A stretch of DNA of 64,000 nucleotides from an uncultured Acidobacteriia bacterium. GTDB lineage: Bacteria > Acidobacteriota > Terriglobia > Bryobacterales > Bryobacteraceae. The translations under genes were made by a program, and so were the position numbers. Below, piece by piece: positions 1-64,000 of the stretch; within the stretch, counting starts at the first letter, position 1, and every line of letters starts with the position of its first letter. Below the pieces are notes generated by a model. It was not told the DNA's origin. It did not search any database and saw only the letters and a program-made list of their open reading frames with translations. The stretch is taken from the NCBI GenBank assembly GCA_903907865.1, contig CAIVPR010000141.1, positions 124,001 through 188,000 of the forward strand, written 5' to 3'.

Positions 1-2239
1 ATAGGCTGCGCGAATAACGGTCTTGCTGTCGTAAGAGTAGGCCGCGCCGATGTGGGGACCATAACCCTTCGTCCAGAAGTTGGCCAACCGACGGCTTCCC
101 ACGCAACCTTTGGCAGTTGCCGGAGAACAGCACCGCGCCTGGAATGTTGCCCGCTGCGGGGTTCGGCGTGGTGGGCGAGAAATCCGTCCAGCGGTTTTCC
201 AAACCGGTCGGGGGCAGGTTGCCATCCCAACGGAGGCCGATGTTCAGAACAAGCTTCGAGTTCACCTTCCAGTCGTCCTGGAAGTAGCCGCCGAAGTAGT
301 AGAACTGCTGGCCGATGAAGCGGATGGTGTCGATCTGACCGCTGTCGGCCTGCCCGAGCAGGAACGACGCAAAGGCGTTGCCGCCCGCATTCGGATTGGA
401 ACCGCCCGGAACGCCCGTCTCCTGGTAGCTGAACCCGACGCAGCCGGAAATGCACTGCCGGCCGAAACCGTTGTAGTGGTTCAACTGGTACATGCCGCCG
501 AACTTGAACGAGTGGTTGCCGTGGTGGATCCAAGTGAAGTCGTCGTTGTAGGCATAGACGGTGTTTTCGGAACCGTTGTCAGCCTGGCCGCCCCACGTGG
601 AGTAGTTGTTGCCAGTGCCGCCCGAGAAGAGATTCACCAGGTTGTCGTTGCAATCCGGCACGTTGCCGAGGCAGAACTTGCCCTTCCAGTTGCCGGTGTA
701 TTCCTGTGGCGGTTTGTGATCCTGCGCCCAGTTGTTGCCACCGGAGTAGAAGTGGTTCAGCTTGGTGGGGCTGAAGGTCCAGTCCCAGCTGAAGCGGACA
801 ACGTCGGAGGCCTGCAGCAGGTCGTTGTAATTGGTGTAGAGGCCGGGGAGGGTGGGAGGACCGTCGGGGCCGGGCGTCTGGTGCTCGCGGTCGTGGGCGT
901 AGTAGCCGCTGATGCGGTGCTTGTCGTTGAAGATGTGGTCGCCCTTGATGCTGGTCTTGTTGACCGGGTAGATCTGGGTGCCGTTCGTAACGAGGTAGTT
1001 GCTGGCGATGTAGGCTGCTGTGCCCGGGGCTGCGCCGTTGTTCGGGGCTAGCTTCAGGCTGCTCTGGAACACGCCCAGTGCCTGCATCGAAGCCTTGCTG
1101 AACAGGCTCTGCGGGACTTGGTTGCCGGCAAACGGCTGGCGGGTGACCGAGCCGTCGGGGTTCGAGGTCTGGGTCAATGGGTTGTAGATCGGGATCTGCG
1201 CGCCGGTCGAAGTGACCCACTTGGTGAAGTCGCCGTTGTACATTTCCGTGGTCGGGACTGTGAAGGTGGCACCGGAAGCGCCGGAACGGTTGCGGAAGCC
1301 TTCGTAAGAGAAGAAGAAGAAGGTCTTGTCCTTGCCCTTGTAGATCTTGGGGATCCAGACCGGGCCGCCCGCGGTGGCACCGAAGTCGTTCTGCTTGTAG
1401 ATCGAGATGGGGATGCCGGCCTTGTTGTTGAAGAAGTTGTTGGCGTCGAAATCGTTGTTGCGGAGGAATTCGTAGGCCGAACCATGGTACGCGTTGCTGC
1501 CGGACTTCGACACGAAGGTCATGTTGCCGCCGCCCGCGTGGCCGTATTCGGCCTTGAAGCCGTTGGTGTCGACTGTGAACTGGTCGATGGCCTCGATGGA
1601 GGGGGCATTGGACGAGACCCAGCTCTTCGAAAGAGCGCGGCTGGTGTTGGTCGAAACGCCGTCGAGCGAGGTGCCGTAGGAGGCCGCCTGGCCGCCGCCC
1701 AGCGAGAAGCCGTTGTCGCCGCCGAGGTTCTTGGCGTCGGGAATCAGCGCCGCGAGGTCGAACGGGGTGCGGATGGTGCCGCCGACGACTAGAGGAAGGT
1801 CGTTGACGAGCTTGTTCTGCAAGGTGACGCTGGTCTTGGCGTCTTCGGTTTGCAGGGTCACGACGGACGCCTGCACCTCGATCGCCTGCGTGTTGTTGCC
1901 GATCTCTAGCGCGGCATCGGCGCGAACCGTCTGCGCGGCATCAAGGTTGAGGCCGTTGGTCTCGCTGGGACGGAAGCCCTGGTGGTCCATGCGGACCTTG
2001 TAGGTGCCCGGCGAGAGGCTGGGAACGGTGTATTCGCCCTGCGCGTTGGTGACGGCGTTGATGACGACGTTGGTAGCGCTGTTGGTGATGGTGACCTTGG
2101 CTCCGGGGATGACAGCTCCGGAACTATCCCGGACGGTGCCTGTAATTGCGCCGCGTTCGGACTGCGCGAACAAGGCGGCTGCGAGAAGGAGCATCGCCGT
2201 GACGAGACGGCACGCGGTTCTTCCGACGTTTCGATTCAT
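1..2239 (-). CDS. TonB-dependent receptor (Oar-like), 3' end beyond window, frameshifted
   Basis: Outer-membrane receptor of the large Oar/CarboxypepD_reg type, probably for uptake of an oligomeric substrate. Start ATG at 2239 with GGAG 6-7 bases upstream. A signal peptide ending in FAQ is followed by a carboxypeptidase-regulatory domain (about residues 25-115) and a plug domain containing SLDGVSTNTS and SIEAIDQFTVDTNGFKAEYG, then the start of the beta-barrel. The frame is open from 2239 to about 120. From about 100-130 onward the family-typical sequence (GYGPHIGAAYSYDSKTVIRA) continues one frame over, and the original frame gives only unrelated residues. This is therefore a +1 shift or a base-call error. 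The rest of the barrel lies outside the window. Family assignment is secure; substrate unknown. Confidence 0.85.
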   Translation of the reverse strand, partial: MNRNVGRTACRLVTAMLLLAAALFAQSERGAITGTVRDSSGAVIPGAKVTITNSATNVVINAVTNAQGEYTVPSLSPGTYKVRMDHQGFRPSETNGLNLDAAQTVRADAALEIGNNTQAIEVQASVVTLQTEDAKTSVTLQNKLVNDLPLVVGGTIRTPFDLAALIPDAKNLGGDNGFSLGGGQAASYGTSLDGVSTNTSRALSKSWVSSNAPSIEAIDQFTVDTNGFKAEYGHAGGGNMTFVSKSGSNAYHGSAYEFLRNNDFDANNFFNNKAGIPISIYKQNDFGATAGGPVWIPKIYKGKDKTFFFFSYEGFRNRSGASGATFTVPTTEMYNGDFTKWVTSTGAQIPIYNPLTQTSNPDGSVTRQPFAGNQVPQSLFSKASMQALGVFQSSLKLAPNNGAAPGTAAYIASNYLVTNGTQIYPVNKTSIKGDHIFNDKHRISGYYAHDREHQTPGPDGPPTLPGLYTNYNDLLQASDVVRFSWDWTFSPTKLNHFYSGGNNWAQDHKPPQEYTGNWKGKFCLGNVPDCNDNLVNLFSGGTGNNYSTWGGQADNGSENTVYAYNDDFTWIHHGNHSFKFGGMYQLNHYNGFGRQCISGCVGFSYQETGVPGGSNPNAGGNAFASFLLGQADSGQIDTIRFIGQQFYYFGGYFQDDWKVNSKLVLNIGLRWDGNLPPTGLENRWTDFSPTTPNPAAGNIPGAVLFSGNCQRLRGKPSVGQLLDEGLWSPHRRGLLLRQQDRYSRSL

Positions 2240-2608
2240 GTGTTCTCCAAATTAACGAGATCGGACGCGGCTGGACGCACGTGGCCCAACCTAACCTCTG
2301 ACTAGGTATAATCTAACATCTGGCAAAGTGAAACGCAATGGTCACCTTGGGCACTGCCAGTACCATAGTCGGTATGGTGGCCGAGTTGACCGTGCATGAA
2401 AAGCTGGAGAGCCTACGAGGGCATGCGTGGGGACCTTGAGGCGACGCACACGGGGCAGTTCGCCGTTGTCCACAAACTGCGGATTCAGTTTCGCCGACCC
2501 AACGAATGGGTCGCATTTGCTCGTCGGAGTGGGTCCGAAGCGCGCCCTGCGAATGGCCTACGATGGCCCCAGCGGCGTGGTGACCCTAGATCGCGATAAA
2601 AAAAGGGG
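2240..2608. other. Intergenic region between TonB receptor and tRNA-Arg
   Basis: About 370 bases without a convincing gene. It holds the candidate receptor promoter (2305-2333) and a small perfect inverted repeat, ACCATA-GTCGG-TATGGT, at 2362-2378 of unknown role. The short open frames here lack a ribosome binding site and family features. A run of Ts lies just downstream of the tRNA on the minus strand and may end its transcript. Confidence 0.5.
2305..2333 (-). promoter_or_regulatory. Candidate sigma-70-type promoter for the TonB receptor
   Basis: On the minus strand TTTCAC and TATACC are separated by 17 bases, about 65 bases upstream of the receptor ATG. Both boxes are partial matches, so this is tentative. 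Confidence 0.3.
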
Positions 2609-2685
2609 TGGTAGGCGCGGCAGGACTCGAACCTGCTACCACCGGCTTAGAAGGCCGGTGCTCTATCCAGATGAGCTACGCGCCC
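2609..2685 (-). tRNA. tRNA-Arg (anticodon TCT)
   Basis: The cloverleaf reads cleanly on the minus strand. The acceptor stem is GGGCGCG pairing with CGCGCCT, with a G-U at position 1-72. The D arm is GCTC...GAGC, the anticodon stem CCGGC/GCCGG carries loop CTTCTAA, and the T arm is GCAGG-TTCGAGT-CCTGC. The discriminator is A and CCA is encoded. The anticodon TCT reads AGA/AGG arginine codons. Confidence 0.95.
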
Positions 2686-2854
2686 GAACCAGTTTCAATT
2701 GTATCGCGGGAAAACGCTTGACTCCTTTGGCCAGGCTCCGCTAACCTGAAGTCTACCCGTATATCGACGGCTGCCCCGCAGCGCTGTCGACGGAACCCTC
2801 CGTAGTATTCCCCCTTTCGTTGCAATAACAATCGACCTTACTTGGAGGAATCCC

Positions 2855-5800
2855 ATGCTTTCCAGCCGTCTGGGTACAGCAACACTCATCGCAGCATTCG
2901 TCGCAGGCTCCGCCTTTGCGCAGAATTTCCGCGGCGATATCGCCGGCACCGTGGTCGATTCGACCGGCGCGGCGCTCGTCAACGCCGCAATTAAATTGCA
3001 GAACCCCGCAACCGGTTTCAATCGCGCGGCGATCACCGGCGCGTCTGGCAACTTCCTGTTCGCCGAATTATCGACGGGCACCTACAAGATCACCGCCTCA
3101 ATGCCCGGATTTGAAGTCAAGGAAATCGGCGGCATCGAAGTCTCGGTCTCCAAGACCACCAACATCACGGTCCAACTCGGCGTGGCGCAGCAGCAGTCCG
3201 TTGTCGAAGTCTCGGCCTCGGCCGTCAGCCTGGAGACCTCTTCCAGTTCCCTGGTCGCCGTGGTGGACGACAAGGCCGTCCAGGACATGCCGATGAACGG
3301 GCGCGATTTCAAGCAGATGGTGAAGCTCGCACCGGGGGTCACACCGTCTGGCACCTCGGTCAACGGCATGCGCACGAACGGGGCCAACTACCAGATCGAC
3401 GGGGCGGACAACAACGACGCCTACTCCAACGCGGTAGCAGTCAACCAAGGCGGCGTCTCTGGCATCGCCGGCGCGCTGGTGCCGATCGAGGCCATCGACC
3501 AGTTCTCCGTCGAATCCAACGCCAGCGCCGACATGGGCCGCAACGGCGGCGCGTCGGTGCAAATGGTGATCAAGTCCGGCACCAACAGCTTGCACGGGAG
3601 CCTGTTCTTCTTCGACCGCAACGAGGCCCTCGCAGCCCCGTCCCCGGTTCAGGCCGCGGGCAGCGCGAAGCAGGAGATTCGCAACAACCAGTTCGGCTTC
3701 GCGGTGGGCGGCCCGATCATCAAGAACAAGACATTCTTCTTCCTCACCGGCGAAGTACAGCTGGCCGTAGCCGGCCTGTCGGTGCTGGACACCTCCCCCT
3801 CTGCAGCGTGGGTTTCGTCAGCACAGACCGTGCTCCAGAAGTACGGGATTCCTGTGAATCCGGTCTCGCTCAATCTGCTTAGCATCTGGCCTTCGAACAG
3901 TCGTACCGGCCCGGCAACCGCCAACAACTACCTGGCCAACGCGCTGAACAACTACAACAGCTACAACGGCATCGCCAAAGTCGACCACCGCTTCAACGAC
4001 AAGCATTCCTTGGCGGTCCGATATCTCGGCGGCACCGGCACCCAGACGGCGGACGTCGGATCCCATTTCCGCGACTTCTTCCAGCAGGCCCCGATGCACG
4101 TACACAACTACTCGGTGGTGGAGAACGACACCTGGTCACCCAAGCTTGTCAACCAAGTCACGCTGGCCACGAACTACTTCTTGCAAACCTTCGGGGATGC
4201 CAACACCAGTTTCAATCCGCTGGCAATGGGACTCAACACCGGAATCACAAATCCGAACTACATCGGAGCGCCAAGCCTCAAAATCAGCGGCTTCGACTAC
4301 GTGGGAGCAACCGCACCGCTGGGGCGAACCGACGTCACGGGCCACCTGACAGACAACCTCTCTTGGCTCGCCGGGCGCCATCAAGTCCGGTTGGGAGGCG
4401 AATACCGGCGCGCCGACGTCAATGTCGCCTACTACAGCAATGCGCGCGGCACATTCTCCTTCGATGGAACGCGCGGGCCATGGTCCACAGACCCGACCGT
4501 TTCCAGCACTCTTCGGTCAATGGCCGACTTCCTGGCAGGCGAGCCCAGCAATTCGAACGGCGCGACCATCATCCGGGGTAACCCGCAACGGGTCTACAAC
4601 GTGAACTCATACGACGGTTGGGCGCACGACACCTGGCAGGTCAGCCCGGAACTGAGCGTCAATTTCGGAGCGCGCTACACCTACCAGGGTGCTCCGTACA
4701 CGAAAACAGCCCCGATTTACAACTTCCGCGTCGATACCGGCTTCACCACGGTCCCGCTCTATAATCCCAGCAAGCTGGATTTTGCGCCCCGCGTCGGCTT
4801 TGCATGGACTCCCAAGCACAGCAACAAGTGGGTCGTGCGCGGCGGTTACGGAATCTTCTTCGACGTCCCGGCAATCAGCGAGTTCACGGCGGGCGGCGGA
4901 ACGGGCAACGGCGGAGCCTCGGGAGCGGCTTACAATCCGGCGGGCGGCAGCCCCGTCTATACCCTGAATGTGAAGAATGTGGTCTTCTCGCCCGGAGCTC
5001 CAGTCTTCGGATCGGCTTCGGCGACCCCACCGTTCGGCGCCTACTCCGTGAATCCGGACTTCACCATGCCCCACATCCAGAACTACAACCTGAACGTGCA
5101 GCGGCAGTTGACCTCCAAGACGCTGCTGCAGGTCGGCTATGTCGGCAGCGCCGGGCGGAAGCTCGCGGCGGTGCTCGACATGAACCAGTTGGTGAACGGC
5201 ATCCGCCCCTTGGCGGCGCAGTACCCGAACGTCAGCGCCATCAACCAGCTCAATTCCATCGCGGATTCAAGCTACAACTCGCTGCAGGTCTCATTGCGGC
5301 AGAAGGTCTGGAAGGGCTTGACCGCGAACGTGAACTACACCTACAGCCATTCGCTGGATGACGCGTCGTCGGTCGGCACCCCGACCAACAGCTTGAATCT
5401 AAAGAACGACTGGGGTTCCAGCACCTTCGACGTCCGCCATGCCATGACCAGCTTCCTCAGCTACGACCTCCCGAAGTGGACCTCCTTCGCGCCGAGGTTG
5501 ACCACCGGCTGGCAGTTCAATTCGCTGCTCACTTTCACAGGAGGATCGCCGATCAACATCACGGCGGGCACCAACGTCAGCGGAACCAGCGAGGGCAAGG
5601 ACCGCGTGGACCTCGTCGGCAACCCGTACGCGAATGTGCCCGTGCTCACGAACACGCTTGCGGTGCAGTATTTCAACCCGGCGGCGTTTGCGAAACCGGC
5701 CACCGGCACGTTCGGCAACATCGGTCGCGACGTGCTTTACGGGCCCGGTTTCGGATCGGTCGACTTCTCGGTGTTCAAGAAGATCCCGATCACGGAGCGG

Positions 5801-5986
5801 ATCGCGGGCCAGTTCCGGGTGGAAATCTTCAACCTGTTCAACCGGACCAACTGGGCCAATCCGACGACCACGCTGACCAGCGCGACCTTCGGGCAGTTGA
5901 CGCAGACGAAGAATGGCACGTCGGCACCGGGTCTCGGATTTGGCGAGCCCCGGAACATCCAGTTGGCACTCAAGGTCACCTTCTAA
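2855..5986 (+). CDS. TonB-dependent receptor (Oar-like)
   Basis: A 1043-residue outer-membrane receptor, about the usual size for acidobacterial Oar-like proteins. A signal peptide ends at AFAQ (about residue 23). A carboxypeptidase-regulatory domain follows (about 27-115, with GTVVDSTGAAL). The plug domain carries MNGRDFKQMVKLAPGV, YQIDGADNND and EAIDQFSVESNASADMGRNG. The rest is a TonB beta-barrel ending in an aromatic strand (LALKVTF), typical of an outer-membrane barrel. GGAGGA lies 7 bases before the ATG. The stop codon overlaps the start of the formamidase-family gene (TAATG), so the two are translationally coupled and may act on the same substrate class. Ligand unknown. Confidence 0.93.
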   Translation: MLSSRLGTATLIAAFVAGSAFAQNFRGDIAGTVVDSTGAALVNAAIKLQNPATGFNRAAITGASGNFLFAELSTGTYKITASMPGFEVKEIGGIEVSVSKTTNITVQLGVAQQQSVVEVSASAVSLETSSSSLVAVVDDKAVQDMPMNGRDFKQMVKLAPGVTPSGTSVNGMRTNGANYQIDGADNNDAYSNAVAVNQGGVSGIAGALVPIEAIDQFSVESNASADMGRNGGASVQMVIKSGTNSLHGSLFFFDRNEALAAPSPVQAAGSAKQEIRNNQFGFAVGGPIIKNKTFFFLTGEVQLAVAGLSVLDTSPSAAWVSSAQTVLQKYGIPVNPVSLNLLSIWPSNSRTGPATANNYLANALNNYNSYNGIAKVDHRFNDKHSLAVRYLGGTGTQTADVGSHFRDFFQQAPMHVHNYSVVENDTWSPKLVNQVTLATNYFLQTFGDANTSFNPLAMGLNTGITNPNYIGAPSLKISGFDYVGATAPLGRTDVTGHLTDNLSWLAGRHQVRLGGEYRRADVNVAYYSNARGTFSFDGTRGPWSTDPTVSSTLRSMADFLAGEPSNSNGATIIRGNPQRVYNVNSYDGWAHDTWQVSPELSVNFGARYTYQGAPYTKTAPIYNFRVDTGFTTVPLYNPSKLDFAPRVGFAWTPKHSNKWVVRGGYGIFFDVPAISEFTAGGGTGNGGASGAAYNPAGGSPVYTLNVKNVVFSPGAPVFGSASATPPFGAYSVNPDFTMPHIQNYNLNVQRQLTSKTLLQVGYVGSAGRKLAAVLDMNQLVNGIRPLAAQYPNVSAINQLNSIADSSYNSLQVSLRQKVWKGLTANVNYTYSHSLDDASSVGTPTNSLNLKNDWGSSTFDVRHAMTSFLSYDLPKWTSFAPRLTTGWQFNSLLTFTGGSPINITAGTNVSGTSEGKDRVDLVGNPYANVPVLTNTLAVQYFNPAAFAKPATGTFGNIGRDVLYGPGFGSVDFSVFKKIPITERIAGQFRVEIFNLFNRTNWANPTTTLTSATFGQLTQTKNGTSAPGLGFGEPRNIQLALKVTF

Positions 5987-7281
5987 TGCGCATTGGCTTT
6001 GTTTTGTTGGCGCTTGCAAGCGCGTGTTGGGCCGCCGATCCAACCGGGGACTGGATTGCGGAAGTGTCCGGTACCGGGGATCCCCAATTTGCCCGTGTGT
6101 CGCTGCGGATGGACGGGGGCAAGGTCACCGGAACCTGGGGCCTAGCTACGGTGGAAGGTTCCCTCGACGGCGCGAAGCTCGCGCTATCGCTGTTGCGGGG
6201 AGGCGAGCCGGGCGGCTCGCTTTCCGGCATGGCGACTGCTGACGGGTGGGCGGGCGACGGGGAGATGTCCGGCGCAGGCGGCCGTGGCGGCGGTGGCGGC
6301 CGGGGTCGCGCGATGCAGCATGTGGCATGGAAACTTTCGAAAGCACCGAAACCGGCCGGTGGACCCAAGACCGTCGACTTCGAGCCGAAGAGTTTTTCCG
6401 GATACTACTCCGCAGCCGTGCCGCCCGTGTTGCACGTTTTCGCAGGGGACACCATCCGTACCCGCACTTATGACGGCGGCGGACGTGACAAGGATGTCCG
6501 GTCGCCCGGTGCGAATCCCGAGACCGGACCTTTTTATATAGAAGGCGCGCTGCCGGGCGACACGTTGGCCGTCAAACTCAAGAAGGTGCGGGTAAATCGG
6601 GACTCGGCGCGACAGGGCAACCGGATCAACGGCAAGACGGTGACTCCCGCGTATGTCGCGGCGGCAAAGTACGCTGACACGTTCGACAGCGAATGGAAGC
6701 TCGACCTCGCCAAAGGCACGGCCATGCTGGCACACCCGACGGAGCGGATGAAAAACTTCAGTGTGCCGATTCTACCGATGATCGGATGCCTCGCGACGGC
6801 CCCGGCCGGGAATCTGGCGTACCGCGCGACGGATTTGGGCCCCTATGGTGGCAATATGGACTACAACCAAATGGGCGAGGGCGCGACCTTGTATCTCCCG
6901 GTGTTCCAGCCCGGGGCTTTGTTTTTTCTCGGCGATGCCCATGCCGCAATGGGGGACGGCGAACTGACCGGCAGCGCGCTCGAAACCTCCGTTGACGTGG
7001 AATTCACCGTCGAAGTGCAGCCGGGCAACGCCACGGTGAACCCGCGGCTGGAGAACGCCGAATATCTGATGTCGATGGGGATTGCGGGATCGGTTCCCGA
7101 GTCGATCCAAGTGGCCACCACACAGTTGGTGACGTGGTTGAACACCGACTACAAGCTGGACGACAACGAGGTCGCGGTCCTGCTGGGGGCCGTGCTGAAA
7201 TACGACATCACGGAGATGGTGGACTCCAGCTTCAACGTGGTGGCGAAGGTTCCGAAAAGCGCGTTGGCCGGGCTGAAGTAG
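5986..7281 (+). CDS. Acetamidase/formamidase family protein with extra N-terminal domain
   Basis: A 431-residue predicted secreted amidohydrolase of the FmdA/AmdA family, which hydrolyses short amides to ammonia and acid. Start ATG at 5986 overlaps the receptor stop; a signal peptide (LLALASACWA) follows. Residues about 18-120 form an extra domain rich in beta-type sequence, ending in a glycine-rich linker (GGRGGGGGRGR). The FmdA/AmdA core starts near residue 125 and shows GPFYIEGALPGDTLAV, GPYGGNMDYNQ and FFLGDAHAAMGDGELTG, the usual core motifs. Signal peptide plus coupling to a TonB receptor suggests periplasmic work on an imported compound; that is inference. The substrate cannot be told from sequence. 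Confidence 0.85.
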   Translation: MRIGFVLLALASACWAADPTGDWIAEVSGTGDPQFARVSLRMDGGKVTGTWGLATVEGSLDGAKLALSLLRGGEPGGSLSGMATADGWAGDGEMSGAGGRGGGGGRGRAMQHVAWKLSKAPKPAGGPKTVDFEPKSFSGYYSAAVPPVLHVFAGDTIRTRTYDGGGRDKDVRSPGANPETGPFYIEGALPGDTLAVKLKKVRVNRDSARQGNRINGKTVTPAYVAAAKYADTFDSEWKLDLAKGTAMLAHPTERMKNFSVPILPMIGCLATAPAGNLAYRATDLGPYGGNMDYNQMGEGATLYLPVFQPGALFFLGDAHAAMGDGELTGSALETSVDVEFTVEVQPGNATVNPRLENAEYLMSMGIAGSVPESIQVATTQLVTWLNTDYKLDDNEVAVLLGAVLKYDITEMVDSSFNVVAKVPKSALAGLK

Positions 7282-7285
7282 GTAG

Positions 7286-7612
7286 TCAGCCGGTTGGCCG
7301 CCGCGAGTCCACGTAAGCACGCAACACATTATTCATCAGTGTCTGGTAGCCCTTGCCAGTGGACCGGAACCACTGCATGACCTCGTGGTCCACCCGTAGG
7401 TTGATGTGCTCCTTCGGTGGCGGCAGGCCGCGAACCGCCTTCGTCCAATCCAACTCCCCGTGCACGTCATCGGGATCGGCCAAGATGGTGGCCTCCAACT
7501 CAGCCTCGGTCATCGAGTTGACTTTGGCCCAGTCCGTACGGTCCTCGCCGCGCGCAACCATTGCGGCGATCTGTTCAGTTGAGTAGGTAACGATACTGCT
7601 TTTCTTCGCCAT
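7286..7612 (-). CDS. brnA: BrnA-family antitoxin
   Basis: A 108-residue antitoxin that would bind the BrnT toxin and repress the pair's promoter. The C-terminal part, with HINLRVDHEVMQWFRSTGKG followed by YQTLMNNVLRAYVDSRR, is the typical ribbon-helix-helix segment of BrnA. The chosen start is the internal ATG giving MAKKSSIVTY. It overlaps the end of the toxin gene by 38 bases, the usual toxin-first order. The longer frame from 7651 adds 13 residues unlike the family. It converges with the formamidase gene, 4 bases away. Confidence 0.85.
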   Translation of the reverse strand: MAKKSSIVTYSTEQIAAMVARGEDRTDWAKVNSMTEAELEATILADPDDVHGELDWTKAVRGLPPPKEHINLRVDHEVMQWFRSTGKGYQTLMNNVLRAYVDSRRPTG

Positions 7613-7847
7613 TCCTCGCCCTCCTGGCGGTAATGATTCGGACACCGCCATCGCGACTGGTCCAAACCATCGTGAACAACTTGCCCTCCACCGGGCCGAC
7701 GCTGATGAACCGATCCTCTCCAGGCCCGTAGGTCGGGACCGTCAGGATGGTCCGCCCATCGAACAAGGTCCTAGCCAAGAGCAGAAAGTCGATGCCTCGC
7801 TCTGCCAGTACGCGCTCACGCTTGGTTTCGTCCCAGCTGAATTCCAT
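7575..7847 (-). CDS. brnT: BrnT-family ribonuclease toxin
   Basis: A 90-residue toxin of the BrnT family, a RelE-fold RNase that arrests translation until bound by BrnA. The start MEFSWDETKRERVLAERGIDF matches the family N-terminus. The centre has the usual FDGRTILTV / EDRFISVGPVEGKLFTMVWT strands, and the C-terminus has RIITARRARNGEEKQY. An ATG at 7853 is also possible, but it overlaps the -10 box of the candidate promoter, so 7847 is preferred. No Shine-Dalgarno sequence is visible. It lies 40 bases downstream of fliJ. Confidence 0.85.
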   Translation of the reverse strand: MEFSWDETKRERVLAERGIDFLLLARTLFDGRTILTVPTYGPGEDRFISVGPVEGKLFTMVWTSRDGGVRIITARRARNGEEKQYRYLLN

Positions 7848-7851
7848 TTCC

Positions 7852-7879
7852 ATTATATCCACAGATGTACCCACAACAA
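7852..7879 (-). promoter_or_regulatory. Candidate brnTA promoter with -10 next to the start codon
   Basis: On the minus strand TTGTTG and a perfect TATAAT are separated by 16 bases. The expected transcription start falls at or next to the ATG at 7847, which would give a leaderless toxin mRNA. This fits the absence of a ribosome binding site. Confidence 0.45.
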
Positions 7880-7887
7880 CAACTTGG

Positions 7888-8325
7888 TCACCGCTCCCGC
7901 CCGGCATGCAGCCGAAACATGTGCGCATCGGCGGCCGCCGCCTCCAACTCCTTGTTGAAACCCTCCCGCCACTGCTCGTGCGCCGTCTCCTTGAGATTCT
8001 CCAGCAACTTGACCGCGCGGTTGGCCTCCACCAGCTTCGGCATCATTGCGGCCAGCGCCCGTTCGGCCTCCTGCGCCGACCGCTGAAGATCCCGGATCCT
8101 CTTCGCGTTGTTGGCCGCAAAAGCCCCCCAGAGCGCCAGCGCATCGCCGGAGTTCTGCGGATTGACGTGGGGTGCGGCGGTACTGCGGGCCTGTCGGCAG
8201 GATTCGATCTCTGTACGGATCGCCGCGATCTTTGCTGCAGCGGTGGCGGCCTTGGCTTTCTCCAAGTCCAGCTGGGTGCGACGCCACCGCAGTGCCTGTT
8301 CCAAGCGGAACTGGAAAGCCTTCAT
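7888..8325 (-). CDS. fliJ: Flagellar export protein FliJ
   Basis: A 145-residue, almost entirely helical coiled-coil protein, the usual size for FliJ. This cytoplasmic part of the flagellar export ATPase complex links FliI to the FlhA gate and recycles chaperones. The N-terminus FQFRLEQALRWRRTQLDLEKAK is typical. It lies 6 bases after fliI and is the last gene of the flgBC-fliEFGHIJ unit. Sequence similarity in this family is low, so the call rests on pattern plus position. Confidence 0.85.
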   Translation of the reverse strand: MKAFQFRLEQALRWRRTQLDLEKAKAATAAAKIAAIRTEIESCRQARSTAAPHVNPQNSGDALALWGAFAANNAKRIRDLQRSAQEAERALAAMMPKLVEANRAVKLLENLKETAHEQWREGFNKELEAAAADAHMFRLHAGRER

Positions 8326-8331
8326 CGCGAC

Positions 8332-9666
8332 CTAAACCGCCACCATGCCGGCCAGCGACTCCATACGCTTGATCGTGTCTTCCACGCTCGATATCTCCGT
8401 CGGCCCTTGGCGCAGGAACTTCATGATCTCCGTCCTCGACTTCAGCACCGAATCCAGGCGCGGATTCGACCCCGACACATATGCACCAAGATTGATCAGA
8501 TCCTCCGACTGCCGGTACAGAGCCAATGCCTCCCGAATCCGCCGCGCCTGTTCCGATTCCTTCGGAGTCGCCAGCTTCGACTGCAAGCGACTGACGGAAT
8601 CGAGCACCTGAATCGCCGGAAAGTGCCCCGACGAGCCCAAATGCCGGTCCAGCGTGATGTGGCCGTCCAAGATCGACCGGACGGCGTCGCAGATCGGCTC
8701 ATTGAAGTCGTCGCCTTCCACCAGAACAGTGAAGAACGCGGTGATGGAGCCCTTGTCGAAGTTCCCGGCACGCTCGCACACCTTCGGCAAGAGACTGAAG
8801 ACCGACGGCGTATACCCCTTTTGACTGGGTGGCTCACCGGCAGCCAAACCGATCTCCCGTTGCGCCATCGCCAACCGGGTAATCGAATCCATCACCAGCA
8901 GCACATTCTTGCCGAGGTCGCGGAAGTATTCGGCAACAGCCAGCGCCACAAAGCATGCGCGGACACGCAGAGGCGCTGGCTGGTCGGAGGTCGACACCAC
9001 CACCACGGAACGCTTCCGCCCCTCCGGCCCCAAGTCGTGCTCCAAGAATTCCGGCACCTCGCGGTTGCGTTCGCCGATCAGCGCGATCACGTTGACATCC
9101 GCCGAGCTGGACCGCGCCATCGAGCCCAGCAAAGTGCTTTTCCCGACACCGCTCCCTCCGAAAATGCCGATCCGCTGCCCCTTGCCGCACGGCAGCAACC
9201 CGTCGATCACGCGAATTCCCGTCGCCAGGCGCTGCCCAATGAGCGCCCGGGTCAGCGGATTGCTGGGTGCGGCGTAAAGCGGTCGCGAGTCTACGGCGTG
9301 AATCGAAGGCCCGCCGTCCATCGGCCGCCCAAAACCGTCAATGACACGCCCCAGCAATTGCGGCGAAACATCGAGATCACCTTCCCCGCCCCGCGCCACG
9401 ATGGGGTCGCCCAGCGACAGCCCGCCCGTTTCCTCCAGCGGCATCGACAGCACCCGACCAGCCCGGAACCCCACCACCTGCGTTCGAATCCGACGACCGC
9501 CGTGGGTACGGATCTCGCAGAAATCGCCGATGGAGGCACCCGCCGGTCCGCGCGACTCCACGACGAGCCCCACCAACTCCACGACTTCTCCCTCCATACG
9601 GACGGGCTCAGCCTGGGCTGCGAAACGAAAAAAACGGGAAAGGTCGAGCGGGGCTTCGAGTGTCAT
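8332..9666 (-). CDS. fliI: Flagellum-specific export ATPase FliI
   Basis: A 444-residue F1-beta-like ATPase that powers substrate unfolding and entry into the flagellar type III export apparatus. The Walker A motif GGSGVGKST lies at about residues 170-178; Walker B (NVLLVMDSITRLAMAQREIG) and GEPPSQKGYTPSVFSLLP follow. Length is normal. The start overlaps the end of fliH by 4 bases (ATGA type), so expression is coupled to its regulator. Confidence 0.97.
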   Translation of the reverse strand: MTLEAPLDLSRFFRFAAQAEPVRMEGEVVELVGLVVESRGPAGASIGDFCEIRTHGGRRIRTQVVGFRAGRVLSMPLEETGGLSLGDPIVARGGEGDLDVSPQLLGRVIDGFGRPMDGGPSIHAVDSRPLYAAPSNPLTRALIGQRLATGIRVIDGLLPCGKGQRIGIFGGSGVGKSTLLGSMARSSSADVNVIALIGERNREVPEFLEHDLGPEGRKRSVVVVSTSDQPAPLRVRACFVALAVAEYFRDLGKNVLLVMDSITRLAMAQREIGLAAGEPPSQKGYTPSVFSLLPKVCERAGNFDKGSITAFFTVLVEGDDFNEPICDAVRSILDGHITLDRHLGSSGHFPAIQVLDSVSRLQSKLATPKESEQARRIREALALYRQSEDLINLGAYVSGSNPRLDSVLKSRTEIMKFLRQGPTEISSVEDTIKRMESLAGMVAV

Positions 9667-10343
9667 GAGTGTCCTTTCGTCAGTCGGTCCGCCATGCCGC
9701 GACCGATTTCTTCCAGTTGGGCGTCCACCGAGGCGTCCACCATGCCTTCGTCCGACCGGATGACGAGCGTGCCGGGAGCGCAGGTGGAATCCGGCTCGAC
9801 ATGGACACGCGACACGAGACTCGCGGGCAACGCGCCGACAATGCCTTGCGCGAAGATCGGATGGACGGTCACCCGGTAGGATTCGGAATGCGCCAAGCGG
9901 TCGAACAGCACCCGCGCCAGAGCCGCCAAGGCATTGGAGTCCACCGAGATCTCCCTGTGGAGGATCCGTTTGGCGATCATCAGGGCCAATTGAACTACGT
10001 CCTTCTCGGCACGTCGGCGCATTTCCGCTCGGAGGCCGGCGAAATCGGCAAGGGACGCATGCAGCCGCTCCAGCACCGGCGCGATTTCCTGACGCGCTTG
10101 CTGGTCGCCCTGGCGACGACCGTTCTCGAAGGAGTCGCGTTTGGCCGCGGCCAGTTCCTGCTCCAATTGACGGATCCGGTCGATTAGGGCTGCTTTCTCC
10201 CCTTCCAGCAACCGCGCCCGGTCGGCAAAGACCTCACCTTCGACAACGGTGACCTTGGGCGCAACGGGCAGGATGCTGGCTGGAATGTAGGGATCCGTTC
10301 GGACCGGCACGCCGTCCTTGTGCGGCAGGATCCTAGACAACAT
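9663..10343 (-). CDS. fliH: Flagellar assembly protein FliH
   Basis: A 226-residue regulator of FliI that tethers the ATPase to the C-ring. A variable N-terminus is followed by a long coiled coil (about 40-110, LLEGEKAALIDRIRQLEQEL) and a C-terminal domain resembling the V-ATPase E subunit (KDVVQLALMIAKRILHREISVD). Its start overlaps the end of fliG by 11 bases and its end overlaps fliI. Confidence 0.9.
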   Translation of the reverse strand: MLSRILPHKDGVPVRTDPYIPASILPVAPKVTVVEGEVFADRARLLEGEKAALIDRIRQLEQELAAAKRDSFENGRRQGDQQARQEIAPVLERLHASLADFAGLRAEMRRRAEKDVVQLALMIAKRILHREISVDSNALAALARVLFDRLAHSESYRVTVHPIFAQGIVGALPASLVSRVHVEPDSTCAPGTLVIRSDEGMVDASVDAQLEEIGRGMADRLTKGHS

Positions 10344-11367
10344 ACTGCTCGCCCACCGTGCCCTTCATCGTGATGACACCCTCGGCTTCCAGCTGCCGGA
10401 TGATGGCGATGATTTGCTGTTGGGAGGCCTCTACTTCCTTGATCTTGACGGGGCCGAGGGCTTCTATGTCTTCCTTCATCATGTCGACCGCGCGGGCCGA
10501 CATCGTGGAAAAGAAATGGTCCTTGAGCGCGTCCGAGGTCCCCTTCAGCGCCAACGTAAGGGACTTGCGGTCGATGCGGGCGAGGATCTCCTTGAGTTGG
10601 TTGACATCGATCAAGAGCAGATCCTCGAAGACGAACATGAGGTGTCGGATCGTCTCGACAAGGCTCTGGTTCTGGTGCTCGATGTTGTCCAGGATCTCCT
10701 TGGAAGTCCCGGAATCGAGACGGTTGAACATCTCCGACACCGCCCGGACGCCGCCGTAGGATTCGCGGCTGAATTCGCCAATGGCCTGCAGCTTCTGACC
10801 GATGACGGAGGCGATCTTGTTGACGATTTCCGGCGAAATCTGGTCGAGGTTGGCCATGCGGAGGGCCACGTCGGAACGCATCTCTGGGGGCAGCGAAACC
10901 AACAGCGCGGCGGCCTGGGAGGCATTCAAGTGGGAAAGCACAAGGGCGATCGTTTGGGGATGCTCGTTGTGGATGAACTTCGCAAGCTGCTGGGGGTCGG
11001 CCTTCTGAAGGATGTCAAGGTTGGCGTAGTCGCCGCCGAGGGCCTTGGACAAACGGTCGATGAGCTTCTTCGCTACCTCGGGGCCGAAGGCGGACACGAG
11101 CATCTTCTTGGCGTAATCAAGGCCGCCGCGAATGACGAAGTCGTGCGCCATGTGCATCTGGTAGAACTCTTCGAGGAGCGCCTCGGCATCCTCGGAGGAG
11201 ATGGATTCGAGACGGGCGACTTCGCGCGCGACGAGTTGGACCTCGTCGTCGGAGAGCTGCTTCAACAATTCGGCGCTGACCTTGTCGCCGAGAAGGATCA
11301 TCAACATGGCCGCCTTGCGGAGGCCGCTCATTGGTTCGGTGAACTTGGCGACGGCGTTGGCAATCAT
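10333..11367 (-). CDS. fliG: Flagellar motor switch protein FliG
   Basis: A 344-residue rotor protein of the C-ring that interacts with the MotA stator and with FliF and FliM. N-terminal, middle and C-terminal FliG domains are present (LRKAAMLMILLGDKVSAELL; EHPQTIALVLSHL near 130; the charged torque helix DVNQLKEILARIDRKSLTLALKG near 260). The start MIANAV at 11367 is chosen because GAGAGG lies about 9 bases upstream and it begins 5 bases after the fliF stop. The longer frame would run into fliF. Confidence 0.96.
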   Translation of the reverse strand: MIANAVAKFTEPMSGLRKAAMLMILLGDKVSAELLKQLSDDEVQLVAREVARLESISSEDAEALLEEFYQMHMAHDFVIRGGLDYAKKMLVSAFGPEVAKKLIDRLSKALGGDYANLDILQKADPQQLAKFIHNEHPQTIALVLSHLNASQAAALLVSLPPEMRSDVALRMANLDQISPEIVNKIASVIGQKLQAIGEFSRESYGGVRAVSEMFNRLDSGTSKEILDNIEHQNQSLVETIRHLMFVFEDLLLIDVNQLKEILARIDRKSLTLALKGTSDALKDHFFSTMSARAVDMMKEDIEALGPVKIKEVEASQQQIIAIIRQLEAEGVITMKGTVGEQYVV

Positions 11368-11372
11368 GTGGT

Positions 11373-13043
11373 TTAACCTCTCTTCGGCTCCAAGTCGGTG
11401 ACCCAAGTCCGAAGGACATTCGCCGCCGCCGCCGGATCCTTGGTCACAGACTCGCGGATGTGCCGGACCAAGACCTCGGTTTTCTTGGTGTTTGCGGGCA
11501 GCTTGATACGGCTGAGCGTCTCAGCTTCCAACTGCGCCTGCTCGGCCTGGGCGTCCAGCATCTGTTGCTCCATGCGTTCGTCGGCGGTTTGGACAGGTGC
11601 CAAGGCGGCTTGCTCCTCGCTTGCGGCAACAGCAGCTTGCGCCGCGACCGCCGCCGCTTTCTTCTTCGGCCTGCGGATCAGGAGGAATGCCGCCGACAGC
11701 AGCAACAACAGCCCGACCGCCAAGCTGCCGATGAACATCGGACTCTTGAAGTCGAATGGCGGACCCGGCTTGACCGGCTTCGGCGGTGCAGGTGGCGGTT
11801 CCACAGCCAAAGTGCTCTCGAACGGCAGGGTCTCGACCGTGATTTTGTCCCCGCGCTGCTCGTTGAAACCCACGATTCCAGCAACAATCTGCTGGACGCC
11901 TTTCAGCATTTCCGCCGTGGGCGGGATCAAGTTGCGTTTTGCCTTGGGGCCGACACCCTCCCACTGCACATTCTGGTCAATCAGGACGGCGGCCGAAACC
12001 CGCCGCACGGCACCGCGGGGTGAGGACGTCTTGCGGATCGTCCTACTTGGCTGATAAGAGACGTTTTCCGTCTTACGGGTCGTGCCGTTGGAGCCCCCAG
12101 AGACACGGGCGGGCGGCTGGGGAAGATTCGAGGCGGTTCCGGGTGTGCCCCCGGCAAGGGCGGTACCTCCCGCCTCCTCGGTGGTCTGCGAACTGATCAG
12201 CGTCCCGGTAGAGTCGACAATCTCGCTGCTCTCCTCACTGGCAGTGAAATCGCAGTCGACGTTGAGTCCGGCACGGAAACGTCCCACCCCGACGAGGGGC
12301 TCCAGCTGGGTATTGATCTTGCTCAACAGATCGGACTCGATTTGGCGGCGGTACTCGAAGGTCGATTCCGCGACCCGAGCGTCGTTTTCGTCGCCCGAAT
12401 TCGGTCGGTTGAGCAGGCGACCGGTGACATCAATGATCGCCACCGACTCCGGGGCAAGATTGTCGACAGCGCTGGCGACAAGGTTGGCGATGGCGATTGT
12501 GTTCGCCTTTGAGATGCCACTAGTGCGCTTGAGCTTGAGGACAACCGTGGCCTTCGCGGGTTGCTTGGCGTCCAGAAAGACCGAATCCTTGGCGAAGGTG
12601 AGGTGAATGCGGGCCTGGGCCACTTCGGAAAGGGTGGCAACGGTGCGTTCGAGCTCCCCTTCGAGTGCACGCCGATAGTTGACCTGCTCGGTAAAATCGC
12701 TGGCCCCGAGGCTAGGACGGTCGAAAAGTTCGAAGCCGATGCGTCCTGTGCGGGGCAGTCCAGCACCGGCGATAGCGAGCCGTCCGTCCGCAAGCTTTGA
12801 GGACGGGACTTGGACGGACGTGCCCGTCTCGTCGAGACGATACTCGATGCCCCCTTCCCGCAGTTTCTGGGTGACCGCCAAGGCATCCTCAGCCGCCAAA
12901 CCGGTGTAGAGGGATCGAAAATCGTTCTCGTGTCGCCAGTAGATCAACCCCCACGCAATCACCGCCACGACGAGCGGGACCGCCACCAGCGAGATCCGCT
13001 GGGGGAGCGTGAGTGAGTTCCAGATGCGTTTGAGTTGATTCAT
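11373..13043 (-). CDS. fliF: Flagellar MS-ring protein FliF
   Basis: A 556-residue inner-membrane protein forming the MS ring, the base on which rod, C-ring and export gate assemble. TM1 lies at about residues 19-36 and TM2 at about 447-468 (FIGSLAVGLLLLLSAAFLLI). Between them are the periplasmic ring-building motifs (GTSVQVPSSKLADGRLAIAG, ARIHLTFAKDSVF). The C-terminal cytoplasmic tail, which binds FliG, ends in NVLRTWVTDLEP. Length is normal. Confidence 0.97.
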   Translation of the reverse strand: MNQLKRIWNSLTLPQRISLVAVPLVVAVIAWGLIYWRHENDFRSLYTGLAAEDALAVTQKLREGGIEYRLDETGTSVQVPSSKLADGRLAIAGAGLPRTGRIGFELFDRPSLGASDFTEQVNYRRALEGELERTVATLSEVAQARIHLTFAKDSVFLDAKQPAKATVVLKLKRTSGISKANTIAIANLVASAVDNLAPESVAIIDVTGRLLNRPNSGDENDARVAESTFEYRRQIESDLLSKINTQLEPLVGVGRFRAGLNVDCDFTASEESSEIVDSTGTLISSQTTEEAGGTALAGGTPGTASNLPQPPARVSGGSNGTTRKTENVSYQPSRTIRKTSSPRGAVRRVSAAVLIDQNVQWEGVGPKAKRNLIPPTAEMLKGVQQIVAGIVGFNEQRGDKITVETLPFESTLAVEPPPAPPKPVKPGPPFDFKSPMFIGSLAVGLLLLLSAAFLLIRRPKKKAAAVAAQAAVAASEEQAALAPVQTADERMEQQMLDAQAEQAQLEAETLSRIKLPANTKKTEVLVRHIRESVTKDPAAAANVLRTWVTDLEPKRG

Positions 13044-13062
13044 TCCCAGTGCCTGCGGTCAG

Positions 13063-13368
13063 CTACATCGGCATGCGCATGATTTCCTGATAGGCCGAGA
13101 CAAACTTGTTGCGGACCTGTTGGAAGAGTTCCACTGACAACTCGGCCCTCTGGGAGGCAAGGGCGGCATTGTGTATGTCACCCGTTCCGGCAAACAACAG
13201 TTCGTCACCGACCTTCTTGGCCGTGGCCTGCGTCGATTCCACATTGGCGATTGCGGCTCCAATCGCGTCGGCGAAGCTCCCGGCGGCACCGATGCCGGAT
13301 GCGGCGGGGGCACCGGGACCCAGCAGGTCCGGAATAGGCGCGGCTTTGAGGGCAGACGAGACGTTCAT
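13063..13368 (-). CDS. fliE: Flagellar hook-basal body protein FliE
   Basis: A 101-residue protein joining the MS ring to the rod. The C-terminal half has the FliE pattern: FADAIGAAIANVESTQATAK, then GTGDIHNAALASQRAELSVELFQQVRNKFVSAYQEIMRMP. Its place between flgC (4 bases upstream) and fliF is conserved across bacteria. Confidence 0.93.
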   Translation of the reverse strand: MNVSSALKAAPIPDLLGPGAPAASGIGAAGSFADAIGAAIANVESTQATAKKVGDELLFAGTGDIHNAALASQRAELSVELFQQVRNKFVSAYQEIMRMPM

Positions 13369-13372
13369 GGCC

Positions 13373-13810
13373 TTACCGGAAGAGTTCGATCGACCGGGCG
13401 ATCATGTCCTTGACCGAGGAAATCGCCGTCACGTTGGCCTGGTAGCCGCGGGAGGCGCTCATCAGATCCACCATTTCTTCGGCGGGACTGATCTTGGGGA
13501 AGGCCACGTACCCTTGGGGGTCGGCGTCCGGATGGCCGGGGAGATACCGGCGTTCCGGATCGCTATCGTCGATGTTGATTTTGGAGACGGAGACGCCCTC
13601 CAACCCGCGCGACCCGGCGTCCGACAAAGCCTGCGAGAAGGAATCGCCGAACGAGGTGCTGGTGAAAACCGCGTCCTTTCGACGGTACGGACCGCCTTGG
13701 GGCGTGCGAGTCGTATCGGCATTGGCCAAGTTCTCCGTGATCAGCTCGGCGCGGACTCGTTGCGCATCCATGCCGGAGGCGCTGACTGCGAGGGCTCCAA
13801 AGAGGCTCAT
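13373..13810 (-). CDS. flgC: Flagellar proximal rod protein FlgC
   Basis: A 145-residue rod protein. It has the N-terminal rod motif (LAVSASGMDAQRVRAELITENLANADTT) and the C-terminal one (EMVDLMSASRGYQANVTAISSVKDMI). The start codon overlaps the stop of flgB in an ATGA arrangement. Confidence 0.96.
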   Translation of the reverse strand: MSLFGALAVSASGMDAQRVRAELITENLANADTTRTPQGGPYRRKDAVFTSTSFGDSFSQALSDAGSRGLEGVSVSKINIDDSDPERRYLPGHPDADPQGYVAFPKISPAEEMVDLMSASRGYQANVTAISSVKDMIARSIELFR

Positions 13811-14148
13811 CAGGCGCGACCCTCCTCGATGGCGGACCGGATCCCCTTGAACTCGCTTTTGAGCATCTGGGTGGCGAGGTTGAACTTGAGGTCGTTTTCC
13901 GCCAGGATGCGGGCTTCGCGGTCCATGCTGACGTTGTTGCCGTCATTGCGACTGGCAAGGCCCGCCGCCTCTTGGATCTGGGGCGAGAACTGGCCAAGGA
14001 TTGCGGCGAAGTCGGAGGGTGTCTGCACGTCGCGGGTCTTGTAGCCCGGCGTGTCGGCGTTGGCGATGTTGGAGGCGATGACTTCCTGTCGCCTGGTGAC
14101 GAAGCTCAGGAAGTTGCCGAGTTCCAAACCTGTCTGTTCAAAAGACAT
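13810..14148 (-). CDS. flgB: Flagellar proximal rod protein FlgB
   Basis: A 112-residue rod protein, shorter than the roughly 130-140 residues usual for FlgB. The motif VIASNIANADTPGYKTRD lies near residue 25, followed by NNVSMDREARILAENDLKFNLATQML. Start MSFEQ at 14148 is chosen from alignment to the family N-terminus. There is no Shine-Dalgarno sequence, and a strong sigma-54 promoter places the transcript start at or one base before this ATG. First gene of the basal-body/export unit. Confidence 0.95.
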   Translation of the reverse strand: MSFEQTGLELGNFLSFVTRRQEVIASNIANADTPGYKTRDVQTPSDFAAILGQFSPQIQEAAGLASRNDGNNVSMDREARILAENDLKFNLATQMLKSEFKGIRSAIEEGRA

Positions 14149-14159
14149 GCAGACGGCGT

Positions 14160-14175
14160 TGCAAGCCGTACGCCA
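14160..14175 (-). promoter_or_regulatory. Sigma-54 (RpoN) -24/-12 promoter of flgBC-fliEFGHIJ
   Basis: The minus strand reads TTGGCGTACGGCTTGCA. GG (14173-14174) and GC (14161-14162) are exactly 10 bases apart and both blocks match the consensus TGGC-N7-TTGCA. The expected +1, 12 bases past the C, is about 14149, next to the flgB ATG. A sigma-54 activator gene lies in the same cluster. Confidence 0.75.
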
Positions 14176-14256
14176 AACACGGATGTTACTGAATTTGGGC
14201 AGGATAGGTGTCGCGCCGGAAACATGGACACGCCACAATCCTGCCGATCCGCCAAG

Positions 14257-14541
14257 TTATTGCCAGTGACCGCCACTTTCGGCTGCGGAGTCTTGAAAGC
14301 GGGAGGCGGCCTGCAGGCGGGTGAGCGACACGGCCATGTCGGCGCGCGCAATGCGAGCGGCGACAAGGGTCTCCTGGAGCAGTTCCCGATAATCGCAAAG
14401 CTCCGGTTCAGAGTAGGCTGCGGGACGTGGCATCGCAAACGAGGTGGTCGCCGCGGTATCCCAGTCCCCGCGTTCGACGGCCTCCCGTATGGTGCGCAAC
14501 AAGTGCGCCGAATGTGCGCTGCTATAGTGTGGGGAGTCCAT
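14257..14541 (-). CDS. FliT-like small helical protein, possible flagellar chaperone
   Basis: 94 residues. The region from LRTIREAVERGDWDTAA to LLQETLVAARIARADMAVSL is predicted helical and resembles FliT/FlgN-type export chaperones (a GDW motif, then a long helix). It overlaps the end of fliD by 20 bases, and FliT normally follows fliD because it is the FliD chaperone. Start ATG at 14541 is preferred to 14580, which would lie deeper inside fliD. Similarity is weak, so the function is inferred mainly from position. Confidence 0.6.
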   Translation of the reverse strand: MDSPHYSSAHSAHLLRTIREAVERGDWDTAATTSFAMPRPAAYSEPELCDYRELLQETLVAARIARADMAVSLTRLQAASRFQDSAAESGGHWQ

Positions 14542-15928
14542 TGCCTGAGTTGTTCGTACTGGTTCCCGTATAGCTGGCAAAGAGGCCGGTGATGTAAGTT
14601 ATTTGGCTCTCCAAGTTGGCAAGCGTGGCGTCAGCTTTGGCGATCCGGGCAGTCAAGCTGGTCTGAAGAGTGCTCAAGCTTGCCGCCTGGTTGGCAATTT
14701 TGCTCTGTTGGGATGTTATGGCCTTCGCAATCGACGTCTCCTCCCCCTTGACAAAGCCTGTTGTGGGGTCCTCCACACTGGCAAGCAAGTCTGTTGCCGT
14801 CTTGAGAAAACCGCCCTTGGTGCTGGAACCTAGAGTCGACAGCAAGTTGGCGAAGTTCGCACCCGCAGAATTGCTGAAGGCCGTCGAGTCTATTGAGAGA
14901 TGACCCGTCTTGTCGAGCGCCACGCCAAAGGCAGCCAAGGAATTCGCCGGAGCTCCATTGGTGTAGGTGCCGAGCTTCTGAGTGATGCCTTCAAGCGCCT
15001 GCACCAAGCTGTCCCCCTGCAGCGCTCCGGCACCTTGCCCATGATATTGCGCGAGCGCGTCTACCGACGAATTATAGGCGTTGACGAACCTGTTGAGCGC
15101 GGCGGACACGGCTGAGGGGTTGTTGACGACGCCAATGGTTGTCGCTTGGCCCGTCGGGCTTTGCGATAGGAGCGTGGAGGTAACACCCGGCGAGAGGGTG
15201 ATGGTTCGTGAATCGGACGTGATGGGGGTCGACAATCCGTTCAGCTTGTAGGAGGCAAGGGAGCCCGATGTGGAACTGGATATCAGACTGCCACCGGAAT
15301 CCGAGATATCAATCGCGTTGGTGCCGAGCTTTACGGCCCGAAGGGAAAGTCGGTAGTCGGGGGCCGACGTCGATCCGACATTGACGGCGGTAGCTTGGAC
15401 CTGGCCGGAGGCTTGGGTGTTGATGGCGTTCACCAAGTCGGACAGTGAAGTGGAGGCGGGGGTGATCGTGGTGTTGGTGCCCCCGACTGACAGGGTCAGG
15501 GACGTTTCGGCGCTGATCCCTTGCGACGAGGGGTTGGAAACCACAGTCGATCCGGCGGAACTCAGAGCGGTAGAGTAGGCCCCCAAGCTGGTGACCTCGA
15601 TCAAATAACTCCCAGCCACCGCGCCCGCGCCGATCGAGGCGCTGACGATCCCGGCATCGGAGATCGATGAGTTCAGAATACCCGTGTTGAGCGTGTTTCC
15701 CAAGGAGGAGATTGACTGCTGCAGCCCGAGGAACGAGGTGTCCAAGCCCTGAACGGCAGCCTGCTTCGCGTTCAGGTCGTTCAGACCATTGTTCAGTGAA
15801 TTGAGAGGGAGTGCCGCAATCGCCTCCGCGCGCTGTAGGACGGACTGAAGGCTGGACGCGTATTTGCTGACGCCGGAAAACCCCTGGTTGAGCGCCTGGG
15901 ACGAGATGTTCGTGTTCGTGCTGGACAT
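14522..15928 (-). CDS. fliD: Flagellar filament cap protein FliD (HAP2)
   Basis: A 468-residue secreted cap protein that guides flagellin polymerisation at the filament tip. The N-terminal FliD domain has FSGVSKYASSLQSVLQRAEAI. The centre is Ser/Thr-rich (GAVAGSYLIEVTSLG). The C-terminal domain has GKTGHLSID-type sequence (LDKTGHLSID) and a closing coiled coil (SKIANQAASLSTLQTSLTARIAKADATLANLESQI, shown here only as a landmark region near 400-445). It lies downstream of fliC. Confidence 0.94.
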   Translation of the reverse strand: MSSTNTNISSQALNQGFSGVSKYASSLQSVLQRAEAIAALPLNSLNNGLNDLNAKQAAVQGLDTSFLGLQQSISSLGNTLNTGILNSSISDAGIVSASIGAGAVAGSYLIEVTSLGAYSTALSSAGSTVVSNPSSQGISAETSLTLSVGGTNTTITPASTSLSDLVNAINTQASGQVQATAVNVGSTSAPDYRLSLRAVKLGTNAIDISDSGGSLISSSTSGSLASYKLNGLSTPITSDSRTITLSPGVTSTLLSQSPTGQATTIGVVNNPSAVSAALNRFVNAYNSSVDALAQYHGQGAGALQGDSLVQALEGITQKLGTYTNGAPANSLAAFGVALDKTGHLSIDSTAFSNSAGANFANLLSTLGSSTKGGFLKTATDLLASVEDPTTGFVKGEETSIAKAITSQQSKIANQAASLSTLQTSLTARIAKADATLANLESQITYITGLFASYTGTSTNNSGNGLPTL

Positions 15929-15943
15929 GTGGCTCTTCTGTCA

Positions 15944-15969
15944 GGGACCGGACTTGGTCGTCCGGCCCC
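15944..15969 (-). terminator. Stem-loop between fliC and fliD
   Basis: On the minus strand GGGGCCGGAC and GTCCGGTCCC form a 10-pair stem with one G-U around a 6-base loop. There is no T run after it, so it may be a processing or attenuating hairpin that lowers fliD relative to fliC rather than a full terminator. Confidence 0.5.
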
Positions 15970-15995
15970 CGGTAGATCCGATCTACGCTTTCAAA

Positions 15996-17501
15996 CTATC
16001 CTTTCAGGAGCGAGAGGATCGACTGCGGTGCCGAATTGGCCTGCGCCAATGCCGCCAACGCCGCCTGCTGCAGCACCTGGGCTTTCGTAAGATTGGCAGC
16101 TTCCGCCGCGACATCGGCGTCGCGGATGCCGGCTTGCGCCGCCGAATAGTTGGTAATCTGCGACTGCGCGAGGTTCACGGCGTAGGTGAGTTTGTTCTCA
16201 CCGGCGCCGACCTTGCCTTGGACCAAGCCGAGATTTGTGACGGCGGCCTGAAGCGCAGTCAATGCGGCAATCGCGTTGCCCGTGTTCGAAGCCGAGTTCG
16301 AGGCCGCCGTCACCGCTTGTGCGCCGACGGTACCAAAGAGGCTGCCGGTGCCGCCGCCGCTTCCCGCAGTGAATGCCGTCTCGTCAACGGAGAAGCTGTT
16401 GGAGCTCTGGAGCGACACATCGGTGCCGTTTGCAGCCTTCACGGCGTAGATTCCCGAGCCAGCCAAGGCCGTATTGATCGTGGTCAGCGTTGCGGCGAGG
16501 GAGCCGGCATTGGCAGAGGTGAGGTTGACCGAGTAGGACCCGGAACCATTTTGGACCACAAACGTTTCGGTTGCCGCCGAGCCGCCGCCAGCGGCAAACG
16601 CGGCGAAGGTCCCGCTGCCAATGGAGTAGTTCGCGCCGTTGACCGCCGAGCCGGTATTGGCAACGGGCCCGGTGCCTGCAGCCGTGGTCGTAACCGAGTA
16701 GGCTGTCGACCCGCCGAATTCCAGCGTGCCGCCGCTGGAAATCGCCGCCGTGATTCCATATGCCTGCAGGGCCGTGTTCAAGCTCGAAATAACCTGGGAT
16801 CCGGTCAGTCCGCCGCTGCCCCCCGAAACCGTCGTTGTGACGTCCTGGTTGCCCGTGCCGGTGTTGAGGTGGAATGTGAACGACTGGCTCGTGCCAGTGA
16901 GGAACGTGGCCGCCGCGTCATCCAGCCGGACCGTGTTGCCGCTGATCAGCGTGCCACCACCGGCTACGCTGGTGGTCGAGATTCCGAGCGCCGAGGTGTC
17001 GACCGCATTGTTGGATCCGCTCAGATCAACGGAAACCTGCGCATTGGAGGAATTGCTGCCGCCACCGACGTACGTGACGAGATTGGTATTGTAGACACCA
17101 CCCGTGTTCAACTTGACGTTGGACGCCTGCCGGTCGACTTCCGAAAGCAACCCTTGGTATTCGGTGTTGAGCGTGCCGCGGTCTCCCGTGAAGGTGGCGG
17201 ACGCGGATTCCGTGGCGAGGGTGCGGAGACGGTCGAGAATCGTGGAGATGTTGTTCAGACCGCCGTCAACGATCTGGAGTGCGCTGATGCCGTTCTGCGC
17301 GTTCAGCACGCCCTGCGTAAGTTCCGCCGTGTCTCCCCGATACTTGTTGGCAACGGCCAAACCGGCGGCATCGTCAGCCGACGAGTTGATGCGGTAACCG
17401 GAAGACAGCTGCTGGATGGTGTTGCTTTGAAAGTTCCCGTTGATGCGGATGAAGTTCTGCGCTGTCAACGAGGCGACGTTGGTTTGGATTGAAAACGACA
17501 T
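15996..17501 (-). CDS. fliC: Flagellin
   Basis: A 501-residue filament subunit. Conserved D0/D1 helices are at the N-terminus (SLTAQNFIRINGNFQSNTIQ; SGYRINSSADDAAGLAVANK) and C-terminus (AAQAGIRDADVAAEAANLTK, ending QSILSLLKG). The centre (about 145-400) is a Gly/Ser/Thr-rich surface domain almost free of charge. AAGGA lies 6 bases before the ATG. The 90-base leader has GGA motifs and a short GGCAT/ATGCC inverted repeat and is preceded by fliW-csrA, so CsrA repression of translation is plausible. Confidence 0.97.
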   Translation of the reverse strand: MSFSIQTNVASLTAQNFIRINGNFQSNTIQQLSSGYRINSSADDAAGLAVANKYRGDTAELTQGVLNAQNGISALQIVDGGLNNISTILDRLRTLATESASATFTGDRGTLNTEYQGLLSEVDRQASNVKLNTGGVYNTNLVTYVGGGSNSSNAQVSVDLSGSNNAVDTSALGISTTSVAGGGTLISGNTVRLDDAAATFLTGTSQSFTFHLNTGTGNQDVTTTVSGGSGGLTGSQVISSLNTALQAYGITAAISSGGTLEFGGSTAYSVTTTAAGTGPVANTGSAVNGANYSIGSGTFAAFAAGGGSAATETFVVQNGSGSYSVNLTSANAGSLAATLTTINTALAGSGIYAVKAANGTDVSLQSSNSFSVDETAFTAGSGGGTGSLFGTVGAQAVTAASNSASNTGNAIAALTALQAAVTNLGLVQGKVGAGENKLTYAVNLAQSQITNYSAAQAGIRDADVAAEAANLTKAQVLQQAALAALAQANSAPQSILSLLKG

Positions 17502-17591
17502 TCGTTGTCCTTCTTGCCAGATACGTGCCCGGCATCATGCCAAGTGCGGGTTTTCGCCAATCATTGACGATGCCCACTGTATCTTCCTAAC

Positions 17592-17873
17592 CTACTTATC
17601 GACCGGCTCCGGCATTGTTAGAGGGATTTCGGAAGAAACATTTTGGAGTAACCGGAGGAGGTCGCCAACGCCGTCCGGGCCCCACGTATCCACAAGGTCG
17701 CGGGCCTGCCGGTTTTCCGCGGCGAGGGCCGAGGTCTCGCGACGGGTGACGCTGACGTCCCTCGGAGCCGTGATCCCAAGCTTCACCCGCGTCTTGGAAA
17801 TCTCGATGACCTCCACCTCGATGCCGTCCCCCAACAGGATGGCCTCGCCAACGCGACGTCTCAGGACTAGCAT
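17592..17873 (-). CDS. csrA: CsrA translational regulator
   Basis: A 93-residue RNA-binding protein that blocks or stabilises mRNAs by binding GGA motifs. The core MLVLRRRVGEAILLGDGIEV followed by ISKTRVKLGITAP and the V-RRE segment is intact. Typical CsrA has 60-75 residues; the extra C-terminal 25-30 residues (from about DTWGPDGVGDLLRLL) are unusual. Start 17873 matches the invariant MLVL N-terminus and overlaps the end of fliW by 7 bases. Next to fliW and upstream of fliC, it fits the FliW-CsrA-flagellin feedback switch known in Bacillus. Confidence 0.95.
   Translation of the reverse strand: MLVLRRRVGEAILLGDGIEVEVIEISKTRVKLGITAPRDVSVTRRETSALAAENRQARDLVDTWGPDGVGDLLRLLQNVSSEIPLTMPEPVDK
17596..17625 (-). 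promoter_or_regulatory. Candidate sigma-28 promoter for fliC
   Basis: The minus strand reads CCCTCTAA, 14 bases, then GTCGATAAG. The -10 is 7/8 to GCCGATAA and overlaps the last codons of csrA. The same box pair with the same spacing occurs upstream of fliK. The expected start is about 88 bases from the fliC ATG. Confidence 0.45.
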
Positions 17874-18328
17874 ATTTCCTCCCAGCGGCCGCCGTCCGCA
17901 AGCCGGTAGTGAGCCGGAATCCCGGCACCGATTGCCTGGACGCAACGGAAATTATGAAGGTTGACAACCACCGGAGCCCCCAGGTTTGTTTGAACCGTTC
18001 CCCCGGAAGGCAGCAGGATGGCCAAGCACAGCACGTCCTCGCCTATTGCTGGTTCGCGAGCGTCCAGTTGGAGAGCCGCGCTGTCCTCCTCGGAGAGGCA
18101 AAGGCGGAACTGTGAACTCACCACCGGGGCCGGTAGGGTGACAAAACAAAGGTCGGGCGAGGTAGCGCTATGGAGGTAGACCAACGGTCGCTGGGCCGGT
18201 ATCTCGACCGGGATCATGCGGCGCTCGGACTCGAAGCCGGGAAGTCCCGACGGGAGGTGGATTTCAGAGTCCGAGTCGAAGGTGATTTCCCCCAAGCGAG
18301 TGGAACGTATCGTGCGTTGAGTTGTCAA
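17867..18328 (-). CDS. fliW: Flagellar assembly factor FliW
   Basis: A 153-residue antagonist of CsrA that also binds flagellin; when flagellin is exported, freed FliW sequesters CsrA. Family motifs are IHLPSGLPGFES near residue 25 and, near 120, a VQTNLGAPVVVNLHNFRCVQ segment. The start is taken as TTG at 18328: GAGGAGG lies 7 bases upstream and the TTGA overlaps the stop of the upstream gene by 4 bases. The in-frame ATG at 18367 would add 13 residues inside that gene. Confidence 0.9.
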   Translation of the reverse strand: MTTQRTIRSTRLGEITFDSDSEIHLPSGLPGFESERRMIPVEIPAQRPLVYLHSATSPDLCFVTLPAPVVSSQFRLCLSEEDSAALQLDAREPAIGEDVLCLAILLPSGGTVQTNLGAPVVVNLHNFRCVQAIGAGIPAHYRLADGGRWEEIC

Positions 18329-19992
18329 GCAGCTGCCTCCTCGGCGGTGGGAGCAGCGAATGGACATGGCGCGCTACCCGGGATTCTGTAGGGACGGGAG
18401 AAGGTTGGAGGTGTTGACGCGGTGTCCCGCAACGTCAATTGGACGGGCAGGTGCCGCGGGTCGATCTGGATGGAATAACGGGCGTGGAAAGATTGCGCCA
18501 GATTGTTCCATGCCGCCGCGAAGTCGGCTTCGTCAACCACCGGATAGGGCTCGCCGGAGGATTTCCCGGCAACGTCAGGACTGCGCCAGCAGTGCAACTG
18601 GACGTCGCGCTCCATACACTCGGCCCGGAGTGCGGCCAAGTCGAGATCTACGGCGTCCGGGCCAGAGAGGAACAAGATTAGATGCTCCGGCATCGGTTGA
18701 TCGGGCAACCGGAGAAGACTGCGGATGCTGCGGGCGGCGGAACGGGTGCTCGGCGCACCCACCCTGAAAAGGGCAGTGACGGCGGCGGGGTCCTGGATGA
18801 ACTCCGATTCGAGGAGTTGCCGATGCGTCGCGACAGACGGTCCGTACGCACTAACGGCCCACCGGTCGGAACGGGGCTTTCGCTGGGCTTGCTGGAGTAA
18901 GGCCACAGCCAAGGCGGGTGATGAAGCTGGAAATACAATCCGGATCGCGACCGCCGTACCGGCAGTCACCTCGGAGACCGAGTAGTCAAGGATAGGCCGG
19001 TCGCTCGAGTAGAGAAAGAAGTCGAGGGAGCTTACGCCGCGCACGAATTCGCCGCGTTCGGATACGACGCGAGTCCATACTTCGCACTTCTCGCGCTGGA
19101 CAACGATGGACGCAAGCAGCGGTTGCAAGTGCCACGCCGGCACGTCCCGCATAGGATTCAGCGCGGTGAGCGCCTTGGTCGCGGCCTTCCTTAGATCCTG
19201 CGACCCGGCACTCGCGGCAGTCGTGAGATGGGGGGTGAACCGGATGTCAGACGTCCGGCCCATCACCCACGCTGCGGTCAGTTGGAAGGGTGGCTGGCCC
19301 GAATCCATTAGGGAGGCGATGCGGGTCAGTGCCCGTGAATCACCGGCCTCGTACAGGGCCAAACAAGCGTTCCCGGCTACCCGGTTGTCGGTATCGTCCA
19401 AGGCCCGCTCCATAAGCCGGGTCCCCTTGGCATGGTCGCCATTCCAAAGTGCCTCGACAATCCCCGCGCGCACCCGTGCCTCGCCGTCGTCAAACCGGGA
19501 GGCCGCGGTGTCTTCGTTGTAACGGAAACGGGCCATCAGCGCCGCGCTCTTGGAACGCACCCTCAAATCGGCGTTCTCGCAGAGGCGGCCGATGATCCGC
19601 CAGTTTGCAACATCCTCGGGATATTCGGCGACGAGGTCGAGAACACGAAGTGCGCTGGCGACATTTTGGATCCCTTGGTTAACGAATGTACGTTCCACCA
19701 ATTGGCTAAGGAAGGCCGCGTCCAAGGCGAGCATGCAGCGGGTCAGCGCACGCGACTGATGGAGAGTACTGACGGCTGGATCGGCGACTGCCTTGACCGC
19801 CAGATCGCCGCCGCGAAGCAGAGTGAGCGCATACCGAATGCCGCGGTCGCTGACGGAGGGACTGGGGACCCCGAGAACAGCATCCAAGAACACCTTTTGA
19901 TCCCCGCGCAAGGCGTCACGCATCGCCTTGCCCATGCGCGACGGGTCGTGGGTGAAACGTGCGAAGGTGGCAATCAGTTCGGACTTGGTCAT
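18325..19992 (-). CDS. HEAT-repeat protein with acidobacterial VWFA-related C-terminal domain
   Basis: 555 residues, no signal peptide or membrane segment. Residues about 110-290 are HEAT-like helical repeats (DLRVRSKSAALMARF, RVAGNACLALYEAGD, QLTAAWVMGRTSD, DLRKAATKALTAL). Residues 310-345 (VVSERGEFVRGVSSLDFFLY) match the start of the VWFA-related domain common in Acidobacteria. The rest to about 475 is VWFA-like (PEHLILFLSGPD), but the metal site DxSxS is replaced by PASSP. The start overlaps fliM and the end overlaps fliW, so it is coupled on both sides. It is not a standard flagellar protein. A scaffold for the C-ring or its assembly is a guess. Confidence 0.8.
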   Translation of the reverse strand: MTKSELIATFARFTHDPSRMGKAMRDALRGDQKVFLDAVLGVPSPSVSDRGIRYALTLLRGGDLAVKAVADPAVSTLHQSRALTRCMLALDAAFLSQLVERTFVNQGIQNVASALRVLDLVAEYPEDVANWRIIGRLCENADLRVRSKSAALMARFRYNEDTAASRFDDGEARVRAGIVEALWNGDHAKGTRLMERALDDTDNRVAGNACLALYEAGDSRALTRIASLMDSGQPPFQLTAAWVMGRTSDIRFTPHLTTAASAGSQDLRKAATKALTALNPMRDVPAWHLQPLLASIVVQREKCEVWTRVVSERGEFVRGVSSLDFFLYSSDRPILDYSVSEVTAGTAVAIRIVFPASSPALAVALLQQAQRKPRSDRWAVSAYGPSVATHRQLLESEFIQDPAAVTALFRVGAPSTRSAARSIRSLLRLPDQPMPEHLILFLSGPDAVDLDLAALRAECMERDVQLHCWRSPDVAGKSSGEPYPVVDEADFAAAWNNLAQSFHARYSIQIDPRHLPVQLTLRDTASTPPTFSRPYRIPGSAPCPFAAPTAEEAAA

Positions 19993-20954
19993 CGCAACTC
20001 ATCCTGGAATGCGTTCGCGACCCGGAAGGCGGCCCTACGACCGGCATTGACCATCTCGCCGACGTACTTCTTCTCACCGTTGAGCATGAGGTCGACAGGA
20101 CGGGACACGGGATATTCAAAACTCAGGATGTCGCCAGCCTCAAGATTCATCAGATCCCGCAGCAGCAGCTTGGGCCCGGAGAGTAGAACCTCGCTTTGGA
20201 GTTTCGAGGTTCTTACAATGTCGAGGACGCGGGACTGCTCCTGGTCAGTCGACGCGCTTTTTCGCAGCGACCATTGCTGGTCGAACTTCTGCCGCATCAT
20301 TTTAATAATGATGGAGGGCATCGCGATGTTCATCATCCCAATGGAGTCGCCGATCCGTATCTCGATGGCAACCGCCACGACGGCTTCCGTGGGGGCCAGG
20401 ATCTGAAGGAATTGGGGCTCGGTTTCAACAGTGTCGATGGCGAAATCGATATTGGTGACGAACTTCCAAGCCTCTCGGAGATCCCGCAAGATCAAACGGA
20501 ATAGACCGTCCAGAAGGACCTGCTCGATTTCCGTGATTTCTCGCTGGGAATTGAACTGGAGCTTGCCGTCGCCACCGAGGAGGATCTCCAAGATGGGAAA
20601 AATCAGGGAGGAGTTGAGCTCGAGAACCGCGTTGCCGTCATACGGCTTGAGACCGAGGGACGCAATGCAGGTCGGGGATGGCAGGCATTCGAGAAACTCG
20701 GAGTAAGACAGCTGCTCCACGCTAACGAGGTTGACAATCAAATAGGAGCGCAGGTACGCGGAAAGACTGGAGACCAAGTTTCGGACGAAGTTGTCGTGAA
20801 GCTGATGGATCGCGCGCAGTTGCGACTTCGCGATTCGATCAGGGCGGCGGAAATCGAAAAGGGCTGCGCGCTTGCTTCCAGAACGCTCGGCCTGCCGGCC
20901 TTGGATGTTCTGGAATACGGCATCGATCTCCTGCTGGCTTAGTTGTCGTCCCAT
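19989..20954 (-). CDS. fliM: Flagellar motor switch protein FliM
   Basis: A 321-residue C-ring protein. The N-terminal LSQQEIDAVF (residues 5-14) is the phospho-CheY binding peptide. The middle domain (about 45-230) carries SLSAYLRSYLIVNLVSVEQ and ILLGGDGKL, and the C-terminal SpoA domain (about 245-315) begins LDIVRTSKLQSEVLLSG. The GGxG motif of the middle domain is seen as GGDG. Length is normal. The end overlaps the HEAT/VWFA gene by 4 bases. Confidence 0.95.
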   Translation of the reverse strand: MGRQLSQQEIDAVFQNIQGRQAERSGSKRAALFDFRRPDRIAKSQLRAIHQLHDNFVRNLVSSLSAYLRSYLIVNLVSVEQLSYSEFLECLPSPTCIASLGLKPYDGNAVLELNSSLIFPILEILLGGDGKLQFNSQREITEIEQVLLDGLFRLILRDLREAWKFVTNIDFAIDTVETEPQFLQILAPTEAVVAVAIEIRIGDSIGMMNIAMPSIIIKMMRQKFDQQWSLRKSASTDQEQSRVLDIVRTSKLQSEVLLSGPKLLLRDLMNLEAGDILSFEYPVSRPVDLMLNGEKKYVGEMVNAGRRAAFRVANAFQDELR

Positions 20955-20972
20955 GTTGTCCTCCGCCGCTCG

Positions 20973-21899
20973 TCACCCCAGATAGTCGAACAGGCTCTTT
21001 TGCTGGGAGATTCGCGACTCGACACCGAAGGCCGCCGATTGGGCGGTGGACTCCTGTGCCAAGTCCGTGGCGGCTTGGGTGATGTCCGCGTCACGGATTC
21101 CCGCGATGCCCGTTCGTAGCGAGGTGATCCGGGCGGCAACATTGTTCTGTTCGGAAGTGATCCGATTCCCATCATTCCCATATGCGGCCTGCTGTTGGTT
21201 GAGCCAGGCCGCCGCTTGCTGGAGAGAGTCGTCCGAAGCCGCGACACCCGACTGGTTATTGGACTGAAGCGCGTTCACAAGGCTCTGCAGGGCGGCAAAC
21301 ACGTTGTCCGCTGCCGGCGCGCCGGTCGGCCCGGCGTGGTCGAAAATTGTCGATGCGGTCCGTGACTGGTATACGGTGAGACCGTTTGGGTCGACGATGA
21401 CACGCGCTCCGGCTTGGGCCGTCAGCTTGTCCGCCCCGGTGGCGGACGCGGAATCGTAGGTGTAAGGAGCGCTTTGATCCTGGGCCCCGCCGAAGATGAA
21501 GCGGCCTTCGACCGACGTGTTGGCCGCGGACACGATCTGCTGCTGAATGCTCTGGACTTGGACGGCGATTGCTTGGCGGTCGGTCGCGGTAGTGACGGAA
21601 TTGGCCCCTTGCGCTGCCAAGGAGCGCGCGCTGTCCAGCAGTGTTATGGCGGACGCGATCGCTTGATCGGCGGCACTGGTCTCGGCCTGCACCCGTCCCA
21701 GGTTCGATTGATACGTCTGGTTCGCGGCGAGGCTGGACCCCAAGTCCACCAAACTTGCGGTCTCGGCCGGGGCGTCGGAGGCATCGTTCACCTTGTAGCC
21801 GGAGGTAAGCTGCTGCTGGGTCTTGATTTGCGCCTTCTGTAGAGTCGCAATGCCATTCAGGAACCAATCGGACCCGATACTTGAGGCGCTGGAAATCAT
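20973..21899 (-). CDS. flgL: Flagellar hook-associated protein FlgL (HAP3)
   Basis: A 308-residue flagellin-like junction protein between hook and filament. The N-terminal flagellin domain has LTSGYKVNDASDAPAE, and the C-terminal helix has GIAGIRDADITQAATDLAQE. It directly follows flgK with a 4-base overlap (ATGA). Length is typical. Confidence 0.94.
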   Translation of the reverse strand: MISSASSIGSDWFLNGIATLQKAQIKTQQQLTSGYKVNDASDAPAETASLVDLGSSLAANQTYQSNLGRVQAETSAADQAIASAITLLDSARSLAAQGANSVTTATDRQAIAVQVQSIQQQIVSAANTSVEGRFIFGGAQDQSAPYTYDSASATGADKLTAQAGARVIVDPNGLTVYQSRTASTIFDHAGPTGAPAADNVFAALQSLVNALQSNNQSGVAASDDSLQQAAAWLNQQQAAYGNDGNRITSEQNNVAARITSLRTGIAGIRDADITQAATDLAQESTAQSAAFGVESRISQQKSLFDYLG

Positions 21900-23275
21900 T
21901 TGATGAGATTGACCTCGTCATTGGTAAGTTGATCGAGCACTGAGACGATCTTGGCTGCGGCCTCGTAAGCACGCTGGTACGAAGTGATGTTGACGGCCTC
22001 CTGGTCGAGCGAAACACTTGACACCTGAGTTCGATTTGCCTGCGAGGAGGTAACGGACGATTGATCGGTTGTGTTTCTTTGCTGAGCGTCGGCGTATTCC
22101 TGCCCGGTTCTCGATGCGATGGACGAAAAATAGGACTGCGGCGAAAGTCCGGCAATCTGGTCGGCAGACTGGTTGGAACCCGGCAGTTGGGCTAGAACAT
22201 TGGCGATGGAATTGGATTGCCCTGTTGGACCACTTGTGCCCAGAGCCAGTTGGTCCGGCGTGACGGTGGGATCCACTTTGAGAGTTTGGGCAACATCCGC
22301 GTCGTTGGAGGGATCGTAAGTGAAGATCGGCACGCCCGGGGCCCCAGCCGCCGTGCCGCCGGAACCTAACAGGGCGTTAACGCGCGAGGCAAAGCCTTTG
22401 GCGAGGATGTTCAACTGCCCGGGGGAGCCGTTGCCACCAGTCAGGGCCGGCAGCGTTTGACTTCGGAACTGGAGAAGGGCCCCCAGTTTCCCCAAAAGAG
22501 TCGATGGCGATGTGCCGCCGCCGGACGAGGTGACCTGCGCACCCGGCGCAGCGGACCCGTCGGCAGAGATCCTGAATGCCTGGGTGCCTACCACTAGAGG
22601 TTGCCGCCCACCTATCAACACGGAGACGGTTCCGTCCAAGTTCTTGGAAACACCGATGTCCACCAGTGAGGACAAACTGTCCAGTGCCGAGCGGAGCCCG
22701 GCATCCGCAGCGGGGTTGGGCTCGGTGCCACGGAGGGTTTGGGCATTGTACGCACTGATCTGCGCTCCGAGATCATTGATTTGGCCAACCGTTGCTTGGA
22801 TGGCCGAGTCCACCTGACCCTGTTGGGATCCTAGAGAGTTGGCGACAGAGTTGAACGAATCCGCCACGCTGCCCGCAGCCGACAGGGCGATGGAACGGAG
22901 GGTTGTGTCGTTCGGGTTCACCGCAGCGTTGGCAAAGGCTGCGGAGAATCTCTGGAAGGCAGCCAAGATTCCGGCGTTGCCTGTGATATCAAAGAGCCCG
23001 TTCACTTGGGCCAGCTGCGCGGCTGTGGCCTGGCTGGCCCCGGATTGCGAGAGGGTATCGCGAACCAGACTGTCGGCGCGAGAGTCGCCCGCCGAAGTGA
23101 TCACGACCCTGTCGGCCCCGCCCTGGCCGGAATTGCCCAAGGGCAGTATGACCGCTCGGAGAGCCGCGTACCCCGGACTGGCCGAGTTGGCGACGTTCTG
23201 CTGGTCTGCGGAAAGAGCCAAGCTGTAGGCTTGGAGCGAGCTGGCCGCAGTCTGGATGGATGAGAACAACGACAT
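21896..23275 (-). CDS. flgK: Flagellar hook-associated protein FlgK (HAP1)
   Basis: A 459-residue first junction protein on the hook. N-terminus SIQTAASSLQAYSLALSADQ with QQNVANSASPGY is the rod/hook motif. The C-terminus (SLDQEAVNITSYQRAYEAAA) is the FlgK hallmark. ATG 23275 is chosen because GGAGG lies 6 bases upstream; a TTG at 23281 would touch that site. The gene starts 3 bases after flgM. Confidence 0.95.
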   Translation of the reverse strand: MSLFSSIQTAASSLQAYSLALSADQQNVANSASPGYAALRAVILPLGNSGQGGADRVVITSAGDSRADSLVRDTLSQSGASQATAAQLAQVNGLFDITGNAGILAAFQRFSAAFANAAVNPNDTTLRSIALSAAGSVADSFNSVANSLGSQQGQVDSAIQATVGQINDLGAQISAYNAQTLRGTEPNPAADAGLRSALDSLSSLVDIGVSKNLDGTVSVLIGGRQPLVVGTQAFRISADGSAAPGAQVTSSGGGTSPSTLLGKLGALLQFRSQTLPALTGGNGSPGQLNILAKGFASRVNALLGSGGTAAGAPGVPIFTYDPSNDADVAQTLKVDPTVTPDQLALGTSGPTGQSNSIANVLAQLPGSNQSADQIAGLSPQSYFSSIASRTGQEYADAQQRNTTDQSSVTSSQANRTQVSSVSLDQEAVNITSYQRAYEAAAKIVSVLDQLTNDEVNLIK

Positions 23276-23277
23276 CG

Positions 23278-23550
23278 TCAACCTCCAGCCTGGGCGACAA
23301 TTGCCGAACCCACCAGCGAAGCAGAGAAGGAGTAGGACCCTGCCCGCACGGAAGCGGCCAACTGCTGGACTCGCGATGCGTGGTCGACCGCGGCCCGTTG
23401 TAGGATTCCGGTGGCGCCGGAGATCGAAACACTGTCAGCGGAGGCAAGTCCAGCCTTGTTGGAGCCGTTCGCTCCGACTGCGCCGAACGAGCCGACAGCT
23501 CCCGCGTGGGCACCTGCCGCCACCGACGATGAATCCAATTGCAATCGCAT
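23278..23550 (-). CDS. flgM: Anti-sigma-28 factor FlgM
   Basis: A 90-residue protein. The N-terminal half is Ala/Gly/Ser-rich, as expected for the disordered half of FlgM. The C-terminal half (SVSISGATGILQRAAVDHAS, then RVQQLAASVRAGSYSFSASLV) follows the FlgM pattern that binds sigma-28 region 4. It sits between a sigma-28-family gene and flgK, a common FlgM position. GGAGG precedes the ATG. Sequence alone gives moderate support; context raises it. Confidence 0.8.
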   Translation of the reverse strand: MRLQLDSSSVAAGAHAGAVGSFGAVGANGSNKAGLASADSVSISGATGILQRAAVDHASRVQQLAASVRAGSYSFSASLVGSAIVAQAGG

Positions 23551-23577
23551 TGCTATCCTCCATCAGGCCACGACCAC

Positions 23578-24210
23578 CTACAAGTGGGCGAAGTCACGAA
23601 CACCGCGACTCCAGAGAGCGCGCTTCAACCTATCCAGAGCGACTTGGTGGATCTGGCATGCACGGCTCTCATTCACGTTGAGCGCCGCCCCGATCTGCTT
23701 GAGCGTAAGGCCGTTGGCGTAACGCAGACGGACCACCGACAAGTAGCGCAGGGGCAGCCGCCGCAATTCCTCGGCGATAATCGAGACACGTTGCTCGTTA
23801 AGCGCCGAGAACTGTGGTGACGTTTCGTTCGACGCTTGGCACACCGACTCGACTTCGGAGCCCCCGGTAGAATTCGGGGGCGCACCAATGGGCAACCGCT
23901 CGCGACCCGCGTTGCGCCGAACCATGTCGAGCATTTCCCCGCGGATACGAAACTTGGCATACCCGGCCAACGGGGTTCCTACATCCGCCGCGAAGGTCCT
24001 TGCCGCTTTCAACAAGCCGACATTTCCGGCTTGCACGAGATCCGATATTTCGATCCCGCAGCCTTGGGGTAGCCGGGCATGAAGCCTCCCCGCCAAGCCC
24101 CGGACCAGCCGGTTCATCTCTTCCATCATCTGAGGCGGCAAAGACATGCCGCCCGGAGGCACGACACCTTCCAATTGGGCCGTCGCGCCACCCGTAGTAG
24201 CCTCAGTCAT
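23578..24210 (-). CDS. Sigma-28-family RNA polymerase sigma factor, short form without region 3
   Basis: 210 residues. Region 2 (about 30-105) has DLVQAGNVGLLKAARTF and YAKFRIRGEMLDMVRR. Region 4 (about 145-205) has RRLPLRYLSVVRLRYANGLT and the helix-turn-helix LKQIGAALNVNESRACQIHQ. The roughly 45 residues between (PNSTGGSEVESVCQASNET) are low-complexity and lack the helical sigma-3 domain seen in the second sigma of this window (32044-32811). It precedes flgM, suggesting that FlgM acts on this protein. Whether it reads flagellar promoters is untested. Confidence 0.85.
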   Translation of the reverse strand: MTEATTGGATAQLEGVVPPGGMSLPPQMMEEMNRLVRGLAGRLHARLPQGCGIEISDLVQAGNVGLLKAARTFAADVGTPLAGYAKFRIRGEMLDMVRRNAGRERLPIGAPPNSTGGSEVESVCQASNETSPQFSALNEQRVSIIAEELRRLPLRYLSVVRLRYANGLTLKQIGAALNVNESRACQIHQVALDRLKRALWSRGVRDFAHL

Positions 24211-24270
24211 CAGCTATGAATAGAGTGGCGGCAGCGGGAATTTTTCTCACCTGCTGGCGAAATATTTTTT

Positions 24271-24804
24271 TTAGGCCGCAGCTAGGCCGAGGATGGGAAT
24301 CCGGGATCGAACAGCTGCCTGTTCGGAAGCAGGGGCGAGTCCGATTCTCACCTCGAACTGTTCGCCCTCTGTCTTGAATGCGAGCGTGGCTCCGCGCAGA
24401 CCACAAGCGTTGCGGAACTGGAAGTTGCGCCCGTGTACGACGGTCGGCACGCTGATGGCAAGGGGTCCGGTGAGGATTTCCAGCCCGTTCTTGATGTTGC
24501 CGATCATCATGTTTGTGACTTCGGCCACCACATCCAGGACCTCCTCGTCGATTACGGGCTTGCCCGGCACGGACTCGGTGCCAAGCATCCGGGAACTGAG
24601 GAGCGCCGCGAGTGTCGGCGAGCAACAGAAAACACCCGAGCCGCCCCAGTCGCCGGTGATACCGACAAGGGAGATCAAGCCGCTGTCCGAGGGTCGGGAG
24701 TCGCCTACCACACCCACAAAGTCGACCTGCATGTCCAGCATCATTGAAAACACCTCGGACGTAGCCTCCGTCACGCTCTTTACTAGCACTTCTTCGTCAA
24801 TCAC
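24271..24804 (-). CDS. cheX: CheX-like CheY-P phosphatase / chemotaxis protein
   Basis: A 177-residue protein of the CheC/CheX/FliY phosphatase superfamily, which dephosphorylates CheY-P. The catalytic pair appears once as E95-x-x-N98 in AEVTNMMIGNIKNG, the CheX arrangement. The start is GTG (MIDEEVL) with AAAGGA upstream. It is the first gene of the unit that continues with sigma, flgM, flgKL, fliM and fliW-csrA, behind a clear sigma-28 promoter. A second CheX-like protein is encoded at 26377-26814. Confidence 0.82.
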   Translation of the reverse strand: MIDEEVLVKSVTEATSEVFSMMLDMQVDFVGVVGDSRPSDSGLISLVGITGDWGGSGVFCCSPTLAALLSSRMLGTESVPGKPVIDEEVLDVVAEVTNMMIGNIKNGLEILTGPLAISVPTVVHGRNFQFRNACGLRGATLAFKTEGEQFEVRIGLAPASEQAAVRSRIPILGLAAA

Positions 24805-24885
24805 TTGTTTGTCCTTTCACGCCGTCTACGGATCGCGGCCCCAGCCAAAAGCTGGGCAGAGCCCGTTGGACGTTCTTCACCCTGT

Positions 24886-24913
24886 CTATCGGCGGATTCT
24901 CGCAGCAAGTTTA
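24886..24913 (-). promoter_or_regulatory. Sigma-28 promoter of the cheX-sigma-flgM-flgKL-fliM-fliW-csrA unit
   Basis: The minus strand reads TAAACTT and GCCGATAGACA, with 16 bases between TAAA and GCCGATAG. Nearly the same boxes and flanks precede the cheY at 48315. The roughly 75-base leader contains a 6-pair hairpin (CCCAGC/GCTGGG, 24840-24856). Confidence 0.75.
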
Positions 24914-24967
24914 GGGTCCCGGCGCAGATTCTTGCGGCGATCTTGCACCCCACCCCAAAAAAAGTCC

Positions 24968-24994
24968 TAAAGGTTTTCCAACTTCGGTCGATAG
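24968..24994 (+). promoter_or_regulatory. Sigma-28-like promoter of the sigma-54 activator gene
   Basis: TAAAGGTT and GTCGATAG with exactly 15 bases between TAAA and GTCGATAG, the textbook spacing. The -10 overlaps the AGGAGG ribosome site, so the transcript would start at or within a few bases of the GTG start at 25001. Confidence 0.55.
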
Positions 24995-25000
24995 GAGGTT

Positions 25001-26362
25001 GTGGAAACGAACTTCATTTGGATTCCCTCGCCCGGCTCGCACTCGACCGGACTCCCGCAAGGCTGGCGCGGTTCAGTTGCGGTCGTCCACCAAGGGGCGT
25101 TGAAGGGCAGGCAGGGAGACTCGCGAACGGTCATCCTGGAGGTCGGCAATATGCGCGACCGTGACCGCGCGACCGAACTCTTTCTCGATGCCTCCGACCG
25201 TACCGTGATCGTCTACGACCGAACAGCCTCGGCAACCGACATCTCCAATTGGTATCAAAGGGGGGCAAGCTCAGTGGCGACGACTCTGGACGAGGTCGAA
25301 GAGTGCATGTTGCGGGTCCAAGAAGGAGGTTCCGGCCATGAGGAACCCGTGGGCCGCAGTGGGTTGATTGGAGCCAGTCCCGCCATTCGTAGGATTGAAG
25401 CGGAAATCTCGCAGGTGGCGAACCACCGGTGCAACCTCCTGATCGAGGGAGAGACTGGAACGGGCAAGGAGGTTGTGGCGAGGACCACACACGAAGCCGG
25501 CCTTCGCTCAAAGGGGCCGTGGGTGGCGGTAAACTGCGGCGCGATCCCGGAGCCGCTATTGGAAGCGGAGTTGTTCGGGCATGTCAAAGGCGCCTTTACC
25601 GGGGCTATCCAAGCGCGGGCAGGCAAATTTGAGGCCGCAAACCATGGAACGATCTTTCTCGACGAAATCGGCGACATGCCGATGTCGACCCAAGGGCGCC
25701 TATTGAGGGTGCTGCAGGAGCGTGAAGTCGAACGCCTGGGGGGCAATGAGAGAATCCGTCTGGATGTGCGGGTGATCGCCGCAACGAATGTAAACTTGGC
25801 TGAGCGAGTAAGGCAAGGCCTGTTCCGGCAGGATCTGTTCTACCGCTTGAACGTCTTCCGGATCTGCATCCCGGCCCTTAGGGAGCGAAAGGAGGACATC
25901 GAGGTTCTGGCGCGTCATTTTCTAGCCATGAATTGCGAGCGCGAACAGCTCCGGGACAAGCACTTCGATACGGCTGCAATGAATCGGCTCACCGCGCACC
26001 TTTGGCCTGGCAACGTTAGGGAGTTGGAAAACTGCATCGAGACCGCGGTGATTCTCAGCGGATCGAGGCGAGCCGTACTCGCTACAGACATACGGTTGAC
26101 CTCGACCCTGGAGGCTATTCCCATCGACAAGAAGCCGTCTGTTCTTGGAGTAGCCGAAGCAGCCCCGACAGTCGCGTTGCCCGCCGAGGGCCTCGACTAC
26201 CAACAAGCCTTGGCGGAGTTTGAAAAAAACTTGCTGAACCAAGCGTTGGCCAGAACCAGAGGCAACAAGACTGCAGCCGCAGACCTTCTCGGACTGAAGC
26301 GCACCACGCTGGCGGCGAAGATGAGGGTATTGGAGGCACGCCAGCACCGAATGGTGGCCTAG
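25001..26362 (+). CDS. Sigma-54-dependent activator, FleQ/FlrC-like
   Basis: A 453-residue enhancer-binding protein, probably the activator of the flagellar sigma-54 promoters. Residues 1-105 look like a worn receiver domain (VILEVGN at 44-50, with E47 where the phospho-acceptor aspartate is expected). The AAA+ domain (about 120-350) has Walker A GETGTGKE (150-157), the sigma-54 contact loop GAFTGA (197-202), Walker B IFLDEIGDM and LWPGNVRELEN. A Fis-type helix-turn-helix is at the C-terminus (NKTAAADLLGLKRTTLAAKM). The start is GTG with AGGAGG only 2 bases away, so the exact start is uncertain. Lone plus-strand gene within a minus-strand cluster. Confidence 0.9.
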   Translation: METNFIWIPSPGSHSTGLPQGWRGSVAVVHQGALKGRQGDSRTVILEVGNMRDRDRATELFLDASDRTVIVYDRTASATDISNWYQRGASSVATTLDEVEECMLRVQEGGSGHEEPVGRSGLIGASPAIRRIEAEISQVANHRCNLLIEGETGTGKEVVARTTHEAGLRSKGPWVAVNCGAIPEPLLEAELFGHVKGAFTGAIQARAGKFEAANHGTIFLDEIGDMPMSTQGRLLRVLQEREVERLGGNERIRLDVRVIAATNVNLAERVRQGLFRQDLFYRLNVFRICIPALRERKEDIEVLARHFLAMNCEREQLRDKHFDTAAMNRLTAHLWPGNVRELENCIETAVILSGSRRAVLATDIRLTSTLEAIPIDKKPSVLGVAEAAPTVALPAEGLDYQQALAEFEKNLLNQALARTRGNKTAAADLLGLKRTTLAAKMRVLEARQHRMVA

Positions 26363-26376
26363 CGTCCATTCGTCGG

Positions 26377-26814
26377 CTATGCGAACGAGATGTCGACAGC
26401 CATTTCAGGCCGCGCCCCGTCGAGTGCGAAGGCATATTGGAAAGACTCGACGGGTGCGGTGCGGTCGGCATCGCGAGGTGTGTCGAAATCGAAAGTGGCG
26501 GTCGGATTCCAAGCCGCGAGAACCGTGCCGCACACGATGTTCGCCAATTCCCGAACAGTGAAGACGGCCTGCTCGCCTGAAATATCGTCGGGCTCCGCGA
26601 CGAGAAAGTCGGCTGTGAGCTCACGTGCAATCCTCGGTGAAAGGGCTACGCAGAAGGAGCCGTTGACGGTACCGCCGAAAGCGACCGAGGCCGCCACTAC
26701 GGGGCCTGCCAGTTGGGCGGTGCCCAAGTAGTTCGCCTCCCTGAAATACATCGACTCCACGATCTGGCCGACAGCATTTGCAACCTGCTCGGCGGGTATC
26801 ACTTCCTTGGGCAT
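26377..26814 (-). CDS. CheX-like chemotaxis phosphatase
   Basis: 145 residues of the CheX/CheC superfamily. The catalytic motif E89-x-x-N92 is in TVRELANIVCGTVLAAWN. A central glycine-rich strand pair (VAFGGTVNGSFCVALSP) is as in CheX. Start ATG 26814 is chosen because the GGAGGAGAGG site lies 2-3 bases upstream and it begins after the cheY stop at 26829. It is last in the cheA-cheR-cheD-cheY unit, so its partner is probably that CheY. It ends 14 bases from the convergent sigma-54 activator. Confidence 0.8.
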   Translation of the reverse strand: MPKEVIPAEQVANAVGQIVESMYFREANYLGTAQLAGPVVAASVAFGGTVNGSFCVALSPRIARELTADFLVAEPDDISGEQAVFTVRELANIVCGTVLAAWNPTATFDFDTPRDADRTAPVESFQYAFALDGARPEMAVDISFA

Positions 26815-26828
26815 TTCCCTCTCCTCCA

Positions 26829-27230
26829 TCATTCAAATTCCGCGCCGCCGTCCGAGGCACGCCCCGCCATCGCCGCCACTAGCGAGCGCCGCAGGACTTC
26901 CGGCGTTGCCGGCTTCGTCAGATAAGCGACCGCACCAGCCCCGATCAATTCCCGTGGACGGGATTTTCCCTGATCGGCCGAAAGCACTAGTACCGGCGTG
27001 TCCTTCAAGCACGGATCCGCGTGCAGCCACGAAACCAGCTCGCTGCCCGACATCTCGGGCATATTCAGGTCCGTAATCACAAGATGGGGCCGGATGCTGG
27101 CTGCAACCACTGTCGCCTCCCTGCCGTTGCCTGCCTCGTAGATGTGAACATCCATCCCCGTCATGCCGAGGCTCCGTGCGACATAGCGCCTCATGACGGG
27201 TGAATCGTCAACGACCAATACGCGCGTCAT
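26829..27230 (-). CDS. cheY: CheY-type response regulator
   Basis: A 133-residue single receiver domain. The acidic pair D8-D9 (VLVVDDSP), phospho-acceptor D54 (VITDLNMPEMSG), a serine (VLSAD) and the lysine in YLTKPATPE are all present. It overlaps the end of cheD by 23 bases and sits in the cheA operon. It would take phosphate from CheA and bind FliM or the neighbouring CheX. Confidence 0.9.
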   Translation of the reverse strand: MTRVLVVDDSPVMRRYVARSLGMTGMDVHIYEAGNGREATVVAASIRPHLVITDLNMPEMSGSELVSWLHADPCLKDTPVLVLSADQGKSRPRELIGAGAVAYLTKPATPEVLRRSLVAAMAGRASDGGAEFE

Positions 27231-27762
27231 CCATTCCCTTTCCGACCAAATTGATTCCAGCCGACATCAACACCCGTTCGCGGCTCGCTCCCTTGCGCAG
27301 GTCGATCCGACCCGTGGCCAAGTCTAGCCGTACCGAGCGCGATTCGTTTCCCCCAACATCCTCGTGATCGGCAAACACACCCATTCGCCACAACAGCTTC
27401 TTGATGGCGAGATAGTTGCGCTTGCCAATCTCGAAGTGTGACGAATCCGCCATCATGCTTGCACCGCCGGTAACGCAACAGCGCAGGCTGTGCTTGGAAC
27501 ACCCAAGCTCCTCCAACTTTCTGAAAAGCTTGGGTACTCCGGTGTCGGCGTACACAAACGGGTTCGTCGTTGCTCGCGTGGGATCAATGGAGGAATCGGG
27601 GAGCATGAGATGCAGCAAGCCTCCAATGCCAGTCTTCCAATCGAAGACAACGAGCGCGATACACGAGCCGAGAGCGTACGTGCTTAGAAAGCCGGAAGGA
27701 GGCGCCGCCACCCGGCAGTCCCCCACTCCTACAACGATTTCCCCGCCAGCGGCTGGCGTCAT
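27208..27762 (-). CDS. cheD: Chemoreceptor glutamine deamidase CheD
   Basis: A 184-residue enzyme that deamidates glutamines on chemoreceptors and can partner CheC/CheX-type phosphatases. The catalytic triad is visible with family spacing: T28, C34 (TYALGSCIALVVFD) and H51 (GGLLHLMLP). Other hallmarks are VYADTGVPKLFRKLEELG and VTGGASMM. It overlaps cheR by 4 bases. Confidence 0.94.
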   Translation of the reverse strand: MTPAAGGEIVVGVGDCRVAAPPSGFLSTYALGSCIALVVFDWKTGIGGLLHLMLPDSSIDPTRATTNPFVYADTGVPKLFRKLEELGCSKHSLRCCVTGGASMMADSSHFEIGKRNYLAIKKLLWRMGVFADHEDVGGNESRSVRLDLATGRIDLRKGASRERVLMSAGINLVGKGMDDARIGR

Positions 27763-28574
27763 ACCACTTTCCTGTACGTCGCGGGCTGAACGTATTCCAA
27801 GCCGCGGGGCAAGCGGATAAGGGTCTCGGAATGACCCGTAAACAGGTATCCCCCCAAGTTCAGCTGACGGAGCAGACCTTCCACCAAGGTGTCGCGGGTC
27901 GCCTGCTCAAAGTAGATCATGACATTCCGGCAGAAGATCACGTCAAACTGGCCGACGTGATGGAATGGCTCCAATAGATTGACCGGGGCGAACCCAACGA
28001 GGGACCGCACTGCTGGAGTCACGGCCCGCGTCCCGTGCGGGAGATCCGGTAACCGTCGGAAGTACTTTTCCTGCCAACCTGTCGGTAGCGGTGCAGTTTT
28101 CGAGTCTTCGTATTCTCCCCGCATGGCGCTCGACAGAGCCGCCCGGGAAATATCGGACGCGTTGACCGTGCATTGGGACACGTTGGCATCCAAGGCGCAC
28201 ATCGTGATCGTGTAGGGCTCCTCCCCAGTCGCACAGGCGGCCGACCAGATCCTAAGCCGTTGCTTGCAAGCGGGGAAAACCGTCTTTTGGAGGAAAATGA
28301 AGTGCTCTGGCTCCCGCCAAAAACCGCTGTGGTTGGTGGTCAGGGTATCGATGAACTCCGTGAAGGCGTCCCCGTGGCGTTGGTGAGAGACGAATTGGAT
28401 ATATCCAGTGAAGGAGTCGAACCCATGCCGACGAACCAAGCGCTCCAATCTACTCGAGACCAAGGCCTTCTTTCCCTCGTGCAGATTGATGCCGCACGAA
28501 GTGCGGGCCAAGTCTCGCACAATGTCGAAATCGAGTGCCGTTAAGGGCTGTACCTGCCGTTCCAAGGTGTTCAT
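27759..28574 (-). CDS. cheR: Chemotaxis protein methyltransferase CheR
   Basis: A 271-residue enzyme that methylates receptor glutamates using S-adenosylmethionine. It has the N-terminal helical domain (LARTSCGINLHEGKKALVSS), a TLTTNHSGFWREPEHF segment, the SAM-binding SAACATGEEPYTI, and FCRNVMIYFEQATRD. No CheB gene is seen in this window, so the matching methylesterase must be elsewhere or replaced by CheD. It lies 22 bases downstream of cheA. Confidence 0.96.
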   Translation of the reverse strand: MNTLERQVQPLTALDFDIVRDLARTSCGINLHEGKKALVSSRLERLVRRHGFDSFTGYIQFVSHQRHGDAFTEFIDTLTTNHSGFWREPEHFIFLQKTVFPACKQRLRIWSAACATGEEPYTITMCALDANVSQCTVNASDISRAALSSAMRGEYEDSKTAPLPTGWQEKYFRRLPDLPHGTRAVTPAVRSLVGFAPVNLLEPFHHVGQFDVIFCRNVMIYFEQATRDTLVEGLLRQLNLGGYLFTGHSETLIRLPRGLEYVQPATYRKVV

Positions 28575-28596
28575 CGATTCTCCGTTCGGGTGTGAA

Positions 28597-30738
28597 CTAC
28601 CGCTGGTACCGCAGCGAGTTTACGTCGATGATCAATCCGACCCGCCCGTCGCCCAATATGGCCCCGCCGGAAATCGCTGGAACGTCCCGGAACGTCTTCC
28701 CCAACGACTTGATTACGACCTCCTGCTTGCCGATCAATTGATCCACCGCAATGCAATAGAGTTGGTCCCGACCCTCGACGACGATCAACACCCCGTCGAT
28801 CCTGGCATCTGGGCCGCCTCCCTCGGGGTCCGGAGAAGAGGACACCCTGGCGCCGTCGCGAAGTTCCAGCAGACGCGAAAGCCGTATCAAGGGCAACAAC
28901 TTGTTCCGGAAGAAAGCGGCTTCGGCCTTGTTCTCGATCGTGACGAATGTGTCCGGCTTGGGGGAGAACATCTCCCGGACCGCGAACATCGGCAGGATGA
29001 ACCGCTGGTTGCTGACTCCAACGACAAGGCCGTCGATGATCGCCAACGTCAGCGGCAGACGCAGAACAAAACTGCAGCCTTGGCCCAAAACGGAACGAAT
29101 CGAAATGCGCCCCCGCAGCTTCTGGATCTGCTTCTTCACCACATCCATCCCGACGCCCCGGCCCGACAGATCGGTAACCTTGTCCGCCGTGGAAAAGCCC
29201 GCCTCAAAGACCAGCTTGAAGATCGACTCTTCGTCCAAGGAGTCGTGTTCGCCGACAAGCCCCAAGCGGCGCGCCTTGGCAAGGATCCTGGCCGGATCCA
29301 TGCCGCGTCCGTCGTCGCCAATCTCAATGACAATGTCCCCCGCGTCGTGCATGGCCCGGAGCCGCACCGTGCCTTTCCCCGGCTTGCCCGCAGCAATGCG
29401 TTCGGAGGCCAGTTCAAGGCCATGGTCCACGGCGTTGCGGATCATATGAACCATCGGATCTGCAAGATCCTCGACGATGCTGCGGTCCAATTCGACGTCG
29501 TCCCCGACGGTCACAAGCTCGATTGTCTTACCGGACTTCTTGGCCAGATCCCTGGTGAGCCTGCTCATCTTGCGGAACAAGGTGCCTATTGCCACCATGC
29601 GCATCGACATTGAAGTCTTCTGGACCTCTTGAACCACACGTGCAAGTTGGGTGAGATTGCGCGACAGAAGCGGATCTTGGGACGCGGCAATGGCCGGGTC
29701 GTGCCGCACCACGGATTCCGCGATGACGAGCTCACCCACCATGTCAATAAGGTATTCGAGCTTCGAGGTCTCAATTCGGACAACGCTATTCTCCGCAGTC
29801 GAGCGTGCCGGTGCGGCTGCCGCCAGCGTGGGTGCCGACAGAGTTGGCACCACTTGCGGGACAACTGCGGTCGACTCCGCGATCTCGGTCCGCGCGGGAG
29901 TGTCCACCGCTGCGGGCAGGGCGACGGCGACCTCTTTTGAAGTCACGCCGCCGGACGCGGCTGGACGGGTGGTTCCTCGGGCCACTTCCTTCGTGTCCAG
30001 CGGCCCTTGCGCTTCTACGGCTCCAGCTTCGACACGGGCCGAGGTGTCCGCCAATGATTTCAGCAATGCCCTGTCGCACCGCGGCAATGAGCCCAAGGAT
30101 TGCGATTCCGCCATGTTCAGGCATTTGGTCAACTCGTCCGCGGCGCGGAGGATCAGGTCGATGATGGGCTGCGAAAGAAGGAGGCGTCCGGACCGGGCGT
30201 AGTCGAGGAGATTCTCGGTCTCGTGCGACAATTCCTGGATGGCGGACGCACCCATGAACGCGGCCACACCCTTGATCGTATGAAAGGATCGGAAGACGCC
30301 ATTCAGCGCCTCGGCGTCCTCCGGGTCCTGCTCGAGGGCCAAGACTCCCGCCTCTACACCGGTCAAATGCTCGCGGGCCTCGAGCAGAAACTCCTGGACC
30401 AGTTCAGGATCGTTGGCCAACTGCAACATGGCCTCGTCGTCCGCTGAAAGCGCTGGTGGCCCCGCAACGCCTGGATTCAAGCGTGAGACGGCATCGCGCA
30501 GCGCTGTCAGAGTCTCCAAAAAGGTAGCGTGGCTGCCCTGCGGGACACCGTCCTTCGACAGTTCCACCAAGGCCAGCGCAGCATCACGAACTTCCGGCGG
30601 CACCGGTTGCGCGAGGAACTCGCCCACCGTGGCCAGGAGTTCTCCCAATACCGGCCGGTCGTCACCCGACACACCGGCGCTCGACGTCCGGATTACGGCG
30701 TCGATCTGTTCTGCTATTTGTAGCTCTAACCCGCTCAT
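28597..30738 (-). CDS. cheA: Chemotaxis histidine kinase CheA
   Basis: A 713-residue kinase of the chemosensory array. The Hpt domain spans about 105-205, with phospho-accepting H153 in RSFHTIKG. There is no obvious P2 CheY-binding domain, only an Ala/Val/Thr-rich linker (about 235-320). Dimerisation helices follow, then the ATPase domain with N box (HMIRNAVDHGLE), G1 (GDDGRGMDP) and G2 (GRGVGMDVV), and a C-terminal CheW-like domain (about 565-705). It heads the cheA-cheR-cheD-cheY-cheX unit behind its own sigma-28-type promoter. No cheW is present here. Confidence 0.97.
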   Translation of the reverse strand: MSGLELQIAEQIDAVIRTSSAGVSGDDRPVLGELLATVGEFLAQPVPPEVRDAALALVELSKDGVPQGSHATFLETLTALRDAVSRLNPGVAGPPALSADDEAMLQLANDPELVQEFLLEAREHLTGVEAGVLALEQDPEDAEALNGVFRSFHTIKGVAAFMGASAIQELSHETENLLDYARSGRLLLSQPIIDLILRAADELTKCLNMAESQSLGSLPRCDRALLKSLADTSARVEAGAVEAQGPLDTKEVARGTTRPAASGGVTSKEVAVALPAAVDTPARTEIAESTAVVPQVVPTLSAPTLAAAAPARSTAENSVVRIETSKLEYLIDMVGELVIAESVVRHDPAIAASQDPLLSRNLTQLARVVQEVQKTSMSMRMVAIGTLFRKMSRLTRDLAKKSGKTIELVTVGDDVELDRSIVEDLADPMVHMIRNAVDHGLELASERIAAGKPGKGTVRLRAMHDAGDIVIEIGDDGRGMDPARILAKARRLGLVGEHDSLDEESIFKLVFEAGFSTADKVTDLSGRGVGMDVVKKQIQKLRGRISIRSVLGQGCSFVLRLPLTLAIIDGLVVGVSNQRFILPMFAVREMFSPKPDTFVTIENKAEAAFFRNKLLPLIRLSRLLELRDGARVSSSPDPEGGGPDARIDGVLIVVEGRDQLYCIAVDQLIGKQEVVIKSLGKTFRDVPAISGGAILGDGRVGLIIDVNSLRYQR

Positions 30739-30756
30739 ATTCTTCCGCTGGGTGTT

Positions 30757-30784
30757 AGATCGGCAGTGACAGCCAAATACTTTA
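30757..30784 (-). promoter_or_regulatory. Sigma-28-type promoter of the cheA unit
   Basis: The minus strand has TAAAGT and GCCGATCT with 16 bases between TAAA and GCCGATCT, just upstream of cheA. The last two bases of the -10 differ from consensus. Confidence 0.6.
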
Positions 30785-30798
30785 GGGCTGCGCGCAAT

Positions 30799-31200
30799 TT
30801 AAGCGGTAGTTTCCAATCGGACGACCTCCGCCACCAGACGCATCTCGCGCAAGGGCACATTCAACATCCGCGAAGCCTCCTCCACCGTAAGGCCGGCACG
30901 TACCGCCTCGATCGCGCGAGCCCTGGACCATCCCCCCCGCCCATCCACCTTGGAATCACCCGGCCGGGAAGTCTTGGCCGTCTCCAACGACGCGACCCAC
31001 CCGCGCAACTCGTCTGCAACCTCGTCAATCCGTTCGCGCTGCTGGCGGACGGCTTCAAGCAAGACCACCCGCTCTTCGGCAGCCCTCTTCCATTCGCGCA
31101 CACACTCGGTTCTCAAAATGAGGAGGCCGACAAAGATCGCCCCGCCGAGCAGCGCCCCGGCAGCAAGCACGCATAGGACTACTCCGAGATCCACGGTCAT
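30799..31200 (-). CDS. Small membrane protein with C-terminal HTH-like motif (DUF2802-like)
   Basis: 133 residues. One membrane helix (about 4-26, LGVVLCVLAAGALLGGAIFV) is followed by a coiled coil (about 35-75). The C-terminal ARAIEAVRAGLTVEEASRML segment resembles DUF2802 proteins found beside cheW and motility genes in Pseudomonas. Start ATG 31200 overlaps the end of the FliN-family gene (ATGA). The longer reading from 31332 would lie inside that gene. It is last in the long fliK-to-here unit. Function unknown. Confidence 0.7.
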   Translation of the reverse strand: MTVDLGVVLCVLAAGALLGGAIFVGLLILRTECVREWKRAAEERVVLLEAVRQQRERIDEVADELRGWVASLETAKTSRPGDSKVDGRGGWSRARAIEAVRAGLTVEEASRMLNVPLREMRLVAEVVRLETTA

Positions 31201-32039
31201 CGCGCGCCCCCAATCCTGGTGCCTTGATCGGCTATTCCCGTCCGTAGACGGTCCTCCCGACTCGCCAACTGGGTAATCCGCACTCCATAGTTTCCGTCCA
31301 CGACCACAACCTCCCCCCGCGCAATCACGCAATCGTTCACAATCACGTCCACTGGCTCCACCACAAAGCGGTTGAGTTCCACAATCGACCCCGTATTCAG
31401 CTTGAGCACCTCCCGAATTTGCAGATGCGTCTTTCCGAACGACACGCTCACGGGCAACGCAACATCAAGCAGGAGGTCGAAAGTCTTCGAGAACGTGCTG
31501 TCCCGCATCCCGGCTGGTTTTTGTTCCACGGGGGCCGGTTCATAAAGCGCCGCGACGGACGAGGTCCAGCCGATTTTCAGCGTCCAACTCTCGCCATCGG
31601 CCTTGCTGGCGCTGAACACCGTCCATTGGACACCCGAGGGCTCAGACTTCAGTTCCTCGCCGCCAGCCGCAGTGACCTCCTGCTGGGTATCGGCGGTCAA
31701 GCCACTTGCGAACGCGCCCATCGTCTGACCGACGATTTCCTGCCAAGTGGACCGGCAGTCTTCGTCCGTGGCCGAATCGATCCCGACTGCCGACAGCGTC
31801 AACTGGCCCGCCATCGTCCAAAGATCCTTGCCGGCAACGATCCAAACTGCGGGCTCCGGATGCGTCGATAGCGCCTGCTGCCAGATGAAGGGATCTTCCA
31901 GCGAATCGGGGTCGGAGTGCCGTTCCGCCAGAACAGTGAACTCCTCTCCCGTCATGCTGTTGAGCGACCGGGCCAGCGCCGACTCCAAGTGCCCCGAAAT
32001 GCTCGCGTACGCGTCCACTGCCCTCGCTGCCTGTGGCAT
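31197..32039 (-). CDS. FliY-like switch protein with C-terminal SpoA (FliN) domain
   Basis: 280 residues. The C-terminal FliN/SpoA domain (about 185-255) has DLLLDVALPVSVSFGKT, IREVLKLNTGSIVELNR and GEVVVVDGNYGVRI. The N-terminal 170 residues are about the size of the phosphatase-like part of FliY but lack a clear E-x-x-N pair; WQEIVGQTMGAFASGL is the nearest counterpart. A separate short FliN is encoded at 39218-39466, so the C-ring may contain both. Start ATG 32039 follows GAGG by about 6 bases and starts 5 bases after the sigma gene. Confidence 0.85.
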   Translation of the reverse strand: MPQAARAVDAYASISGHLESALARSLNSMTGEEFTVLAERHSDPDSLEDPFIWQQALSTHPEPAVWIVAGKDLWTMAGQLTLSAVGIDSATDEDCRSTWQEIVGQTMGAFASGLTADTQQEVTAAGGEELKSEPSGVQWTVFSASKADGESWTLKIGWTSSVAALYEPAPVEQKPAGMRDSTFSKTFDLLLDVALPVSVSFGKTHLQIREVLKLNTGSIVELNRFVVEPVDVIVNDCVIARGEVVVVDGNYGVRITQLASREDRLRTGIADQGTRIGGAR

Positions 32040-32043
32040 TCCT

Positions 32044-32811
32044 TTACCTCGCCCTTTCCTGTCGCGCCCCGGGCCAACGCGTCGCGATCGCATTGCGCAG
32101 CCTGAGAATCGCCTGCGACTTCAACTGGGAAACCCTCGTAAAGTGCAGCCCCATGACCTCTCCGATCTCCTTCAACGTCAGTTCCTCATAAAAATACAAG
32201 CTCAAGATCAGCCTCTCCGGCTTCGGGATGCAATCGATCGCCTTGCTGATCAGCCGCTCCAACTCCGCCTTTTCCAACAGGACGGCCGGGGAGTCCTCGT
32301 CGCGCGCCGAGATGTAGCGCACCAGCGACGGCCGTTCGTAGTCATCTTGGCTGTATTCGAGTTCCCCGATGTCCAACGCCGCCAGATCGCCGAGCCTCTG
32401 CCGGTAGACTTCCACCGACATGCACAGTTCCGCGGCAATTTCGGCCTCCTCCGGTGCCCGTCCCAGCCGGTGTTCGGCCTTGGCAACCGCGTCCTCCATC
32501 TCACGGGCCAAGCGCCGTTTCAACCGGGGTGCCCAGTCGCCCTCACGCAGGCTGTCCAAGATCGCCCCGCGAATCCGGAACTCGGCGTAGGTCTTCAGCC
32601 TGACGTTTTGGCGGGGATCGTAGTTGTCGATGGCGCTGATCAGGCCAACGGCACCGGCCGAAATCAGATCCTCGAACAGGATGGTGGCTGGCAACCGCTC
32701 GTGGATCTTCCGGGCGATCAGGCGCACCTGGGGGAGATGCTCCACGATGAGCCGCTCCCGCTCCTCGGAGGGGACCCGTTCGACCGGAAAACAGTATGCT
32801 GCTGCCGCCAA
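32044..32811 (-). CDS. fliA: RNA polymerase sigma-28 factor FliA
   Basis: A 255-residue full-length sigma-28. Region 2 has DLISAGAVGLISAIDNYDP and YAEFRIRGAILDSLRE followed by DWAPR. Region 3 (about 95-155) and region 4 (about 180-250, LSLYFYEELTLKEIGEVMGL) are both present, as in FliA/WhiG. It should read the TAAA-N15/16-GCCGATA elements in this cluster. The start is TTG with TAGGAG about 8 bases upstream, 9 bases after flhF. No FlgM gene adjoins it, unlike the short sigma. Confidence 0.94.
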   Translation of the reverse strand: MAAAAYCFPVERVPSEERERLIVEHLPQVRLIARKIHERLPATILFEDLISAGAVGLISAIDNYDPRQNVRLKTYAEFRIRGAILDSLREGDWAPRLKRRLAREMEDAVAKAEHRLGRAPEEAEIAAELCMSVEVYRQRLGDLAALDIGELEYSQDDYERPSLVRYISARDEDSPAVLLEKAELERLISKAIDCIPKPERLILSLYFYEELTLKEIGEVMGLHFTRVSQLKSQAILRLRNAIATRWPGARQERAR

Positions 32812-32820
32812 ATCGGACTC

Positions 32821-34041
32821 CTACGCCGCCGCGGCCGCCATGTTTCGATCTCCGCAGACCGCTTGGACCAGCTTGGCCGCGTCCAGTTCCTCAATGCATC
32901 CCGGCATTTCGCGGCCTGTGCCCACGAAAGTGGCGGGAATCGCGCTACGGACGAGCGTTTCGACCAACGGACCCAGCCCCAAAGCCTCTTCGACCGCCGC
33001 GAAAAGGAGCCGATCCAGACCGATGCTGGAGAAACGGGACACAATGTGGCCCATGTCCGCCGCTCTGGCATCCGCGCGCAGAACCAAATGTTTCTCAATC
33101 TCGGGATGGCCCCGCAGGAACCGTGCCAGTTCCCCGATTTCGAACGTCTCCGAAGGCGACAACCCCGGCGTGTCAATCAACACCAAGCCCGTGGTCGGCT
33201 GCTGGCCCATAACCAAGTCGGCGGTCGGATAGCTGTCGCAGGATTCGAACGGGATGTTCAGAATTGCGGCATACCGGGCCAAGGCTGCATTTCCACCGAC
33301 GCCGTGGTCGCCAACGCTGAAGATTCGCACCGGATTCCCCGCCGCCAGTCCATAGCGGAATGCGATCTTGACCAGCGAAAGGGACTTGCCCCGTCCTGGT
33401 GGGCCGACAAACGCCAAACATTTGCCATCGCCAACGCCGCCGAATGGCTCGACGCCAATCCGCGACACGAGTTCCGCTGCCAATCCGGCACTGCGGTCCC
33501 GTCCGCGCTTGGAACTTGCGGCCAGAATGTCGCGGGCAAACTCTGGCTCCATTCCCGACCGGACGAGCCGCCCGACGAGCGGGTCCGTCCCGGTATCGGG
33601 CAGGCCGCTGGGACGGTCCGGGGCGACATTCGGCGAGGAACTCAAAGACCGACGGAGTTCCGCCAACTGGTCACGGATGTCGTCCAGTTCCGACGACTTC
33701 GGAGCCGCCCGCCCCGGTGATAAGGACTTCAACGCAGCAAACGGGGAGCCCCCCGGCTCCGCCACGCGCTGGCTCCGCTCCGCCGCTGGCCGTTCGACGC
33801 CAGTTGCCGCCGGGTACCGGCTTCCCTGGGTGGAAACCACTGGAAACTGGACGGGCTTCGCAACCGGCTCGGGAGGGGTGTGGGCGGGATCGTAGGTAAA
33901 CGTGACTTCCAACCGTCCCATCGTGCGCGCCTCGGGAGGTGCGGGGCGCGAATTCACCAGCATCGCGTCCGGCCCGAGGTCCTTCCGCGCGGCCTCCAAG
34001 GCCGCCGGAACACTGCTCGCGAAGTATGTTTTGGTTTCCAT
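32821..34041 (-). CDS. flhF: Flagellar SRP-type GTPase FlhF
   Basis: A 406-residue SIMIBI GTPase that sets flagellar number and position. The N-terminal B domain (KTYFASSVPAALEAARKDLG) leads into a Pro/Ser-rich linker (about 50-150). The N and G domains follow, with P-loop GPPGRGKS (213-220) where most FlhF have GPTGVGKT, and G3 VLIDTPGLSP. Its usual partner FlhG/MinD2 is not downstream, which is odd. Three bases separate it from flhA. Confidence 0.92.
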   Translation of the reverse strand: METKTYFASSVPAALEAARKDLGPDAMLVNSRPAPPEARTMGRLEVTFTYDPAHTPPEPVAKPVQFPVVSTQGSRYPAATGVERPAAERSQRVAEPGGSPFAALKSLSPGRAAPKSSELDDIRDQLAELRRSLSSSPNVAPDRPSGLPDTGTDPLVGRLVRSGMEPEFARDILAASSKRGRDRSAGLAAELVSRIGVEPFGGVGDGKCLAFVGPPGRGKSLSLVKIAFRYGLAAGNPVRIFSVGDHGVGGNAALARYAAILNIPFESCDSYPTADLVMGQQPTTGLVLIDTPGLSPSETFEIGELARFLRGHPEIEKHLVLRADARAADMGHIVSRFSSIGLDRLLFAAVEEALGLGPLVETLVRSAIPATFVGTGREMPGCIEELDAAKLVQAVCGDRNMAAAAA

Positions 34042-34044
34042 GGT

Positions 34045-36108
34045 CTACTGAATTACTCCCAGTGAAGTCACATTGATCCCCGACGGAATCTCATTGTGCG
34101 ATAGACAAAAAAGGTTCGGCACCGACGCCTCGACGGCCTGACGGAGGAAGTACCGGCACGCCCCGCTCGTCACGACAACCGCCGGCGATTCCAGTGCCCC
34201 GACGGCGCGCCCGACCCGGTCCAGCAGATCGCGAAGCGCATTCGGCGTCATCCCCAGCGTGCTGTTGGACTCCCCGTGCTCGACCGCGCCCTCGATGAAC
34301 TGCTCGATCTGCGGGTCGACAAACCATGCCGAGAGGGAATTGCTCCCGGTCAGGTAGGGCTTGACCACCACCCGTCGAATGGCTTGGCGCACGTACTCTG
34401 TCAGGAGGACCGGGTTGCGCGTGGAGGGAGCGGCCTCGCCCATCGCTTCGAGGATCGAGGCGGTGTCGCGGATCGACACCCGCTCCCGCAGCAGATTCTG
34501 TAGGACGCGTTGCACAGTGGCGAGCGGCACCAGCTTCGGCACCAGATCCTCGACCACCTTGGCATGGTCGATGGCGGCACGGTCCAGCATCTTCTTCGCC
34601 TCCTGCCGCGAAAACAGTTCGTGGCAGTTGCGCTTGATCAACTCCGACAGGTGGGTGCTGAGGACGCTCAAGGGGTCGACAACGGTGTATCCCATCGACC
34701 GCACCTTGTCGGCTTGCTGCGCCGGGACCCACCAAGCGGCAACGCCGAACGCCGGGTCCTTCGTCGGACGGCCTTCGGGTGGACGCTCCGTGGCCGTTAG
34801 GGAAATGGCCAATTCGTGTCCCTGCAGGAGCTCGAAGCGGGCTATCTCGACACCCTTCAGCTGGATGGCGTACTCCCGGGTACGAAGGGCCGCCAAGTTA
34901 TCCGTGACCCGAATGGCAGGGATGATGAAGCCGATATCGGTTGCGATCTGCTTCCGCATGGCCCCGATGCGGCGTAGCAGGGGGGAATTGGCACCGTCCG
35001 AAATCAGCCCGATCAGCCCGGCCCCTACCTCGACGGCCAAGGGCTCGACCCTGAGCAAGTCCTCCAGGTTCTCCTTTGGAGCCTTCGGAGTCGCGGCGGC
35101 AGATGCTTCATCCACCACCTCGGCCTTGCCTTTCATGCGCCACGCCGCGGTACCCAGGCCGGCACCGAGCAACAGGAAGGGCAGCTTCGGGAGTCCGGGC
35201 AATAGAGCGAGCACCACCAGAACAGCGCTCGAAAGAAACAGGGGCTGGGCCGCGCCAAACACCTGGCGCTGGAATTCGACACCCAGCCGGTTGTCAGATG
35301 TGGCCCGGGTGATGATCATGCCGCCGGAAATCGAGATCATCAGCGCTGGAATCACCGTCACCAACCCGTCGCCGATGGTCAGGATCGTGTAGGTCTGCAG
35401 CGCCTTCATGATTTCCATGTCGTGCTGCAGGATCCCGATCAGCAATCCCGCGACGATGTTGATGACCGTGATCAGCAACCCCGCTACCGCGTCGCGCTGG
35501 GTGAACTTGCTGGCACCGTCCATGGCCCCGAAGAATTCGGCCTCGCTGGCCAGCTCCTTCCGACGTCTGCGGGCGGTGGCCTCGTCGATCAGGCCCGCGT
35601 TCAAATCGGAATCGATGGAGATCTGCTTGCCGGGCAGCGCATCCAACGTGAAACGCGCCGTGACTTCGGAGATGCGCACAGCACCGTGGTTGATGACGAC
35701 ATATTGTATGGTGATCAGGACGAGGAAGATCACCGCGCCGATGATGTAATTGCCTCCGACCACGAAATTGCCGAACGCCTGGATCACATCGCCCGCCGCC
35801 GATACGCCCGTGTGTCCGTTCAGGAGGATCAAGCGCGCCGACGAAACATTCAGAGCCAATCGGAACAGGGTGAGCAGCAGCAGGGTAGTCGGGAAGACGT
35901 TGAATTCAACCGGCTTGGTGATGTACATCGCGACCATCATCACGATGACCGACATCATGATGTCGCACACGATCAGAAGGTCGAGCAGCATCGCCGGCAT
36001 CGGCGCTATGAGCGCCAGCACAATCGCGAGTACTGCTGCCGGCACGGCGAATTCGCTCAGTACGGCCATTGAAAACCGGGGGGTTGCGGCTGCGGGCGAC
36101 GCGGTCAC
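34045..36108 (-). CDS. flhA: Flagellar export gate protein FlhA
   Basis: A 687-residue component of the type III export gate. Eight membrane segments lie in about 1-310; the conserved FHIPEP-region equivalent (LPGKQISIDSDLNAG with EASAEAEFFGAMDGASKF-like sequence) is near 145-195. The cytoplasmic ring domain (about 345-685) binds chaperone-cargo complexes (LSELIKRNCHELFSRQEAK). Length is typical. It overlaps flhB by 4 bases. Confidence 0.97.
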   Translation of the reverse strand: MTASPAAATPRFSMAVLSEFAVPAAVLAIVLALIAPMPAMLLDLLIVCDIMMSVIVMMVAMYITKPVEFNVFPTTLLLLTLFRLALNVSSARLILLNGHTGVSAAGDVIQAFGNFVVGGNYIIGAVIFLVLITIQYVVINHGAVRISEVTARFTLDALPGKQISIDSDLNAGLIDEATARRRRKELASEAEFFGAMDGASKFTQRDAVAGLLITVINIVAGLLIGILQHDMEIMKALQTYTILTIGDGLVTVIPALMISISGGMIITRATSDNRLGVEFQRQVFGAAQPLFLSSAVLVVLALLPGLPKLPFLLLGAGLGTAAWRMKGKAEVVDEASAAATPKAPKENLEDLLRVEPLAVEVGAGLIGLISDGANSPLLRRIGAMRKQIATDIGFIIPAIRVTDNLAALRTREYAIQLKGVEIARFELLQGHELAISLTATERPPEGRPTKDPAFGVAAWWVPAQQADKVRSMGYTVVDPLSVLSTHLSELIKRNCHELFSRQEAKKMLDRAAIDHAKVVEDLVPKLVPLATVQRVLQNLLRERVSIRDTASILEAMGEAAPSTRNPVLLTEYVRQAIRRVVVKPYLTGSNSLSAWFVDPQIEQFIEGAVEHGESNSTLGMTPNALRDLLDRVGRAVGALESPAVVVTSGACRYFLRQAVEASVPNLFCLSHNEIPSGINVTSLGVIQ

Positions 36109-37175
36109 ATCGACCTCCTGGGTACCGGGTTCATCAGCTTGAAGATGTACGCGAGGATTTCAGCAACCGCCCGGTACAGGTGCGGCGGGATTTCCTGGCC
36201 CACGTCGACGGATTTGTACAGCGCCTGTGCCAGCGGCGGATTTTCGATGATCGGGATCAGATTCTCGGTGGCGCGCTGGCGGATCCGTGCGGCGAGGAAG
36301 TTTTTGCCCTTCGCGACAACCAGAGGGGCGGCCATCGACGCCTGGTCGTAGCGGATCGCCACGGCATAGTGCGTTGGATTGGTCACGATGGCGGTCGCCG
36401 TAGCCACGTCGCGCATCATGTGCTTGCGGCGGATGTCCTGCTGGATCTTGCGGATCCGGGCCTTCATGTGCGGGTTGCCGCCCATTTCCTTGGCCTCGTC
36501 GGCAAGCTCCTGCTTGCTCATGCGGAGCCGGTCGGCGTACTTGGACCGCTCGCGCAGAAGCATCGCCGTGCCGAAAATCGCCAGCACCATGGCGGACTTG
36601 CGGAGCGAATCCCGCAGTAAGAGCCCGGTCGTAGCCATGCTTGACGCGATCGGCAGCATCGGGAAGCGCATCAGGTCGACCAAGCGGTCCCGCACCAACG
36701 ACCACGTGAGCCAGCAGACAATCGGGGCCATCAGGCAGGCTTGGAGGAGTTGCGCCATGTTGTTGGACGGCAAATCGCCGAGCCTTCCCGACGGATTGAG
36801 TCGCTCCAATTGGGGCGAAAGTTTCGACAGGCTCACGCCCATATTCGTGGCAACCATCTGGAGGAGGAAGGTGAGGCCGAGCAGGAGGCAACCGAAGAGC
36901 ACAAGAGGCCGGACCACGCCCGCCGAGATCCTATAGAGGATGACGGGCAATTCCGTTGCGGTCAAAGACATCGAAAACGCTTCCCTGAGCGCGGACCGCA
37001 TCGCTTGTTGCAAGGTCTCCATCCACTGCGGGAAGAATGAGGCGGAAATCGCGACGAAGGCGTAGAACTGCATGGCGGCCACGAATTCCCGCGCGGCGGG
37101 GAAGTCACCCCGGTTGCGCGCGTTCTCCAGTTGTCGCTGGCTCGCTTTTTCTGTTTTTTGCGACTGGTCCGCCAT
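36105..37175 (-). CDS. flhB: Flagellar export switch protein FlhB
   Basis: 356 residues. Four membrane helices (about 30-210) precede a cytoplasmic domain with the self-cleavage site N266-P-T-H in AIVTNPTHYAVAIRYD, which switches export from hook to filament substrates. N-terminus QKTEKASQRQLENARNRGDF is typical. ATG 37175 overlaps the fliR stop by one base (TGATG); the longer upstream reading lies within fliR. Confidence 0.97.
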   Translation of the reverse strand: MADQSQKTEKASQRQLENARNRGDFPAAREFVAAMQFYAFVAISASFFPQWMETLQQAMRSALREAFSMSLTATELPVILYRISAGVVRPLVLFGCLLLGLTFLLQMVATNMGVSLSKLSPQLERLNPSGRLGDLPSNNMAQLLQACLMAPIVCWLTWSLVRDRLVDLMRFPMLPIASSMATTGLLLRDSLRKSAMVLAIFGTAMLLRERSKYADRLRMSKQELADEAKEMGGNPHMKARIRKIQQDIRRKHMMRDVATATAIVTNPTHYAVAIRYDQASMAAPLVVAKGKNFLAARIRQRATENLIPIIENPPLAQALYKSVDVGQEIPPHLYRAVAEILAYIFKLMNPVPRRSM

Positions 37176-37954
37176 CAGTGTCCACTCCGGATCATGCCTT
37201 CGATCAGCCGGATGGCGTCGTTCATGACGTCCGCGAAGATCCGGGGCTGGTAAACGATGGTGGCGGCCATCAGGAACATGGAGGCCCCCAGCTTGACGGG
37301 CATCGCGAGGCTGACCAAGTGCAGGTGGGCCTCGATCCGTCCGAATACCGCGAGGGAGACGTCGACCAACAGCAGCAGCGCGATCACCGGCATCGCCAGC
37401 CGCAAACCCAGGCCAAAAATCGAGGACCCGAACAGGACCATCGCATCCGCCCAGGAGCGCTGGATCGCGAAGGACTCGGGCGGACAAAGGCGCAGACTGT
37501 CAGATAGCACGCGGACCAGCATCCGGTCGGCACCCAACGCGAAGAACATCAAGCTCGCGGTGAGGTTTGCGGCTGTCAGCAGAACGGTGGAATCGGCACC
37601 GCTGTTTGGGTCGAAGGTGGACGCGAACGCGAATCCGGCTTGGAGGCTGACGGCTTGGGCCGCCAACTGGAAGACCTCCAGCACGATGGAAACGGAAACG
37701 CCCATTGCCAACCCGACGGCCACCTCGCCCGAAATACCCGCGACCAGCCGCCCGATTGAGACATGTTCGAAACTGGCTAGTTTATACTGCGGCCACAAGA
37801 GGACGGTCAGGCCAAGCGCCAATGCGATCTTCGCGGGCTCCGGCGCGCCCCGGAACGACCCGAGGGGCAGGAACGCGATGACCGACGAGATCCGGGCCAG
37901 TGTGTAGAGGAACCCGAAGAGAGTCGCATATGTGAACAGCGTGTCAGCGGGCAT
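37175..37954 (-). CDS. fliR: Flagellar export gate protein FliR
   Basis: A 259-residue membrane protein, about six helices, part of the FliP5-Q4-R1 export channel. Conserved landmarks are ARISSVIAFLPLGSFRGAPE near the N-terminus and EVAVGLAMGVSVSIVLEVFQ with QAGFAFASTFDPNSG in the middle. It overlaps fliQ by 11 bases and flhB by one. Confidence 0.95.
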   Translation of the reverse strand: MPADTLFTYATLFGFLYTLARISSVIAFLPLGSFRGAPEPAKIALALGLTVLLWPQYKLASFEHVSIGRLVAGISGEVAVGLAMGVSVSIVLEVFQLAAQAVSLQAGFAFASTFDPNSGADSTVLLTAANLTASLMFFALGADRMLVRVLSDSLRLCPPESFAIQRSWADAMVLFGSSIFGLGLRLAMPVIALLLLVDVSLAVFGRIEAHLHLVSLAMPVKLGASMFLMAATIVYQPRIFADVMNDAIRLIEGMIRSGH

Positions 37955-38213
37955 ATCGACTCAGGTTCCCCAGAATGTCGGTGGCGTAGGCCATGCTCTT
38001 GTGCACCATCCACGGCATCAGGACGATGGTTCCCGCCAGAAACGCCAGTAGTCGCGGGATCGAATTGAACCCCGTGTCCTGGATCGAGGTCACGATTTGG
38101 ACCAAGCTGATCACGATTCCCGCCACGAAGCCGATCGCCAGCAGCGGCGCGGATATCCAGAACGCCGCAACAAACATCGCGCCGATCAGGTGGGCCACCG
38201 ATTCGGGCGTCAT
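37944..38213 (-). CDS. fliQ: Flagellar export gate protein FliQ
   Basis: An 89-residue protein with two membrane helices. The hallmark GIVISLVQIVTSIQDTGFNS, then IPRLLAF, is present. Size and place between fliP (4-base overlap) and fliR are standard. Confidence 0.96.
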   Translation of the reverse strand: MTPESVAHLIGAMFVAAFWISAPLLAIGFVAGIVISLVQIVTSIQDTGFNSIPRLLAFLAGTIVLMPWMVHKSMAYATDILGNLSRYAR

Positions 38214-38923
38214 GCGTAGAATCCCTTCATGAGGGACCCGATGGTCAGGTTCCAGCCGTCCACCAAGACGAACAGCAGGATCTTGAACGGGGCAGAGACC
38301 ATCACCGGCGGTAACTGGACCATACCGATGGACAACGTGACGGACGCCACGATGATGTCGATCAGCAGAAAAGGCAAAAACAAGACCGCGCCGATCTGGA
38401 AGCCCGCCCGCATCTCGGAAAGAATGTAGGCCGGGGCCAGCACCTGTATGTCAAGGTCGGCGGGCACCCGCGGCATCGGCGAGTGGGTGATTTCGAGGAA
38501 CAGCTTCACGTCCTTTTCGCGGACGAAACGTGCCATATAGGTCTTCAACGGCTTGGTCCCTGTGTCCCAGGCCTGCTGCGGGGTGGACTTGCCGTCCTCG
38601 AGCGGCACCCACGCATCCTTATATATGGTGGCCGCCATGGGCTGGATCAACGCCAAGGTTAGGAACAGCGAGAGACCCGCCAAGACCTGGTTCGACGGTG
38701 CCGATTGGGTCCCCAACGCCTGCCGGAGAAAGTGCAGCACGATGGAGATCCGCAGGAACGGCGTTACCGACATGATGACGGCTGGCAGCAACGTCAGCAG
38801 GGTCATCAGGATGATGATCTGCATCGGAGTACTGAGATCCTTGGGGGCGGGAACCAAGGCGGGAGGTGCGGCGAATGCGACCGGAGCCACCACCAAAACT
38901 GCAATCATGGAGCGCATTTTCAT
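38210..38923 (-). CDS. fliP: Flagellar export gate protein FliP
   Basis: A 237-residue channel protein with a cleavable signal peptide (VLVVAPVAFA). Conserved motifs are FLRISIVLHFLRQALGTQSA-type sequence (residues about 57-75), PNQVL-type turn (SAPSNQVLAGLSLFLT) and the C-terminal PFLLIDIIVASVTLSIGMVQ. The start overlaps the end of fliO by 4 bases. Confidence 0.97.
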   Translation of the reverse strand: MKMRSMIAVLVVAPVAFAAPPALVPAPKDLSTPMQIIILMTLLTLLPAVIMSVTPFLRISIVLHFLRQALGTQSAPSNQVLAGLSLFLTLALIQPMAATIYKDAWVPLEDGKSTPQQAWDTGTKPLKTYMARFVREKDVKLFLEITHSPMPRVPADLDIQVLAPAYILSEMRAGFQIGAVLFLPFLLIDIIVASVTLSIGMVQLPPVMVSAPFKILLFVLVDGWNLTIGSLMKGFYA

Positions 38924-39198
38924 GGCTTGACCCCCGGCAAGGTCTCGCCATCAGCCAGCAACTGGCACGACGACGGGCTGGTCGCAACCAACATCGGCTG
39001 CCCGTCGACCCGCACCAAGTGGAGCGCATGCTGCGGCCCCAGCGCGAGCCGGTCCACCAACTCCATCCGCCGCGTACCGGGCGACGCCCACAATCCGGTA
39101 CCAATCGTCGCCAGCCCGCGCCTCTTCAACAGGAACAGGGCTACTGCCAGCAGCGCAAGTACGAGAAAAACGGCGGCGATTGGTTGTAGAAGGTCCAT
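38920..39198 (-). CDS. fliO: Flagellar protein FliO
   Basis: A 92-residue single-span membrane protein (TM about 6-24) that helps to assemble the FliP ring. The cytoplasmic part has the FliO pattern MELVDRLALGPQHALHLVRV. Position between fliN and fliP confirms the call. Confidence 0.9.
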   Translation of the reverse strand: MDLLQPIAAVFLVLALLAVALFLLKRRGLATIGTGLWASPGTRRMELVDRLALGPQHALHLVRVDGQPMLVATSPSSCQLLADGETLPGVKP

Positions 39199-39217
39199 TT
39201 GGCTCTATGTGTAGTGC

Positions 39218-39466
39218 CTAGTGCTCTGTGTTGAAGTCCGTGATCCGGACCCCCATGATGCTCTCGATGATGACAATTTCGCCGAACGCGGACAATCGAG
39301 AACCGATGAAAATGTCGATGTTTTCGCCCGCCGACCGGTTCATCTCGATGATGCTGCCCTCTTCCAGCGAGAGGATTTCCGACAGCTTCATCCAACGCTG
39401 GTCGAGTTGGACTTCCACGTCGATCAGCACGTCGCCGATGTGGGCGATTTCCTGCTGCGGCGTCAT
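39218..39466 (-). CDS. fliN: Flagellar motor switch protein FliN
   Basis: An 82-residue stand-alone SpoA-domain protein forming the lower C-ring and docking FliH. It shows VLIDVEVQLDQRWMKLSEIL, SLEEGSIIEMNRSAGENIDI and GEIVIIESIMGVRITD. It is at the short end for FliN, lacking an N-terminal extension. It lies 7 bases after flgE. Confidence 0.94.
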   Translation of the reverse strand: MTPQQEIAHIGDVLIDVEVQLDQRWMKLSEILSLEEGSIIEMNRSAGENIDIFIGSRLSAFGEIVIIESIMGVRITDFNTEH

Positions 39467-39473
39467 AATTCGC

Positions 39474-40751
39474 CTACCGCTTCAGGCCGACCGTCTCCTG
39501 CATGATGTCGTCCTCCGTGGTGACCACCTTCGAGTTCGCTTGATAGCCGCGCTCGTAGGTGAGGAGGTTGGTGAATTCCTTGGCGATGTCCACCGTGGAC
39601 GCTTCCAGCGCGCCGCCAGTGATTTGGCCGCGGGAGCCGGTTCCAGGCGTTCCGATTGCGGGTAGCGAGGTAGCGGAGGTGACGCCGAAGGTGTTGTCGC
39701 CGAGATCCTGCATGGAATCGGGGTTGAGGACCGACGCGATGGCCAACTGGGCCACCGGAACCGCGTCGCCGTTGGAGTAGTGCGCGAGGATTTGGCCGTT
39801 CGTGCCGATGCTCATGTTGGTGAGCTGGCCGGAAGGCGTACCGTCCTGGGTGCTGCCGAGGTTCGCCGAAGCTTGGTTGTACTGCGTCAGAGACGCGGTG
39901 CCGGTGGAGTCATAGAGATTCCAGTTGATGGTCTGGTCGGCCGAGGCGTTGCCGAATCCCTTGATTGGGATCGCAATGGGGCTCGCGGCGGGAAGCGGAG
40001 CTGACAGGTGGCCTGACCCGTCAAAAGTTAGTGTGCCGGACGCTAACGTTGTAGTGGTTGCGGGAGGGGGGGCCGCGGCGGCAGGGACAAGGTCTGTTGA
40101 AGGGATGGTGACAGAATAGGTCCAACTTCCGGCCGCAGTCTTGTTGTAGCTGATGGTCAACATGTGGTTGTTGCCCTGCGAGTCGACGATCGGCATCGGA
40201 GAACTGAATGTTGCGCCTGGCGATCCGACTGCCGCCCCGGCGTCGAGGTTGGCCGTGACCGAGTAGTTGGCTGTCGGAGTAGGCTGCCTCAGCCCGGTGA
40301 TGGGAAGGACAACGTCCGACACATTGCCCGTCGTTGTGAGAGCCCCTGCCTTGGAATTCCACCCTTGGACGAATTGCCCCTCCTGTGTCAACAAGCGACC
40401 GGTGGCGTCGACCTTGAAATTCCCTGCGCGGGTAAACACCTGAGGACTGGATGGCGTTCTGAGGACGAAGAAGCCATTGCCTTGAATGGCGGCGTCAAAA
40501 GGCTGGCCGGTGGACTGTATCGATCCCTGCGAGAAGGAGCGCGTGGTCTGCGCCACGGTCGATCCGCCGACCATGCTGGTGGTCGATTGCCCGGCGTTCG
40601 AGCCGAGACTCTGGTTTACGAGATCCTGGAACGAGACGCTCGTGTTCTTGTACCCGTAGGTATTGAGGTTCGCGAGGTTGCCGCTGACCACATCAATGGC
40701 CAACGCGTTGGCATTCAGACCCGAAAGTGCGTTTGAGAAGGTTGTGGACAT
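39474..40751 (-). CDS. flgE: Flagellar hook protein FlgE
   Basis: A 425-residue hook subunit. N-terminus SNALSGLNANALAIDVVSGN with ANLNTYGYKNT and C-terminus EASTVDIAKEFTNLLTYERG with YQANSKVVTTEDDI are the conserved coiled-coil ends. The centre is Gly/Ser/Thr/Pro-rich. Start ATG 40751 begins at MSTTFSNAL, 4 bases after flgD; the longer reading runs back into flgD. Confidence 0.96.
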   Translation of the reverse strand: MSTTFSNALSGLNANALAIDVVSGNLANLNTYGYKNTSVSFQDLVNQSLGSNAGQSTTSMVGGSTVAQTTRSFSQGSIQSTGQPFDAAIQGNGFFVLRTPSSPQVFTRAGNFKVDATGRLLTQEGQFVQGWNSKAGALTTTGNVSDVVLPITGLRQPTPTANYSVTANLDAGAAVGSPGATFSSPMPIVDSQGNNHMLTISYNKTAAGSWTYSVTIPSTDLVPAAAAPPPATTTTLASGTLTFDGSGHLSAPLPAASPIAIPIKGFGNASADQTINWNLYDSTGTASLTQYNQASANLGSTQDGTPSGQLTNMSIGTNGQILAHYSNGDAVPVAQLAIASVLNPDSMQDLGDNTFGVTSATSLPAIGTPGTGSRGQITGGALEASTVDIAKEFTNLLTYERGYQANSKVVTTEDDIMQETVGLKR

Positions 40752-40755
40752 GGTT

Positions 40756-41145
40756 TTAGGCTCCGAGTGAGGTGAGGTTCTTGCTTGCGGCGTTGGCGAT
40801 CGAGGACACGGCTGGCAGGATAGTGCCGGGTGGTGGTGCCGGTGTCGTTGTAGTGGTGCTGCTTGTCCCTGGGCCCGCAGCCGTTGGAGCCGCGACCGGA
40901 TTGGTGTTCTGGCGGATTCCAATCAGTTGCTCCAGCTGGCTGTAGGAGGTCAACTGCGAGACGAACTGGTTGCTGTCGGTTGGATTCAGCGGGTCTTGGT
41001 TCTGTAGCTGCGACACTAGGAGCTTCAAGAAGGTTTGCTCATTGGCCAATGGGTCCAGTGGCGACTGGGTCGTCGGAGTATTGGACGTGCTGGAGCTGGA
41101 TGCCCCGGCGGCCATGGACGACAAGGCGGATGCGGCGGAACTCAT
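40756..41145 (-). CDS. flgD: Flagellar hook scaffold protein FlgD
   Basis: 129 residues, short for FlgD (often 140-240). The N-terminal export and capping region is intact (EQTFLKLLVSQLQNQDPLNP, DSNQFVSQLTSYSQLEQL). The usual C-terminal Tudor/FnIII-like domains are missing, replaced by a Thr/Pro-rich tail. It overlaps fliK by 4 bases and precedes flgE, the normal order. Confidence 0.92.
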   Translation of the reverse strand: MSSAASALSSMAAGASSSSTSNTPTTQSPLDPLANEQTFLKLLVSQLQNQDPLNPTDSNQFVSQLTSYSQLEQLIGIRQNTNPVAAPTAAGPGTSSTTTTTPAPPPGTILPAVSSIANAASKNLTSLGA

Positions 41146-42659
41146 TGACCCTCCCGGGTTGTTTTCTGTAGCAGACCACCGAAATCCTCAGCGCCGGCGC
41201 CCGGCGTATCCTTCCGCCGCGGGTTCGGCGTTTCGTCCCGCCGACGCTGATGGTTTTCGTGGCTCTGGCCCGGTGTCCAAGCGTTGGCATCATACCCTGC
41301 ATTGGACAACGAGCCGATGAGATCGTGGATTCCCTCCTGCAACTTGCCGTGCACCGAGGGATCGTTGGAATGAACGGAAATGTGTACTTCGCCCGCCCGC
41401 TCCGAGAGGCGGAGCCGCACGTCGGACTGGCCGTCGGGTGCAAATTCGAGCGATACAGAACGGAGGGGCTGGGCTGCGGGCTCCTTGGCTTCCGGTGGCG
41501 GTGCGGGGGGAGCGGCCGCCGGCTCGGCTGGTCTGGATTCGTGTCGCACGACAGTTGGCTGGGCGACGTCGACCGGCACCGGTTGAGCCGACGGCGTCTG
41601 GTGTGGGCTGACTGGCTGCTGAGGCGCGCCCTGCAGGAGCGGCGCTGGCTCGACCCGTGTCGGCGAGTGGTCCGTTGGCACGTCCGGGTGGACGGTTTCA
41701 CGGACTTGTTTGGCGACAATGGTCCTTTCGGGTTTCTCGGTCGTCGAGTCCGGTGAGTCCCTCCGCGCGGTCGGCTCGGCCTTTTGTTCCTGCGTTCGTG
41801 GCTCTGCCGGTTCTTCACCCGTGGCGTGGACAGACGGCCAAGCCTCGTGCGACGATCGGGTCGCGCTGGGTGTGGTTGGCACGCGAGGTGTTTGCGTGGG
41901 CTGTTCGGATTCCGCTGCCGACGTCTGGGTGGGCTGGCTTTGAACGTTCTCGGGGAATCGGAGCGTAAGGTGAATCGCGGTGTTGTGGAGAAGGTGCTCG
42001 GGCGCCGGGGCTGGTGTCGGTGCGGCACCGTCGGTAGCCGGGGCAGTAGAGGTTTCGGGTGTAGCGGTTGCTTCCGTCGATGGAGACAAGTTGAGCGCGA
42101 GTTGGATCGTGGGCCGATGGGGAGGCGCTACCGGTGCCTGCACAGGAACGGGCGGAGTGGCGTCGTCCTGTCGCGCGGGCTCCTTCTTGGCGGTTAGGCC
42201 GGGCTCGGGAATTCCCGAGTGGTGGGTCCGCGCGTCTTCCACCTTGGGGATTGGGCGTAGGGTTGCGGAAATGGGTGCGGCTTCAGCGTCGGTCCCGAGT
42301 GCATTCACCTCGTCCCCGGTCACCCTTAGCGGCGAATTGGTAAGCGTCGAATTGGTGTCGCGGTTCGTGGCCGCAATTGCCTGCACGGGTTTGGCAGGTG
42401 TGGGCGGTAGGCCCGGATCGGAGGTCGAGGCGGCTCGGTTGAGATCCCGAACAATGGCGAGAAATGTAGTCTCGGGGTCGGCGGGAGCTGCATCCTGTGT
42501 TGTTGCCGTGCTCGCTTGCGCGGATTTGAGGGCGTGTAGAGCGGCAACCCGGGAGCCGCCCGACGGGCTTGGCTTTGCCGCGCGGGCAGCTAACACCGGC
42601 GCGGCGGTTGCAGGGGCGGCGAAGCTGGCGGTCGGCAGGCTGGTCACGGGGCGAGACAA
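41142..42659 (-). CDS. fliK: Flagellar hook-length control protein FliK
   Basis: A 505-residue secreted molecular ruler. The first 400 residues are Ala/Pro/Thr-rich and disordered-looking. The C-terminal Flg_hook domain (about 395-465) has SLEFAPDGQSDVRLRLSERA and GEVHISVHSNDPSVHGKLQE, which contacts FlhB to stop hook growth. The start is TTG; an in-frame stop lies just upstream and no good Shine-Dalgarno sequence is visible, so the exact start is uncertain. First gene of the long export/hook/motor unit. Confidence 0.9.
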   Translation of the reverse strand: MSRPVTSLPTASFAAPATAAPVLAARAAKPSPSGGSRVAALHALKSAQASTATTQDAAPADPETTFLAIVRDLNRAASTSDPGLPPTPAKPVQAIAATNRDTNSTLTNSPLRVTGDEVNALGTDAEAAPISATLRPIPKVEDARTHHSGIPEPGLTAKKEPARQDDATPPVPVQAPVAPPHRPTIQLALNLSPSTEATATPETSTAPATDGAAPTPAPAPEHLLHNTAIHLTLRFPENVQSQPTQTSAAESEQPTQTPRVPTTPSATRSSHEAWPSVHATGEEPAEPRTQEQKAEPTARRDSPDSTTEKPERTIVAKQVRETVHPDVPTDHSPTRVEPAPLLQGAPQQPVSPHQTPSAQPVPVDVAQPTVVRHESRPAEPAAAPPAPPPEAKEPAAQPLRSVSLEFAPDGQSDVRLRLSERAGEVHISVHSNDPSVHGKLQEGIHDLIGSLSNAGYDANAWTPGQSHENHQRRRDETPNPRRKDTPGAGAEDFGGLLQKTTREGQ

Positions 42660-42703
42660 TGCAGGTCAAGCGCCATTCCATTTGGGTAGCAGTTTCAATC
42701 GGT

Positions 42704-42780
42704 TAGGAGGAATGGGGGTGCCAACTTCATGCCGTCGGGCATGAAAGCGCCAAGAAATTGCCGGTGTGAGGGTCCTCCTA
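42704..42780 (-). promoter_or_regulatory. Structured leader upstream of fliK
   Basis: Perfect inverted repeats TAGGAGGA (42704-42711) and TCCTCCTA (42773-42780) enclose a second perfect hairpin TTCATGCC-GTCG-GGCATGAA (42726-42745). Read from the promoter at 42787-42816, both would form in the 5' leader of the fliK transcript. The role is unknown. Confidence 0.45.
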
Positions 42781-42786
42781 TTGGGC

Positions 42787-42816
42787 TTATCGGCCGTCGC
42801 GTCCTGATTTAGAGGG
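42787..42816 (-). promoter_or_regulatory. Candidate sigma-28 promoter of the fliK unit
   Basis: The minus strand has CCCTCTAA, 14 bases, then GCCGATAAG, a perfect -10 with the same upstream box and spacing as the candidate fliC promoter. It is about 130 bases from the fliK start. Confidence 0.5.
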
Positions 42817-42838
42817 ACTTATCAAATTTTCTTGCTTC

Positions 42839-42852
42839 GGCCCTAGACCTGC
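42839..42852 (+). promoter_or_regulatory. Weak sigma-54-like site before flgF
   Basis: GG (42839-42840) and GC (42851-42852) are exactly 10 bases apart in TCGGCCCTAGACCTGCAT. It differs from TGGC/TTGC at one base in each half. The predicted start is near 42864, giving a leader of only about 9 bases. Confidence 0.35.
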
Positions 42853-42872
42853 ATGGGGAGGTCCGCAAGACT

Positions 42873-43607
42873 ATGGACAGCATTTCAGTTTCGGCGGCCA
42901 GCGGGATGAGGGCCCGCATGGAGTCCCTCGAGCTCCTAGCCAACAACCTCGCCAACATCGAGACGGGCGGGTACAAGGCGGACCGCGAGTTCTACAGCCT
43001 CTATTCGAGCTTCGATTCGACGCCGGATCCGCAAACCGGGGTCGGGACGACTATGCCCGTGATCCAAAAGCAATGGACCGATCCGGCGCAGGGCGAACTC
43101 CACGTCACATCCAACCCTTTGGACTTCGCCATTGACGGCGATGGCATGTTCTCGGTCCAGACACCGAGAGGTGTCCGGTACACGCGGAATGGGAATTTCC
43201 GCGTGGATTCCACCGGAAACCTGGTTACGCTGGACCGGTCCCCCGTGCGTGGCGTTGGCGGATCCAAGCTGACGCTCCAGCAGGGCGTTCCGGTCGAGGT
43301 TCTGACCAATGGGACGGTCTCCCAAGGGGGGCAGGTCGTAGGGAAGCTGGAGGTTGTTTCCTTCGGCGAAGGGGACGTGAACAAGGAGGGCGCGAACTAT
43401 TTCGTGCCGGTACCCGGCGTGCGGCCCCAGCCAGCCAAAGGTTCAGTGCTGCAGGGGAAGCTGGAGGCGTCGAATGTGGCGGCCCCGGAATCGGCGGTGC
43501 GGCTGGTCGCGATCATGCGGCAGTTCGAGATGCTCCAGCGGGCGGCGGGAATTGGCAATGAGATGAACAAGCGGGCGATGGACGAAGTCGCGCGCGTCGT
43601 CAGCTAG
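42873..43607 (+). CDS. flgF: Flagellar proximal rod protein FlgF
   Basis: A 244-residue rod protein. N-terminus SISVSAASGMRARMESLELL with NNLANIETGGYKADREFYS; middle AIDGDGMFSVQTPRGVRYTR; C-terminus ASNVAAPESAVRLVAIMRQF. It heads the plus-strand flgF-flgG-flgA-flgH-flgI-flgJ unit. GGGGAGG lies about 12 bases upstream, rather far for a ribosome binding site. Confidence 0.95.
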   Translation: MDSISVSAASGMRARMESLELLANNLANIETGGYKADREFYSLYSSFDSTPDPQTGVGTTMPVIQKQWTDPAQGELHVTSNPLDFAIDGDGMFSVQTPRGVRYTRNGNFRVDSTGNLVTLDRSPVRGVGGSKLTLQQGVPVEVLTNGTVSQGGQVVGKLEVVSFGEGDVNKEGANYFVPVPGVRPQPAKGSVLQGKLEASNVAAPESAVRLVAIMRQFEMLQRAAGIGNEMNKRAMDEVARVVS

Positions 43608-43628
43608 GCTTTCGACAAGGGAAAAACC

Positions 43629-44420
43629 ATGATTCGAGCTCTATACAGTGCGGCAAGCGGCATGACCGCCCAGCAGTTGAATATCGACAACATCGCCAAC
43701 AACCTGGCCAACGCGAACACGGCTGGCTACAAGGTGCGGCGGGCCCAGTTCCAAGACCTGCTCTACCAGAACATGGTGGCGCCGGGCTCGTCCGCCGGTC
43801 AGTCGACGGTGGTTCCGACGGGGCTGCAGTTGGGACTCGGCACTCGCGCGGCGTCCAATGAGATCGTCTTTCAGCAGGGCGATTTCGCGGCTACCAGCAA
43901 CCCGATGGATATCGTGATCCAAGGCCGCGGCTTCTTCCAGATCAAGCGGGCATCCGGGGAGACGGCCTACACTCGCGCCGGGTCGTTCCATTTGGACCAG
44001 AACGGGTCCTTTGTGACGTCGGACGGAGAACAGCTACAGCCTCAGATCACGATCCCGCCCACCGCGCAGGGAGTCAGCATTGCTGCCGACGGGACGGTGA
44101 CGTACACATTGCCCAACCAGACGCAGGCACAAAATGCGGGTCAGATTACTTTGGCCAACTTTCAGAATCCGGCGGGACTGAATTCGCTCGGCAAGAGCCT
44201 GTATCTACCGACGGATGCTTCGGGTGCCGCGACCGTCGGTACGCCCGGGGGAGCGGAGGGTCTGGGGAGCCTCCAACAGGGTTATCTGGAGCAATCCAAC
44301 GTCAGCGTCGTGGACGAGTTCATCAATTTGATCACCAGCCAACGCGCGTATGAAGCGAATTCGAAGGTGGTCAAAGCTGCCGACGACATGTACCAGCAGG
44401 TCAACAACCTGACGAGGTGA
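43629..44420 (+). CDS. flgG: Flagellar distal rod protein FlgG
   Basis: A 263-residue distal rod protein. IRALYSAASGMTAQQLNIDN with NNLANANTAGYKVRRAQFQD and the C-terminal NVSVVDEFINLITSQRAYEA are nearly canonical. Length matches the family (about 260). Confidence 0.97.
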   Translation: MIRALYSAASGMTAQQLNIDNIANNLANANTAGYKVRRAQFQDLLYQNMVAPGSSAGQSTVVPTGLQLGLGTRAASNEIVFQQGDFAATSNPMDIVIQGRGFFQIKRASGETAYTRAGSFHLDQNGSFVTSDGEQLQPQITIPPTAQGVSIAADGTVTYTLPNQTQAQNAGQITLANFQNPAGLNSLGKSLYLPTDASGAATVGTPGGAEGLGSLQQGYLEQSNVSVVDEFINLITSQRAYEANSKVVKAADDMYQQVNNLTR

Positions 44421-44425
44421 TGTTT

Positions 44426-45334
44426 ATGCAGTCATGGCTTGTGTTGGCGTTATCCACGGTGCTGGTTCCGGTCGCGGCAACTGGCGCCTGTGTTCCGGTT
44501 TCTGGTGATCGGATTCTGGGGCGGGACTTGGCACTGGTGGACCCGCGTTTCGCTGGCTTGCCCGACTCGTTGGTGGTGGGATACACACCCGCGCCGGGCT
44601 CAAAGAGGGTCTTCGCGCCGACGGAATTGGCTCGTATCGCGCGCAGCCAGAACCTGTCGGTCGCGGATCTGCAGGAGTTGTGTTTCGAGTTGCCAGTCCG
44701 GTCCCTGTCCAACGAGGAATTCGTGTCGTCCATGGCGAAGGCGTTTTCGCCGAATGTGAAGATCCAGTTACTGGAACGGTCGATGGTGCCCGCACCCTCC
44801 GGTGAGTTGTTGTTCCCGGTCGGCTCCTTGGAACCACCCTCGGCGGCCATCGGGGGCGCGCAGATTTGGCGTGGATACGTACAGTATGGGGGAAGCCGCA
44901 GGTTTCCCGTCTGGGCGCGGGTCGTGGTTTCGGAAAGTGTTTCCGCTGTGGTTGCCGCGAGGGATATGGCCGCCAATGTCCCCGCCGATGCCGGCTCGCT
45001 GCGCGTGGAAGTCTGGACGGGGCCGCCGCAGCGCGAGCGGGTTGCGGTCAGGATCCAGGATGTTCAAGGGAAGGTATTGTCGCGTCCGGTCAAGGCAGGG
45101 GCATTGATTCCCATCGGGATCATCGTGGAGCCTCCCTCAGTGCGCCGGGGTGATTCGGTTCGAGTGGTGGTGGTGTGCGGGCCAGCGCAGTTGTCGCTGG
45201 ATGCGGTGGCCGAGCGGGATGGCCGCTCTGGGGAGATGATTTACTTGCGGAATCCGTCTTCCGGAAGGTCATTCCGGGCCAAGCTTGAGGGCTCGCACGC
45301 GATTGTCGTTCTGGGATCGGGGGATTCGCTGTGA
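44426..45334 (+). CDS. flgA: Flagella basal body P-ring formation protein FlgA
   Basis: A 302-residue periplasmic chaperone for FlgI. A signal peptide (VLALSTVLVPVAATG) leads into a region with ILGRDLALVDPRFAGLPDSL. The C-terminal SAF-type domain (about 190-300) has RVEVWTGPPQRERVAVRIQD-like turns and GALIPIGIIVEPPSVRRGDS. ATG 44426 is preferred because GAGG lies 8 bases upstream; ATGs/GTG at 44417-44420 are too close. It starts just past the flgG stop. Confidence 0.85.
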   Translation: MQSWLVLALSTVLVPVAATGACVPVSGDRILGRDLALVDPRFAGLPDSLVVGYTPAPGSKRVFAPTELARIARSQNLSVADLQELCFELPVRSLSNEEFVSSMAKAFSPNVKIQLLERSMVPAPSGELLFPVGSLEPPSAAIGGAQIWRGYVQYGGSRRFPVWARVVVSESVSAVVAARDMAANVPADAGSLRVEVWTGPPQRERVAVRIQDVQGKVLSRPVKAGALIPIGIIVEPPSVRRGDSVRVVVVCGPAQLSLDAVAERDGRSGEMIYLRNPSSGRSFRAKLEGSHAIVVLGSGDSL

Positions 45335-46038
45335 GTAAAAGAAGGCTCTGTCTTGTCCTGTCGGCGGCGTTGGAGGCTTTCGGGGCCACGATTCCAGGAT
45401 TGAAGAAGAAGCAGAAGGCGCCCGAGCCGACACTGCTGGAACAATACATTCGGAGCGCGTCGGTTGGTGGTGAGAAGGAGGCCGAAAGCTCTCCCGGCTC
45501 CATTTGGAGTCCGACCTCTCGCTTGACGGACTTGGGCCGCGATCTGCGCGCGAGCCAAGTTGATGACGTTGTCACGATCCTCGTGTCGGAGTCGGTCAAT
45601 GCCGTTGCCGGGGGCGCGAGTAGCACGGAGCGTGCGTCGAGCGCCAATTCTTCGGTGAATGCCCTGGCAGGGAAGAAGTCGGTGACCGGTGCGTTGCCAA
45701 ATCTACTTGGCGTGACTGGGGACCAGAAATTGAATGGCACAGGGACGACTTCCCGAACAGCGACCCTGACCGCTACCTTGACGGCGAGGGTGGTGAAGGT
45801 GATGCCCGGTGGCCTACTGCTAATCGAAGGCGACAAGAGCCTTCAAGTGAACTCCGAGCAACAGGTGATCACGGTCCGGGGCATCGTTCGTACCGCTGAC
45901 ATTTCCACGTCGAACACGGTTCCGTCCACGCAGGTTGCCGATTTGGAGTTGCGGCTAAACGGCAAAGGTGTTGTGGGTGATGCGGTTCGCCGTCCCAATG
46001 CCCTCTACCGGTTGTTGCTCGGAATTCTACCCTTCTAG
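45331..46038 (+). CDS. flgH: Flagellar L-ring protein FlgH
   Basis: A 235-residue outer-membrane ring protein. The FlgH core has SLTDLGRDLRA-like sequence (RLTDLGRDLRASQVDDVVTI), LVSESVNAVAG, RTATLTATLTARVVKVMPGG, LLIEGDKSLQVNSEQQVITV and GIVRTADISTSNTVPSTQVA. The start is GTG, overlapping flgA by 4 bases. Unlike most FlgH it has no lipobox cysteine after the N-terminal hydrophobic stretch (LVLSAALEAFGATIP), so lipid anchoring is not apparent. Confidence 0.94.
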   Translation: MSKRRLCLVLSAALEAFGATIPGLKKKQKAPEPTLLEQYIRSASVGGEKEAESSPGSIWSPTSRLTDLGRDLRASQVDDVVTILVSESVNAVAGGASSTERASSANSSVNALAGKKSVTGALPNLLGVTGDQKLNGTGTTSRTATLTATLTARVVKVMPGGLLLIEGDKSLQVNSEQQVITVRGIVRTADISTSNTVPSTQVADLELRLNGKGVVGDAVRRPNALYRLLLGILPF

Positions 46039-46051
46039 CCCCCATTTTTCT

Positions 46052-47152
46052 ATGACATGCCACCGTTTTCTTCTTCTACCTTTGATACTTGCGCCCAGCG
46101 TTGACGTGCAGGCGGCGAGCCGATTGAAGGACTTGGCGTCTATCGAGGGGGTTCGCGAGAACCCCCTCATCGGCTACGGTCTCGTGGTTGGTTTGGCAGG
46201 CACAGGCGACAAGCGGACCACCATTTTCAGCACCCAGAGCTTGTCCAACATGTTGGAAAAGATGGGAGTGTCGGTATCGGCAACCAACGTGCGTGTACAA
46301 AACATGGCGGCCGTCATGGTCACCGCCTCTTTGCCGGCATTCGCCCAACCGGGGACGAGGATTGACGTTACGGCGGCTGCGGTAGGCGATGCGAACAATC
46401 TTCAGGGGGGTATTCTCCTAATGACGTCGCTGCGGGGGGCCAATGGGCAGGTGTACGCAGTGGCGCAGGGCCCTGTAGTCACTGGAGGATTTGTAGCGGG
46501 TCGAGGGGGGTCTAGCCAGACGGTGAATCATCCAACTGTTGGGCGACTGCCGGGAGGGGCGACTGTGGAACGGGCTGCACCGTCGGTCGAGCCCACCTCC
46601 CAGATCCGACTCCAGTTGCGCAACGGCGACTACGCGACGGCGTCCCGTGTTTCCGCAGCGGTCAATAAGACGTTCGCGGGACCGAAACCCGTGGCCCAAG
46701 CAACGAATAGTGGTCTCATCACCGTGTCGCTTCCCGAGGATTGGAAGGATCGCGTGCCGGAGTTCATCGCGAGGATGGAAGAGTTGGTGATCGAAGTCGA
46801 CGTGGCGGCCCGGATTGTGGTCAACGAGCGGACGGGCACCATTGTCATCGGCAAGGATGTACGAATATCTCCAGTAGCGATCTTGCACGGAAGCTTGACC
46901 GTTGAGATCAAGACTAAGTTGGTAGTGTCCCAGCCGGGTCCGTTTTCGAATGGTACGACCCAAGTGGTCCCTGAACAGACGGTGACGGCCAAGGACGAGC
47001 CAGCCAAGAACGTGGTGCTGCGCGACGGAGCGACCGTGGATGAATTGGTCCGATCTCTGACCGCCATCGGCTCCTCCGCGAGGGACATCATCGCCATACT
47101 GCAGAACCTGCGGGCGGCTGGGGCGCTGGATGCCGAACTGGAGGTGATCTAG
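46052..47152 (+). CDS. flgI: Flagellar P-ring protein FlgI
   Basis: A 366-residue periplasmic ring protein with a signal peptide (LLLPLILAPSVDVQA). Canonical motifs are SRLKDLASIEGVRENPLIGY, GLVVGLAGTGDKR, NMAAVMVTASLPAFAQPGTR and NERTGTIVIGKDVRISPVAI. Start ATG 46052 gives a proper signal peptide; the longer frame from 45968 lies inside flgH. Length is typical. Confidence 0.97.
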   Translation: MTCHRFLLLPLILAPSVDVQAASRLKDLASIEGVRENPLIGYGLVVGLAGTGDKRTTIFSTQSLSNMLEKMGVSVSATNVRVQNMAAVMVTASLPAFAQPGTRIDVTAAAVGDANNLQGGILLMTSLRGANGQVYAVAQGPVVTGGFVAGRGGSSQTVNHPTVGRLPGGATVERAAPSVEPTSQIRLQLRNGDYATASRVSAAVNKTFAGPKPVAQATNSGLITVSLPEDWKDRVPEFIARMEELVIEVDVAARIVVNERTGTIVIGKDVRISPVAILHGSLTVEIKTKLVVSQPGPFSNGTTQVVPEQTVTAKDEPAKNVVLRDGATVDELVRSLTAIGSSARDIIAILQNLRAAGALDAELEVI

Positions 47153-47463
47153 TGTCTGTCGTGAGTATCGGACCTGTGGCTGGGGCGTTGTCATTGGGGC
47201 CTGGAACAGAGAAGGAACAGCTCAAACAGGCAGGAGCGGCCAAGGATTTCGAATCCATCCTGGTGGCCCAATTGTTCCAGTCGTTTCGCGAGAGCGAATC
47301 GTCGTGGATGGGTGGCGGCGACGATGCGGCAAGCGGCACCGCGTTCGCGTTGGGCGAGCAACAGTTGGCCAAGACCATTTCGTCGGGTGGAGGATTCGGA
47401 ATCTCACGCGTCATCGAGGCTGCACTCCGCAAGACTACTGTCGGCACTGACACTACGCGCTGA
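47152..47463 (+). CDS. flgJ: Rod-binding protein, FlgJ N-terminal type
   Basis: A 103-residue protein with only the rod-cap domain: AAKDFESILVAQLFQSFRES and GEQQLAKTISSGGGFGISRV. The peptidoglycan hydrolase domain of enterobacterial FlgJ is absent, so wall cutting must be done by another enzyme. GTG start overlaps the flgI stop by one base, with GAGG 7 bases upstream. Its last 11 bases overlap the convergent fliS. Confidence 0.9.
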   Translation: MSVVSIGPVAGALSLGPGTEKEQLKQAGAAKDFESILVAQLFQSFRESESSWMGGGDDAASGTAFALGEQQLAKTISSGGGFGISRVIEAALRKTTVGTDTTR

Positions 47464-47887
47464 TGGCAAACCGCAGGGGCGCGACCTCTGCGGGAGTGGC
47501 ATGCCATAACGGGGGCGCCTCAATTGCCGCCATCTGTTGCCTGTGGATTGTGTCCCACGCTTCCTCGAGCGTGGCTAGGAGACCAAGGGCTTCCATCAGC
47601 GGCTCGTCCTTCTGGGCCATGTTGGCGTAAATGATTCGCTCCTGCATGTAGGCATACAGTGCCCGGAGGCGCTGGGCCACCTCGGGACAGGCCTCGTTGT
47701 CGAGGGAGGCCGAGAGCTCGGCGAGGATGTTCCACGCCGTCGTGATCGCCTGGGACCGTTCCAGAATGCGTTTGCAGCGAAGGTGTTCCCGCGCATCCCG
47801 GATGCAGTGAATCGCGTGTTTGTAGAGGAGGCAAACCAGTTCCACTGGGCTCGCCGCTAGGATTTTCTGTTCGAAATAGGGACTCAT
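47453..47887 (-). CDS. fliS: Flagellin chaperone FliS
   Basis: A 144-residue helical chaperone that keeps flagellin unfolded before export. The family pattern is clear: FEQKILAASPVELVCLLYKH, AIHCIRDAREHL, RSQAITTAWNILAELSASLD and RLRALYAYMQERIIYANMAQ. It overlaps flaG by 4 bases and its end overlaps the convergent flgJ. Confidence 0.92.
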   Translation of the reverse strand: MSPYFEQKILAASPVELVCLLYKHAIHCIRDAREHLRCKRILERSQAITTAWNILAELSASLDNEACPEVAQRLRALYAYMQERIIYANMAQKDEPLMEALGLLATLEEAWDTIHRQQMAAIEAPPLWHATPAEVAPLRFAISA

Positions 47888-48186
47888 CTTGAATCTCGCA
47901 AATGCCGTTCGTAATCAGCCGCCAGTTGAAGTGCGTACTCCGACGGCCACTGCTGCAATACCTGCCTTGTTTCCGAAACAACCACCTTCACAACCGGCCT
48001 GTGCGATCCGGGATCCACGGAGAACGTCACCTCCGAACCCGTGCCGGCATGCCCGACATCGTTCAATACCCGTACTGCTGCGGCGACCGACTGCCGCAAG
48101 GTCCGGGCTGGAGAATCGGCAGCCGGCAACTCCGCCGCCCGCAACGCGGCTACCGTCAGCGGAATGCCTGATGTCACATTGGCCAT
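47884..48186 (-). CDS. flaG: FlaG-family protein
   Basis: 100 residues. The C-terminal half VTFSVDPGSHRPVVKVVVSE followed by TRQVLQQWPSEYALQLAADY matches the FlaG pattern (two strands, then a conserved QxP-type turn). FlaG influences filament length in some bacteria. It is followed by fliS and preceded by a perfect sigma-28 -10 element and AGGAG ribosome site. Confidence 0.85.
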   Translation of the reverse strand: MANVTSGIPLTVAALRAAELPAADSPARTLRQSVAAAVRVLNDVGHAGTGSEVTFSVDPGSHRPVVKVVVSETRQVLQQWPSEYALQLAADYERHLRDSR

Positions 48187-48204
48187 AACTCCTGCCTGAT
48201 AGTC

Positions 48205-48232
48205 TTATCGGCATACCCGGCTCAAAACTTGA
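48205..48232 (-). promoter_or_regulatory. Sigma-28 promoter of flaG-fliS
   Basis: The minus strand has TCAAGTTT and a perfect GCCGATAA, with 16 bases between TCAA and GCCGATAA. The expected start is about 12 bases before the flaG ATG. Confidence 0.75.
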
Positions 48233-48267
48233 GGGTTTCGTTCAGAAAACTTATTCATCGAGGGGGC

Positions 48268-48295
48268 TAAACTTCCAGCCCGGTTCAGCCGATAG
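48268..48295 (+). promoter_or_regulatory. Sigma-28 promoter of cheY
   Basis: TAAACTT and GCCGATAGACA with 16 bases between TAAA and GCCGATAG. It shares boxes and flanks with the promoter at 24886-24913 and is divergent from the flaG promoter. Confidence 0.75.
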
Positions 48296-48314
48296 ACAAC
48301 CGGAGGAAGTAGTA

Positions 48315-48698
48315 ATGACAGCAACAGCATCCTTGGACGTTCTCATCGTTGACGATTCGGCAGCCATCCGAAAGATCCTGCAGCGGGTCCTTCGCCAGAC
48401 AGATCTGCCCCTCGGGGAGATCCACGAAGCGGGAGACGGTACGGAGGCAATCGACATCCTGAAGACCCGCAGTTTCGGGTTGGTCCTGTCTGACATCAAT
48501 ATGCCGCAGATGGATGGGCTCCAGCTCCTAGCGCGCGTCAAGGAGATGGAACACATGAAGAACGTACCGGTCGTCATGATCACGACCGAGGGCGGGCAAG
48601 GCAAGGTGATGGAGGCCGTGCAACTCGGCGCAACGGGCTATGTGCGCAAGCCGTTCACCGCGGAGCAAATCAAGGAAAAATTGGCGGGCCTAATGTAA
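48315..48698 (+). CDS. cheY: CheY-type chemotaxis response regulator
   Basis: A 127-residue single receiver domain with D13-D14 (VLIVDDSAAIRK), phospho-acceptor D60 (LVLSDINMPQMDG), Thr in VVMITTEGG, and Lys in YVRKPFTAEQIKEKL. It is closer to classical motility CheY than the one in the cheA operon. It is a single-gene unit with GGAGG 8 bases upstream, its own sigma-28 promoter and a strong terminator, so a high late-class dose is likely. Confidence 0.93.
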   Translation: MTATASLDVLIVDDSAAIRKILQRVLRQTDLPLGEIHEAGDGTEAIDILKTRSFGLVLSDINMPQMDGLQLLARVKEMEHMKNVPVVMITTEGGQGKVMEAVQLGATGYVRKPFTAEQIKEKLAGLM

Positions 48699-48724
48699 AG
48701 AGGGGCCCGAAGGCCCCTCTTTTG
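48696..48724. terminator. Rho-independent terminator after cheY
   Basis: AGAGGGGCC-CGAA-GGCCCCTCT is a perfect 9-pair stem with a tetraloop, extended by A-T pairs and followed by TTTTG. On the minus strand it also has a T run, so it can serve the respiratory operon ending at 48750. Confidence 0.9.
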
Positions 48725-48749
48725 TGTTCTCCGGTTGGTGATGAACGGG

Positions 48750-49066
48750 TTAGCGGCCCGGGACACCCATCCAAGTGCGTGTCCAAATGTCCATCATGGC
48801 GATGAACAACAGCATGAGTAGCCACACGATGCCGATGCAAACGATCATCTTGGTCAACTTCGTGCCGTACTTCACGTGCATGAAGAACATAACCACAAGA
48901 GAGGCCTTGAACACGGCGATCGACAACGCGACCGCCACGTTGAGCGAGCTGGAACCCAGATCCTTCGTGGAAATCCAAGCTGTCACCCAAGTGAGGGCGA
49001 TCAGCGTGAAAAAGACCGCAAAGTAAACGCTCTTGGGTACGACGTGATGTTCTGCGTGCGAGTCCA

Positions 49067-49067
<1 letters not shown>
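48750..49067 (-). CDS. ctaF: Cytochrome c oxidase subunit IV
   Basis: A 105-residue protein with three membrane helices (about 15-32, 43-64, 72-96). MFFMHVKYGTKLTKMIV resembles bacterial subunit IV (CyoD/CtaF type). It is a small accessory subunit of the heme-copper oxidase. Last gene of the act-cta operon; its start touches the stop of ctaE. Confidence 0.88.
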
Positions 49068-51404
<2,337 letters not shown>

Positions 51405-51476
51405 TCTCGTATGTCTTCCACTAACTGCACTGCTTGCTCTGGCACTGTTTTCCCTGCCACTCAAATTCTTGTCGTC

Positions 51477-52565
51477 CTACCGGGCCGCCGGTAGTGCGGG
51501 GGCGGCTTTGGCTGCGGGCACCGCTTTTGCAGGCGTGCTGCCCGCGGGACGCGGGCCGTCCGTCGTTTGTACGGGGAGCGGGGTCGCCGAACTGATCACC
51601 CCGTTCTTGTTGCGCATTGACCGGATGTACTCGATCAGCTTCAACATGCCGTCCTCGGTGATAAGCCCCTTGAAAGTGGGCATGTAATCATCAAAGCCCG
51701 CCACAATCTTGGACTGCGGGAACAAGACCGACTCGCGGATGTAGGCTTCATCAGCCCGGACGCGCTGGCCGTTTTTCAGTTCGACGGTGGAGCCGAAGAG
51801 TCCAACCAAGTTCGGGCATCGCCCGTTCTGGTTATTGACCACGCTCGCATGGCAGTTGCCGCAACCCAGTTGGTTGAACAGGGCTTGCCCCTGCTCGGCC
51901 ATCGAGCCTTCGCCGCTGCCTTCGCCCAGCCACTTGTTGTAGTCGGACTCGGACATCACGGTAACGGTCCCGATCATGCCGGAGTGCTTGGTGCCACAAT
52001 ATTCGGCACAGAAGATGTGGTAGCTGCCGACCTTCGTCGCCCGGAACCACTCCGTCGTGTAGCGGCCAGGCAGAACGTCAGCCTTGGTGCGGAACGCCGG
52101 CACGAAGAAGTCATGGATGACGTCTTCGGACGTCATTGTCAACTTCACGTTGCGGTTGACGGGGATGTGGAGCTCGTTGATTTCACGGGCACCTTCCATG
52201 TGTTGGATCTTCCACATCCACTGCTTGCCTGTAACGTAGATCTCCAGCGAGTCGGCCGGCGGCCGGGACTCGGTGAAGTAGATGCTCACGCCCCAGACGA
52301 ACATGATCATGGACAGTCCCAACGGGATCGCGGTCCAAACGACTTCGAGCAGCATGCCGCTCAGACTGTGGTCGTCGTATGGCGCGTAGACGATATTCTC
52401 GCCCGGACGGTGCCGGTACTTGTAGGCAAAATAAACAACGAGGAACGCAATGAGCAGCGAGAAAAACGCGCTGACCAAAACCATGAACGCGTAGAACGCA
52501 TCCACGTGACCGGCGATACTCGACGCCGCCTCGGGAAACAACTCGAAACTTTTCGCTTCCAGCAT
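51477..52565 (-). CDS. ctaC: Cytochrome c oxidase subunit II with fused cytochrome c (caa3 type)
   Basis: 362 residues. Two membrane helices (about 25-48 and 72-95) precede the periplasmic cupredoxin domain with CuA ligands in CAEYCGTKHSGM (about 190-200) and GKQWMWKIQHMEG. A C-terminal cytochrome c domain carries CGNCH (about 235), with a Met ligand probably in DDYMPTFKG. The tail is Ala/Pro-rich. The fusion lets the oxidase take electrons straight from Act or a carrier. Confidence 0.96.
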   Translation of the reverse strand: MLEAKSFELFPEAASSIAGHVDAFYAFMVLVSAFFSLLIAFLVVYFAYKYRHRPGENIVYAPYDDHSLSGMLLEVVWTAIPLGLSMIMFVWGVSIYFTESRPPADSLEIYVTGKQWMWKIQHMEGAREINELHIPVNRNVKLTMTSEDVIHDFFVPAFRTKADVLPGRYTTEWFRATKVGSYHIFCAEYCGTKHSGMIGTVTVMSESDYNKWLGEGSGEGSMAEQGQALFNQLGCGNCHASVVNNQNGRCPNLVGLFGSTVELKNGQRVRADEAYIRESVLFPQSKIVAGFDDYMPTFKGLITEDGMLKLIEYIRSMRNKNGVISSATPLPVQTTDGPRPAGSTPAKAVPAAKAAPALPAAR

Positions 52566-52584
52566 ATGTGATTAGGCGGTGTGA

Positions 52585-53520
52585 CTAGGCGGCCCGACTT
52601 CCTTTCTGCCGGCTCTGCCGCCGCAGCATGATCAACACGAAACCCCCAAGTGTGAACACGGTGGCCGCTCCGGCCACGCGCAGTAGTCCCAACGCAAAGG
52701 GCGTATATTTCGCCGCGTGCGGGTCAAAATGGTAGCAGAACAACAGCACTTGGTCGACCGGATTGCCGATCTTGTTGTCCGAGGCCTCGATCATCGCCAG
52801 GCGCATGTCCTTCGGCGAATAGTCGATGCCGTAGAAATATTTCGAGAGCCGTCCCTCCGGCGTCAGGATGTAAACCGCGCTCGCATGGGCGTATTGCGCG
52901 GTGTGGACATCCCACATGTAGCGGAAGCCGACTGCCTCGGTCACCCGCTTGATCGAGTTTGGTTCGCCGGTGAGGAAGTGCCAAGCGCCCGCCGTTTCAG
53001 GATGTCCGTAGCTCCTCATATAGAGGGCCTTCTTGGCACGGGCCTGTTCGGGCGTCTCACGCGAGTCGAAGCTGATTGCAACGACATCGTATTCTTGCCC
53101 CGGCGTAAACGTCAGGACCTTTGCCGCGCGGACGACGCCGTTCAGAATCTGCGTACACAGCATCGGGCAGTCGTAGTAGACGAGCGCCAAGACAACCGGG
53201 CGCTTGCCGAAGTACTTGCCCAACGGAGCAACGTTGCCCTGTTCGTCCCGGAAGGGCGCGTCCATCGGGAGCTGAGAATTCAGACGCTGCTCGATGGTTA
53301 CGTTGGTCAGCGAGACCGGCCTGTCGCCGCCCTTCATGTTCAGTAGGTCCTGTGCGCGAGCTCCTCGCGGACCGCCAATTTTGACCCCATCATCACCAAC
53401 TTCCGTACTCGGAAGCGGAGTCGATCCAGGCACGCCAGACTGCGACGCGTTCTGGGCAAATGACCCGGACGCGTTCAGCAGCAGCGCTGCGAGTATCGAG
53501 ATGTACTTCTTGTTTAGCAT
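52585..53520 (-). CDS. SCO1/SenC-family copper chaperone
   Basis: A 311-residue, periplasm-facing protein thought to metallate CuA. It has a signal peptide (AALLLNASGSFA), the thioredoxin-like SCO domain with C118-x3-C122 (DCPMLC) and the distal His in TAQYAHASAVYI, and a C-terminal membrane anchor (about 275-300, AATVFTLGGFVLIML). It lies between the Act genes and ctaC, which supports oxidase maturation. Confidence 0.92.
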   Translation of the reverse strand: MLNKKYISILAALLLNASGSFAQNASQSGVPGSTPLPSTEVGDDGVKIGGPRGARAQDLLNMKGGDRPVSLTNVTIEQRLNSQLPMDAPFRDEQGNVAPLGKYFGKRPVVLALVYYDCPMLCTQILNGVVRAAKVLTFTPGQEYDVVAISFDSRETPEQARAKKALYMRSYGHPETAGAWHFLTGEPNSIKRVTEAVGFRYMWDVHTAQYAHASAVYILTPEGRLSKYFYGIDYSPKDMRLAMIEASDNKIGNPVDQVLLFCYHFDPHAAKYTPFALGLLRVAGAATVFTLGGFVLIMLRRQSRQKGSRAA

Positions 53521-53528
53521 CTGCGGGG

Positions 53529-54068
53529 TTACTGGGAAATCTTCTCTAGGGTCCGACCGCCGCTGGCGTCGGACGGGATCATGCGGAAACCTTCGTTGTC
53601 GGCACCGGCGGTGCTGGGCTTGGAAGGCAGGCCCTTCTTGGCGACCAAATCGATCGCGACATCAATCGGAATGCGCGCCACACCCTTGGCGGGGTCGAGC
53701 AGACCGTAGTTGTTTAGGATGGCGTCCTCGTCGGCACGCAGTTGGTCCAACTCCACGTGGGGGCGGACCGGAAGCGGCAGGTCGGTCTTACCCGGTTCCG
53801 GCGCGACGACGCCCGATAGCCGTGGCTCGGGTGGCAACAGTGGACGTTCCTTCGCCATGGGTGACGCGGTGGACGCATGGTCCTCGCGGTTGCCAAAAAA
53901 CTTGAACATGGCCCACATCGCGATCGCAACAACGACGCAGCTAACGAAGAGACCAACACCGAAGGCGGTGATCTGGAAGATGTCGAGGTCGCCACGCTCG
54001 TGAGAGACGTTCGGATTCACGTCCGGCGAGTGGTGTTGGTCGTGTGAATTCTTAGTGGGATCTGCCAT
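53529..54068 (-). CDS. Single-span membrane protein of the Act-oxidase operon
   Basis: A 179-residue protein of unknown function. A His/Asp-rich N-terminus is followed by one membrane helix (about 31-55, ITAFGVGLFVSCVVVAIAMW) and a hydrophilic domain with ELDQLRADEDAILNNYGLLD and ARIPIDVAIDLVAKKGLP. Similar small proteins occur between actF and oxidase genes in other bacteria, so a link to complex assembly is plausible. The start lies 17 bases inside the end of actF. Confidence 0.75.
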   Translation of the reverse strand: MADPTKNSHDQHHSPDVNPNVSHERGDLDIFQITAFGVGLFVSCVVVAIAMWAMFKFFGNREDHASTASPMAKERPLLPPEPRLSGVVAPEPGKTDLPLPVRPHVELDQLRADEDAILNNYGLLDPAKGVARIPIDVAIDLVAKKGLPSKPSTAGADNEGFRMIPSDASGGRTLEKISQ

Positions 54069-55269
54069 GGTTCAACGCTTTCTTCAGATCCGGGGCTCCG
54101 AGCGGCAACAGGGGCATGCTCGGGAGGTTACGGAAGAACAGTGCCAGCCACAGGCCGCCGAAACCAATCGGAGACGCGATGTCCAGCCAAGACAGGGCAA
54201 ACTTTGGAGCCTGCCACGAAGTGAAATTCGGCTCAACCAGCGAGTAGACGTCCACGGCATGCACGATCACCAAGTAGACAGCAACCACGCGGATGAACGC
54301 CGGGCTCTTCTTGGCTGGCTGTGAGATCAGCAGCAGAAACGGGAGGACGAAATGGCCGAACAGCAAAATCAAAGCCACCCAGCCCCAGCCGCCATTCCAG
54401 CGCTTGATGTACCAGACGATTTCCGTGGGCAGGTTGCCTGACCACGTGATAATCATCTGCGAGAAGTTCAGATACGCCCACATCATGACCATGGCGAAGA
54501 GGAGCTTGCCCAAGTCGTGGTAGTGCTTCGAGGTCAGCCCGTGGCGGAACGGTTCCTCCTTCTGCAGGAGGGTGGTGTTGGCGATGATAACGGCTAAGGC
54601 GGTAAGCACCCAACCGATGATCATCATGAAGCCATAGATCGTCGAGTACCAGTAGTGCTCCAAGGTCATCAAGTAGTCGACCGAACAGAAGGTCATCAGG
54701 ATAAAGAACGCGAGCACGCCGGGTGCGCTGATCTTTTCCAGCAACGCGGAGACGGCGGTCGACTTCGTCTCGTCTTCCTTCTTGGAGAGCGACGTCAGCA
54801 AACGCGTCATTCCGATCAGGAAGAGCGAGTAGATGACGGTCCTGACCGTCCAAAATGGAAAGTTCAGGTAAAGGTTCTTGGCCTGGATTACTTTGTCGGC
54901 AGTGCCTTCCGGGGTCGTCCACCAGTAGATCTGCTTGCTGAAGATCAGCAGCGGCAAGAAGCCGAAGCACATCACATAAAGGGTCTTGGCACCGGCCTCG
55001 CATTGGCGCCGGATGATGATGCCCCATGCGCCGCCACTCAGGAACTGGGTCATGAGGATCAGCAGGCAGGCAGCACCCGCGCCGAACCACAACCAGAAGC
55101 CGATCAGATACGACCGGAGAAATTGTTCCATGCCGCCGCCGGGAAGAAAAATACCGGCGACAGTCAGGCCGAGGAATATGAGCCCTATGAAGCCCGCGAT
55201 GGACGAGTTCCGCTTCAGCGTCTCGGCGAGCTGCGGGGCGGTTGCGTAGCTATGTTCCGTCGTCGTCAT
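54052..55269 (-). CDS. actF: Alternative complex III subunit ActF
   Basis: A 405-residue integral membrane subunit with about ten helices, related to ActC/NrfD and proposed to form a proton path in the quinol:electron acceptor oxidoreductase. Landmarks are SYLIGFWLWFGAGAACLLIL, FLSGGAWGIIIRRQCEAGAK and MTLEHYWYSTIYGFMMIIGW. It overlaps actE by 4 bases. Confidence 0.93.
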   Translation of the reverse strand: MTTTEHSYATAPQLAETLKRNSSIAGFIGLIFLGLTVAGIFLPGGGMEQFLRSYLIGFWLWFGAGAACLLILMTQFLSGGAWGIIIRRQCEAGAKTLYVMCFGFLPLLIFSKQIYWWTTPEGTADKVIQAKNLYLNFPFWTVRTVIYSLFLIGMTRLLTSLSKKEDETKSTAVSALLEKISAPGVLAFFILMTFCSVDYLMTLEHYWYSTIYGFMMIIGWVLTALAVIIANTTLLQKEEPFRHGLTSKHYHDLGKLLFAMVMMWAYLNFSQMIITWSGNLPTEIVWYIKRWNGGWGWVALILLFGHFVLPFLLLISQPAKKSPAFIRVVAVYLVIVHAVDVYSLVEPNFTSWQAPKFALSWLDIASPIGFGGLWLALFFRNLPSMPLLPLGAPDLKKALNHGRSH

Positions 55270-56006
55270 TTTCTCTCTGGCTGATTCGAAGGCAGCTTGC
55301 TGGCACCCGCGCCAATTGCTCCGGGAACGCCGGCCGGGGTCGCCGGCACGGCCGGGAAGTTGTAGAAATCGGTGTCGTTGGGCACAAGTGGCTGTGAGGC
55401 CTGCGCCGCTTTCATTTCCGCGCTGACCGCCGCGTCGGCACCGGGCACTTTCGCTCGGGCCTCCTGCGGAAGATCGGCGAGCAGTGCGTTTTGACTGTAC
55501 TGCAAAGCCCGGATGTAGGCAGCGATTGCCCAGCGGTCGCGCGGCTGTACCTGCGACGCGTAATTCAGCATCGCGCCGTAGCCGTTGGTGACCACGTCGT
55601 AGATGTGGCCGACCGGGGCGTTGCGGAGCCGGTCAATGTGGTACGAAGGCGGCTGCTTGAATCCGCGCCGAACAATCATACCCAAACCGTTGCCGATCCG
55701 ACCGTGGCAGGGGGCGCAATAGATGTCGTAGCGTTGCTGGCCACGGACGATCACGGTTTTGTCGACCGCAATGGGAAATTCGGTAACATCGTCGCCCTTG
55801 GCGTCCTTGCCGGTGTAGAAGGCGGAATCCTCGTCCAACGTGCCGCGTGCAACCGTGCCTTCAACTTCGGGGCGACCAGCGCGACCGTCGGCGAAGAATT
55901 CACTGCCGCGTTGCGGCTTGTACTTGGGCTGGTCCTGCATATCCTGGCGGCAACCACCGAGGACAAGGCCCAACGAGCCTACCAGAATTGCTGTGCGAAT
56001 TCTCAC
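55266..56006 (-). CDS. actE: Alternative complex III mono-heme cytochrome c lipoprotein ActE
   Basis: 246 residues. The lipobox LVLGGC puts the lipidated cysteine at 19. One c-type heme site, C97-A-P-C-H101 (YDIYCAPCHGRIGNGLG), lies in a class I cytochrome c fold. A Met ligand is likely in the AMLNYASQVQPRDRW region. A Pro/Ala-rich tail follows. It passes electrons from ActA/B toward the oxidase. It overlaps actD and actF by 4 bases each. Confidence 0.94.
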   Translation of the reverse strand: MRIRTAILVGSLGLVLGGCRQDMQDQPKYKPQRGSEFFADGRAGRPEVEGTVARGTLDEDSAFYTGKDAKGDDVTEFPIAVDKTVIVRGQQRYDIYCAPCHGRIGNGLGMIVRRGFKQPPSYHIDRLRNAPVGHIYDVVTNGYGAMLNYASQVQPRDRWAIAAYIRALQYSQNALLADLPQEARAKVPGADAAVSAEMKAAQASQPLVPNDTDFYNFPAVPATPAGVPGAIGAGASKLPSNQPERK

Positions 56007-56551
56007 TCGGCCACCTCTGCAACTTCTTCAGGATTGAGGCTGAGCAGGAACTCCTCGGTGCGGCGACGGTCAAACTTCTCGTCGTCGGACTCGATGCAAA
56101 TGAAAAACTTGCTGCGGGAAGCGTTCACGAAACGCTCCACGTTGAAGACCGGGTGATATGGCGACGGCAGACCGTTCATGATCAACATACTGAAAGCAGC
56201 CGTCAAGCCGCCTATCAGAATGGTGCACTCAAAGGTCACCGGGATGAACATCGGGATGCTAATCAGCGGACGACCGCCGATGTTCAGCGGCCATGCAACC
56301 GCCGAAACCCACGAGGCCAAGCTAAAGCCGCCGATGCAACCGAGAAGGCCACCAATGAGGGTGCACTTCGAAACGCGGTTGTCGTGCAAGTCCATAGCCT
56401 CGTCGAGTTCGTGGAGCGGATAGGGGCAGTAGGCGTCGAACTTCTTGAAGCCGGCCAAACGGGTCTTGCGTGCTGCGGCGACCAGTTCACCCGGAGTCTC
56501 GAACTCCGCCATTAAGCCGTACAATGTTTCCTCTGAAGCGTGGACGCTCAT
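56003..56551 (-). CDS. actD: Alternative complex III subunit ActD
   Basis: A 182-residue, two-helix membrane protein (DUF3341). It has AEFETPGELVAAARKTRLAG with AYCPYPLHELDEAM near the N-terminus, helices at about 63-85 and 100-120, and a cytosolic C-terminal tail. Start ATG 56551 overlaps the actC stop by 4 bases. Confidence 0.92.
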   Translation of the reverse strand: MSVHASEETLYGLMAEFETPGELVAAARKTRLAGFKKFDAYCPYPLHELDEAMDLHDNRVSKCTLIGGLLGCIGGFSLASWVSAVAWPLNIGGRPLISIPMFIPVTFECTILIGGLTAAFSMLIMNGLPSPYHPVFNVERFVNASRSKFFICIESDDEKFDRRRTEEFLLSLNPEEVAEVAE

Positions 56552-57933
56552 TGCGCAACCGGCTCCTTCACGCTGGCTCCGGGCAGGAGCATGCGCAGTT
56601 CGAAGATCGTAATCATGGGAAGTACCCGGACGAACAGGAATATCAGGGTCATGAACAGGCCCAAGGTACCCGTATAGACCGCCCAATCCCAAATCGTGGG
56701 CCAGTACATGCCCCAGCTGGACGGGAGGAAGTCACGGTGGAGGCTGGTCACGACGATGACGAAGCGTTCCAACCACATGCCGATGTTCACGACGATGGAG
56801 ATGCACCACAGGATGCCTGGGCTGGTGCGAATCTTCTTCGACCACAGGAACTGCGGCGTGATGATGTTGCACAGGATCAGCATCCAGTAGAACGGAGCGT
56901 ACGGCCCGGTCATCCGGTTCCAGATCATGAATTTCTCGTAGGTGTCGGCGCTGAAGTAGCCGAAGAAGGCCTCGAAGCAGTAGCCGTAGCCGACGATCAG
57001 CGCGGTAGCCAACGTGACCTTGGCCATGTTGTTCAAGTGGCGCATCGTGATGATGTCATCCAGCCCGTAGAACTTCCGGACCGGGATCATCAGCGTCAAC
57101 ACCATCGCGAAGCCGGAGTAAATGGCACCGGCGACGAAGTACGGCGGGAAGATTGTCGTGTGCCAACCGGGAATGATCGAAACCGCGAAGTCGAAGCTAA
57201 CGACGGTGTGCACCGAGACGACCAAGGGCGTCGCCAGACCGGCGAGAAGCAGTGAAGCCTTTTCGTACCGTTGCCAGTGGCGGGCGGAGTTGCGCCAACC
57301 CATGGACAGGGCGCCATAGATCACCTGCGAGGTCTTCGACTTAGCCGAATCGCGCAGAGTAGCCAAATCGGGCAGGAGACCGACGTACCAAAAGACGGCC
57401 GAAATCGTCAAGTAGGTCGTGACGGCGAACACGTCCCAAAGGAGCGGGCTGCGGAACTGAGGCCACATTGACATTGTATTCGGGATAGGCAGCAGCCAGT
57501 AGGCAAGCCACGGACGACCCGTGTGAAGGACCGGGAACATTCCGGCGCACATGACGGCGAATAGTGTCATTGCCTCGGCGAAGCGGTTGATCGCATTGCG
57601 CCAAGATTGGTTGAGCAGAAGTAGAATCGCCGAGATCAGGGTGCCGGCGTGGCCGATACCGATCCACCAGACGAAGTTGATGATCGCGAAGCCCCAGCCG
57701 ACCGGAATGTTGATACCCCAGACGCCGACGCCCTTCAGGAGGAGCCAAGTTGCGCCCGCCATCAGGTTTTGCAGGACTGCGAACGAAATAAGGAGTCCGA
57801 AGACCCAGCCCAGCGTAATCTTACGCCGGAGCACGATACCGCCGACCTTGTCCGAGACCGAGGCGAGGCTGTGGCTCTCGTCGATTACGGTGCCTACGTG
57901 GATTTGATCAGGTAGTTCGACCGGTTGCGACAT
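56548..57933 (-). CDS. actC: Alternative complex III quinol-binding subunit ActC (NrfD family)
   Basis: 461 residues, about ten helices, NrfD/PsrC family. Motifs are WGFAIINFVWWIGIGHAGTL, FPVLHTGRPWLAYWLLPIPN, and a C-terminal RRFVIVVTSLHRDFLPS-like segment (ERFVIVVTSLHRDFLPSSWG). It is thought to hold the quinol site and deliver electrons to the iron-sulfur clusters of ActB. It lies 3 bases after actB. Confidence 0.96.
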   Translation of the reverse strand: MSQPVELPDQIHVGTVIDESHSLASVSDKVGGIVLRRKITLGWVFGLLISFAVLQNLMAGATWLLLKGVGVWGINIPVGWGFAIINFVWWIGIGHAGTLISAILLLLNQSWRNAINRFAEAMTLFAVMCAGMFPVLHTGRPWLAYWLLPIPNTMSMWPQFRSPLLWDVFAVTTYLTISAVFWYVGLLPDLATLRDSAKSKTSQVIYGALSMGWRNSARHWQRYEKASLLLAGLATPLVVSVHTVVSFDFAVSIIPGWHTTIFPPYFVAGAIYSGFAMVLTLMIPVRKFYGLDDIITMRHLNNMAKVTLATALIVGYGYCFEAFFGYFSADTYEKFMIWNRMTGPYAPFYWMLILCNIITPQFLWSKKIRTSPGILWCISIVVNIGMWLERFVIVVTSLHRDFLPSSWGMYWPTIWDWAVYTGTLGLFMTLIFLFVRVLPMITIFELRMLLPGASVKEPVAQ

Positions 57934-57936
57934 TTG

Positions 57937-60897
57937 TTATCCTTCCCTCCCGTTCGTCAACTCCGGATTGGGGTTTCGGATATCCGCCAAGTAGGTGGTG
58001 CGCGGGCGGGTGTTCAGTTCGCCCAAGAGGGAATAATTTGTTTTCTCGCGCTTCCAGCGGGAGACCTTGCTATTCGGGTCATTCAAGTCGCCGAACGCGA
58101 TGGCTTGGGACGGGCAGGCCGCTTCGCAGGCTGTCACGATTTCGCCGTCCTTCACCCTGCGGTCTTCCTTCTCCGCCGTGATCTTGGCGTAGTTGATGCG
58201 CTGCACGCAGTAGGTGCACTTTTCCATCACGCCGCGGCTGCGGACGCTGACGTCCGGGTTCCGCTGGAGCTTGAGGCTCTCGGTCTCCCAGTCGTTATAC
58301 ATCAGGAAGTTGAAGCGGCGTACCTTGTAGGGGCAGTTGTTGGAGCAGTACCGGGTCCCGACGCAACGGTTGTAGACCATGTTGTTCAGGCCCTCGGCGT
58401 CGTGGGCGGTGGCTGCCACCGGGCAAACGATTTCGCACGGCGCATTTTCGCAGTGGTGGCATGCCACCGGCTGGAAAAAGGCCTCGGGGTTATCCTCGTT
58501 GCCGCTGTAGTAGCGGTCAACGCGGATCCAGTGCATTTCGCGCGTCCTGAGAACCTGCGCCTTGCCGGTGACCGGGATGTTGTTTTCGGCTTGGCAGGCG
58601 ACCACGCAGGTGTTGCAACCTGTACAACCGCTGAGGTCGATGGCCATGCCCCAGGCATAACCCTTGTACTGCCAGTCCGACGGCAGAATTGTGAGGCCCG
58701 AATTCGGGGTCTCGCTCATCTTCTGGATAGCAAGTGGATCCTTTTTCAGATCCTCGGCGGTGGCCGACTTGACCGGCTCGCGGCCTTCCATCGCGAAGTG
58801 GTGCTGGACGGCTGCCAGTTCGAACTTGCCGTCGATCTTCTTGATACTTGCGCCCGCGGCGTAGGTTGCGTTGGCCGAAGTGCGGATCACGTATGCGTTG
58901 AAGCCTGCACCGTTTCCGGCACGACCGGAGCGCGTCCGTCCGTAGCCAAGGCTGATCGCAACCGAACCTTCCGGCTGGCCGGGGACGATCCAGACCGCGC
59001 CTTCGACCTTATTGGAACCGACGGCGACTTCGACGCGGTTTTCGTTCTCCACGCCGAGTTCCTTGGCCGTCTTGGGGCTGATGAGAACCGCGTTGTCCCA
59101 CGTGAGCCGGGTGACCGGGCGGGGCAACTCCTGCAGCCATGCGTTGTTCGAGAAGCGTCCGTCGAGGACGTACGGATCGAAGTGAAACGATACTTGGTGT
59201 CCGGAGGCTGCGGGAGCAGAAGCGGGAGGCAGCTTCGCGTCGGCCTTGACAACGGCAGCGGCGGAATCTTTGATGAAGCCGTCGTGGATGGTGTGCTTCC
59301 ACCACGTTTCGAAATCGGCACCTGCGTGCTTGGCGGCCCAGTATTCGCGGATGATCTGATAACCCGACTTGTCCGGCACCTCGGTAAAGGTTGCCAGAAT
59401 GTCGTGGGCCGATTTCCCGCCGTAAAGGGGGGCGATCAACGGCTGGATGATGCTGATGGTGCCATCGTACGCGGGCGCGTCGCTCCACGTCTCGAAAGCA
59501 TGCGTTTCCGGCAGGAGCCACTGGCAGACTTCGGAGGTCTCGTCATCGTACAGGCCGAGGCGCACGCGCGTCTTTGCCTTCTGGATCGCACCGCGGAGAT
59601 TCAGTTCGTTGGGGGCGTTGTAGACCGGGTTGCCACCGATAATCAAGAGCAGGTCGACTTGGCCAGCGTTCAGATCCTGAACCAATGCCTTGATGTCGGC
59701 GTACTGATCAACCGGTTTCGGCTCAAGCGACGCCGTCAGGACGACCGTCTTGCCGATGTTGTCGAGCGACTGGTTGATGGCGTGGGCGATGGCGTGGACT
59801 TCGGCCGACTGATCCTCGCCGGCGATGACGATGGACTTGCCCTTTGCGCCCAGCAGATCTTTGGCAAGCGCTGCGATGAATTTGTCGGAGGCCGAGCCGC
59901 CTGTAACCGCGCTGGCGAGTGATCGGGCCAAGACCGCGACTTCCGAAGGCTTGACCGCGAGGCGGTGGTCGGCCTTGGAGCCCGTCGAGGTCGGCGTGCT
60001 TTCAATCGCGTAAAATCGGTTGCCGACCGTGCCGCCCTTGCCGCCGCGCTTGGCAGCGAAATCGGAGGCGTACCGGACGCCACCGGGGCCGTTGCCGAGG
60101 AAGTTCGCGTCCAGCGAAACAACCACGTCAGCCTGGTCGAACTTGTAAACCGTGTTGAGGAACTGGCCGAACGCCAGTTGGCTGCCTACCCGGCGACCGT
60201 TGCCGATCGGGTCCCACTGGTGCCACTTGGCCTGCGGGTAGAGCTTGAGGGCGTCCTGGATCTGCGCGTAGAGCGTCGGGGAGGTGACGGTCTCGGTCAG
60301 GATGCTGATCCCCGCGCCACCCTTCGCCTTCTGCTTCTCTAGTAAGGATAGGAACGTCGACAGGAAAGAGGTGTACGACCGAATTTCGCCGATGTAGTTG
60401 ACGGTCTGGAGGCGGTCCGGATCGTACAAGCCAAGCACCGAGGCTTGGGTGGGCACGTCCGTCGAGCCCATGCTCGCCGGGTGCTGCGGGTTGCCTTCAA
60501 CCTTGGTCGGGCGGAATTCGTGGGTCTCGACGAGCACCGGGTTGGCGATGCCGGAAACCGGGAAGGCGGTTGCGTAGAAGAGCGGCTTGCCGGCGAGCAG
60601 CTTTTCCGGCTCGACGACGTAGGGGACGACGTATTCGGTGGGTTGCTTGGTGCAGGCCGAAAGGCCGGCGAGGGCCAGCGACGCACCCATGATCTTCAGG
60701 AAGTTTCGACGACCGGAGTCGTCGCCGTCGGGACCGTCAATCCACTCGGAGGCTTGACGGGGGAACTCGCGGTGCAGGTAGTCCTTGAAACCGTCGGTGG
60801 AGAACAGTTCGTCCAGACTACGCCAGTAACCGGGTCCCTTGGCGCGCTCGAGCCGTTTCTGGATGATTCCCAGATTCAAATCGGTGTGTTCGCTCAT
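57937..60897 (-). CDS. actB: Alternative complex III iron-sulfur subunit ActB
   Basis: 986 residues. A TAT signal (GRRNFLKIMGASLALAGLSA) ends at a lipobox-like cysteine. A molybdopterin-oxidoreductase-like domain (about 75-700) lacks visible cofactor-binding Cys/Ser, as in other ActB. A ferredoxin domain follows with four cysteine clusters (CTGCNTCVVACQ; CHHCENAPCEIVC; CVGTRYCSNNC; CTYC with CEAAC). Start ATG 60897 gives MSEHTDLNLG and overlaps actA by 4 bases. The longer frame from 61068 lies inside actA. Confidence 0.96.
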   Translation of the reverse strand: MSEHTDLNLGIIQKRLERAKGPGYWRSLDELFSTDGFKDYLHREFPRQASEWIDGPDGDDSGRRNFLKIMGASLALAGLSACTKQPTEYVVPYVVEPEKLLAGKPLFYATAFPVSGIANPVLVETHEFRPTKVEGNPQHPASMGSTDVPTQASVLGLYDPDRLQTVNYIGEIRSYTSFLSTFLSLLEKQKAKGGAGISILTETVTSPTLYAQIQDALKLYPQAKWHQWDPIGNGRRVGSQLAFGQFLNTVYKFDQADVVVSLDANFLGNGPGGVRYASDFAAKRGGKGGTVGNRFYAIESTPTSTGSKADHRLAVKPSEVAVLARSLASAVTGGSASDKFIAALAKDLLGAKGKSIVIAGEDQSAEVHAIAHAINQSLDNIGKTVVLTASLEPKPVDQYADIKALVQDLNAGQVDLLLIIGGNPVYNAPNELNLRGAIQKAKTRVRLGLYDDETSEVCQWLLPETHAFETWSDAPAYDGTISIIQPLIAPLYGGKSAHDILATFTEVPDKSGYQIIREYWAAKHAGADFETWWKHTIHDGFIKDSAAAVVKADAKLPPASAPAASGHQVSFHFDPYVLDGRFSNNAWLQELPRPVTRLTWDNAVLISPKTAKELGVENENRVEVAVGSNKVEGAVWIVPGQPEGSVAISLGYGRTRSGRAGNGAGFNAYVIRTSANATYAAGASIKKIDGKFELAAVQHHFAMEGREPVKSATAEDLKKDPLAIQKMSETPNSGLTILPSDWQYKGYAWGMAIDLSGCTGCNTCVVACQAENNIPVTGKAQVLRTREMHWIRVDRYYSGNEDNPEAFFQPVACHHCENAPCEIVCPVAATAHDAEGLNNMVYNRCVGTRYCSNNCPYKVRRFNFLMYNDWETESLKLQRNPDVSVRSRGVMEKCTYCVQRINYAKITAEKEDRRVKDGEIVTACEAACPSQAIAFGDLNDPNSKVSRWKREKTNYSLLGELNTRPRTTYLADIRNPNPELTNGREG

Positions 60898-61559
60898 CGG
60901 TGGCAGGTCCAACAGGTCTCCAGCTTCTGAATATGGTATTCCTTGACCAGTTTCGGGCCAAGTTCCGCCTGCGTCGTCTTCATGTCCGTTTCCGGATCGT
61001 AGCCCATCTTGGTGATGAACTGGCGGGGACGGACGAAGTTCTCGGGATTGCGGTGGCATTCGAGGCACCAGCGCATTTCAAGGTTTGCGTTCTGGTACAT
61101 CAGCGCCATCTTGTCGACGCGCCCGTGGCAGGTTTCGCATCCGACGCCTTTCTTGACGTGGATGCTGTGGTTGAAATAGACGAAGTCCGGAAGGTCGTGG
61201 ACCTTGGTCCACTTGATCGATTCGTTTGTACGGTAGCTCTCGCGGACCGGCTCCAAGGTGGAACTATTGATCCAGATCTGCGAGTGGCAGTTGATGCAAG
61301 TCTTTGTCGGCGGGACCATCGCGTGCTGCGAGTTCTCGACGCCGGTGTGGCAGTAGCGGCACTCGATGCCCATTGAGCCGACGTGGTGGGCGTGGCTGAA
61401 CGGAATAGGTTGTTCCCTCGCGTCGCCTTGGCGCGTCGCATAGGTTGAGTCGGCACTGAGTTCGTACAGTGCTCCGAGGAGCCCACCCAATGCGAGCACA
61501 GTAACGATGATGCTCGTGCGGGCCAGCGAATTCGCGCCAGGTGTGAAGATCTGTGCCAT
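60894..61559 (-). CDS. actA: Alternative complex III pentaheme cytochrome c ActA
   Basis: A 221-residue multiheme cytochrome with one N-terminal membrane anchor (about 15-33). Five CxxCH sites are present: CRYCH, CINCH, CETCH, CLECH and CWTCH, the last at the very C-terminus. Extra His residues (FSHAHHVGSMG, YFNHSIHVKKG) are suitable distal ligands. It heads the operon that runs to ctaF. Confidence 0.95.
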   Translation of the reverse strand: MAQIFTPGANSLARTSIIVTVLALGGLLGALYELSADSTYATRQGDAREQPIPFSHAHHVGSMGIECRYCHTGVENSQHAMVPPTKTCINCHSQIWINSSTLEPVRESYRTNESIKWTKVHDLPDFVYFNHSIHVKKGVGCETCHGRVDKMALMYQNANLEMRWCLECHRNPENFVRPRQFITKMGYDPETDMKTTQAELGPKLVKEYHIQKLETCWTCHR

Positions 61560-62120
61560 GGGTTATACGGTCGCTACATTTACAGTTGCTGCGGCGGTCA
61601 GGGTCCGAGTTTGGCCAGTGGAACTTTTTGGCCGCGACTCGCGTTTTACTGGATAGGAGGCCATCGGACTGGACTGTCCCGATTGCCAGTTCTCTGTGCG
61701 GAGGACCAAGAGAACATTATGCCCCATCGCTGCCGTTTTCCAAAGGGCCGGAGGCAAAACTTTTTCGCGGCGGCGCGAGAAACTTCCGGCGCGGGTCACG
61801 TTCCCGCCTCGACAAGAATTTCCAGTATACACCTACCCCTGCGACAGAACGCCGCACCGGAATCGAGGTCTGCTGTCCGCCTCTTGATGCCGCAAAGGCC
61901 TGCCGCGGCGGGCAATCCGGGAGGTTGGAGGCAACCGTAGCAGTGCTTTCAATCATTTGCTAGTTGGATGCCGGGAGATCCATCCAGTGCTACTGCGGCC
62001 GGGCGGGGTGGGTCAAATTGGACCGGTTGACGGTCGGGCCCAGCATTCCGGACTATCTCCGTGCTGCATCGAGCCGGGCGGTGCGCCCGCGTGAATTAAC
62101 CTGAAGGTTTAACACCCGAT
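61560..62120. other. Intergenic region between actA and proS
   Basis: About 560 bases separating divergent genes, presumably holding both promoters. Short open frames here lack family features and ribosome sites. A GC-rich imperfect inverted repeat (TTCGCGG...CGCGAGAA) lies near 61767-61785. No convincing promoter boxes, RNA gene or repeat family could be identified by eye. Confidence 0.5.
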
Positions 62121-63563
62121 ATGGCTGAATCACCCATCACTCCCCGCGGCAAGGATTTCGCGGCCTGGTACCAAGACGTTGTCCTCCAAGGCGACATGGC
62201 CGAGCCGGCGGAGATCGTCAAAGGCTGCATGGTCATCAAGGCCAACGGTTACGCGGTCTGGGAGTTGCTGCAGAAGGAACTCGACACCCGGTTCAAGGAA
62301 CTGGGACACAGCAACGTCTATTTCCCGCTCCTGATCCCCCAAAGCTTCTTGAAAAAGGAAGCCGAGCATGTCGAGGGCTTCGCGCCTGAGCTGGCCGTTG
62401 TCACGATTGCCGGCGGCAAGGAGCTGGAAGAGCCGTACGTCATCCGCCCCACATCGGAAACCATCATCGGCCACTTTTTTTCCAAGTGGATCCAGAGTTG
62501 GCGCGACCTCCCCATCCTGGTCAACCAGTGGGCCAACGTCGTCCGATGGGAACTCCGCACCCGCATGTTCCTCCGCACCACCGAATTCCTCTGGCAGGAA
62601 GGCCACACGGCCCATTCCAACCACGATGAGGCGCTTGAAGAAGTGCTCCGCATCCTCGATGTCTATGCCGATGTCGCCGAGAACGTGATGGCCATGCCGG
62701 TCATCAAGGGCGTCAAATCCCGTGCCGAAAAATTTGCGGGCGCGCTGCGGAGCTACTCCATCGAGTCGATGATGCAGAACGGCCTCGCCCTCCAGGCAGG
62801 CACAAGCCACGACCTCGGGCAGAACTTCGGCCGTGCCTTCGACGTCAAGTTCCAGAACAAGGAAGGCCAACTCGATTACGTCTGGCAAACGAGCTGGGGC
62901 GTCAGCACGCGCCTGATCGGCGGCCTGATCATGAGCCATTCCGACGACAAGGGCTTGGTGCTTCCCCCCAGACTCGCCCCCGTCAAAGCCGTCATCGTGC
63001 CGATCTACCGGAAGGACGAGGAGAAGGGCCCGGTGCTGGAAGCCGCCCATCGCATCGCCAAGGAAGTCGGCGCGAAGGTGGACCTCCGCGAGGGCCACTC
63101 CCCAGGCGCCAAATTCTTCCACTGGGAGCGCCGCGGCGTGCCCGTGGTGCTGGAACTGGGCCCGCGCGACATCGCTTCGGGCAACATCGTGCTCAAGCGC
63201 CGCGACACGGGCACCAAGGAGGTACTCGCCCAGACAGACCTGTCGGCGCGGCTGGCGGCGGTTCTCGACGCGATGCAGGGGGATCTGCTGGCGTCGGCCA
63301 AGCAGCGGCTGAAGGACAACACGGTCACGGCGGAATCCATCGGCGAGGTCGAGGAGATCCTGAAGAACGTGACTGCCGAAAAGGGCGGCGGGAAATTCGT
63401 GATGGCGCGGGTGAAAGACGACCCCGCATGCGACGCGCGCCTGAAGGAATTCAAGGCCACGGTGCGGAACATTCCCCTGGTGGACGAGTACGACGGCGGC
63501 GGCAAGTGCATCGTTACGGGCGAGGAAGTGGATCGCCGCGTGGTGATCGCGAAGTCGTACTAA
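62121..63563 (+). CDS. proS: Prolyl-tRNA synthetase, archaeal/eukaryotic-like short form
   Basis: A 480-residue class II aminoacyl-tRNA synthetase charging tRNA-Pro. Motif 2 ([20 protein letters not shown], then GHTAH) and motif 3 ([20 protein letters not shown]) are clear, with [20 protein letters not shown] between. It lacks the editing insertion of the long bacterial ProRS and ends in a Tyr (VVIAKSY), both typical of the archaeal/eukaryotic-type enzyme (ProS type 3). It is transcribed away from the act operon. Confidence 0.96.
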
Positions 63564-63573
63564 CGGAAGGTTT

Positions 63574-63603
63574 CCGGGGGCGGGCGTATCGGCCTGCCCC
63601 CGG
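63574..63603. terminator. Stem-loop between proS and the convergent peroxiredoxin gene
   Basis: CCGGGGGC (63574-63581) pairs with GCCCCCGG (63596-63603), extended inward by four more pairs including one G-U, about 12 pairs around a 6-base loop. There is no strong T run on either strand, but its place between two convergent stops suggests a shared terminator. Confidence 0.6.
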
Positions 63604-63609
63604 TCGGAA

Positions 63610-64000
63610 TTACTTCTTTTCCGCTCCTTGTTGCGCCCGATGCGCAAGGCGGCTACAGGCCTCGTCGGTCGCAGTCGGGTCTATCGCGGTGTTGCCAACT
63701 TCCACAAACGCGATCTTGCCTTCCTTGTCCACCACATAGGTGACGCGGTTGGCCATCCCGTCGGGGCGCAATACCCCGTAGGCTTTGGAGGTTGATCTGT
63801 CGCGGAAGTCGCTCAGGAGGGGGAATGAAAGCTTCAACTGCTCTGCGAAGACTTTCTGGGAGGGAGTGTTGTCGGTACTGAGACCGAAAACCTTCGTTTC
63901 GTTGCCTTCAAATTTTGCGATACCAGCCTGGTACGCGGTGAATTCCTTCGTTCAGCCACCGGTGAAAGCGGCGGGAAAAAACGCCACCACTACCGGATTC
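63610..64000 (-). CDS. Peroxiredoxin (AhpC/TSA family), probable selenoprotein, 5' end beyond window
   Basis: A thiol peroxidase that would reduce hydrogen or organic peroxides. The visible 129 codons after the edge read NPVVVAFFPAAFTGG, then TGA at 63954-63952, then TKEFTAYQAGIAKFEG and an ordinary peroxiredoxin to the stop at 63610. Peroxiredoxins carry PxxxTxxC; here P-A-A-F-T-G-G is followed by UGA in place of the peroxidatic cysteine. The frame is fully open and conserved on both sides. A SECIS-like hairpin lies 16 bases downstream. Selenocysteine is therefore much more likely than a nonsense mutation. The only other Cys seen is near the C-terminus (DEACSRL). It is convergent with proS. 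Confidence 0.85.
63917..63936 (-). promoter_or_regulatory. Candidate bacterial SECIS element
   Basis: Minus-strand GCGTACCA-GGC-TGGTA-T-CGC folds into an 8-pair stem with one bulged U and a GGC apical loop. The loop begins 23 bases after the UGA, within the range known for bacterial SECIS (about 16-37), and has the G expected in the loop. It lies within the coding sequence, as in other bacterial selenoprotein mRNAs. Confidence 0.65.

Follow-up and report, generated by a model that had tools for sequence, protein, structure and literature searches.

An AhpE-like peroxiredoxin gene with a probable selenocysteine codon in an uncultured Acidobacteriota bacterium

At the end of the window (the whole stretch of 64,000 nucleotides analysed here, G000:C141:124001-188000), a peroxiredoxin gene carries an in-frame UGA at the place where the peroxidatic cysteine is expected, and the question is whether this codon is a stop, an error, or a codon for selenocysteine (Sec). 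In this study, the gene, its homologues, the hairpin downstream of the UGA and the decoding genes of the source assembly, a draft of 7.5 Mb in 186 contigs (98% complete), were investigated. We consider it highly probable that its product is an exported, AhpE-like peroxiredoxin with selenocysteine as the peroxidatic residue.

The gene and its enzyme family

Read on the reverse strand, positions 64000-63610 of the window translate as NPVVVAFFPAAFTGG-UGA-TKEFTAYQAGIAKFEG...GAEKK-TAA, a peroxiredoxin frame in which the UGA is followed by TKEFTAYQAG and which closes with a TAA stop at 63612-63610. The first-pass annotation had assigned the peroxiredoxin to 63610..64000; the enzyme is indeed encoded there, but this interval holds only the 3' part of the gene (residues 56-184 and the TAA, base 64000 ending codon 55), the ATG lying 164 bases beyond the window end at G000:C141:188164 (L019:1665). 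With the reading continued past that end, the complete reverse-strand gene (L019:1665-1111) comprises 184 amino acids, and its ATG is preceded by AAGGAG. The UGA occupies 63952..63954 on the same strand as residue 71, the peroxidatic position of PxxxTxxC/U, within the motif PAAFTGGU, just as had been described, with the proline varying in some relatives. The protein is conserved on both flanks of the UGA among relatives, which bears out the claim of one open, family-like frame on either side. It had also been expected that routine annotation would reduce the gene to about 75 residues, and the table-11 open reading frame (ORF) is 75 amino acids long, starting from TTG (63610-63837). Standard gene calling would very likely truncate a group of conserved Acidobacteriota redox genes, this peroxiredoxin included. 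As for the surroundings, an ORF on the forward strand at 62121-63563, presumably prolyl-tRNA synthetase-like judging by its sequence, is convergent with the peroxiredoxin gene. A reverse-strand run of ORFs at 55266-61559 resembles an alternative complex III (Act) cluster, which we take to consist of a multihaem cytochrome c, an Fe-S/molybdopterin-like subunit, an NrfD-like membrane protein, a DUF3341-like protein and a cytochrome c. The Rfam search of the 64-kb window gave one tRNA above gathering.

The whole protein matches Pfam AhpC-TSA (PF00578) with an E value of 3.4e-33, and its predicted structure (a model of pLDDT 90) has the fold of solved peroxiredoxins. The nearest solved relative by sequence is AhpE of Mycobacterium tuberculosis (Rv2238c; PDB 1xxu, 4x0x, 5id2), which is also the best match of the model by Z, with two Sulfolobus Bcp chains ranked just ahead of it by Foldseek. 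AhpE has Cys where the gene here has Sec and carries the PDB title "1-Cys peroxiredoxin"; its aligned chain is without an N-terminal export segment, which is probable in the protein described here. As many as 14 NCBIfam models match the protein, none of them above its own cut-off: NF040737 (peroxi_PrxU) recorded 47.3 bits against a cut-off of 270, and NF045827 (Prx-SUH) 39.7 bits against 298. PrxU, which we take to be the Sec enzyme of Eubacterium acidaminophilum, is a thioredoxin-dependent peroxiredoxin, as the candidate here would be, and differs from it by this score. By eye, the N-terminus (MKLFKVAALTFSSVAALMAQQ) resembles a signal peptide, and a hydrophobic N-terminal stretch of 11 residues (mean Kyte-Doolittle of at least 1.6) was detected in 89 of the 92 rows, two more rows being too short. 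A signal peptide, and hence an exported peroxiredoxin, is probable.

Residue 71, T72, E74 and R140, the last of which we take to be the catalytic Arg of peroxiredoxins, are, among others, invariant in 43 rows. The TGT codon at 63655..63657 (reverse strand) encodes Cys170, a conserved second cysteine and candidate resolving Cys, which is kept in all 73 UGA rows and all 21 Cys rows of the nearer set (94/94), in 29/29 further loci and in 31 of 40 more distant loci, being absent or unaligned in the other 9. These residues bear on a reading in which the UGA works chiefly as a regulated stop, so that most of the product ends after 70 residues and read-through occurs only with plentiful selenium. According to the accessible text of PMC4513850, recoding of UGA in vivo is only 30-40% efficient and selenium-dependent, which would suit such regulation; yet most of the fold, together with R140 and Cys170, is encoded beyond the UGA and all of this is conserved, and a 70-residue piece would be without the catalytic residue. 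We find this reading scarcely credible beside that of a full-length Sec enzyme.

Sec-peroxiredoxins (TxxU) are well known, so the acidobacterial gene joins an established family. As given in the accessible text of three surveys (PMC1794560, PMC2398784, PMC5029168), the known bacterial form (Prx, pfam00578, TxxU) belongs to the same AhpC/TSA family and has UGA at the peroxidatic position of PxxxTxxC/U; it also shares with the gene here Cys homologues, Sec machinery in the genome and a hairpin just downstream. Unlike it, the gene here is AhpE-like, has a probable signal peptide and the conserved Cys170, and falls below the NCBIfam PrxU and Prx-SUH cut-offs. The earlier statement that Sec-peroxiredoxins exist in a few bacteria holds as to their existence and not as to their rarity, since they are among the commoner bacterial selenoprotein families in the accessible parts of PMC5029168 and PMC2398784. 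In the same partial texts, the 2006 survey (PMC1794560) has them at 12, an ocean survey (PMC2398784) gives 253 TxxU sequences, and the 2016 survey (PMC5029168) gives 91 proteins from 78 organisms. For Acidobacteria, the available portion of PMC1794560 gives 4 selenoproteins of 3 families, and that of PMC12013277 gives 3 known selenoprotein genes for Occallatibacter riparius; the peroxiredoxin family described here may already be counted in these surveys. Among the titles listed in the literature on Acidobacteriota selenoproteins, none naming the acidobacterial peroxiredoxin described here was found.

The codon at column 71 among homologues

Peroxiredoxin matches were found in 214 of the 237 family genomes searched at E <= 1e-15, the nearest named relatives being Bryobacterales and Acidobacteriia assemblies, so that the source organism most likely belongs to Bryobacterales. 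From this search, 30 loci and 60 regions (62 matches) were read among the matches listed. Column 71 was read in 100 distinct loci among the matches listed, with identical same-assembly duplicates under two names merged: 74 display TGA, 25 TGC and one TGT, and no other codon occurs. A further 29 Acidobacteriota loci also have TGA at this column, as do 37 of another 40, more distant, loci. In a phylum sample of 396 Acidobacteriota genomes, 67 match the peroxiredoxin at E <= 1e-28, contributing 64 TGA, two TGC and one TGT. Since some match rows have a TGA at the protein end, as is the case for the extra TGA of the Cys loci L083, L090 and L100 and of L160 and L163, all 64 UGA-form phylum genomes were re-read at column 71, and TGA was found in each.

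These counts bear on the possibility of a sequencing or assembly error, or of a recent nonsense mutation that left a dead or truncated gene, for which the draft state of the assembly in 186 contigs leaves some room. The first-pass annotation had proposed aligning orthologues for Cys/UGA exchange at this column, and would have given up Sec if close relatives carried TGC/TGT and the TGA of this strain were an error; the exchange is there, and TGA outnumbers the Cys codons, 74 against 26 TGC/TGT. With 74 TGA among 100 loci, 73 of them other than the gene itself, besides the further and the more distant ones, the TGA is no sequencing error. The protein is, moreover, conserved on both sides of the UGA, and this explanation, already refuted by the comparative data, is extremely improbable. 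Taken with the hairpin and the Sec genes described below, these comparisons mark the UGA gene as a highly probable selenoprotein gene and not an error. Within the source genome, eight further matches at E <= 1e-6 all have TGC at column 71 and the best of them reaches 38% identity, so the UGA copy is without a near Cys twin there.

On a tree of 94 rows, built with column 71 masked and rooted at the midpoint, the Sec and Cys states require at least 10 changes, with 5 forced by well supported branches, the midpoint root giving no direction to them. Sec-form and Cys-form copies lie side by side in each of two genomes, at L071 (G059:C135:16065-17456) and at L109 (G122:C299:59856-61171), and close Sec/Cys pairs, including such copies, are material for asking what Sec buys in a peroxidase. 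TGA was also noticed at the same column in a Candidatus Binatia assembly (L137:4067-4453; LLFYVLDFTPG-UGA-TVQL). Related Sec-peroxiredoxins thus do not seem to be confined to Acidobacteriota. A second, more distant UGA peroxiredoxin group, TPV-UGA-T[VI]QMPSYE, without Cys at position 170, was observed at L215, L218, L222 and L223 (G573, G465, G310 and G525, respectively), and in G310 and G525 it stands beside the first kind in the same genome.

The hairpin downstream of the UGA

A hairpin starting 16 bases past the UGA with G in its loop had been reported, and GCG-UACC-AGGCU-GGUA-U-CGC was recovered there, a putative bacterial SECIS hairpin at 63917..63936 (reverse strand) with the core stem-loop UACC-AGGCU-GGUA at 63933-63921 and a less conserved lower stem GCG/CGC. 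Its own folding energy is unexceptional (z -0.34; 70 of 200 shuffles fold as well) and is not significant alone, so the support for it comes from comparison. For the counts in 68 UGA and 21 Cys genes, loci of at most 50% identity (1 TGA and 5 Cys) were left out and identical 45-base stretches were merged, which brought the UGA genes from 73 to 68 and left the Cys genes at 21; a larger set of 90 distinct UGA genes consists of the nearer UGA set and the 29 loci of other Acidobacteriota, merged.

Positions +21..+32 after the U read TACCAGNNNGGT in 63 of the 68 UGA genes of the nearer set versus 2 of the 21 Cys genes; Tyr is TAC in 65/65 and Gln is CAG in 66/66 UGA genes, the Cys genes being mixed. 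The hairpin core, 21-33 bases after the U, has four pairs, and 353 of 360 pair cells are formed in the 90 UGA genes; with its 3' side slid by 1 or 2, only 78 to 120 of 360 form, and the 21 Cys genes form 43 of 84. Of the 90 genes, 87 have A-U and 3 have U-A at pair 22-32, and 72 have C-G and 18 have U-A at pair 23-31, both sides having changed together, these covariation counts being of sequences and not of events. The paired changes also alter the protein (Tyr to Phe, Gly to Asp). The second place of the loop is G in 90/90 UGA genes. The lower stem is looser, its three pairs forming in 48, 53 and 39 of 68 cells, and RNAalifold on the UGA set gave the four-pair core only. Judged from these alignments, selection at the RNA level maintains a SECIS-like hairpin in the nearer UGA genes and does not do so in the Cys genes.

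The 40 more distant loci were kept apart from the 90-gene set, as they behave differently. Their 37 UGA loci (37-49% identity) form 80 of 148 core cells, with all four pairs in 15, three in 1 and two or fewer in 21. Since 21 of these 37 do not keep the core, the exact SECIS form is a feature of the nearer family members. Folding 34 bases of each of the 21 singly, without shuffles, gave assorted hairpins, strong and weak, and no form common to them. If the more distant Sec forms are decoded in the same manner, they must rely on a different hairpin.

Sec machinery and the reading of the UGA

It had been proposed to look for the Sec genes in the same genome, their absence counting against the reading. 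All were detected in the assembly: selA (494.6 bits, cut-off 267.9), selB on the window's own contig (363.7 bits, cut-off 242.25), selD (363.7 bits, cut-off 125) and tRNA-Sec (69.4 bits, gathering 47), which ARAGORN also reports as tRNA-SeC with anticodon TCA. The UGA might still be decoded as another residue, Cys via a selC*-like tRNA-Cys or else Trp, and the enzyme would then be an ordinary one of Cys or Trp type. The accessible text of PMC7609411 describes opal-decoding variants of tRNA-Cys in some deltaproteobacteria, and the non-UGA loci have Cys at column 71; however, the two RF01852 matches above cut-off are one tRNA-Sec (anticodon TCA) and one tRNA-Ser (anticodon TGA), selA and selD are present, and near relatives keep the hairpin in UGA genes only, which suits SelB. 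Decoding as Cys or Trp is, in our judgement, very unlikely. The machinery genes, the prevalence of TGA among relatives and the hairpin selection in the nearer UGA genes support the first-pass view of the codon, and the organism of the window very likely decodes UGA as selenocysteine.

The pathway by which UGA is read as Sec with SelA, SelD and SelB is established knowledge. In this organism, SelA would convert Ser-tRNA(Sec) to Sec-tRNA(Sec) using selenophosphate from SelD, and SelB, tethered by the hairpin that starts 16 bases past the UGA, would bring it to the ribosome, where the UGA at 63954-63952 would be decoded as Sec instead of stop. In the probably exported enzyme, Sec71 would attack a hydroperoxide, the presumed substrate, to give a selenenic acid, which most likely would form a selenylsulfide with Cys170, and a thioredoxin-like partner would be the reductant of this selenylsulfide.

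Comparatively, selB was above cut-off in 254 of the 396 Acidobacteriota genomes. Genes for Sec decoding are thus widespread in the phylum, more so than the peroxiredoxin (67/396, E <= 1e-28). The selB gene was found in 63 of the 64 UGA-form genomes versus 191 of the 332 others (Fisher p 8e-13, with genomes taken as independent and kinship ignored), the single UGA-form genome without it over cut-off being G501 (72% complete). Among the 71 family genomes with UGA loci read, selB reaches E <= 1e-70 in 62, is only weaker in 6 and is lacking in 3; eight of these nine have tRNA-Sec above cut-off and G072 (80% complete) has not, leaving G072 and G501 as the two UGA-form genomes with neither a strong selB match nor tRNA-Sec. 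The 17 genomes with only Cys forms among the loci read, of which G066 also has a TGA match outside those loci, show selB at E <= 1e-70 in 13, weaker in two and none in two, and tRNA-Sec occurs in one of the last four (G099) and is absent from three. With strong selB in 13 of 17, loss of the machinery does not by itself account for the Cys form.

For a broader reading, we regard the chances as evenly balanced: that these genes make up a distinct exported AhpE-like selenoperoxiredoxin subfamily across many Acidobacteriota families, working in the cell envelope through a Sec71-Cys170 selenylsulfide, overlooked by present annotation models and with many Sec/Cys swaps while most genomes kept the Sec machinery. 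If true, it would provide a natural series for why Sec persists in an antioxidant enzyme.

A few other observations were made in the source genome. Formate dehydrogenase alpha was considered as a further Sec form and set aside, its one match at E <= 1e-60 being without an in-frame stop. The selD match itself contains one in-frame TGA (MEFSRKLTAHVKAAG-U-ASKLSPK), presumably where SelD, as known from E. coli, has its catalytic Sec/Cys; this UGA-containing selD (L022, G000:C38:1803-2726) has a hairpin downstream, with -24.3 kcal/mol over 60 bases, an energy given without shuffle comparison. The match of a Cys-type peroxiredoxin (FYPKDGTPGCTAQAC; L146, G000:C130:30350-30757) lies on the strand of the selA match and stops 63 bases short of it, and it is possibly a redox neighbour of selA.
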